Positions 1 to 33,920 of a stretch of 33,920 nt of DNA are shown here, piece after piece (the stretch's first letter is position 1; each line of letters opens with the position of its first letter). A program made the translations under genes and the position numbers. The notes under the pieces are model-generated. The model was not told the origin of the DNA and did no database searches. It saw nothing but the letters and a program-made list of their open reading frames with translations. This DNA comes from Armatimonadota bacterium (lineage in GTDB: Bacteria; Armatimonadota; Zipacnadia; Zipacnadales; VGFC01). The stretch covers positions 1 to 33,920 of the forward strand of contig VGFC01000028.1 in NCBI GenBank assembly GCA_016869045.1, written 5' to 3'.

Positions 1-1468
1 AGGTGGTGGAGTCGATCAGCATCGACCACTCGCCGGCGCGCCAGTCGAAGGCGATGCCGCCGGGGCTCTGCAGGTGGAAGCGAAGGTGGCAGAGCGTGAG
101 CGCTGCATCGGGATCGTCGGGGATGTCCAGCAGGGGCTTGCGGCTGCTGGGTTGCTGGAAGCCTGCGCTGTCCCCTGCGAGGTCGATGACGCTCCACATC
201 TCGCCGAATAGGCGATGGTTCGGCTTCAGCCGCAGCGTGTCGCGGACGAGGTAGGTGCCCTCCGGGAAGAAGACCTCCCGGCACTCGTCGAGCGCGCGCT
301 GAACCGCGACCGTATCGTCGGTCTGCCCATCGCCTTTCGCACCGAACTCCGTGACCGAGCGCGCGGCGTTGGTCAGCGCGGGGTACGCGGGCGAGGGGAG
401 GCGCGCGGGCGGCCCGCTGAGCGTGTCACCGAGGTCGTGCGTCTGCCCGGGCAGCATCGAGCCATCGACCATTGCCCCTCCCGCACACCAGCGCCGGATG
501 AGCGTCTGCCCCTTGGACGAGGCAGGCAGAAGCCCCTTCACGACCGCCTGCGCGCCGCGAGTCGTCACGTTCTGCAGGATGAGGTTTGCCCCATCGGTCT
601 CGATGGCGCTGTCACCGGCCATGTCCCGGAAGGAGGAGTCGATGAGCGCGACTGAGCCGCCCAGCAGTCGAACCGGCGCGGTCCGCTCGAAGTGCAGGCC
701 AAGCAGGCTGAAGTTCCACACGTGGTCGAGCCACAGTGAGTGCCTCCGCTGACCGCGAAACTCGGCGCTGCGCAGGACCCACTGGCTGGTCTCCCGCACG
801 TGCCAGCCGTAGTCGCCGCCGATGAACCGGACCTGGGAGATCACCCCGCCTCCGCCCCACCACATCGACTTCAGGCAGCCCTGCCCGTCGCCCGCATCGA
901 TGGTCACATTGCGGAGCGCGGTCTGCTGCGCGACGAGCCACCAGAGCCCCCACGCGCCCGGGTTTTCTCGCCCCAGCCGGATGTTGAGGTGGCGAACGGT
1001 GATGAAGAACGTGTTGTTGGTGCTGCCGCCGATCTGGTCGGTTCGCGTGCGGTAGTCGCGCGTCTTGGCGTCGATGTTGTAGCCCAGCGCGGTCACGAGG
1101 AGAGGCTTGGGGTTCGCGGGGTCGCCGAAGCCGGGGGCGTTGTCCTTCAGCACGAGCGTGGGCGGGTCATCCACATCGCCGGCGAGCATGGTCGCCCGCC
1201 AGACGATCAGCGTGTCGCTCAACAGGTACGTGCCCGGCGGGACGTAGACGTTCGCCGCCGACTTCTCGCGCACGCTGCCGCGTCCCTCATCGAGCGCGCG
1301 GATGAAGGCCGCGGTGTCATCGGTGACGCCATCGCCCTTGGCGCCGTAGTCGCGGACGTTGCGGAAGCCCGGCCCGTGCGGCAGGCGGCCGTACGCGTCA
1401 CAGTGCGCGGTCGCGGCGAGGCCAAGCGCGGCAACGACCAGACTCAGCACAAGGGCATACCCCGACAT
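1..1468 (-). CDS. Secreted tandem beta-helix protein, GH55/pectate-lyase-3-like (partial)
   Basis: The reading frame is open from an ATG at 1468 to the window edge, giving about 489 residues and no stop, so the C-terminus is missing. A GAGGAG Shine-Dalgarno lies 7 bases before the ATG. The N-terminus (MSGYALVLSLVVAALGLAATA) is a signal peptide. Two copies of the pectate-lyase-3 opening motif are visible: V-R-D-Y-G-A-K-G-D-G-V-T-D-D-T-A-A near residue 38 and V-T-E-F-G-A-K-G-D-G-Q-T-D-D-T near residue 370. Each is followed by a VPPGTYL or FPEGTYL strand. Two tandem right-handed beta-helices of this kind are characteristic of GH55 exo-beta-1,3-glucanases, although other polysaccharide lyases and phage-spike-like proteins share the fold. 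A secreted polysaccharide-degrading role is inferred; the substrate is not established. Codon use matches the neighbours. Confidence 0.8.
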   Translation of the reverse strand, partial: MSGYALVLSLVVAALGLAATAHCDAYGRLPHGPGFRNVRDYGAKGDGVTDDTAAFIRALDEGRGSVREKSAANVYVPPGTYLLSDTLIVWRATMLAGDVDDPPTLVLKDNAPGFGDPANPKPLLVTALGYNIDAKTRDYRTRTDQIGGSTNNTFFITVRHLNIRLGRENPGAWGLWWLVAQQTALRNVTIDAGDGQGCLKSMWWGGGGVISQVRFIGGDYGWHVRETSQWVLRSAEFRGQRRHSLWLDHVWNFSLLGLHFERTAPVRLLGGSVALIDSSFRDMAGDSAIETDGANLILQNVTTRGAQAVVKGLLPASSKGQTLIRRWCAGGAMVDGSMLPGQTHDLGDTLSGPPARLPSPAYPALTNAARSVTEFGAKGDGQTDDTVAVQRALDECREVFFPEGTYLVRDTLRLKPNHRLFGEMWSVIDLAGDSAGFQQPSSRKPLLDIPDDPDAALTLCHLRFHLQSPGGIAFDWRAGEWSMLIDSTT

Positions 1469-1641
1469 GCTTCGTCTCCTCTAGCCATGGACAGATGGAT
1501 CGACCTCCGGCAGGCCCACGGTCTCCCAGAAGTGAGTTCCCTCGGATGGCTGGTGTCGGGCGCTCAGTTCGACGGGGGCCTCGGCGGTCCTCCCGAGGCA
1601 GGGCAGTGGCCTGTGCCTGCGGAAAGGGCGTAGGGTTGGGT

Positions 1642-1699
1642 GTGGGGCAGGCTTCCAGCCTGCCAGACCCAACGTCGGCAGGCTGGAAGCCTGCCCCAC
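1642..1699. repeat. Nested 23-bp inverted repeat in an intergenic gap
   Basis: The arms 1642-1664 and 1677-1699 are perfect reverse complements (23 of 23), separated by a 12-base spacer. Each arm also contains its own small palindrome, CAGGCT-TCC-AGCCTG, so the DNA can fold as one long hairpin or as two small ones. The element lies between the divergent GH55-like gene and the SGNH gene, about 30 bases upstream of the SGNH start. It looks like a REP- or MITE-type dispersed element. There is no U-tract, so it is not a classical terminator. Confidence 0.85.
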
Positions 1700-1728
1700 T
1701 ACCAGCTGAGCGCACGAGGAGACAGAAG

Positions 1729-2958
1729 ATGGGGAGCCAGTCGCTCAAGCAGGCCGCATGGGTGGCTATCGTCCTGCTGGCGGCCGCCACGACGGTCTGC
1801 GCGCAGGGCACCGTGATCTTCGACATGGATACGCCCCGACATCAGCCGACGACGGCGGGCGAGGATAAGCACCCGATCGGCACCGTTGAGGCGGTGCCCG
1901 GCAAGCTCGGGGGAGCGTGTCGGTTCAGCTTCATCGACGGCGCGCAATCAGGCTTCTTCACGACCGGCGTGCGGGCGTCGGGCGAGTGGGACCAGGCGCA
2001 GGGCTTCAGCTTCTGGCTGCAGGGCGACGGGTCGGCGAACTGGGGCGGGCTGGAGCTGATCGACGGCGCGGACTACTCGCTCCGGTACGGCTTCTGCTTC
2101 CCGCTCGATTCCACCGAGTGGCGGCAGATCATGGTCCCGTGGTGTGACGTCGTGCCGGAACTGCCGGCGGGGCAACGGGTGAGCGCGCAGGGCGGCTACG
2201 CCCCGTCGAAGTTCGCCAACTTCTGGTTCGGCAAGTGGTGGTACTGGCGCGATTACCCCGCGATCTCCTACACGGTGGACCAGGTGGCGCTGGAGCCAAC
2301 CATCGCGGTGGACCAGACGGACTACACGCCCGCGCAGGGCGGAACGCCGAAGCTGCTCGCGAAGCTCAAGGCCAAGGAGCCGGTGACCATCGTGACGATG
2401 GGCGAGTCCCTGAGCGACAAGCGGCACTGGGCCAACCGCGAGGTGCTGTGGTCCGAACTCCTGGTCGGGAAGCTGCGCGAGCAGTTCGGCGGCGAAGTGA
2501 AGCTGGTGAACCCGGCGATCGGCGGGACGATTCTCTCGCAGAACCTCGTCCTCATGCCGACGTGGCTGCGCGACGCGTCGAAGCCGGACCTGGTGACCGT
2601 CTGGTTTGGCTTCAACGACTGGGACTCGGGGATGCGGGGTGAGCAATACCAGCGGATGCTGTCGTTCGCCGTGGACCGCATCCGGCGGATGACGGGCGGC
2701 GCGAGCGAGGTCATGCTGCTGACCACCTGCCCGGCCTTCGAGCGCTGGGACACGATGGAGGAACTCGCCGGCGCCGCGCGGGTGGTGGCTGCCAGGAAGC
2801 GGACGGGCCTCGGGGATGTCTCCGCTGCCTTCCACCAGGCCGGCCGAGAGGACGCGGCGCGCCTCGCGCTCTACTGCAGCGACAAGACGCACCTCGGCGG
2901 GCCAGGGCACCAGCTCGCGGCGGAGACGGTGCAGAAGGCGATCGTTGAGGGGCGGTGA
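1729..2958 (+). CDS. Secreted SGNH/GDSL-family hydrolase with N-terminal accessory domain
   Basis: This 409-residue protein starts at ATG 1729, preceded by a GAGGAG Shine-Dalgarno. The frame stays open upstream to 1495, but that part lacks coding character. Residues 1-25 form a signal peptide ending CAQ. Residues 27-195 are an all-beta region resembling a carbohydrate-binding or CIA30-like module (FDMDTP, FSFWLQGDGS, DSTEWRQIMVPW). Residues 215-409 carry the SGNH blocks: G-E-S-L (Ser227, with Glu in place of the usual Asp of GDS), Gly265 in NPAIGG, Asn296 in FGFND, and Asp385/His388 in DKTH. The family hydrolyses ester bonds, often acetyl groups on polysaccharides. A secreted carbohydrate esterase role fits the surrounding glycosidases and is inferred. 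Confidence 0.85.
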   Translation: MGSQSLKQAAWVAIVLLAAATTVCAQGTVIFDMDTPRHQPTTAGEDKHPIGTVEAVPGKLGGACRFSFIDGAQSGFFTTGVRASGEWDQAQGFSFWLQGDGSANWGGLELIDGADYSLRYGFCFPLDSTEWRQIMVPWCDVVPELPAGQRVSAQGGYAPSKFANFWFGKWWYWRDYPAISYTVDQVALEPTIAVDQTDYTPAQGGTPKLLAKLKAKEPVTIVTMGESLSDKRHWANREVLWSELLVGKLREQFGGEVKLVNPAIGGTILSQNLVLMPTWLRDASKPDLVTVWFGFNDWDSGMRGEQYQRMLSFAVDRIRRMTGGASEVMLLTTCPAFERWDTMEELAGAARVVAARKRTGLGDVSAAFHQAGREDAARLALYCSDKTHLGGPGHQLAAETVQKAIVEGR

Positions 2959-3019
2959 GCGACGCAGCGCCGTGTGCGCCATTGCGCAGAGCCCCAAACC
3001 GCTTCCGAGAGGGCGGCGC

Positions 3020-3047
3020 TTGACAACACGTGTTTACGGGGTATTAT
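3020..3047 (+). promoter_or_regulatory. Sigma-70-type promoter with embedded palindrome, for the toxin-antitoxin operon
   Basis: TTGACA at 3020-3025 matches the consensus -35 exactly. TATTAT at 3042-3047 matches the -10 at five of six positions, with a 16-base spacer. The 10-bp perfect palindrome AACACGTGTT (3025-3034) overlaps the end of the -35 and the start of the spacer, which is where an autoregulating antitoxin would bind. The antitoxin ATG follows at 3087. Confidence 0.7.
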
Positions 3048-3086
3048 GAGGCTTAGTAAGGGAGTACGTGCAGAAGAGGCAGCGCG

Positions 3087-3377
3087 ATGGCTCAGGAGAT
3101 CATGACCGCTCAGGAAGCGGCCCAGTACTTGCGGCTCGGGATCGACACGCTGAAGCGATGGGCGCGGGCCGGCGAGGTGCCGGGGAGGAGAATCGGGCGT
3201 CAGTGGCGGTTCAGCAAGGCGGCGCTCGACGACTGGCTTGCCCAAGGCGGACCCGAGTATGAGGCCCTGGTGGATCGAGGACTCCTGGAGGCGACCGAAG
3301 AGGCGATGGCCGACGTGGCCGCGGGGCGCTCGAAGCTCGTGCCTTGGGATGAGGCGAAGCAGAGGCTCGGCCTGTGA
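3087..3377 (+). CDS. Antitoxin with excisionase/MerR-type helix-turn-helix
   Basis: This 96-residue protein starts at ATG 3087, preceded by AGAGG. Residues 5-54 are an excisionase-family HTH (HTH_17): MTAQEAAQYLRLGIDTLKRW, then VPGRRIGRQWRF and ALDDWL. Residues 55-96 form an acidic, probably helical tail ending KLVPWDEAKQRLGL, which resembles the C-terminal neutralising segments of RelB-type antitoxins. Its stop codon overlaps the GTG start of the toxin by four bases (GTGA), so the two are translationally coupled. The role as DNA-binding antitoxin and autorepressor is inferred from the partner gene and from the palindrome in the promoter. Most RelE-family partners use ribbon-helix-helix, Phd or Xre folds, so the excisionase fold is less usual. 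Confidence 0.8.
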   Translation: MAQEIMTAQEAAQYLRLGIDTLKRWARAGEVPGRRIGRQWRFSKAALDDWLAQGGPEYEALVDRGLLEATEEAMADVAAGRSKLVPWDEAKQRLGL

Positions 3378-3649
3378 GCTACAAGGTGCGGGTGGACGAG
3401 GGCGCCATACGTGCTCTGGCCGACCTACCGGCCAATGTCCAGCGGCGCCTTCAGGCCCGGATCGACGCTCTCGCCGAAGATCCACGCCCCCAGAACGCAG
3501 AGCACCTCACCGGCCCTTTGCGCGGAGTGCTCCGTCTGCGAGTGGGCAGCTGCCGGGCGTCGTACACGATCGACGACAAGGCCCGCGTGGTTGACGTCTG
3601 GCGCATTGGCCACCGGAGCACGTTCTACAAGCGCCTGCAGGGGCGGTAG
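3374..3649 (+). CDS. RelE/ParE-family toxin
   Basis: This 91-residue protein starts at GTG 3374, overlapping the antitoxin stop. It has the standard RelE/ParE length and order: YKVRVDEGAIRALADLP at the start, a helix with VQRRLQARIDALAEDPRP, then HLTGPLRGVLRLRVGSCRASYTID and a last strand VVDVWRIGHRSTFYKR. The R-L-R-V-G-x-x-R-x-x-Y signature and the C-terminal GHR-x-x-x-Y are typical of RelE members that cleave mRNA on the ribosome. ParE-like gyrase poisons share the fold, so the target is not certain. The gene ends 14 bases before the convergent esterase gene. Confidence 0.9.
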   Translation: MSYKVRVDEGAIRALADLPANVQRRLQARIDALAEDPRPQNAEHLTGPLRGVLRLRVGSCRASYTIDDKARVVDVWRIGHRSTFYKRLQGR

Positions 3650-3663
3650 GACTCGCCGCTCAT

Positions 3664-4725
3664 CTACCCCGCATCCCTCGACAGCCAGTGTTCGAACCAG
3701 GCGAAGGACTTGCGGCCGCTCCACTCGTGGCCGCCGGCGAAGACGTCGCCGATGAGGCGGTCGGAGGCGCCAGCGGCGGCGTAGATGCGCTCGACCTGTG
3801 CGAAGGCGGCCTTCGCATCGTCGATCACGAAGCACTGGTCCTCTTCGCCCATCTCGATGCAGAGGGGCTTCGGGGCGATCATCCCGGCGACCTCAGGGAT
3901 GTCACCGATGGTCAGGAGGCCGGGCATGTACTGCGCGCCGCAGAAGTTGCCCTTGCCGCGCATGGTGATTGCGTCACCCTTGACGGTGCTGACGTAGCCG
4001 CTGATGCAGGCGACCTTCAGGCGAGGTTCGAGCGCCGCGAGGTAGGTCGTCATCGTGCCGCCGAAGGAGAGGCCGCCAACTCCGAGCCGCTCGGGATCGA
4101 CCTCCGGGCGGGACTGGAGGTAGTCCACGCACTTCATCCCATCCCAGATCTGCAGCGCGAGGAGGTGATAGCCGAGGTAGCCCATCGCCATGTAGTTCAC
4201 GTTGCAGGGATCGCGGCCGGGACGCGCCCAGTCCGCCGGGCTGCAGCGCTCGCCGAAGCCGCGCCAGTCCGGGGCGACGACCACGTACCCCCGCCGCGCG
4301 AACTGCCGCGCGTAGTCGTAGTTGAGCGCCTGCACGTGCTGGCGCTCTTCCTCGGTCTCGCAGACTCCGCAGATGTCGATCTTCCCGCGACCGTGGCCGT
4401 GCGCGGCGAGGATGCCGGGGCGCTTCTCGCCGGGGCGGAGGTCCTTCGGGACGAGGACATACGCGGCGACGGTTGCGTACTTCTCGGAGTTGAAGTAGAC
4501 CTTCTCGCGGATGTGGTCCTCGCAGTCTACGGTCTCCACGATCTCCGGCTCCAGGGGCACGGGCTCGGGGAACCGGCCGAGCAGCGCGCGGAGCTTCCGG
4601 TCGAAGGCCTTCCGCCAGCGCTTCCAGTCCTCGCGCGTGCTGCCGTCGAAGGTCAGCTCCGAGCGCTCGTTGGCGATCCATGCCAGGGCTCCGTCGTAGG
4701 GTGAGAGGTAGCGGGGCGCGGCCAT
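3664..4725 (-). CDS. Alpha/beta-hydrolase of the acetyl xylan esterase/dienelactone hydrolase type
   Basis: This 353-residue protein starts at ATG 4725 behind AAAGGAG. No signal peptide is seen. The catalytic triad is visible: nucleophile Ser220 in GLSFGG, acid Asp296 in EMGEEDQCF and His333 in GGHEWSG. The oxyanion/HG region is GILAAHGHGRG near residue 105, and an APDWRGFGER segment follows at 151. The architecture matches the Abhydrolase_7/acetyl xylan esterase-like family found widely in Planctomycetes and Armatimonadota. It probably removes acyl groups from sugars or other small esters; the substrate is not evident. It lies downstream of the dehydratase and methyltransferase genes on the same strand, separated by a 197-base gap filled with hairpin repeats. 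Confidence 0.85.
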   Translation of the reverse strand: MAAPRYLSPYDGALAWIANERSELTFDGSTREDWKRWRKAFDRKLRALLGRFPEPVPLEPEIVETVDCEDHIREKVYFNSEKYATVAAYVLVPKDLRPGEKRPGILAAHGHGRGKIDICGVCETEEERQHVQALNYDYARQFARRGYVVVAPDWRGFGERCSPADWARPGRDPCNVNYMAMGYLGYHLLALQIWDGMKCVDYLQSRPEVDPERLGVGGLSFGGTMTTYLAALEPRLKVACISGYVSTVKGDAITMRGKGNFCGAQYMPGLLTIGDIPEVAGMIAPKPLCIEMGEEDQCFVIDDAKAAFAQVERIYAAAGASDRLIGDVFAGGHEWSGRKSFAWFEHWLSRDAG

Positions 4726-4762
4726 ATCGGCTCCTTTCAGAGCGTGTATGGGAAACGTGGGC

Positions 4763-4897
4763 GGGCGCCATGAATGGCGCCCCTACACGATCGGGCGCGA
4801 TGAATCGCGCCCCTACACTGCGAACGACCAGAGCCTTGCCGTCATGTAGGGGCACGATTCATCGTGCCCGCGTGTAGGGGCGTGATTCATCACGCCC
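4763..4897. repeat. Cluster of four covarying 20-bp hairpin repeats (composite copy 1)
   Basis: Four units each consist of a 9-bp perfect stem and a 2-base turn, with a TAGGGG/CCCCTA flank on one side. They lie at 4763-4782 (GGGCGCCAT arm), 4793-4812 (GGGCGCGAT), 4850-4869 (GGGCACGAT) and 4878-4897 (GGGCGTGAT). The first two have the flank on the right and the last two on the left, so the pairs face each other. Stem sequences differ between units, but every difference is matched on the other arm. The cluster fills the gap between the methyltransferase and esterase genes. A related composite lies inverted at 12469-12581. Confidence 0.9.
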
Positions 4898-4922
4898 GAT
4901 GCCGTGCCTCCCGTACACCCTT

Positions 4923-5675
4923 TCAGTGATGAGCGACGACGATCATCTGATCGCTCGATGATGGCTCGAACGGGCTGCGGGCGAAGTCGCCCAGGAGCTC
5001 GACGGAGCGGAAGCCCGCGTCCGTCAGGATGCTCGTCATCTCGGGCTGCGTCCAGGCTCGATGCTCGGTCTCCCAGTCCTCGCGGACCCACCCGTCCGCC
5101 TCGCGCGTCAGCTTCACCATCGTGAAGCGGATGGGGTTGCGGTCGAGGTCGAAGATGCGCAGGAAAAGCGTCTCCTGCCCGTCCATCATGCGGACCTGCG
5201 GTCCCATCAGTCGCTCGCCGCGGAGGCGCATGGCCTCGTAGTTCAGCTGCTGGATGACGAGCAGCCCGCCGGGCTTCGTCAGGTGGGCGAAGTCCTGCGC
5301 CGCTCGCGCCGCGTCCCGGTCGGTGAGCACGTGGGGCCAGGAGTTGCCCAGGCAGGTGACCGCGTCGAAGCTGCGGCCGAGGGCGTCGAAGGTCTCGCCG
5401 AAGCCCGCCTGCACCCACTCAACCGGTTGGCCGGCGTACTTGCGGCGGCAGACGGCGATCATCTCGGCGCTCAGATCCGCCCCCACGACCTCCAGCCCCC
5501 ACGAGGTGAAGAGCGCCGCGTGCTCACCCGTGCCGCAAGCGGTGTCCAGGACGCTGGCCACTCCATGGCGCGCAAAGAGGTCGCGGTAGAACGGAGCCTC
5601 GCGGGCCAGGCGCTCATCCCAGTCGATGACCGTGTCGTAGCCCTCGCCAAGCTGATCGTAGAAGTCGTCTGTCAC
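4923..5675 (-). CDS. Class I SAM-dependent methyltransferase
   Basis: This 250-residue protein starts at GTG 5675, 12 bases after the stop of the upstream dehydratase gene, so the two form an operon. Motif I is VLDTACGTGEHAALF (residues 42-56), the acidic residue after strand beta-2 is Asp67 in VVGADLS, and motif IV is AVTCLGNSWPH near residue 105. The C-terminal half (LLVIQQLNYEAMRLRGER, then an all-beta insert) resembles the glycine/sarcosine N-methyltransferase-like and UbiE-like small-molecule enzymes. The methyl acceptor cannot be read from the sequence. It may modify a product of the neighbouring sugar-acid dehydratase, but that is only suggested by position. Confidence 0.85.
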   Translation of the reverse strand: MTDDFYDQLGEGYDTVIDWDERLAREAPFYRDLFARHGVASVLDTACGTGEHAALFTSWGLEVVGADLSAEMIAVCRRKYAGQPVEWVQAGFGETFDALGRSFDAVTCLGNSWPHVLTDRDAARAAQDFAHLTKPGGLLVIQQLNYEAMRLRGERLMGPQVRMMDGQETLFLRIFDLDRNPIRFTMVKLTREADGWVREDWETEHRAWTQPEMTSILTDAGFRSVELLGDFARSPFEPSSSDQMIVVAHH

Positions 5676-5687
5676 CGTGTCTCACCG

Positions 5688-6869
5688 TCACTCGATCTCG
5701 CGCACGGTGTCGGTCTTCGTGGGATCGAGTTCGATTCCCAGCCCCGGCGTCTCCGGCGGGCGGAGCACCCCACCCTCCGGCTGCAGATACCCCCGCATGA
5801 AGCGTTGCTTGTGCGGCTGGTGGAGGATCAGGAACTCGACCTGGGGCAGGACGTTCGCCGGCAGAGCGGCGGCGACGTGCAGCGCGGCGTGCAGCGAGTG
5901 CCCATGCGGGCAGAGCGGCACGTCGTAGGCCGAGCAGACCGAGGCGATCTTGAGCAGTTCGCTGATCCCCCCGCACCAGTCCGGGTCCGCCTGGATCACA
6001 TCGACCGCGTCGGCGTCCAGCAGGTCCTTCACCTGCCAACGCGAGTAGAGGTGCTCACCCGTGGCGATGGGGATGCCCGCGCGCTCGCGGATCGTCCTGA
6101 GCGCACGGATGCGATTGCAGGGCACCGGCTCCTCGAGCCACGCGGGCCGGTACTCCGCGATGCGCCTGCCGACGTCCACCGCATAGGGCACGTCCCACGA
6201 GTTGAAGGCATCGAACATCAGGGCGGGGCCGTCGCCGACGGCCTCCCTGGCGGCCCGCACCATGGCGACGTTGCGGCTGGCGCCCTCTCCCCCGTCGGCC
6301 GGTCCGTGGCGGAAGAACCACTTCTGCGCGTGGTAGCCGAGCGCCTGGTACTCCTGTGCCCGCCGGGCCAGGGCGTCAGGTTCGAGCGAGAAGCCCAACA
6401 TGCTGGCGTAGGCCCTGACCGGCTCTTGCACCGGACCGCCGAGCAGCCGGTAGACCGGCAGGCCAAGCGCCTTGCCCTTCAGGTCCCACAGCGCGCAGTC
6501 GAGGGCGCTCATCGCCATCATGTAGTGGCCGCTGCGCGCGTGACGGTTACGGCGGAGGAGGAGGTCCCAGATGGCCTCGATGGCGAGCGGATCGCAGTCA
6601 ATCAGCACAGAGCGCATCTCGCGGCGGAGGATCGGGGCGTGCGGCCCATCGACCGGGCCGAAGAGGCCCGTCACCTCCTCGTCCGTACGGATCTCAAGGA
6701 AGAGGTCGCGATGGCGCGCCCGCTCGCCGGGCTCGGGCCGATGGGGCGCGAAGGGCTGGCTGAACTCGGGGTAGGCGTCCAGCGGATCGACGCGGCGCTC
6801 TTCGCTGAAGGGGCCCTCGACGGGGAACTCACCGGACACCTCGAGGAGGACGACGTCCGTGATCCTCAT
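5688..6869 (-). CDS. Enolase-superfamily sugar-acid dehydratase (mandelate racemase/MLE family)
   Basis: This 393-residue protein has the expected family length. The barrel carries the three metal ligands Asp220 (MFDAFNSWD), Glu246 (WLEEPVP) and Glu272 (ATGEHLYSRW), and a catalytic His322 in PHGHS. The KWFFRHGPADGG stretch at 183-194 follows the second barrel strand. The ligand spacing and this stretch are close to L-rhamnonate dehydratase and related acid-sugar dehydratases, which remove water from aldonic acids to give 2-keto-3-deoxy acids. Exact substrate is inferred only to the level of sugar acid. The start at ATG 6869 has no strong Shine-Dalgarno nearby. It heads a minus-strand operon with the methyltransferase. 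Confidence 0.88.
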   Translation of the reverse strand: MRITDVVLLEVSGEFPVEGPFSEERRVDPLDAYPEFSQPFAPHRPEPGERARHRDLFLEIRTDEEVTGLFGPVDGPHAPILRREMRSVLIDCDPLAIEAIWDLLLRRNRHARSGHYMMAMSALDCALWDLKGKALGLPVYRLLGGPVQEPVRAYASMLGFSLEPDALARRAQEYQALGYHAQKWFFRHGPADGGEGASRNVAMVRAAREAVGDGPALMFDAFNSWDVPYAVDVGRRIAEYRPAWLEEPVPCNRIRALRTIRERAGIPIATGEHLYSRWQVKDLLDADAVDVIQADPDWCGGISELLKIASVCSAYDVPLCPHGHSLHAALHVAAALPANVLPQVEFLILHQPHKQRFMRGYLQPEGGVLRPPETPGLGIELDPTKTDTVREIE

Positions 6870-6958
6870 GCGCGCGGAGTTGCTCGCCGGACGGCGGTTC
6901 TCCTTGCGCCAAGAGGGGGAATCGGCGCTCCCGGCCGCGAATGTAGGTAGGGGCGGCC

Positions 6959-8386
6959 ATGAGGATCCTGCTTGTCAATCCCCCATACCAGACCTTCACC
7001 TGCAACCTGGGTGTCGGCCATCACGTGCCGCTGGGCCTGTTGATGGTCGGCGGGCCGCTGGTTGATGCAGGGCATGAGGTCACGCTGCTCGACGCCGAGG
7101 TCAGGCACCTGAAGGACTCGCAGATCGTGACCGCCGTGGTGGAGGCGCAGCCCGACCTGGTGATGGCGGGGCACTCGGGCTCCACGCCGGCCCATCCTAC
7201 GGCGATACGGATGCTGCGGGCGATCAAGGCGGCGTGTCCGGGCGTGCGCACTGTGTATGGCGGCGTGTACCCGACGTTCCACGCGCAGGGCGTCCTGGAA
7301 GCCGAGCCCGCGGTGGATGTCATCGTTCGCGGCGAGGGTGAGCTGGCCGCGCTGGAACTCGTGCAGGCTCTGGAGCGTGATGCAGACCTGTGTTCCGTCC
7401 CGAGCCTCGCGCATCGGGCAAACGGTGGCGTGGCGTTGACTCCGGAGCGCGAGCCGCTGACGAACCTCGATGACTTCCGCGTGGGATGGGAGCTGGTCGG
7501 CGACTGGCGGCCCTATCGCACGCTCGACCTCGGCGTCTCGGCGGTCGTGCAGTGGTCGCGCGGCTGCCCGCACCTGTGCACCTACTGCGGGCAGCGGCTG
7601 TTCTGGCGCAAGTGGCGCTGCCGAAGCCCGCAGAAGGCAGCCGATGACATCGAGCTGCTGCACCACACCTACGGGGTGCGCTTCCTGCACCTCGCGGATG
7701 ACGACCCGGCGGCGGACCAAGGAGCGTGGCTGAGCTTCCTGGAGGAACTCGCCTCGCGGAAGCTGCCGGTGTTCTTGCACGCGACCATCCGCGCAGATGA
7801 GGTCGTGCGCGATGCCGAGCACTTGCCCCTCTACCGCCAGGCCGGCGTGCTGTACATCCTGCTCGGCGTGGAGTCCGTGGACCGGACGGTGTTGGGCGAG
7901 GTGCGGAAGGGCTCCGATCCGGAGATCGACAGCCGCGCGCCGAAGCTCATGCGCGACAATGGCATCTTCTCGGTGGTCGGACAGGTGGTCGGTCTGCAGG
8001 AGGAGTCGTGGGGCTCCTTCAACCGCACGCTGAAGGAACTCGTCCGCTACGACTCGGACTGGGTCAACATCATGTACGTGACGCCCCACGCCTGGACCGA
8101 GTTCAGCGAGCCGTCCTTGCCAGCGACCGAGCCCGACCTGAGCAAGTGGGACTACCGTCACCCCGTTGTGCGGCAGCGCCGGATGAAGCCCTGGCAGCTC
8201 ATCGCGGCGGCGAAGTGGCTGGAGCTGCGCTTCCACACGCGGCCGGGCAAGCTCTGGCGGATGCTCACGACCAGGGACCCCTTCTACCACAGGGAGCTGT
8301 TCTGCGCGCTGCGTCACACGACGCCGGTCTGGTTTGCGGAGCTGTTCGAGTCGATGTGGTGGGCGCTGTTCCGGGCCGGACGTTGA
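6959..8386 (+). CDS. B12-binding-domain radical SAM protein, BchE-like
   Basis: This 475-residue protein starts at ATG 6959 behind AGGTAGGGG. Residues 1-140 form a Rossmann-like B12-binding-type domain (MRILLVNPPYQ, PLGLLMVGGPLVDAGHEVTLLD, VRGEGE) without the DxHxxG cobalt-ligand motif. The radical SAM cluster motif is Cys203-x3-Cys207-x2-Cys210 (RGCPHLCTYCGQ). The stretch after it (FWRKWRCRSP-KAADDIELL, FLHLADDDPA, ILLGVES) and the C-terminal PWQLIAAAKWLELRFHTRPGK region resemble anaerobic Mg-protoporphyrin IX monomethyl ester cyclase (BchE) and its relatives. No other tetrapyrrole or photosynthesis gene is present, so the substrate is unknown. It is divergent from the dehydratase operon and converges on a sulfatase, 4 bases away. 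Confidence 0.85.
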   Translation: MRILLVNPPYQTFTCNLGVGHHVPLGLLMVGGPLVDAGHEVTLLDAEVRHLKDSQIVTAVVEAQPDLVMAGHSGSTPAHPTAIRMLRAIKAACPGVRTVYGGVYPTFHAQGVLEAEPAVDVIVRGEGELAALELVQALERDADLCSVPSLAHRANGGVALTPEREPLTNLDDFRVGWELVGDWRPYRTLDLGVSAVVQWSRGCPHLCTYCGQRLFWRKWRCRSPQKAADDIELLHHTYGVRFLHLADDDPAADQGAWLSFLEELASRKLPVFLHATIRADEVVRDAEHLPLYRQAGVLYILLGVESVDRTVLGEVRKGSDPEIDSRAPKLMRDNGIFSVVGQVVGLQEESWGSFNRTLKELVRYDSDWVNIMYVTPHAWTEFSEPSLPATEPDLSKWDYRHPVVRQRRMKPWQLIAAAKWLELRFHTRPGKLWRMLTTRDPFYHRELFCALRHTTPVWFAELFESMWWALFRAGR

Positions 8387-8390
8387 CGGC

Positions 8391-9764
8391 TCACTCCGGC
8401 CAGGGGTTTGTGGTATCCCCCAGCTCCTCGCGTAGGAGCTTCAGCTCGCCCTTGAATGCGGTCACCACCAGCGCGTAGGCGGGGTCGGCGTAAACGCTGC
8501 GCATCTCTTGGGGATCGCGCTCCAGGTCGAACAGTTCCCACTCCGGCGGCAGCGGATCGTCCTCGTAGTAGTAGATGAGCTTGAAGGAGTGCGTGCGGAC
8601 GCCGTAATGCGCGCAGACGCCGTGGTGCGCCAGGTGCATGAAGTAGCGGTAGTACATGACCGTGCGCCAGTCCATCGGCGTCTCGCCTCGCAGGACCGCG
8701 CGGCAGCTGCGGCCGTCCATGTCCGGAGGCGTCCGTAGGCCCGCATAGTCCAGGAAGAGCGGGGCGAAGTCGGTGTTCAGGACGATGGCGTGGCTCGTCG
8801 AGCCGGCAGGAATCTCCTTCGGGTAGCGGGCGACGAAGGGCATGCGCAGTGACTCCTCGTACATGAACCGCTTGTCATACCAGTTGTGGTCGCCGAGGAA
8901 GAAGCCCTGGTCGGAGGAGTAGATGACGAGCGTGTCCTGTGCGAGGCCCGTCTCGTCGAGGTAGTCGAGCATCCGGCCGATGTTGTCATCGATGGACGCG
9001 ACGCAGCGCAGGTAGTCCTTGATGTAGCGCTGGTACTTCCACTGCTTCAGCGCGTGGCCCGAGAGACCCGGCGGAGGCGGGCCCTTCGTGTCCTCGTCAT
9101 CCAGGTCGCGGTCGATGCGCATCCTGGCATAGGCCGCAGCCTGCGAGCGGTTCGCGTAGTCATCGTTGAAGGTCGGGGGCTCGGGGATGTCGAGGTCATC
9201 GTACAGGTGCGCGTGCTTCGCGTCGGGTTCCCAGCGGCGGTGCGGCGCCTTGTGATGGCACAGGAGGCAGAAAGGTCGCGTCGCATCGCGCCGGTCGAGC
9301 CACTCCAGGCACATGTCGGTGATGAGGTCGGTCACGTAGCCCGGGAAGACCTTCTCCTCGCCCATGTCGAACATCCGGGGGTTGTGGTACAACCCCTGGC
9401 CGGGCAGCACGTTCCAGTAATCGAAGCCGCTCGGGTCGTGGATTCCGCCGTGGCCCAGGTGCCACTTGCCGATGATCGCGGTCTGGTAGCCGGCGGCCTG
9501 CAGCATCTGAGGGAAGGCCGGCTGGCGGCAGTCCATCGCATCGTCCAGCGTCAGTACGCCGTTGCGGTGACTGTACTTGCCGGTGAGGATCGTCGCGCGG
9601 CTCGGGGCGCAGATGGAGTTGGTGCAGAAGCAGTTGTCCAGCCGCACGCCCTCGCTCGCGATGCGGTCCATGCTCGGCGTCTGGTTGATGCGGCTGCCGT
9701 AGCACGTCATGGCGTGGGCAGCGTGATCGTCGGACATGATGAAGAGGATGTTGGGTCGCGGCAC
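8391..9764 (-). CDS. Sulfatase (type I, formylglycine-dependent)
   Basis: This 457-residue protein starts at GTG 9764, with AAAGGA 9 bases upstream. The metal-binding Asp pair lies in IMSDDHAAH (Asp12/Asp13). The formylglycine signature is C-A-P-S-R with Cys52 and a downstream TGKYSHRNG. A second metal site is SSDQGFFLGDHNWYDKR near residue 290. No signal peptide is seen, which suggests a cytoplasmic form or a start further upstream. The family hydrolyses sulfate esters on glycans and other molecules. The nearest relatives by motif are choline-sulfatase/iduronate-sulfatase-like enzymes, but the substrate is not established. It is divergent from the second sulfatase across a 128-base gap. Confidence 0.92.
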   Translation of the reverse strand: MPRPNILFIMSDDHAAHAMTCYGSRINQTPSMDRIASEGVRLDNCFCTNSICAPSRATILTGKYSHRNGVLTLDDAMDCRQPAFPQMLQAAGYQTAIIGKWHLGHGGIHDPSGFDYWNVLPGQGLYHNPRMFDMGEEKVFPGYVTDLITDMCLEWLDRRDATRPFCLLCHHKAPHRRWEPDAKHAHLYDDLDIPEPPTFNDDYANRSQAAAYARMRIDRDLDDEDTKGPPPPGLSGHALKQWKYQRYIKDYLRCVASIDDNIGRMLDYLDETGLAQDTLVIYSSDQGFFLGDHNWYDKRFMYEESLRMPFVARYPKEIPAGSTSHAIVLNTDFAPLFLDYAGLRTPPDMDGRSCRAVLRGETPMDWRTVMYYRYFMHLAHHGVCAHYGVRTHSFKLIYYYEDDPLPPEWELFDLERDPQEMRSVYADPAYALVVTAFKGELKLLREELGDTTNPWPE

Positions 9765-9892
9765 GAGGAAGGGTCCTTTCGGCGGGCAAAGCTGAGCGGG
9801 TAGGTTTCGCGGATGGAGGGAACGAACCTCCCAGAGGACGGGCAGACCACAGCAGCATCGGCGAGGCCGCCGATGCCACCAAGATCATGCAC

Positions 9893-11407
9893 ATGACGAG
9901 GCGGCACTTCGTGGCGACGGGCGCGACGGCGGCGGGGTCACTCCTGGCCGGGAGGTTCAGCGTGGCGCAGGGCAAGCGACCGAAGATCCTCCTCCTGATG
10001 ACCGACCAGCACCGGGGCGACACACTCGGCGCGGCCGGACATCCATGTGTGCAGACGCCGAACCTGGACCGCATTGCCAAGGAGGGCGTGCTGTTCCGCT
10101 GTGCCTACACCTCCACACCCTCGTGCACGCCCGCGCGGGCCGGGCTGTTGACGGGACTGTCGCCGTGGCACCACGGGATGCTGGGATACAACCGCGTGGC
10201 CCTGAAGTACCGGCATGAGCTGCCGCAGATGCTGCGTGACGCGGGGTACTACACCACCGGCATCGGCAAGATGCACTATCATCCGCAGCGCAATCTGCAC
10301 GGCTTCCACCAGACGCTGCTGGATGAGTCGGGCCGCGTCGAGAGCCCCGACTTCGTCAGCGACTACCGGCAGTGGTTCAAGCGCGTCGCGCCGGACCTCG
10401 ACCCTGACGCAACAGGCATCGGCTGGAACGACCACCGCGCGAAGGCGTACGTGCTGCCCGAGGAGTTGCATCCCACGCGCTGGACGGGAGACACCGCAGT
10501 CGGGTGGCTGGAGGGTTACGCGCGGGAGGAGCCCTTCTTCCTGAAGGTCTCCTTCGCTCGGCCGCACAGCCCGTACGACCCGCCCGCGCGCTTCATGGAT
10601 CTGTACGCCGGCGCGAAGATCCCGCCGGCGCTGATCGGCGATTGGGCGGAGCGCAACGCCCGGCGGGGCGAGGCGTACCCGATGGACCTTGCGCGCGGCG
10701 ATCTCGGGCCGGGCGCGCCGCTCGCTGCGCGGCAAGGGTACTACGGCAACGTGACCTTCATCGACGAGCAGATCGGCCGAATCCTGCGGGTGCTGGAGCA
10801 GCGTGGCTGGTTGGAGAACACGCTCATCCTGATGACCGCCGACCACGGGGACATGCTGGGCGATCATCACCTGTGGCGGAAGACGTATGGTTACGAGGGC
10901 TCGGCGCGCATCCCGATGCTGATCCGCTGGCCGGAAGGCATGGTCTCGGCGCAGCGCGGGCAGGTGCGCTCGGACGTGGTGGAGTTGCGCGATGTGCTCC
11001 CCACGCTCCTCGACGCGGCAGGTGTGGCATACGATGAGACCGAGTTCGACGGCCGGAGTATGCTGAAGCTGGCGCGCGGGCAGACGGGGGGTTGGCGCGA
11101 CACGCTCGACCTGGAGCACAGCACCTGCTACTGGCCGGAGAACCAGTGGACCGGCGTGACGGATGGGCGCCACAAGTACATCTACTACGCGCCGACCGGG
11201 CAGCAGGAGCTGTTCGATCTGCAGGATGACCCGGGCGAGCTGCACGACCTCGCCGCCGGTCCCGCGCAGGCCGGCCTCGTCAAGGAGTGGCGCGAGCGGA
11301 TGATCGCCCATCTCGCCGAACGCGGCGAGCCCTACGTCGTCAACGGCGACCTCGGCCTCCGCGAGAAGGCGATGGTACTCGCGGAAAAAAGAGGGACACC
11401 ATACTAA
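9893..11407 (+). CDS. Sulfatase with Tat signal peptide
   Basis: This protein of about 504 residues begins MTRRHFVATGATAAGSLLAG, a twin-arginine signal for export in folded form. An ATG two codons upstream (9887) is also possible; neither has a clear Shine-Dalgarno. Metal-binding residues lie in LLLMTDQHRGD. The formylglycine motif is C-T-P-A-R (Cys78 from this start), followed by LLTGLSPWHHG. The second metal site is TADHGDMLGDHHLWRK. The last codons and stop (K-R-G-T-P-Y-stop) lie inside the left arm of a 27-bp inverted repeat, so the native C-terminus may have been altered by insertion of that element. The adjacent divergent sulfatase suggests use of sulfated substrates. Confidence 0.92.
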   Translation: MTRRHFVATGATAAGSLLAGRFSVAQGKRPKILLLMTDQHRGDTLGAAGHPCVQTPNLDRIAKEGVLFRCAYTSTPSCTPARAGLLTGLSPWHHGMLGYNRVALKYRHELPQMLRDAGYYTTGIGKMHYHPQRNLHGFHQTLLDESGRVESPDFVSDYRQWFKRVAPDLDPDATGIGWNDHRAKAYVLPEELHPTRWTGDTAVGWLEGYAREEPFFLKVSFARPHSPYDPPARFMDLYAGAKIPPALIGDWAERNARRGEAYPMDLARGDLGPGAPLAARQGYYGNVTFIDEQIGRILRVLEQRGWLENTLILMTADHGDMLGDHHLWRKTYGYEGSARIPMLIRWPEGMVSAQRGQVRSDVVELRDVLPTLLDAAGVAYDETEFDGRSMLKLARGQTGGWRDTLDLEHSTCYWPENQWTGVTDGRHKYIYYAPTGQQELFDLQDDPGELHDLAAGPAQAGLVKEWRERMIAHLAERGEPYVVNGDLGLREKAMVLAEKRGTPY

Positions 11408-11476
11408 TTTCCACGTGCCGTTTTCGCTGAATCCTCAGACCTCATGTTGGGAAATTAGTATGGTGTCCCTCTTTTT
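11386..11476. repeat. 27-bp perfect inverted repeat flanking a 37-base spacer
   Basis: Arms 11386-11412 and 11450-11476 are exact reverse complements. Their core reads GAGGGACACCATACTAATTT, notably AT-richer than the surroundings. The left arm overlaps the last sulfatase codons and stop. The right arm ends in CTTTTT 4 bases before the GGAGGAG of the next gene. The arrangement looks like a small non-autonomous mobile or REP-type palindrome of the kind associated with REP-associated (RAYT) transposases, though no transposase is present. In RNA it would form a very stable hairpin with a U-rich 3' end and may also act as a terminator. Confidence 0.9.
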
Positions 11477-11492
11477 CGAAGGAGGAGTGAGC

Positions 11493-12467
11493 ATGTCCCG
11501 TGCGCTGAGGTCAGTCTGTCTCCTCGCGCTGCTGCTCGCGATCTGCACCTCGCAGGCCTGGCCCTGTACGGATGTGCTCGCGACGAGCAACCCGTGGGTC
11601 GTCTCCGCGCGGACGATGGACTGGCGGGCGAACATGCTCTCGAAGATCGTCATCCGCCCACAGGGCATTGCTCGCGAGGCGCGGGATTGCCCGAAGGGCG
11701 CGCAGCCCCTGCGATGGACCTCGCAGTACGGGAGCGTGACGACGCGCTCGTTCATCGATGCGAGCACCTCCGACGGGCTGAACGAGCGCGGCCTGTCGGC
11801 GGCGACCCTCTGGCTGTCCGACAGCCGCTACGCGCAGCCGGCGGGCAAGCCGATGGTGACGCCGATGCAGTGGGTGCAGGTCTTCCTCGATACGTGCGCG
11901 ACGGTTCAGGAGGCGGTCGCGAAGGCAGAGGAGTTCGATGTCGGGGGACTGCAGATACTGCTGTTCGGCGACGTGAACGTGCACCTCGTGCTGCGCGATG
12001 CGACGGGCGATTCGGCGATCATGGAGTACCTGGATGGGAAGCTCGTCGTGCACCACCCGATGCCCATCCCCGCCGCCACGAACGAGCCGCCGTATGCCGA
12101 GATGCTTACGAAGGTGGCCGCCTACAACGGCCTGGGCGGGGATCAGCCGATGCCGTACGGAATCGATCCCGTGTCGCGCTGTGCCCGGGCCTCGCTGTGG
12201 GCCAAGCGCCTACCGAAAGCGCAGACCCCGACCCAGGCGGTCGCGTATGCCTTCGACGTGATCCAGACCGTCTGCCGGCCGCCCGGTGACCGCGCCGCCA
12301 GCATCTGGACCGCCGTGCGCGATCACACGAACCTCGTCTTCTACTACCGCACGCTCAACGACCCGCAGGTGGTGTCCCTCAACCTGAAGGAACTCGACTT
12401 CTCCTCCGGACAGCCCGAGAAGGTCCTGGAGATGCACGCCGACCAGGCGGGCGACATTGGGCCGTGA
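11493..12467 (+). CDS. Choloylglycine hydrolase/penicillin V acylase-family Ntn amidase
   Basis: This 324-residue protein starts at ATG 11493 behind GGAGGAG. An open frame extends to 11415 but runs through the inverted repeat and is not believed. Residues 1-24 form a signal peptide (MSRALRSVCLLALLLAICTS, then QAWP), and cleavage would expose Cys25 as the N-terminal nucleophile (P-C-T-D-V-L). Arg40 and Asp43 in SARTMDW, the ATNEPPY motif and SRCARASLWAKRL match the linear-amide C-N hydrolase family. Members cleave bile-salt conjugates, penicillin V or N-acyl homoserine lactones. As a secreted environmental enzyme, an N-acyl amide such as a quorum signal or lipopeptide is plausible, but the substrate is unknown. 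Confidence 0.88.
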   Translation: MSRALRSVCLLALLLAICTSQAWPCTDVLATSNPWVVSARTMDWRANMLSKIVIRPQGIAREARDCPKGAQPLRWTSQYGSVTTRSFIDASTSDGLNERGLSAATLWLSDSRYAQPAGKPMVTPMQWVQVFLDTCATVQEAVAKAEEFDVGGLQILLFGDVNVHLVLRDATGDSAIMEYLDGKLVVHHPMPIPAATNEPPYAEMLTKVAAYNGLGGDQPMPYGIDPVSRCARASLWAKRLPKAQTPTQAVAYAFDVIQTVCRPPGDRAASIWTAVRDHTNLVFYYRTLNDPQVVSLNLKELDFSSGQPEKVLEMHADQAGDIGP

Positions 12468-12468
12468 C

Positions 12469-12581
12469 CACGGCATCGGGCGTGATGAATCACGCCCCTA
12501 CACGTGGGCGCGATGAATCGCGCCCCTACATGACGGCAGGCGTAGGTTGCCTACAACGTAGGGGCACCATTCATGGCGCCC
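12469..12581. repeat. Three covarying hairpin repeats (composite copy 2, inverted relative to 4763-4897)
   Basis: The hairpins lie at 12478-12497 (GGGCGTGAT arm), 12506-12525 (GGGCGCGAT) and 12562-12581 (GGGCACCAT with one G-U pair). The first 36 bases, 12469-12504, are an exact reverse complement of 4871-4906. The next 34 bases match with three changes, two of which are the paired arms of one stem. The element sits between the convergent amidase and GH-D glycosidase genes, so it could act as a bidirectional terminator, although no U-tract follows the stems. Confidence 0.9.
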
Positions 12582-12600
12582 GCCCCTCCCAGACGCGCTG

Positions 12601-14874
12601 CTACACCGGCTTGAACCGGATCACTCTCTCCGCCGGCTCGTCTCCGAACTCGAAGGCGACGCGGATGATGAGCGTGTTGTCGTTCGCGTCCTTCGCGATC
12701 CAGAGGCCCTCGGGGTTGGCGACGCACAGGCCGACCGGTGCGTGAACGAACACGTTCCCCGTCTCCCCGGCGGGACGCGTCGCGCGCAAGGTGAGCGCCA
12801 TCGTCTCCGGGTCCCAGCGGCAGTCCTCGATCTCCGCCTGCCCCTGGCGAACGTGCATGTCAGTCGAGATGATCCACGGATGCTCGCGGCGGCGGGAGAG
12901 TCGCAGGACCTTTGCTGAGTTCGGCGCGACCCACACGTCGAAGGCGCCGACCTTCACCCCCTCGTAGCGCTCGTTCCAGAAGTCCCAGACATCGTGCTCG
13001 CCCTCGAGGCCGAGCCTGGCCGGGTGGATGGTCTGCTTCAGTGCTTCCTGGCCGTAGTTGAAGACCGCGACGACGTCCCACTGGTCCCAGGCGCACTCGA
13101 CGCGCAGGTGGAAGGTCTTCACGTAGTCGGGCTCGGGGCAGTCGAAGAGGTCGATGGGCCGGGCGCACTCGGGCAGGCGGGGCAGGCACTTGCGGATGAG
13201 CGAGAGGCGCTCCTCGGCGATGCGGTCGATGTCATCGCCGAGCATCATCGGGCCGCCGTTGATCCCGAACAGCGTCGCGCTGATCTGCGCATCACCGAGC
13301 GGAATCGGCTTGTCCACGGTCAGGAGGTTGCCCGAGTCCGCGAGGTACAGCTTCCGATGCGTGAAGTACCCCGCCGCCATCGCATCGCTCGCTGCGCGGT
13401 GCGAGGTCCAGAAGCCCGCGCCGTTGATGACGAAGGTCGCGGGGTAGAAGTACGACTCCGGGTTCAGCGCGCGCCCCTCGCCATAGTCATTCCCCACGCG
13501 CGCGGCGTCCATCACGCCGACATTCAGGTAGGTCGGGCCGGAGCTGGACAGCAGGTAGGTGTCCTCGCCCGCCGCTTCGCGCACGACCCGGAGGCCGGTG
13601 CGGTAGGTCTGAGGCCCGCGAATGGGCGCGGGCTCGTGGTAGCCGTCGGGGATGAAGTCGCCGGGCGTAGTATCGGAGATTGCGTGCAGGAAGTCGATCA
13701 TGTAGTAGCGGATTCCCCAACGGTAGTACGTCTGCAGCACCTCGCGAAGCCAGGCGTGGGTCTTCGGATGGGTCGGATCGAGCGCGATCATGTTCGGGCG
13801 CTCGTCGCGAGGCAGTAGGCCGGCGGCGCCGTAGGACCAGCGCTGGTTGACGACCATCGGTTGGCCGTCCTTGAGCAGCAGGGCCTCGCGCAGTTCCTCC
13901 ATACGGTCTTCGAGCGTGTCCGACATCCAGAATGAGCCCATCCAGAAGCCGAGCTTGAAGCCCCGCGCGCGTAGCTCGTTGACGAGGAACTCGACGCCGC
14001 GCGGGAAGAGGTCGTGGTTCCACTCCAGCCAGTTGCCGGGCAAGCCGTCCTTGAGGTTGCCGATGCTCACCCAGACATACCCGAGGTCGTGACCGGGGAG
14101 GCGACGGCGGATGGCCTCCACGTTGCGCAGGACGACGGACTCATATGGCTCGACGTTGAAGCCGTCCACCCAGGCCCAGCCGACCCAACCGGCGGGCGTC
14201 TGTGGCCAGATGGGCGGCGCGTAGGTCTCGGCCACGCGGTCGCCCCAGGCCTCCAGAGAGGCGAGGGGATCGCAGCCGATCCGCAGCATCAGCGTCTCGG
14301 TCTCCACCGACGCACCGGGCTGCAACTCGTACCCCGCGAAGTCGCAGTGGCAGTCGAGCAGGACCGTGCCGTCCTCTCCGACGCCGACGTCGTGTTCGGT
14401 GTGCATGCGGTCGAACGTCACGAAACCTGCGTGAACGGCGGTCTCGGCCTGCGCGCTGTAGAGCTGCGCGATCGTCTTCGTGCGATAGGAACCGGCCGCT
14501 ACGCGACGCACGCGGCTTGGCGACGTCGTCCCGGAGCAGACGAGCACGGCGGCGTCATCCGCAGGAAGGCCGACGCTACCGCTCAGCAGGTGACAACGGC
14601 CGAGGTGGACCGGTTCCTCGCCTGTGTTGGCGACGGTCGAGGCGACCAGGAGGGTCGTCCCGTCGGGTGATAGCTCCAGGCAGATCGACCATTCGACGCC
14701 CGGCGCGAGGTGCGCGGGGTCGGCGCCGGCGGGGCTCACCCACTGCGTCTCGCCGTTGACCTCCAGACCCGAGCGCATGGTCAGCAGGGGATCGTCACAT
14801 CCCTCGCGACCGACGCGCAACGGGCCCTTGTCCGCGCTCGGCCGAACCCAGAGACAGGCGGGTGTGTCCGGCAT
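12601..14874 (-). CDS. Clan GH-D glycosidase, alpha-galactosidase-like (GH36-type)
   Basis: This 757-residue protein starts at ATG 14874 behind GAGGAG. There is no signal peptide. Residues 1-215 form a beta-sandwich. Residues 225-590 form a TIM barrel with WVDGFN, the strand GFKLGFWMGSFW near residue 305, the candidate nucleophile Asp394 in YYMIDFLH, and the candidate acid/base Asp463 in ARVGNDYGEG. Residues 600-757 form C-terminal beta domains (VVAVFNYG, RVIRFKP). The order and the D-F/R-x-x-x-D motifs match clan GH-D (GH27/GH36, melibiase). Alpha-galactosidase activity is the usual function, but GH36 also includes other alpha-glycosidases. It lies 36 bases downstream of the WbsX-type protein gene on the same strand and is likely co-transcribed. 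Confidence 0.8.
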   Translation of the reverse strand: MPDTPACLWVRPSADKGPLRVGREGCDDPLLTMRSGLEVNGETQWVSPAGADPAHLAPGVEWSICLELSPDGTTLLVASTVANTGEEPVHLGRCHLLSGSVGLPADDAAVLVCSGTTSPSRVRRVAAGSYRTKTIAQLYSAQAETAVHAGFVTFDRMHTEHDVGVGEDGTVLLDCHCDFAGYELQPGASVETETLMLRIGCDPLASLEAWGDRVAETYAPPIWPQTPAGWVGWAWVDGFNVEPYESVVLRNVEAIRRRLPGHDLGYVWVSIGNLKDGLPGNWLEWNHDLFPRGVEFLVNELRARGFKLGFWMGSFWMSDTLEDRMEELREALLLKDGQPMVVNQRWSYGAAGLLPRDERPNMIALDPTHPKTHAWLREVLQTYYRWGIRYYMIDFLHAISDTTPGDFIPDGYHEPAPIRGPQTYRTGLRVVREAAGEDTYLLSSSGPTYLNVGVMDAARVGNDYGEGRALNPESYFYPATFVINGAGFWTSHRAASDAMAAGYFTHRKLYLADSGNLLTVDKPIPLGDAQISATLFGINGGPMMLGDDIDRIAEERLSLIRKCLPRLPECARPIDLFDCPEPDYVKTFHLRVECAWDQWDVVAVFNYGQEALKQTIHPARLGLEGEHDVWDFWNERYEGVKVGAFDVWVAPNSAKVLRLSRRREHPWIISTDMHVRQGQAEIEDCRWDPETMALTLRATRPAGETGNVFVHAPVGLCVANPEGLWIAKDANDNTLIIRVAFEFGDEPAERVIRFKPV

Positions 14875-14910
14875 CGGTGCGGCTCCTCTCGCAAGCGATG
14901 TAGCTGGCTG

Positions 14911-17900
14911 CTACCGGGCCTGGACTTCGTCGGCGCTCAACGCCTTCGCCCAGATGCGCACGTCGTCCAGCAGCCCATCGAAGTACGCGCGGTGCTTCAC
15001 GTCGTAGCTGCCGAGGCACAGGTGGGTGTCGGTCGGGTTGATGCGGCCGCCGCGTTCCATCGAGGCGCAGAGCCGGCCATCCATGTAGAGGCGCATCGTC
15101 CGGCCATCGTAGGTCGCGGCGACGTGTACCCACTGGCCGAGAGGGACGGGCGCATCGGCCACCATGTGGTGGCTCCAGGCGGTCTTCGGGATCGCGAAGG
15201 AGAGCTTCCCATCGGAGAGGCCGAGGCGGAAGCCCGACTCGCCGGTGCCGTAGAGGCAGTTCACGAACCACTTGTCGGTTTGGCTCGGTACGTCGGTCTT
15301 GATCCAGCAGTCGATGCTCATCTCGCGGGTCGGTGTGATGAAGGCGCGAGGCGGAACCTCCACGCAGCCGCCCTTGCACAGGAGCGCCCGGCCGGCATGG
15401 CCCGGAGCACGCTGCGCATCGCGCAGCATCCCGCCGATTCCGTGACCCGAGTAGTCGAGCGCGACGGGCGAATCGCCCTCGTCGTCGAAGGTCCACCACG
15501 CGAGCAGGCCGGGCGCGTCGCCTCCCGGGGCGGTCACGCGCTTCGTGCGCTGTTCCTCGAACGTGAGCGTCGCCTTGAAGAGGCTGTCGTACGGGCCGAG
15601 GCCCACGTCGTCGGGGACGAGATCGATGTGCTCCTTCGGAGCATCGGTGAACACGTTTCGGACCGCGTCGAGGTAGCCGAATCCGTACTGCCGGTGGGGC
15701 GCGATGTAGTGCCCCTCGCCGAACTCGTTCCAGTTATCCAGCAGCACCATCTTCCGGCCGAGGCTGGTCTCCGGCAGCGTCTGCATGAAGGCCTTGCCGC
15801 GCTCGCAGAGCGTCTCGAAGTCCTTCGGCGGTAGGCGCCAGGCGCTGAAGGTCGGGTGCCAGGGGGTCGAGTCCCAGCCCATCGTCAGCGTCGTCACGAA
15901 GGGAATCACGTCCATGCCCTTCCAGGCCTGCCAGTAGTCCTCCTGGGCCTTGATCGCGACGTCGGGCGCGGGGTCGCCGCCGACCGGCCAGCAGTACTGG
16001 AAGGCGTAGTCGAGGCCCTCGTCCACCATGAGCTTCAGCGGTCGGGGATCAGTGCCGCGGTACTCGCCGAGGAGGTGGAGCCCGTCGAAGCCGGCCTGCC
16101 TACACGCCTCGCGAGCCTTGTCCAGCGCCTGCTTCACCTTGTCGATGCCGCCGAGGTCGTCGACGAGGTACTCCGGCCGGTAGATGAACAGCACCGGCTT
16201 GTTGTCGATCTTCAGGTACGAGGGGCGCTTGAAGTAGGTCTCGATCCAGTAGGGCAGGAGGTTCTGCAGGAAGTCGTCCTCGGACGCGACGCCCGCGTGG
16301 CCCCGGCTCTGGTTCTCCCACATGATGCACCACTTGAAGAGCGACTCGTAGCGCGCGTTGAAGAGGCCCTCGTGGATCGCGTGCCCGATGAACTGCTCGA
16401 CCGGCTTGCCCTGGCTCGCGCGGTACCAGCAATACACGAAGTACTGGATGCCGTGCTCCAGGCACCACTTGATCTCCCAGTCGGCAACCTCCGGGCTGCC
16501 CTCGTCATACCAGCTCAGCACCGGCTCGCGCTCGGGGAAGGGCGTGATCTGCTCCCAGCCGCCGCTGCGCGAGCCCTGCTTCCACAGCGGACAGTAATGG
16601 CAGCCGACGAGGTAGTCGCTCTGCGCGACCTGGGGCGGGGGGACGTAGTCGGCCTTCGTCGGAGTGACGACTGCGCCGAAGGGGACGGGCAGCTTCACGG
16701 TCGTCGGCGTGGCGTCGGCGGCTGAGGCGGTCAGCGCGAACTCGGCGTCCATCGCCCCGTCTGCCTGTACCTGCCAGGCAAGCTCGCGGATCTCGCCGAA
16801 AGCGAGGTTCTCGACGCGCCGCTCGACGCCATCCAGCGCCGACACTCCGGGCGGCAGGTCGAGCTTCAGAGTAGTCTGCGGCGCAAGGCCGCCGACGTTG
16901 CGGAGCGTGGCGGCAAGCGGACAGGGCCGACCGGCGCGGTTCAGCGCGCGCGCCGGGAGGAAGTGCTCCAGGCGGAACTCGGGCGGGGCGTCCGGCTCCG
17001 CGCCGACGCGTACGAAGTCGATCTCCACCTTCGCCTCGCGGTCCGACGGCGCAAGGCACAGCGCGCGCAGCGTGCCGTCCCACTCCGGATCGACGGAGGC
17101 GTCGGTCACGTAGGAGTGCATGCGGCCGTCGGCGATGAGCTTCAGGGGCACGCGCCCGAGGCCCGTTGTCGTCAGATAGGCCACGTCCGCGCCGGCGCCT
17201 TCGCTGACGGCCATGCGGAGCGAGAGGAAGCGCTGGCCCTTCAGCGGCACGTCCAGGTCGCGCTGCACCAGCCGCGCCGTACCCCCGGAGGTGTACGTCT
17301 GCAGCTTGCCATCGCGCGCTTCGGGGCCGCTCGCATCCCGCGTCTCCCAGCCCTCGATGCCGCGGTCGAACTCGAACCGCGCCTCTTTCAGCTTCGGGCC
17401 GGTGCCGCCGTCAAGTCCGTATTCACGGACCAGCACCTCCCCGTCAGTGAGCGGCCGGTTGTACAGCTGCACTTCGTCGAGCGTGCCCTTCAGCCCCATC
17501 GGGCCGTACTGCGAGGGCCCGCCGATCAGCAGCGGCGCGTCCTTCGTCTCGAGTTTGCCGACGCGCTTCTGCTGGAAGCGCTGCCCGTTCACCCATAGCA
17601 CCGCGTCGAGACCGTCCCACGTCGCGACGATGTGGTACCACTGCCCGGGCTTGGGGATCGGCCCGCGAACGCGTGGCTCGGGTGTGCCGCCGAGGACGAC
17701 GAAGAACGAGATGTTGTTCCCCTCATTCGGCGGGTCGAGCCGGACGAAGTACTCGCCCGCCTTCGCGAACACATTCGTGTTCTCCCCGACGGTCGCGAAG
17801 CGCACCCATAGATCCACAGCGAAGCCCCCGTCCGCGCGCAGAAGGTCGCTGTTCGGCACCGAGAGGCCTCCCCGGCCATCGAGGACAAGGCCCTTGCCCG

Positions 17901-18093
17901 CATGGCCCTCACCTGACACTCCGGCCTCGACGGTCGCGGCGAGGCCGTGACCGGAGGCGTCCTCGCCGAGGGCAGCCTCGAAGCGATACGAGGCGGCCGG
18001 ACTGCCCTGCGCGTGCGCCTGGCGGGTGACGGGCAAGGGCAGCAACGTGACGAAGGTCAACAGGGCGGCCGACAGCGCAAGCAGTCTGGTCAT
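14911..18093 (-). CDS. Secreted LamG - WbsX/GH99-like - LamG multidomain protein
   Basis: This protein of about 1060 residues starts at ATG 18093, with GGAG nine bases upstream; ATG 18105 (MET-EMTR) is an alternative, and the open frame to 18474 is not coding-like. Residues 1-28 form a signal peptide ending AHAQG. Residues 33-225 are a LamG/concanavalin-like domain (YRFEAALGEDASGHG, WYHIVATWDG, LDEVQLYNRPL). Residues 236-365 resemble a carbohydrate-binding module, and 380-470 a CARDB/NEW3-like Ig domain. Residues 493-830 are a WbsX-type domain (VGCHYCPLW, YFVYCWYR, DNKPVLFIYRPEYL, LLDNWNEFGEGHYI), related to GH99 endo-mannosidases. Residues 865-1060 are a second LamG (AWWTFDDEG, WVHVAATYDGRTMRLYMDG). 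It is probably a secreted glycan-active enzyme. Confidence 0.85.
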   Translation of the reverse strand: MTRLLALSAALLTFVTLLPLPVTRQAHAQGSPAASYRFEAALGEDASGHGLAATVEAGVSGEGHAGKGLVLDGRGGLSVPNSDLLRADGGFAVDLWVRFATVGENTNVFAKAGEYFVRLDPPNEGNNISFFVVLGGTPEPRVRGPIPKPGQWYHIVATWDGLDAVLWVNGQRFQQKRVGKLETKDAPLLIGGPSQYGPMGLKGTLDEVQLYNRPLTDGEVLVREYGLDGGTGPKLKEARFEFDRGIEGWETRDASGPEARDGKLQTYTSGGTARLVQRDLDVPLKGQRFLSLRMAVSEGAGADVAYLTTTGLGRVPLKLIADGRMHSYVTDASVDPEWDGTLRALCLAPSDREAKVEIDFVRVGAEPDAPPEFRLEHFLPARALNRAGRPCPLAATLRNVGGLAPQTTLKLDLPPGVSALDGVERRVENLAFGEIRELAWQVQADGAMDAEFALTASAADATPTTVKLPVPFGAVVTPTKADYVPPPQVAQSDYLVGCHYCPLWKQGSRSGGWEQITPFPEREPVLSWYDEGSPEVADWEIKWCLEHGIQYFVYCWYRASQGKPVEQFIGHAIHEGLFNARYESLFKWCIMWENQSRGHAGVASEDDFLQNLLPYWIETYFKRPSYLKIDNKPVLFIYRPEYLVDDLGGIDKVKQALDKAREACRQAGFDGLHLLGEYRGTDPRPLKLMVDEGLDYAFQYCWPVGGDPAPDVAIKAQEDYWQAWKGMDVIPFVTTLTMGWDSTPWHPTFSAWRLPPKDFETLCERGKAFMQTLPETSLGRKMVLLDNWNEFGEGHYIAPHRQYGFGYLDAVRNVFTDAPKEHIDLVPDDVGLGPYDSLFKATLTFEEQRTKRVTAPGGDAPGLLAWWTFDDEGDSPVALDYSGHGIGGMLRDAQRAPGHAGRALLCKGGCVEVPPRAFITPTREMSIDCWIKTDVPSQTDKWFVNCLYGTGESGFRLGLSDGKLSFAIPKTAWSHHMVADAPVPLGQWVHVAATYDGRTMRLYMDGRLCASMERGGRINPTDTHLCLGSYDVKHRAYFDGLLDDVRIWAKALSADEVQAR

Positions 18094-18196
18094 CTCAGTC
18101 TCCATGGCGGTGGTCCGAACCCACGTCCGGGACGTTGCACCTCCGTTCGCCGCCGCCGGGCCTGCGGCCTCGTTGTACTCGATCGCCCGGCAACGT

Positions 18197-18225
18197 GTGT
18201 TGTTGCGCCGCAGTGTGGGTACAAT
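18197..18225 (+). promoter_or_regulatory. Possible promoter for the small Cys/His protein gene
   Basis: TACAAT at 18220-18225 matches the -10 consensus at five of six positions. A 17-base spacer separates it from GTGTTG (18197-18202), a poor -35. It lies in the 192-base gap between the divergent WbsX-type gene and the gene at 18286. The call rests mainly on the -10. Confidence 0.35.
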
Positions 18226-18285
18226 CCAACCACGGGGGGCCGGTGGCCGGAAGTCGTTCCGCAGGCCGCAGCGTTGGTCTAGGCA

Positions 18286-18624
18286 ATGGTGGTTCCCACG
18301 CGAAGGACTCTGACGCGGCGACGGGTCTGGCGCCACTCGACGATCGTGGCGGCCGTTCTGCTGGGCCTGTGGGTCGTCGTGCACGTGGGCCCGCTTGGCC
18401 TTGGGGCCCGGCGAGCGCACCACCATGAGGGCGGCCAGCCTGACCGCGCCTGCTTCGCGTGCGCGCTGCTGCACGCACCCGTCATCCAGCCTGCCGCGAC
18501 CGCGCCCGCGAGGTCTCCGGCCCCGACGGGGACGGCCCCCGTCAGGGCGGCGGCGCCAGACCCTATCGCCTCCTCGCGTTCCCCCGCCGTCCCACGCGCT
18601 CCACCTGCCCTTGCTACCTCCTGA
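18286..18624 (+). CDS. Small membrane-anchored Cys/His protein of unknown function
   Basis: This 112-residue protein is not recognised with certainty. Residues 1-18 are basic (TRRTLTRRRVWRH), residues 19-38 are one hydrophobic segment (TIVAAVLLGLWVVVHVGPLG), and then comes RRAHHHEGG and Cys-x2-Cys in RACFACALLHAP, followed by an Ala/Pro/Ser-rich tail. The HHH plus CxxC plus His pattern after a single membrane anchor vaguely resembles DUF2946-type metal-related proteins. No Shine-Dalgarno is obvious before ATG 18286, so the start is uncertain. A GC-rich hairpin follows the stop directly. The prepilin-like gene begins 101 bases downstream, so co-expression is possible. It might be a chance frame in GC-rich DNA, but the membrane-segment layout argues for a gene. 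Confidence 0.5.
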   Translation: MVVPTRRTLTRRRVWRHSTIVAAVLLGLWVVVHVGPLGLGARRAHHHEGGQPDRACFACALLHAPVIQPAATAPARSPAPTGTAPVRAAAPDPIASSRSPAVPRAPPALATS

Positions 18625-18646
18625 CCCGGGGCTCTCGCGTCCCGGG
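18625..18646 (+). terminator. GC-rich hairpin directly after a stop codon
   Basis: CCCGGG at 18625-18630 and CCCGGG at 18641-18646 pair around a 10-base loop, starting at the base after the TGA of the small Cys/His gene. No U-tract follows, so an intrinsic terminator is doubtful; it could be an attenuating or RNA-end-protecting structure. Confidence 0.3.
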
Positions 18647-18725
18647 CGCGATTGTGCGGACAGCCCAACCCGCGTTGCCGCGGCATTGGCGCCCTCATCA
18701 TTACAGCCATCGGAGGTGATCAGTC

Positions 18726-19361
18726 ATGTCCCTTCGCCGATACGGACCCAGTCCGGGGTTCACCCTCATCGAGCTGCTCGTCGTCATCGCCATCATCGCG
18801 ATCCTTGCGGCGATTCTCTTCCCCGTCTTCTCACGCGCGCGCGCCAAGGCGCGGCAGACCGCCTGCTTGAGCAACGTCAAGCAGATCGACCTGGCCCTGG
18901 AGATGTACTGCCAGGACAATGACGAATGCTACCCCGTGGCCGACCACACGATCGGGTACGACTGGTGGCTACCGTTGCAGCCGTATGTGAAGAACGCGCA
19001 GGTCTTCCGCTGCCCGGCCTACAGGGCTGCCGCGACGGAGCCGCAGACCGACTACCTGCTGAACGGCCTCTTCTCGCATGGCGCCGCTCAGGGCGTGTTC
19101 GACCGCCCGGCGGAGCAGATCTGTCTGGCGATACGGCTGCAGGGAGCCATGACGACCGACTACCACCCGTGGCCCGACGACTACGCCACGTGGGATGACC
19201 TCACCGCCTACAGCGAGTTCGGGAACGTCATCGCCACCACCATCCACAACGGCGGGGCGAACTACGGCTTCGCCGACGGTCACGCGAAGTTCGAGAAGTG
19301 GGAGAACACGACCAAGCCTCCGCTCCCGGGGATGCACAACACCGGGCGCTGGTACTACTGA
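18726..19361 (+). CDS. Type II secretion/pseudopilin-like protein with H-X9-DG C-terminus
   Basis: This 211-residue protein starts at ATG 18726 behind GGAGGTGATC, a very strong Shine-Dalgarno. The class III prepilin signal is cut between Gly11 and Phe12 (P-G-F-T-L-I-E-L), with Glu at +5 and a 20-residue hydrophobic helix. [19 protein letters not shown] and [17 protein letters not shown] follow. The C-terminal motif [17 protein letters not shown] is the H-X9-DG signature of the DUF1559-related families of Planctomycetes and Armatimonadota. These proteins exist in many copies per genome and are assumed to be assembled or anchored by a type II secretion/type IV pilus-like machine. Its particular role here is unknown; neighbours are secreted glycosidases. 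Confidence 0.92.
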
Positions 19362-19395
19362 CGTCCCGGCGCAGCAGGACTCTGGGCGCACCAGT

Positions 19396-19433
19396 GGCGA
19401 ACCTCCCGGCACGCGTCTGTTGGGAGGTTCGCC
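19396..19433 (+). promoter_or_regulatory. Hairpin sequestering the Shine-Dalgarno of the DUF4091 gene
   Basis: GGCGAACCTCCC (19396-19407) pairs perfectly over 12 bp with GGGAGGTTCGCC (19422-19433) around a 14-base loop. The right arm contains the only Shine-Dalgarno (GGGAGG) and ends at the base before the ATG at 19434. In the mRNA the ribosome site would be closed unless the hairpin is opened. It may also end transcription from the upstream prepilin gene, but there is no U-tract. Confidence 0.8.
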
Positions 19434-21002
19434 ATGCCTACACTCACCGCCGTGCTGGTCGTCGTCCTCGTGCTCCTCTGCTCGCTCGCCGTGGCCGCTG
19501 ACTACACGCTCTGGACCGCCCCGAGCGTGCAGAAGGTGTTCCGCGCCGACAAGCCGCCCGACCCGCCCGCGCCGGTCCACCTGACCGCCGCGCACAACGA
19601 GTTCGAGGCCGTGCAGGTCGTCATCACGGCGGGCGATGAGCCGCTGAAGGAAGCCAACGTGACGGCGTACGTGGGGCGTGGCCCGGGGGGCGGGCGACGC
19701 CTCGTTGTCGGGCCTCCCGTGGCGCTGGACATCCCGGTGAGGCTGTACCTCCCCCACTACGTGCCCTGCCCGAACGCGGGCCGTGACTTTCCCGATCCGC
19801 TGCCGCCGCTCACCGGCCCGTTCGACGTAGCAGCCAACACCAGCCAGCCTGTGTGGGTCGAGCTGTACGTTCCGCCGAAGGTCGGCCGGCGTGAGTGCGC
19901 GGTTGAGGTCTTCGTGAAGCCCGCGAATGCGCCGGAGAGGCACGTGCGGATCGACCTCACGCTGCGCCCGTTTGCGCTGCCGGCCGATGTGCAGCCCGTG
20001 TTCACGGTCGGGCTGTCGGAGGGTCTCACGACCTACCAACACGAGGTGAAGGCCGATGCCCCCGAGGCGAAGGCGCTGATGACGAGGTACTACGAGTTCC
20101 TGCTGGAGCATTACGCCTCGCCGTACTACCTGCCGGTTGACCTGAAGGCTCCCGAGGCCGCGAAGTACCTGAACGACCCGCGCCTGACCTCGTACATCAT
20201 CCCTTGGAAGGAGGATGAGGCGTACCTGCGGGACATCGCGACCTACCTGGAGCAGCACGGGTGGCTCGACAAGGGCTACATGTACGTGGTCGATGAGCCG
20301 ATCAACCAGGGCTCCTATGACCAGATCAAGGCTGCGGCGGCACTGATCCATCGCGCGCACCCGAACCTGCGCTTGACGGCGCCCTTCTACCGCGCGCCCG
20401 ACTGGAACGACAAGCTGACGACGTTTGATGTGCTCACGGGCAGCCTCGACATCTGGTGCCCGAACGAGCATTACTTCGACACCAACCCGCGCATCTACGA
20501 GCAGTTCCGCGAGCGGCAGCAGGCCGGCGAGACGGGCTGGTGGTACGTCTGCTGCGGGCCAGGAGAGCCCTACAACAACTTCTTCGTGTCCATGGACGGC
20601 TTCTCGCACCGACTGATCTTCACGCAGATGTACCGGATGGGTGTGACGGGCCTCCTGTACTGGAATGCCACCTACTGGAACCCAAGCAGCACGAAGGACC
20701 CGTGGACGGACATCGCGACGGTGAAGGACATCAACCCACTGATCTACGGCGATGGGTCACTGCTCTACCCCGGCAAGCAAGTGGGGATCGATGGGCCGGT
20801 GGGCTCGATCCGCCTGAAGCTGATTCGCGACGGAATCGAGGACTACCAGTACCTGCGCCTGCTGGCGGAGAAGCGCGGCGAGGAGGCGGCGAAGCGCGCG
20901 GCGAGGACGCTGTGCAAGTCGCTCAGCGAGTACTGCCACGACGCGAACCAGCTGGCGCGCGTCCGAGACAAGATCGCGGCCGAGATCGCGGACGAGCGGT
21001 AG
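19434..21002 (+). CDS. Secreted DUF4091 (GH123-like) glycosidase-type protein
   Basis: This 522-residue protein starts at ATG 19434, whose Shine-Dalgarno lies in a hairpin. Residues 1-22 form a signal peptide (MPTLTAVLVVVLVLLCSLAVAA). Residues 25-185 are a beta-sandwich (AAHNEFEAVQVVITAGDEPL, VWVELYVPPKVGRREC). Residues 190-440 form a TIM-barrel-like region with YMYVVDEPINQGSYDQIK, where the D-E pair is the candidate catalytic site, and WWYVCCGPGEPYNNFF. The tail SIRLKLIRDGIEDYQYLRLL is the DUF4091 hallmark. DUF4091 is the C-terminal part of GH123-type beta-N-acetylgalactosaminidases; the activity here is inferred only to that level. It converges on the GH116 gene with a 2-base gap. Confidence 0.85.
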   Translation: MPTLTAVLVVVLVLLCSLAVAADYTLWTAPSVQKVFRADKPPDPPAPVHLTAAHNEFEAVQVVITAGDEPLKEANVTAYVGRGPGGGRRLVVGPPVALDIPVRLYLPHYVPCPNAGRDFPDPLPPLTGPFDVAANTSQPVWVELYVPPKVGRRECAVEVFVKPANAPERHVRIDLTLRPFALPADVQPVFTVGLSEGLTTYQHEVKADAPEAKALMTRYYEFLLEHYASPYYLPVDLKAPEAAKYLNDPRLTSYIIPWKEDEAYLRDIATYLEQHGWLDKGYMYVVDEPINQGSYDQIKAAAALIHRAHPNLRLTAPFYRAPDWNDKLTTFDVLTGSLDIWCPNEHYFDTNPRIYEQFRERQQAGETGWWYVCCGPGEPYNNFFVSMDGFSHRLIFTQMYRMGVTGLLYWNATYWNPSSTKDPWTDIATVKDINPLIYGDGSLLYPGKQVGIDGPVGSIRLKLIRDGIEDYQYLRLLAEKRGEEAAKRAARTLCKSLSEYCHDANQLARVRDKIAAEIADER

Positions 21003-21004
21003 GG

Positions 21005-24000
21005 CTACCGCAGCTCCGCCTCGATGGACTGCCCTTCGGCGACGGTCACTTCGGAGGCGAGGGTGATCGTGACCCGGCGGCCCTCCGTCGCATGTGTTGA
21101 CTCGACGGGCGGGCCGTCGGCCTTCACCATCGCCTGCGTCATGGCGCGGCCCTCCGGCAGTTCGAGGACGAGCTGCTTCACGCGGAGCTTGCCGCTGCGG
21201 ACCTCGATTCGTTCGGTCTGCGTGTTCCCCTCGCGCTTCTGGCTGAAGAGGCCCCAACCCTCGGCGGCGGTGAACAGCGACTGGTGGTCGTCCGGTTTCC
21301 ACATGGGCCGGAAACCGACCACGCCCGCCGGGCCGTCGTAGATGAAGCCCTGACACGCGAGCAGCATCGACCAGATGCTCATCGGCCGCGCGTAGAACTT
21401 GCCGCACTCATCGTCGCAGAAGGGGTTGCCGCTGTAGCCCCACGCGCCGCCCGGCAGGTTCGCGCGGAGACGCCCATCGTAGCGCAGCCACGCGGCGTGG
21501 ACCACGGCGAAGCCCTCTCGCAAGAGTCCCGCCTGCACCATCGCCGCCGCCGCGGAGTACTCGAAGCCGCTCATCACCTCGTCCGCGTAGATCATGCAGT
21601 GACCGGGATCGGGACGTCCGCCAAGGGGCCAGGTGATCATCTGCATCCCGGCGTCCTCGTCCGCCACGAACTTGCGCGGCGATTGGGGGATGCCCCGGAA
21701 GTCCGCGCGGAAGCTGTTCTTGAAGAGCGAGGCCAGCGCCGTCTTCACGCGATCCTGCGGGTAGACCCAGCCGAGGTCGAGCTGGTTGGCCCACCACTGG
21801 CCGAGCACCTGGTCGACGTGGCAGCCGGTCCCGTAGTCGCGCAGCATCGGCTGGTCGGGAATCTGCACGTAGTACTCGCCATTCCAGAGCGCTTCGTTCT
21901 GCTTGGCCTCGCCGGCGGTCAGGATGCGGTGGTAGCGCTGGGCGGCGGCCGCGTCGCCCTCGAGGGTCGCCATCTTCTCCGCCGCCGCTAGGGCGGCCAG
22001 GTACATCGAGCCCAGCCACGAGGAGGTGCCGCTGGAGTCCGCATCAAGCGTGTTGTGCTGCGCACCCGTGAGCATCCCGTCTTCGTCTGCGTCCCAGGTC
22101 GCGATGTGGAAGTCCATCGCGCGCTTCGCGGCCGGCCAGTGCTCGTGCAGCCACTTCCCATCGGCGCTCATCAGGTGCTCACGGTAGGTGTTCAGCACCG
22201 CGCCGGCCTGCGCGTCGCCCGCCGGACTGGTCATCAGGGCCTGGCGGAAGGGGATCAGCCCGCTGGCGAGTTCGTGCCGGAACTCCTGCTCGCGCATGGC
22301 GCGCGCCAGCTCGGGGAGGAGCCGCGCGTGGGCCTGCGCATAGTGCCACACGTGGCTGCAGTTGCCTGCGCAACAACCGCCGCCCTCGCTGCACCCTTCC
22401 CAGCCGCCGAAGTACCCCGACTTCGACCAGAAGACCGTGTTGCTCTTCAGCACCGCCACCTGCGAGCTGATTCGGTCCAGGAGCCAGATCGGGAGGTTAG
22501 ACTCGTACAGCGTGTCGTGATAGAGGCGCGTGAGCCGCGTGAGTTCGTCGAAGTCCCCCTGGACGTACCGCGCCACGTCGAGGGCGTTGTCCCACCAGCT
22601 CGCATAGCGGTTCCCATACCCGCCCCAGCCGCTCTGCCCGTGACGCACGTTCGGGAAGTACCAGGTGAGGACGAACGGCACGACGGCCTTCTCGCCCGGC
22701 TGCAGCGTCAGCGAAACGACCAGCGCTCCGTCGATCGTCTCGCCGCTCGGGGATGGCCCGGCCTTCTCCGGCCCGGTGAGGGTCCCGGTCTCGGAGAACT
22801 CCTTAGCCAGGGCGGAAGCATCGGCCCACGAGGCGACGCCCTTAGCCCCCTCCGCGAACGCCGCGAGAGTCATGTCGCCAGCCCCCGGTGCATCGTCCGG
22901 CAGGTCGCTCGTCAGCTGGAGGAGGGTCGCACCCCTCTCGCTGACGATGCGGTTGCGGTTCCCGCCGTACGCCGGGTGCAGGCGCCCGTTGATCTGCCCC
23001 TCTCCGATGAAGCCGACCGCGTTCTGCTGCGTCGCCAGGAAGGCGACTTCGACCGGATTCGCTCCGCGATTCTCGGCGGTCAGGCTGTAGATCGCGCAGG
23101 GAATGGCGGACCGCTTCGTATCTAGAGGAATGACCGGGTTGAACGTCTCCAGCGTGACCTGCACCGGCAACTCCGGGTCCTCGAACTCGAACCACCCGAA
23201 GGGGTACTCGCCCTGGAACGTCAGGCCCGCCATGGGCGCGAAGGGTTCGCCCTGCGCTGTCTCCAGCCGCCGCACGACAGCCTCTGCACCCTGCGCCCTC
23301 GCCCGGACTGCGAAGAAGCTGTGCGGTACGGAGGCCGGGGCGAAGTTGTTGAAGATGTGCCACGTGTGCCGCACGGCACGCCCGTCGATCTCGATGCTCC
23401 CGGTCCCGATGCCGCCGACCGGCAGGCTGATTGCCGTCAGGCGCTCCCCGGTGTAGAGCGTCGGCTCGCCTCGCGCGAAGAGCGCGGTCTCGTCGGTCAG
23501 CTCCGTCAGCCGCCGGGCTCGCCCCGCCGCGATTCTCTCGAGGCGCGTCTTCTCGCGCTCGGCGAACGAGGCGACGAGCTGCCCCGTGGCCGCCGCGTCG
23601 ATCTCGCCCTGCACGCGGAAGTCGTCGAAGGTGACGTGCCCCCAAGAGCCCTGATTGTGATCGACGACCTTCACGAACACGTTTCGTCCCACCACCGCGG
23701 CGGCGTCCCACGTCACCTTCTGCATTGTCTCATCGTTGCGGCCGTGCGCCTCCAGGACCTCCTCGCCGTCCTCCGTACAAAGCACGACGGCCGTGTCCGC
23801 ATGCGCGCCTCCGCCGACCAGGAACGTGATCTGCGGGCCCTGCAGCTTGAAGACCGGCGAGATGACGGTGCCGGTCTGCGTGTCGTTGGGCGAGCCGTTC
23901 GGCATCTCCAGCGTGCTCAGGAAGTAGCGGCCCTGCTTGTTGTATGGCTCCTGCGGGCGGTTGTGGAAGTTGGCGCGGTCCGAGATGAGCTGGGCGAACT

Positions 24001-24136
24001 GGCCCTCAACCACCTGCCAGCCCTGCGGGTCGCCCGTCTCGAAGTCGAACACGACCTCCCCCGTCGCCCTGCTTGCGCCGCCGGCCATCAGCAGGCCGAC
24101 CAGGAACGCGCACGCCAGGTAGTCGGTGTACCCCAT
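21005..24136 (-). CDS. GH116 glycosidase (GBA2/DUF608-type) with N-terminal binding module
   Basis: This 1043-residue protein starts at ATG 24136 behind GGAGGGAAG; a frame open to 24271 is ignored. Residues 1-26 form a signal peptide. Residues 27-178 are a jelly-roll module of the kind found in GH32-type enzymes (FDFETGDPQGW, FDDFRVQGE). Residues 228-500 are the GBA2 N-terminal domain (LPVGGIGTGSIEIDGR, HTWHIFNNFAP). Residues 540-960 are the alpha/alpha barrel with GWEGCSEGGGCCAGNCSHVW (candidate nucleophile Glu580), DGMLTGAQHNTLD (candidate acid/base Asp698), GTGCHVDQVLGQWWA and EVMSGFEY. Both catalytic positions correspond, by my alignment, to human GBA2 Glu527 and Asp677. Bacterial GH116 enzymes include beta-glucosidases and beta-xylosidases; the substrate here is undetermined. 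It is divergent from the PD40 gene across 113 bases. Confidence 0.9.
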   Translation of the reverse strand: MGYTDYLACAFLVGLLMAGGASRATGEVVFDFETGDPQGWQVVEGQFAQLISDRANFHNRPQEPYNKQGRYFLSTLEMPNGSPNDTQTGTVISPVFKLQGPQITFLVGGGAHADTAVVLCTEDGEEVLEAHGRNDETMQKVTWDAAAVVGRNVFVKVVDHNQGSWGHVTFDDFRVQGEIDAAATGQLVASFAEREKTRLERIAAGRARRLTELTDETALFARGEPTLYTGERLTAISLPVGGIGTGSIEIDGRAVRHTWHIFNNFAPASVPHSFFAVRARAQGAEAVVRRLETAQGEPFAPMAGLTFQGEYPFGWFEFEDPELPVQVTLETFNPVIPLDTKRSAIPCAIYSLTAENRGANPVEVAFLATQQNAVGFIGEGQINGRLHPAYGGNRNRIVSERGATLLQLTSDLPDDAPGAGDMTLAAFAEGAKGVASWADASALAKEFSETGTLTGPEKAGPSPSGETIDGALVVSLTLQPGEKAVVPFVLTWYFPNVRHGQSGWGGYGNRYASWWDNALDVARYVQGDFDELTRLTRLYHDTLYESNLPIWLLDRISSQVAVLKSNTVFWSKSGYFGGWEGCSEGGGCCAGNCSHVWHYAQAHARLLPELARAMREQEFRHELASGLIPFRQALMTSPAGDAQAGAVLNTYREHLMSADGKWLHEHWPAAKRAMDFHIATWDADEDGMLTGAQHNTLDADSSGTSSWLGSMYLAALAAAEKMATLEGDAAAAQRYHRILTAGEAKQNEALWNGEYYVQIPDQPMLRDYGTGCHVDQVLGQWWANQLDLGWVYPQDRVKTALASLFKNSFRADFRGIPQSPRKFVADEDAGMQMITWPLGGRPDPGHCMIYADEVMSGFEYSAAAAMVQAGLLREGFAVVHAAWLRYDGRLRANLPGGAWGYSGNPFCDDECGKFYARPMSIWSMLLACQGFIYDGPAGVVGFRPMWKPDDHQSLFTAAEGWGLFSQKREGNTQTERIEVRSGKLRVKQLVLELPEGRAMTQAMVKADGPPVESTHATEGRRVTITLASEVTVAEGQSIEAELR

Positions 24137-24235
24137 CAGGTCTTCCCTCCGTTCGCCGCGGCAGTTCGCCCTTCGCCGAGGCTGTCCGGGAGGCCTTCGC
24201 ACTGTCTGCTGCGAAAACGCGCACACCGCCTGTCC

Positions 24236-24249
24236 AAGGAGCACTCCTT
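24236..24249 (+). promoter_or_regulatory. Small palindrome covering the Shine-Dalgarno of the PD40 gene
   Basis: AAGGAGCACTCCTT is a 14-base sequence with 6-bp complementary arms, or 5 bp with a 4-base loop as RNA. It contains the Shine-Dalgarno AAGGAG and ends at the base before GTG 24250. It could modestly block initiation, or it could be a dimer operator. Confidence 0.5.
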
Positions 24250-25311
24250 GTGCCGATGATCCTGGCCTCAATCCTCGCCTCCGGTCTTGCGCCCGCCGAA
24301 GCGGACGGCGACGCCGAGATCCTGTTCACCCTTCGCACCTGGCAGGGCGACTACGAGACCGCCGCGGCGAGTGGCGCCTCCTCGACGGCCTTCGAGTCCG
24401 ATCTCTGGGCCGTCCGACCGGACGGCACGGGGCTACGGCAAGTCACGCGGCTAGGTCGCGGCACCGGCGCCGGTTGCTGGTCGCCGAAGCACGAGTGGAT
24501 CTACTTCCAGAGCAACGTGACGGGTGACTACGAGGTCTACCGGTGTCGGCCGGACGGCTCAGGCGTCGAGAACCTCACACGTTCGCCCGGCACAGAGGAC
24601 TATGGCACTCAGTACTCGCCCGATGGCACCCAGATCGTCTTCACCAAACACCGACCGGGCGAGCCCGGCCGGGTCGCCCTCCTGCAGGTTGACGGCGGCT
24701 CGCAGCGGGTGGTGGTCACCGGGTCGTACAGCTACATGGGCCGCTTCCTGCCGGGGAGCGGCGCGATCGTGTACGTGTCGCTGAGGCCTAACTACGGCGT
24801 CTATCGCCGCGACCTCACGGGTGGCAACGAGCAGTGTCTGCGGCGCGAGGAGGGCGTCGATCTCCACAACCCAGTGCCCTCACCCGACGGCCGGTACGTG
24901 CTCTGCTTCCGCCGCGCGGGCGGCGTGTCAGACATCTGGCGCCTCAACTCCGACGGCAGCGCTGCGATGCCACTGACCGAGGGCAACACCCACGAGTCCT
25001 TCCACCTCGGCCCGAAGGACCTGCACGGCGGCTCAGACCCGCCCGCCTGGTCGCCCGATGGCCGGCGGGTCGCCTTCGTCACGGGCGACCCTGCGCAGGT
25101 CTGGACGATGGCCGCCGACGGCTCAGACAAGCGCGAGCTCTGCCGGACGGACGGCCCGTGCGGCTACGCGCAGTGGCTGCCCGGCGGCCGGCGGCTCGTG
25201 TTCGTCTCGTGGGTCGGCGACTTCCCGCAGCTCTTCATAGCGCCCGCGGCGGGAGGCGCCGCGGAGCAGCTCACCAACCTGCCCGGCGCGGTGCTGTGGC
25301 CGAACGGATGA
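24250..25311 (+). CDS. PD40/TolB-like beta-propeller protein, probably secreted
   Basis: This 353-residue protein is assigned to GTG 24250 because AAGGAG lies 8 bases upstream; ATG 24256 (MILASILASG) is the next choice, and the open frame to 24073 overlaps the divergent GH116 gene start. A short hydrophobic N-terminus (MILASILASGLAPAEA) may be a signal peptide. At least five PD40/WD40-like blades are visible by the recurring D-G-T/S, W/Y-S-P-D-G and I-V-F/V-A-F motifs: DLWAVRPDGTGLRQVT, EVYRCRPDGSGVENLT, QYSPDGTQIVFTK, PVPSPDGRYVLCF, AWSPDGRRVAFV. Such propellers act as TolB-like scaffolds or glycan-binding periplasmic proteins, and some are enzymes such as oligogalacturonate lyase. No catalytic residues are claimed. 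Confidence 0.82.
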   Translation: MPMILASILASGLAPAEADGDAEILFTLRTWQGDYETAAASGASSTAFESDLWAVRPDGTGLRQVTRLGRGTGAGCWSPKHEWIYFQSNVTGDYEVYRCRPDGSGVENLTRSPGTEDYGTQYSPDGTQIVFTKHRPGEPGRVALLQVDGGSQRVVVTGSYSYMGRFLPGSGAIVYVSLRPNYGVYRRDLTGGNEQCLRREEGVDLHNPVPSPDGRYVLCFRRAGGVSDIWRLNSDGSAAMPLTEGNTHESFHLGPKDLHGGSDPPAWSPDGRRVAFVTGDPAQVWTMAADGSDKRELCRTDGPCGYAQWLPGGRRLVFVSWVGDFPQLFIAPAAGGAAEQLTNLPGAVLWPNG

Positions 25312-25317
25312 ACGGCG

Positions 25318-25345
25318 TTTCGGGTTTCGAGTTTCGGGTTTCGGG
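25318..25345. repeat. Four-copy heptanucleotide tandem repeat
   Basis: Four consecutive 7-mers read TTTCGGG, TTTCGAG, TTTCGGG, TTTCGGG, starting seven bases after the stop of the PD40 gene. The period is exact, with one base change in unit two. Such G-rich heptamers are prone to replication slippage. The repeat is non-coding and its role is unknown. Confidence 0.85.
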
Positions 25346-25393
25346 TTGCGAAGAAGGCCTGCTTGCGCCTGCCGAGGTGAACCTCCTGCGCGC

Positions 25394-25438
25394 GGCGAAC
25401 CTCGGCACGGCAGAAGACTACGCCGGGAGGGAATCGCC
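25394..25438 (+). promoter_or_regulatory. Imperfect hairpin covering the Shine-Dalgarno of the Tat-signal gene
   Basis: GGCGA (25394-25398) pairs with TCGCC (25434-25438), CCTC (25400-25403) with GAGG (25427-25430), and GGC (25404-25406) with GCC (25422-25424), leaving small internal bulges. The Shine-Dalgarno GGGAGG is in the right arm, and the ATG follows directly at 25439. The left arm GGCGAACCTC is identical to the first ten bases of the left arm of the hairpin at 19396. The pairing is weaker, so the evidence is moderate. Confidence 0.5.
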
Positions 25439-26383
25439 ATGTACCCAGAATGCGGAGGCAGGCAGTTTGACCGACGGAGCTTCCTGGCGGCGACGGGCGG
25501 CGCGATGGCTGCCCTGGCTGCGGCTCGCCTGGGCGGACAGGCTGCCGAGGCCCAGGAGGCCGCCAAGCCGCTGCTGCCGACGGTGGCGCTCGGCCCGCAC
25601 AAGATCACGCGACTGATCGCGGGCTACAACCCGATCGGCGGGTTCTCGCACAGCACGCTGCAGATGTCGAACCACATGCGCGAGTACTTCACCGCCGAGC
25701 AGACCGCGAAGTTCCTGCAGCACTGCGAGCGGCAGGGGATCAACACCTGGCAGTACGACCACACGGACAAGACGGTGGAGGCGATCCGTATAGCGCGCGA
25801 GGCGGGGTGCGGCATCCAGCTCATCTGCCTCCACGCCGAGCGCGGGCCGGACCTGCCGCTGTCCAAGGTGATGGAGAACAAGCCGCTGGCCATCGTGCAC
25901 CACGGGGGCGTCACCGACGGCATGTTCCGGGGCGGGAAGGCGGAGCAGGTCCACGACTTCGTGAAGAAGGTCCACGACGCGGGGGCGCTCGCCGGCGTGT
26001 CCGCTCACTGTCCCGACAACATCAAGCGCATCGCCGATGAGGGCTGGGAGAACGACCTGTTCATGGCGTGCTTCTACTACGTCTCACGCCCGCGGGAGGA
26101 CATCCTGAAGTTCGGTCCCAAGGTGCCCGTGGGTGAGCCCTTCTTCGAGTCCGATCCCGATGACATGACGGCCGTCATGCGGCAGGTCAAGCAGCCCTGT
26201 CTCGGGTTCAAGATCCTGGCTGCGGGGCGTGTCTGCTGGCAGGCGTCATCGGTCGAGAACGCGTTCAAGTACGCCTTCGCGAACATCAAGCCGTCGGACG
26301 CCGTCATCGTCGGCATGTACCCGCGCTTCAGCGACGAGGTGGCCGAGAACGCCGACTACGCGCGTAAGTACGGGGCGGCGTGA
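25439..26383 (+). CDS. Tat-exported TIM-barrel-like protein (aldo/keto-reductase-like), function unknown
   Basis: This 314-residue protein starts at ATG 25439 behind GGGAGGG; an earlier in-frame start (25346) lies in non-coding repeat. The twin-arginine signal is DRRSFLAATGGAMAALAAARLGG (residues 16-38, given as RR plus a hydrophobic stretch). The mature part resembles an aldo/keto-reductase-type barrel: ITRLIAGYNPIGGFSHS, then FLQHCERQGINTWQYDH, IQLICLHAE, AIVHHGGVTD, LAGVSAHCPDNIKRI, CLGFKILAAGR and DAVIVGMYPRF. The canonical AKR tetrad is not evident, so a redox role is not claimed. Proteins of this type are common and uncharacterised in Planctomycetes and Armatimonadota. The stop is 2 bases before the cytochrome ATG, so the two form an operon. 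Confidence 0.78.
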   Translation: MYPECGGRQFDRRSFLAATGGAMAALAAARLGGQAAEAQEAAKPLLPTVALGPHKITRLIAGYNPIGGFSHSTLQMSNHMREYFTAEQTAKFLQHCERQGINTWQYDHTDKTVEAIRIAREAGCGIQLICLHAERGPDLPLSKVMENKPLAIVHHGGVTDGMFRGGKAEQVHDFVKKVHDAGALAGVSAHCPDNIKRIADEGWENDLFMACFYYVSRPREDILKFGPKVPVGEPFFESDPDDMTAVMRQVKQPCLGFKILAAGRVCWQASSVENAFKYAFANIKPSDAVIVGMYPRFSDEVAENADYARKYGAA

Positions 26384-26385
26384 CG

Positions 26386-27012
26386 ATGGCACGCCGCGCG
26401 TGGCTTGCGCTCACCCTGGCGGCGGCCGGCCTGCCCGGGTTGACGGCGCCAACGCTCGGCGAGAGTGAACCGGGCGCGCTCCGAGTCCTCTTCCCCGCGG
26501 ATCGGTCTGTTCTGGAGACGGGCCGCTCTGAGTTGATCTGCGTCGCGCCAGGGGATGTGAAGAGGGCTCCGCCGCTGCGCATCGACGGCAAGCGGGGGCG
26601 CTGGCAGCCGTACGCGCTGCCCGTGTTGGTCGCGCGGCTTGAGCTGAGGCCGGGCCGGCACGAGATCGCGGTGGGCCCGACGAAGCTGCAGGTGTACGTG
26701 AGGGAGGGCGACGTGCCGCCGGAGGTGGCCGAGTGGACGGTCTACGGCAGCCACCCTGGCGATGCCGACGGCTGGAAGGACTGCCGGGCGTGTCACGAAG
26801 TGACCGCGGCGAATGGTCGCCAGTCGGTTGGCACGTTGCGCGAGCCTGTGGCCTGCCAGCAGTGCCACTCTTCCGAGGACTTCCAGCTCGCCCACTTCCA
26901 CCCCGAGAAGCCCCTCGCCGGCTGTCACCAGTGCCACGCGTTGCACGGCTCGTCCGCGAAGTCGCTGCTCAAGGCCCCGCGGAAGCAGCTCTGCGCGACC
27001 TGCCACGACTGA
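26386..27012 (+). CDS. Secreted tetraheme c-type cytochrome
   Basis: This 208-residue protein starts at ATG 26386, 2 bases after the preceding stop (a GTG at 26380 would overlap it). Residues 1-26 form a signal peptide. Residues 30-105 form an Ig-like beta domain (RVLFPADRSVLETG, RLELRPGRHEIAVG). Four CXXCH heme sites lie at 133-137 (CRACH), 157-161 (CQQCH), 180-184 (CHQCH) and 203-207 (CATCH), in two pairs like doubled-CXXCH domains. The last site is one residue before the stop, so the chain is complete. It is likely periplasmic and moves electrons, with the Tat-exported protein as the probable partner. No cytochrome maturation genes are in the window. Confidence 0.9.
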   Translation: MARRAWLALTLAAAGLPGLTAPTLGESEPGALRVLFPADRSVLETGRSELICVAPGDVKRAPPLRIDGKRGRWQPYALPVLVARLELRPGRHEIAVGPTKLQVYVREGDVPPEVAEWTVYGSHPGDADGWKDCRACHEVTAANGRQSVGTLREPVACQQCHSSEDFQLAHFHPEKPLAGCHQCHALHGSSAKSLLKAPRKQLCATCHD

Positions 27013-27280
27013 GCGCTACGTCGGCGCCGACGAGGCACGGGTAAGCGTAGACCCACACCTTCCGACGCGTGCCCCCGCCCCGCAGGGACCCCTGCGACTG
27101 ATCTTGCGCCGCGACCCGCAGACCTCTGACGATTCCTGCGGTTCTTGAAGTGGAATCGGCCAGAGATCCTGAAGTTCCCTTCACTTGGGCAGCAAGGCAA
27201 GCAGAAGGAGAACCGGTCAGGGATGCCGAACTGCCGCGTGGGTCACGCCACAAGCCGGTTGGCGCCCGGAGGCCATGACC
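27013..27280. other. Intergenic region before the glycyl radical operon
   Basis: This 268-base gap contains no convincing ORF. TGAAGT occurs twice, at 27146-27151 and 27170-27175, 24 bases apart, in a slightly AT-richer stretch. No consensus -35/-10 pair or terminator could be recognised. The promoter of the glycyl radical operon is expected here. Confidence 0.5.
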
Positions 27281-29848
27281 ATGAGCGAAGTCACGCTTCG
27301 GGATACCGCCCTCTCTGAGTATGCGGATGTGCCTGCCCGGGTCCGGCCTCTCCGAGACGCGTACTTCGAGGCCATCCCGGAAGTCTGTGTCGAACGCCCC
27401 AAGTACGTCACGGAGTACCACGTGGCTCATGGTCTGCTGAGCGACACCCCGATCAGCGGGCTCAGCAAGGCCCGGGCCTATCGGCATGTGCTGGAGAAAC
27501 GCACGCCGGTGGTCTGGCCGCAGAAGGCCCGTCTCCGCGACGGCAGTCAGATGGAGATTCGGGGGCGCTCCCTGTTCGCCGGCTCTACGACGAGCAAGTT
27601 CAAGGGCGCCATCGTGTACCCGGAACTCCTTGGTCTCAGCCTGTGGCCGGAGCTGCGCTCCGTGTCCTCCCGACCACAGAACCCCTACTATCTCGATCCC
27701 AAGGACCGGCGCGTCCTGAACGAAGAGGTCTTCCCGCACTGGATGGACTACAGCGTGCTGGAGATCACCCGTCGGCGGGAGCCAACGGCGCCCTACGATC
27801 TCCTGCAGCAGATCGTCTTCTTCCTGGCCAGCAAGCCCAACTGCATGTCGCACACGATCCCCAGCTTCTCGCGTGCGGTCCACGAGGGGTTGCGGGCGGT
27901 CATTGATGACGCGCAGTCCAGGGCGGAGGCCGCGACCGATGGGGACCGGCGGGACTTCTACCGGTCCCTGGCGGAGGCGATGGAGGGGGTGGTGGCCTAC
28001 TCGCGTCGCCTGGCTGCCGAGGCGGACCGGCTGGCCGGCGGCGAGCGGGACGAGCAGGCCCGGCAGGAGCTGCGCACGTTGGCTGAGATCCACCGCGCCG
28101 TGCCGGAACGCGCCGCGCGGACCTTCCGCGAGGCACTGACGACCGTCTGGATGTGCTGGACGGCCATCCACCAGGAGAACCCCAATGTGGGCCTCAGCCT
28201 TGGCCGTCTGGATCAGCTGCTGTACGGTCACTACCGACGCGACATTGACGAGGGCCGCCTGGACGTGGCCGGGGCGCTTGAGCTGCTGTGTTGCCTGTGG
28301 CTCAAGATCGGCGACCACGTGCCCCTGATACCGGAGACCGGCGAGCGGCTCTTCGGCGGAACCGGCTCCAACCAAGCCATCACCATCGGGGGCGTGGACC
28401 GCGACGGCAACGATTCGGTCAACGACCTGACGTACGTCATGCTTCGCGCTACCGAGCTGATGATGCTTCGGGACCCCAACCTCAATGCACGCTACATGAG
28501 CTGCGTGAACTCACCTGAGTACCTCAGGCGGCTGTGCCAGGCGAACCTCCGCACGGGGGCGACGCCCGCCCTGCACAACGACCGCGCCGTCATCCGCGCC
28601 CTCACCACCAAGGGCGACTCGCTCGAACAGGCCCGCGACTACGGAATCGTCGGGTGCGTAGAGCCGGGAAGCAACGGCCGCCACTACGCCCATAGCGCAG
28701 CCGTTCTTATCAACCTCGTCTCGGCCCTGGAGCTGGCCCTGTTCAACGGTGAGCACCGTCATACGGGGCTGGGGAACGAGATCGGCCCTCGCACGGGCGA
28801 CCCCGCGAGCTTCGCGTCGGTCGAGCAGTTCAGGGATGCCCTCGAGGTGCAGATCCGCTGGCTCGCGGGCCAGGCGGTTCAGATGAACGCGTGCCTGGGG
28901 CGTACTCACCAGTCCCACTACCCGACACCCATCCTGTCCTCGCTGTTCGAGGGCCCGATGGATAAAGGGAACGACCTCGTACACGCCGGGGCCACCATCA
29001 ACTCCTCCGGCGCGACGATCATCGGCTTCGCGGATGTCGTGGACTCGCTCAGCGCCATTGAGAGGCTCGTCTTCCGGGATCGCGACGTCCCATTCGACAC
29101 GCTGCGTCAGGCGCTCGTCGGCAACTTCAGTCTCCCCGAGCACGCGCGGCTCGGCGAGCGGCTGCGGGACCCGAGGCGGACGCCGAAGTTCGGCACTGAG
29201 GACCCCATTGCGGATGCCAACGCCCAATGGCTCGCCGGCGTGTTGGATGGGTTCTTCTCCCAGCAGGTCGGCCCCCGGGGCGGGTGCTATCGTGTCGGCT
29301 ACTGGACGATGACCAACCACGCCGGCTTCGGGCTTCTGATGCCCGCGATGCCGAATGGCCGGAGGAAGGGGGAGAACTTCGCCAGCGGGATGACGCCGGT
29401 CTCCGGTGCGGCGCGGAGCCTCCCCGAGGCCCTCAACTCGGTCGCTCGGGTCCCGAAGCGCAATCTGCCGAGTGGACTAGCCCTGAACATCAAGTTCACG
29501 CCCGTCGGTTCAGCAGACGATGAGGCCGCCCTCGACGACTTCGCAGCCTGGGTCGAGGGCTACTTCGCGCCTCACACCTCCGACCCGGCAGCCGACGCGC
29601 AGGACGACAGCTGCGGGATGGAGATTCAGTTCAACATCATCGACCGCGCTGAACTCATCGACGCGCTTCACCACCCCGACAAGCCGGAGTACGCCGAGTT
29701 GCTGGTGCGTGTGTCTGGCTACACGGCGTACTTCAAGGACCTGACACCTGAGATGAAGCAGGAGATCATTGAGCGCGCCGAGTACAACCTGGCCGGCGGC
29801 GCCGGGCGCTTGGACTGGCGCTTCCCCCTATCGAGCGAGGAGGAGTGA
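27281..29848 (+). CDS. Glycyl radical enzyme of unknown substrate (PFL-like superfamily)
   Basis: This 855-residue protein starts at ATG 27281, with GGAGG 8 bases upstream; ATG 27275 and a frame open to 27185 are less likely. The radical cysteine is Cys459 in VGCVEPG and the radical glycine is Gly813 in LLVRVSGYTAYF, followed by the usual LTPEMKQEIIERAEY tail. The GCVEP form is shared by diol/glycerol dehydratases, trans-4-hydroxyproline dehydratase, arylacetate decarboxylases and C-S/C-N lyases, not by pyruvate formate-lyase, which has Cys-Cys. The site where diol dehydratases carry G-H-S reads N-V-G-L-S-L-G-R (residues 302-309), so a classical diol dehydratase is unlikely. The enzyme is oxygen-sensitive and cytosolic. 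It is followed 3 bases later by the SCP2-like gene and then by its activase. Confidence 0.92.
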   Translation: MSEVTLRDTALSEYADVPARVRPLRDAYFEAIPEVCVERPKYVTEYHVAHGLLSDTPISGLSKARAYRHVLEKRTPVVWPQKARLRDGSQMEIRGRSLFAGSTTSKFKGAIVYPELLGLSLWPELRSVSSRPQNPYYLDPKDRRVLNEEVFPHWMDYSVLEITRRREPTAPYDLLQQIVFFLASKPNCMSHTIPSFSRAVHEGLRAVIDDAQSRAEAATDGDRRDFYRSLAEAMEGVVAYSRRLAAEADRLAGGERDEQARQELRTLAEIHRAVPERAARTFREALTTVWMCWTAIHQENPNVGLSLGRLDQLLYGHYRRDIDEGRLDVAGALELLCCLWLKIGDHVPLIPETGERLFGGTGSNQAITIGGVDRDGNDSVNDLTYVMLRATELMMLRDPNLNARYMSCVNSPEYLRRLCQANLRTGATPALHNDRAVIRALTTKGDSLEQARDYGIVGCVEPGSNGRHYAHSAAVLINLVSALELALFNGEHRHTGLGNEIGPRTGDPASFASVEQFRDALEVQIRWLAGQAVQMNACLGRTHQSHYPTPILSSLFEGPMDKGNDLVHAGATINSSGATIIGFADVVDSLSAIERLVFRDRDVPFDTLRQALVGNFSLPEHARLGERLRDPRRTPKFGTEDPIADANAQWLAGVLDGFFSQQVGPRGGCYRVGYWTMTNHAGFGLLMPAMPNGRRKGENFASGMTPVSGAARSLPEALNSVARVPKRNLPSGLALNIKFTPVGSADDEAALDDFAAWVEGYFAPHTSDPAADAQDDSCGMEIQFNIIDRAELIDALHHPDKPEYAELLVRVSGYTAYFKDLTPEMKQEIIERAEYNLAGGAGRLDWRFPLSSEEE

Positions 29849-29851
29849 GCC

Positions 29852-30388
29852 ATGGTCGCCACCCTCAGACGCCTGCTCCTCAACGTGGTCTCGTACTTGC
29901 TCTGGGACGGCCCGGTCGCCAGGCTCCTGCGGCGCGTGTGCCCGGCCCTCGCCAAGGAGCTGGAAGGCGAGGCAAGCGGTGAGTTCCTGGGCCTCTTGCT
30001 GGGGGGCATGGGCCTCGCCCTCGATCTCAGCCGGTCTTACCGGAGGAACGTCCGGGGGTTCAGCGCGGTGTATGCCATCCGCGTGCTGGATCCGGAGGTC
30101 GGCCGCGTGGCGCGGTTCGACAAAGGCCGTCTGCGCGTCGCGGAGGCCTTGGGGCCTGGGGAGCAGGCTACGGTGACGGTGACCTTCAACGACACCCGGG
30201 CTCTCGTGGACTTCCTCGTGGCCGGTGGGTCTGACATCCTGGGCGTGCTTCTCGAGAACAAGGTCCGCGTAGAGGGCAACCTGAATTACCTGTACCGATT
30301 CGGTTTCCTGGTCCGCGACCTCACACGGCGCTTCGACCTCCCCGGCGGGACCGCCGCGGCGAGCCGCGTCAGCGCCTCCGCAACCTGA
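29852..30388 (+). CDS. SCP2-like sterol/lipid-binding domain protein
   Basis: This 178-residue protein starts at ATG 29852 behind GAGGAG, overlapping nothing but only 3 bases from the enzyme stop. Residues 1-60 are a helical, partly amphipathic region (LRRLLLNVVSYLLWDG, EFLGLLLGGMGLALDL). Residues 65-160 resemble an SCP2 fold: FSAVYAIRV, then VARFDKGRLRVAE, the strand ATVTVTFNDTRALVDFLVAGG, and the signature VRVEGNLNYLYRFGFLVR. SCP2 domains bind lipids, fatty acyl chains or sterols in a hydrophobic tunnel. Placed between a glycyl radical enzyme and its activase, it may present or carry a hydrophobic substrate, or stabilise the complex. Both are inferences. No signal peptide is seen. Confidence 0.75.
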   Translation: MVATLRRLLLNVVSYLLWDGPVARLLRRVCPALAKELEGEASGEFLGLLLGGMGLALDLSRSYRRNVRGFSAVYAIRVLDPEVGRVARFDKGRLRVAEALGPGEQATVTVTFNDTRALVDFLVAGGSDILGVLLENKVRVEGNLNYLYRFGFLVRDLTRRFDLPGGTAAASRVSASAT

Positions 30389-30392
30389 GGCA

Positions 30393-31319
30393 ATGCGCCT
30401 GCCGCTGATCGTGGACATCGGGCGAGGTAGCCGCGAAGACGGACCCGGCATCCGGAGCGTCGTCTTCTTCAAGGGCTGTCTTCTCCGCTGTGTGTTCTGC
30501 CAGAGCCCCGAGGCACAAGAACTCGACGCCGAGATCGCCTTCCACGCGAGCCGATGCGCCCACTGTGGCGCGTGTGCCGAGGCCTGTGAGGTTGCCGCGA
30601 TCGCCCTCACGGGGCCCCATCGCATTCAACGTGATCGCTGCGTCGGGTGCGGCGCCTGCGCGGAGGCCTGCGTGTGGGGGGCGCTGCGACGGATCGGCCA
30701 GTACCGGTCGCCACAGTCTCTGGTCGAGGAACTCCTCCGTGATCTCCCCTACTACCAGTCCTCGGGCGGGGGTGTGACGCTCTCCGGCGGTGAGCCGGCG
30801 CTGCACCCCGAGTACGTCGAGGCGCTGTTGCGGCTGCTCAAGGCATCGGGAGTCCACGTGGCTGTCGAGACGGGGGGCTGCTTCGACTACGGGGCTTTCC
30901 GGAGCAGAATCCTGCCCTACGTGGACCTCGTCTACTTCGACCTGAAGTTCGTCGACCCGGAGCTGAATCGTCGCTACACGGGCAGGGGCAACCGGCGGAT
31001 CGTGCGGAACCTCCAGCGGCTGCTGCAGGAGCGACGCGATGTCGTTCAAGTCCGGACGCCACTCGTCCCGGGCATCACCGACACCTGCGAGAACCTGTCC
31101 GGCATCGCCGAACTGCTTCGGCACCTTGGGGCCCGGACGGTCGAGCTCCTCCCCTACAACCCCCTGGGGGCCGGGATGTACGAGGCTCTGGGTAGACGCC
31201 CGCCGGCTCTGCCCGACCACTTCCAGACGCCTGCGGAGCTGGAGCGAGTTTGCGGCATCTTCCGTGACATCCTGGCTACCAGGGCCAGCCCGTCACGGGT
31301 CTCAGGAACGCAGCCTTAG
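30393..31319 (+). CDS. Glycyl radical enzyme activating enzyme (radical SAM, two extra [4Fe-4S])
   Basis: This 308-residue protein starts at ATG 30393, 4 bases after the SCP2 stop. The radical SAM motif is Cys29-x3-Cys33-x2-Cys36 (KGCLLRCVFCQSPE), where most relatives have CxWCxNPE. A ferredoxin insert carries two further clusters: Cys55/58/61/65 and Cys83/86/89/93. The TLSGGEP motif (GGE, SAM binding) lies near residue 131, and VETGGCFDYGAF, LVYFDLKFVDPE and TPLVPGITD follow as in PFL-activating enzymes. It installs the radical on Gly813 of the neighbouring enzyme, using SAM. The two-cluster insert is typical of activases for glycerol/diol dehydratase-like and decarboxylase-type enzymes. Its last 18 bases overlap the 3' end of the convergent deoC. 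Confidence 0.93.
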   Translation: MRLPLIVDIGRGSREDGPGIRSVVFFKGCLLRCVFCQSPEAQELDAEIAFHASRCAHCGACAEACEVAAIALTGPHRIQRDRCVGCGACAEACVWGALRRIGQYRSPQSLVEELLRDLPYYQSSGGGVTLSGGEPALHPEYVEALLRLLKASGVHVAVETGGCFDYGAFRSRILPYVDLVYFDLKFVDPELNRRYTGRGNRRIVRNLQRLLQERRDVVQVRTPLVPGITDTCENLSGIAELLRHLGARTVELLPYNPLGAGMYEALGRRPPALPDHFQTPAELERVCGIFRDILATRASPSRVSGTQP

Positions 31320-31985
31320 CCGACACTCATCCAGCATCTCCTGGGTCCGGCTGGCGCCGATGCGCGTGACGCCAAGGGCCCGCATCTCTAACAGCGCGTC
31401 GAGCGTTCTCACGCCGCCGGCCGCCTTCACCTCAACATGCGCCGGCGAGTGAGCGCGCATGAGTTTGACATCCTCGACGGTCGCCCCGCCAGTCCCGTAA
31501 CCTGTAGAGGTCTTCACCCAGTCGGCGCGCAGTTCGCCGCAGATCTCGCAGAGCCGAATCTTGTGGCAGTCCTCAAGGTAGCAGTTCTCGAAGATGACCT
31601 TCACCTTGCGCCCCGCACTGTGGGCGACCTCGACGACCGCGCCGATGTCGGTCCGCACGTAGTCCCAGTCGCCGCCTAGCACCTTGCTGATGTTGACGAC
31701 CATGTCCAGCTCCTGGCCGCCGTCGGCTACGGCCTGTTCCGCCTCGGCGCGCTTGACAGCGGTCGTGTGCCCCCCGTGCGGGAAGCCGACCGTCGTGCCC
31801 GGCTTCACCGTGCTCCCCTGGAGGATCTCCGCGCATCGCGCGAGGTAGTATGGCATGATGCACACGCTCGCGACGTCGTACTCGACCGCGAGCCGGCACC
31901 CCGCCTCCAGCTCCCGCTCGCTCAGCGCAGGGTTCAGGAGGGAGTGGTCGATCATCTTGGCGATCTGCTCGTAGGTGTAGTCCAC
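31302..31985 (-). CDS. deoC: Deoxyribose-phosphate aldolase
   Basis: This 227-residue protein starts at GTG 31985 (GAGGATG upstream; no in-frame ATG nearby). The Schiff-base Lys158 is in WVKTSTGYG, the second active-site Lys187 is in EVKAAGGVRT, and Asp94 is in ELDMVVN. The sequence starts IDHSLLNP as usual, and the length fits the short bacterial DeoC group. The enzyme splits 2-deoxyribose-5-phosphate into acetaldehyde and glyceraldehyde-3-phosphate in nucleoside catabolism. It faces the glycyl radical operon tail to tail, with an 18-base overlap, so antisense interference at the 3' ends is possible. No other nucleoside-catabolism genes are in the window. Confidence 0.95.
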   Translation of the reverse strand: MDYTYEQIAKMIDHSLLNPALSERELEAGCRLAVEYDVASVCIMPYYLARCAEILQGSTVKPGTTVGFPHGGHTTAVKRAEAEQAVADGGQELDMVVNISKVLGGDWDYVRTDIGAVVEVAHSAGRKVKVIFENCYLEDCHKIRLCEICGELRADWVKTSTGYGTGGATVEDVKLMRAHSPAHVEVKAAGGVRTLDALLEMRALGVTRIGASRTQEMLDECRLRLRS

Positions 31986-32010
31986 AGCTCATCCATCCTC
32001 TCGGTCTCGG

Positions 32011-32871
32011 CTACCGTGTGGCCCCTCGCTGGGTCCCTTCAGTCTCCTCGCCGCCGGGATGCAGGGCGAAGCAGGCGATCTCGGGCGGGCAGTTCAGCCG
32101 GAGGGGGAAGGCATCGTTGAGGCCCAGACCACGGCTGACGTACATCCGCGCGCGGCCATGGGCGAACCAACCTGCCGGGTACAGGTGCGTACTGACGGCC
32201 CCCAGCCACCCCCTGCGACACACGACGCCGAGGGACTCATACGCACGGACGAGGAGCCGGATCACCGGCAGGCGTGCGGTGCGCTCGGGGCCGAGACGCG
32301 GCAGGGCGAGCTGCCCGCCGTGCGTGTGTCCCGCCAACACCAGGCAGGGGTGATGCGCCGCGTGCGGCAGGACGACCGGGTTGTGGGAGAGCACCACCAC
32401 GGCCTCTCCGTCGGGGGCGCCGCGCACGGTCGCGGCGACGTCGGCGGGCGTCATCATGGCATCGTCCACGCCGGCCAGCCACAGCCCGGAGGCGACCGGC
32501 GCGCCGTCGCCGATCAAGACATTCACCCCGATCCCGCCCAGGCCTTCGCGGACACGCTCGACACCCTCCCAATGATCGTGGTTCCCCAGGCACGCAAACA
32601 CCCCGAGGCGCGCTCGTAGCGCGGCGAGTTCCGGGAGCGCCGCCTCGAACCGGCGCATCGCCCGGAAGGCAACGAAGTCGCCGGTCAGCACGAGCAGATC
32701 GGGGGCGAGGCTCGCCGTGAGGGACGCGATCTCAGGCAGTCCGTTCGTGCCGAGCCAGTGCCCGATGTGCAGGTCGCTGACCTGCACGATGCGCAGACCC
32801 GCCAGCGCCTCCGGGAGGCGGGCGAGGCGCACGTCATGGTGGGTCACGTCGATCGCGGCTGCTCGGTACAC
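32011..32871 (-). CDS. Calcineurin-like metallophosphoesterase
   Basis: This protein of about 286 residues is assigned to GTG 32871 (AGGGG six bases upstream). An in-frame start at 32979 would add 36 residues of no clear character, so the start is open. The five metallophosphoesterase blocks are all visible: D-x-H in QVSDLHIGH, GDFV, GNHDHW, the His of VLSHNPV and GHTHGGQ. The pattern matches YkuE/YaeI-type phosphodiesterases and UDP-2,3-diacylglucosamine hydrolases (LpxG-like), although a lipid A role is not shown. It lies 25 bases upstream of deoC on the same strand, so co-transcription is likely. Confidence 0.88.
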   Translation of the reverse strand: MYRAAAIDVTHHDVRLARLPEALAGLRIVQVSDLHIGHWLGTNGLPEIASLTASLAPDLLVLTGDFVAFRAMRRFEAALPELAALRARLGVFACLGNHDHWEGVERVREGLGGIGVNVLIGDGAPVASGLWLAGVDDAMMTPADVAATVRGAPDGEAVVVLSHNPVVLPHAAHHPCLVLAGHTHGGQLALPRLGPERTARLPVIRLLVRAYESLGVVCRRGWLGAVSTHLYPAGWFAHGRARMYVSRGLGLNDAFPLRLNCPPEIACFALHPGGEETEGTQRGATR

Positions 32872-33006
32872 GTGGATCCCCTGGTGGCAGAGGTGGCCTC
32901 CATCATAGCCTATCGGCGCAGGCTCGCGCAATGGCCGACCCCACTTCGCTGCGGTGTGGCAACGGGGCGGGACGGTCACGGCAGGAGGGAGAGGCTGCGG
33001 GAGGCG

Positions 33007-33762
33007 CTAGGTCTGCTCAGCCGGGGGCGCGGGCCGCATGTGTCGCAGCGTCAGGTAGAGGCAGTACACGATGGGGGCGGCGGCGATGCACGGCCAGGCG
33101 CCGGCGACCTGCCAGGTCAGGTGGGCCAGCACAGATAGGCCAGCTCCGGCAGCGTACACGAGGCCGGTCATGCCGAAGTGCTCCCGCAGGAGATGCCACG
33201 CTGGCTTGCCGGACGTCAGGCCCGCGATGAGAGCCACAAACGCGGAGTTCGCCAGGTGGTATGTAGCGACCGCGGCCACTGCCGGTACCGCCATCCCCCA
33301 GAGATCGACTGCGCCTGGCACGCCGCCAGCCAAGGTGTACACGCCGCCCGCGATTCCCGCGCTCGCCGTGGTCGTAGAGACGGCATAGATGCCTGCCAGC
33401 GAGGACAGGGGGCGACTCAGTAGCGGCACAAGGACCACCGCCACGCCGCTGACGGCAGCCGCGGCCAACGCAGCTTGCGGGCCGAAGTGGACCAACGCCC
33501 AGAACACGACGACAAACCCGAGGGAGATCGTGGTGTGCTTGGAGGCGCGGACGCGCCGCCATCCCGCCAGGAACGCGGCCCCCAGGGTGGCGAGAAGCCA
33601 CGGCCCATCCGCCGGACACCCCTGCCAGCAGCCGACCACCAGGAACGCGCTGGCGAGAATCGCCGTCGCGGCAATGCACAGCATCGCCGAAGGGGGCACC
33701 GACCTCATCGGTTGAGGGCCCCTTCCCCTGCGGCAGGCTGGCAGACCATCTTGGCTCGTCAC
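33007..33762 (-). CDS. Multi-pass membrane protein, sensor-domain-like
   Basis: This 251-residue protein starts at GTG 33762; ATG 33708 is a possible alternative, and no strong Shine-Dalgarno precedes either. About six to seven hydrophobic segments are visible, beginning AMLCIAATAILASAFLVVG, then WLLATLGAAFLAGW, ISLGFVVVFWALVHFGP, AALAAAAVSGVAVVLVP and further ones. TYHLANSAFVALIAGLTSGK lies near residue 165. This layout is like the membrane sensory half of HD-GYP or GGDEF proteins, which usually carry a cytoplasmic signalling domain. Here the chain stops soon after the last segment (RPAPPAEQT), so it stands alone or is a truncated relic. No function is assigned. Confidence 0.7.
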   Translation of the reverse strand: MTSQDGLPACRRGRGPQPMRSVPPSAMLCIAATAILASAFLVVGCWQGCPADGPWLLATLGAAFLAGWRRVRASKHTTISLGFVVVFWALVHFGPQAALAAAAVSGVAVVLVPLLSRPLSSLAGIYAVSTTTASAGIAGGVYTLAGGVPGAVDLWGMAVPAVAAVATYHLANSAFVALIAGLTSGKPAWHLLREHFGMTGLVYAAGAGLSVLAHLTWQVAGAWPCIAAAPIVYCLYLTLRHMRPAPPAEQT

Positions 33763-33849
33763 CTCGGATCCGGCGGCTCCCCGCCCGAGCGCGGGAGTGC
33801 GACTCGCACCGACGTGAACGACCCAGCCATTCCGATTGTGTCTCCGGAC

Positions 33850-33858
33850 ATTCTAGCA
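33850..33858 (-). promoter_or_regulatory. Possible extended -10 promoter
   Basis: Read on the minus strand this is TG-C-TAGAAT, an extended -10 with five of six matches in the hexamer. It lies about 90 bases upstream of the membrane-protein start, and no good -35 is visible. Extended -10 promoters can do without one, so this is a candidate only. Confidence 0.35.
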
Positions 33859-33920
33859 GCCTGGCGTATCGACCGTCTGTACGATATCGCAACGGGGGGC
33901 AACTTCGCGCCGAACGGACC

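Follow-up and report, generated by a model that had tools for sequence, protein, structure and literature searches.

Near-identical GTAG-type REP hairpins within a MITE-like composite element of an Armatimonadota genome

The four hairpins embedded between positions 4763 and 4897 of the window (i.e., the whole stretch of 33,920 nucleotides of Armatimonadota DNA analysed here) are GTAG-type REP elements, a known kind of bacterial repeat. The matched changes in the two arms of their stems are real, yet they are a published property of REPs; what stands out is the presence of near-identical 24-base hairpins amid drifting neighbours. Very probably (about 0.88), the hairpins are the GTAG REPs of a RAYT (TnpA_REP, HUH-Y1) system, and the array that they form is a four-REP composite inserted as a MITE.

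The sequence-only reading had described four perfectly pairing 9-bp hairpins in this region, and their positions and pairing were confirmed: all four palindromes, of 20 bases each, exhibit perfect 9-bp stems with a 2-nt turn. In each of them the GTAG foot abuts the stem on its 5' side, and the unit is therefore 24 nt long (GTAG plus 20; Table 1). A second array, composed of three units, is present in the same window; its third unit carries one stem mismatch, and no ends of the type-I element can be recognised around it. Both arrays fall between predicted genes; elsewhere, some of the units are located inside RAYT ORFs. Positions 1637-1704 of the window contain a further inverted repeat, of 28 bp (GTGGGGCAGGCTTCCAGCCTGCC...GGCAGGCTGGAAGCCTGCCCCAC, with TACC after it), which resembles another repeat family.

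Table 1. Location of the features discussed in the text (window coordinates, unless a contig is given).
Feature	Coordinates	Strand	Details
alpha/beta-hydrolase gene	3664..4725	-	ATG at 4725, 14 bp from the element
Target-site duplication TCA, left copy	4737..4739		target YTNAG
MITE-like composite element, type I	4740..4922		183 bp; four REP units, order B- A- D+ C+
REP unit form B	4763..4786	-	GTAG + GGGCGCCAT-TC-ATGGCGCCC; palindrome 4763-4782
REP unit form A	4793..4816	-	GTAG + GGGCGCGAT-TC-ATCGCGCCC; palindrome 4793-4812
REP unit form D	4846..4869	+	GTAG + GGGCACGAT-TC-ATCGTGCCC; palindrome 4850-4869
REP unit form C	4874..4897	+	GTAG + GGGCGTGAT-TC-ATCACGCCC; palindrome 4878-4897
Target-site duplication TCA, right copy	4923..4925		matches the left TCA
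Methyltransferase gene	4923..5675	-	other side of the element, co-directional with the hydrolase gene
Second three-unit array	12478..12581		C- 12478-12501, A- 12506-12529, third unit + 12558-12581 (GGGCACCATTCATGGCGCCC)
Cognate RAYT	G000:C303:7257-7889		211 codons including the stop region; five flanking units, two in frame

The units are beyond chance in the genome harboring the window (7.87 Mb in 723 contigs), where the pattern TAGGGGC-N3-ATTCAT-N3-GCCC has 661 exact matches vs none for a reversed-pattern control. About 19% of this fragmented assembly (1.48 Mb, a sample partly picked for containing units) was examined base by base, and in it 164 of the 177 units with at most two mismatches correspond to four exact stem forms (A, 63 copies; B, 48; C, 34; D, 19), hybrids between the stems of different forms being isolated single cases. 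The units recur in fixed arrangements, mainly B- 6 A- 28 D+ 4 C+ and A+ 6 B+. A fifth stem form, GTC, is located beside and inside a RAYT gene. The sequence-only reading had regarded the inner stem positions as free, and had indicated the existence of only a few variants, spread by simple duplication, as the outcome that would speak against it. Within this genome the positions are not free, and the few stem forms, repeated in fixed-order arrays, are exactly that outcome. The genome also contains further GTAG palindromes (GGGCGGACCCACGTGTCCGCCC, GTCGGGATACCAATCCCGAC, CCGTGGGCGCAAGCCCACGG and GACAGGCTTCAGCCTGTC).

A different picture emerged from the comparison of genomes, since the claim that arm changes are matched, which did not hold as free variation within this genome, is strongly supported across phyla. 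A scan of named genomes disclosed units in at least 114 stretches belonging to many phyla, with roughly seven chance matches expected in the scanned collection (as estimated from the 18 fixed bases). Among the matches listed, 80 loci were used for pairing. All three unconstrained positions are paired in 75 of their 86 units (one per locus and stem), vs 14.4 on average and at most 28 when the 3' triplets were shuffled, a procedure that ignores the relatedness of the units. In the 24 distinct sequences of the same matches, 25 cells are changed on both sides, vs 7.2 after shuffling; none of the 500 shuffles reached 25, and every slid control of this double-change test was far below the observed value. 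The hairpins had also been considered to be unlike ordinary REP elements; this part of the claim did not survive, in that most of the GTAG families are split into subfamilies bearing alternative complementary stem residues (Di Nocera et al. 2013, PMC3733652), and the units of the window are GTAG REPs of this kind.

As regards the carrier, the array of the window lies in an element bounded by imperfect terminal inverted repeats (GAGCGTGTATGGGA.../...TCCCGTACACCCTT, with GAGCGTGTATGAGAAG as the consensus across copies) and by a target-site duplication, both of which are features of IS5-family MITEs. Pairs of these ends recur at an outer distance of 184 bp, and other type-I copies are bordered on both sides by CTGAG, CTTAG, CTAAG or CTCAG. 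At the orthologous locus of a genome of the same genus (G001), both neighbouring genes are present (80-86% identical), whereas the element has no counterpart, the sequences flanking it being contiguous there, with an overlap of 8 bp (BLAST). The ends of the array resemble those of the IS1031/IS427 group of IS5-family MITEs. The array is read as a MITE, inserted most likely via an IS5-like transposase acting on these ends. A possible mover is an IS of about 934 bp harbored by contig C156 of the same genome (L366:1451-2385), with an IS5-like transposase over two frames, ends of the type GAGCCTGTACGAAAAG and CTAAG on both flanks, that is, the same CTNAG target as the MITE. Its pairing with the REP-carrying MITE is suggested by these similarities, and another enzyme may have moved the element, since the terminal inverted repeat of this IS differs from the MITE consensus at three of the compared positions of each end.

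Within the element, A/D and B/C form inverted pairs in one hairpin, the whole having been inserted as a MITE bounded by terminal inverted repeats and provided with a target duplication. The units are not tied to a single carrier, because A+B dimers are also found at sites with unique flanks and within a second dispersed palindromic element (gggagtccgcgatatcgattctc ... gagaatcgcggattccc; loci L050, L057, L079, L097, L103 and L121), which is unrelated to the type-I ends. This distribution bears on the idea that the array is a plain IS5-derived MITE or dispersed repeat, whose hairpins would be internal sequence multiplied by simple duplication, with RAYT uninvolved. Such an origin would fit the terminal inverted repeats, the TNA target duplication, the fixed order of the units, the empty site and the existence in the genome of an IS with similar ends; however, it is highly improbable, given that the unrelated palindromic element holds units too, that others stand alone between unique flanks or lie next to and within RAYT genes, and that co-duplication predicts an equal divergence of all the parts of the element, which is at odds with what follows.

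In order to compare the parts of the element, copies were chosen by their pairs of inverted ends alone, disregarding the hairpins, which yielded 15 pairs vs a mean of 0.2 with shuffled ends. The comparison set consisted of the 12 pairs with at least three intact units, the other three, having no intact core, being left out. The pairwise difference in these 12 elements was 0.7% in the 24-bp units, 17% in the ends and 28% in the interleaved spacers. These values supersede an earlier estimate (2.5% vs 30%), which was biased because the copies had been located through their cores. The GTAG foot and a fully paired stem are kept in all of the 47 units counted in the 12 elements, the turn differing in two of them; hence, the suggestion that something keeps the palindromes perfect was borne out, in spite of the divergence of the spacers. 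Only one element (L086) exhibits a changed stem, and in this case a complete form-A unit occupies the D position. The edge of the core is sharp to the base, the pairwise difference rising from 0.0 for the last bases of the core to 0.43 at the adjoining position outside it.

Since core and spacer most simply arrived jointly at each site, these values call for either a strong selection acting on every unit or a unit-precise renewal. The contrast between 0.7% and 28%, with its one-base edge, argues against simple duplication and long-tract gene conversion. A homogenisation of the hairpins by gene conversion among the about 660 near-identical copies would be in agreement with the very high core identity of dispersed copies and with the whole-unit swap of L086, but it appears unlikely, in that ordinary conversion tracts would take the flanking bases along, and the jump of the difference falls at the very edge of the unit. 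A more tentative proposal, which we regard as doubtful, is that RAYT activity overwrites old units in place with a 24-nt precision, which might leave identical units in ageing elements while the adjacent bases drift; according to this proposal, and with the same reserve, whole-unit swaps such as that of form A in the D position might be the footprints of the overwriting. It is known that the spacers of REPINs are less conserved than their REPs and that compensatory changes are common in them (Bertels and Rainey 2011, PMC3116915). A contrast in this direction was thus already known; the least expected result is the size and the sharpness of the contrast inside another mobile element.

The position of the array might also point to the selection by the host of an RNA function, the hairpins acting as mRNA stabilisers, attenuators or terminators. 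The entire element folds into a single long hairpin (-124 kcal/mol, z = -11), and it is located between two co-directional genes, directly upstream of the putative ribosome-binding site of the hydrolase gene, so that it would be part of the hydrolase leader if transcribed from upstream; G001 has the sequence of this putative site as well, at its empty locus. Nevertheless, this function is quite improbable: the GTAG foot, which lies outside the hairpin and is not needed for RNA pairing, is conserved like the stem, units occur within RAYT coding sequences, and no Rfam family matches the window. A terminator or promoter role was discarded, as none of the four window hairpins is followed by a T-run or shows a terminator signature, and a terminator/promoter scan of positions 4600-5050 found none.

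The reading of the hairpins as REPs of a RAYT system finds its counterpart in a linked transposase gene. A Pfam Y1_Tnp scan of the genome retrieved ten genes, none of which is flanked by the unit family within 1.5 kb; the resulting view that no cognate RAYT exists in the genome was overturned by a search with the RAYT protein of a relative (G036), whose gene (L142) is flanked by units and contains one of them in frame. This query recovered RAYTs of the window's genome (G000) that Pfam had missed, apparently because an in-frame insert splits the domain. The cognate RAYT of contig C303 is flanked by units at 7174+, 7202+, 7903+, 7931+ and 7959+, and its two in-frame units, on the minus strand, encode GVMNDAPT (104-111) and GAMNRAPT (114-121), between HVH (72-74) and WQRGYY (155-160). 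The MPNHxH and WQRxYY motifs (the HUH motif and the catalytic Tyr, respectively) are visible in the RAYT alignment. The protein matches the NCBIfam model REP_Tyr_transpos (NF047646) with E=1.9e-14; with NCBIfam as with Pfam its score stays under the curated threshold, for which the in-frame insert is a plausible reason. AlphaFold modelled it with confidence save for the insert region (residues 98-115, pLDDT <50), and in a fold search of the PDB the model best matched 4er8, the structure of a RAYT in complex with a REP hairpin; a PDB sequence search with the RAYT found nothing. Few RAYT copies of the C303 type are present in the genome, some of them cut off at contig ends, and its other RAYTs are bordered by different GTAG palindromes. 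As an example, the RAYT of C64 carries and is flanked by a second REP family, GTAGGGGCAGAGCGTGCTCTGCCC (L121:17428-18253; L303:17723; G000).

The presence of REPs inside RAYT genes is not restricted to this genome. Among the 35 MPNH-type RAYT ORFs collected, 20 contain GTAG/GCAG palindromes in the HuH-Y loop, 27 palindromes being located inside this loop vs 7 elsewhere; no such palindrome was found in the HuH-Y loop of the MPDH-type ORFs collected. In the 14 RAYT loci with both an inside and a flanking REP, the mean identity between the two was 0.86, vs 0.30 (maximum 0.66) after shuffling. RAYTs whose own REP family is inserted in frame in the loop that separates the HUH motif from the Tyr motif (L301:7193-7889, i.e., G000:C303; L308:4815-5492, from G036; L275, L272, L318, L327, L338, L344, L346 and L359) span several phyla, Armatimonadetes, Myxococcales and Atribacteria being among the named records. 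Since Quentin et al. 2018 (PMC6006769) had already reported in-gene REPs between the motifs in TnpA_REP subclass 2.4, the present case is a confirmation and a taxonomic extension rather than a discovery. In the Gemmatimonadetes genome of L233, an MPDH-type RAYT (L348) has four GTAGGGGCGGCATTCATGCCGCCC units alongside and none inside, which links the ATTCAT-centred family to more than one RAYT type.

On the basis of the whole body of data, the following scenario may be proposed. The RAYT would recognise the GTAG plus the hairpin in single-stranded DNA, so that only perfectly paired units would persist or be copied, and the inner stem bases would differ between REP lineages only when both arms are changed. 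In this genome the amplification has involved a small number of stem lineages (forms A-D and the GTC form beside the RAYT), and the array of the window is a composite of four REPs that entered its site as a 183-bp MITE, its most likely mover being an IS5-like transposase working on the inverted ends. A continued recognition by the RAYT, through either selection or re-copying, may hold the cores identical.

REPs are among the commonest bacterial repeats, and it is a wider question whether they owe their persistence to selection by the host or to re-copying. When the units are locked in the copies of another mobile element, the spacers represent an internal clock for the REP cores, and the two possibilities become testable in one genome and its relatives; moreover, the base-sharp edge of the unit narrows the mechanisms that can be admitted.

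REPs with alternative complementary stems (PMC3733652) and REPs inside RAYT genes (PMC6006769) were already published, and the units described here share much with both. They exhibit the features of GTAG-type REPs, that is, a GTAG located 5' of a 20-40 bp palindromic stem-loop, a high dispersed copy number and a RAYT gene carrying the same REP (C303 in G000, L142 in G036). In common with the families of PMC3733652 they have the 5' GTAG, stems of 6-13 bp, 2-nt TY-type loops, hundreds of copies, dimers and clusters in opposite orientation, subfamilies with complementary stems and some dimers within longer palindromes; they differ in the Armatimonadota host, absent from the phyla named there, and in being housed in a MITE with a demonstrable target duplication. 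The features of the RAYT system (the HUH motif and the catalytic Tyr, the RAYT fold, the in-frame REPs between the motifs and the three G-C pairs that open the REP stem) match those of subclass 2.4 (PMC6006769), with none contradicting it, the assignment being judged by features. The REPINs of Pseudomonas fluorescens (PMC3116915) also consist of inverted REP pairs forming a long hairpin, with a linked RAYT, REP parts conserved above the spacers and compensatory changes, whereas the present unit comprises four REPs, each with a different stem form, and is provided with terminal inverted repeats of the IS5 type and with a TNA duplication, two traits for which no description was found in the case of REPINs. 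Lastly, the element shares with IS5-family MITEs the GAG... terminal inverted repeat, the TNA duplication in a CTNAG target, a short non-coding sequence and a related IS, but it differs from them in its cargo, which consists of REP units belonging to another transposition system.
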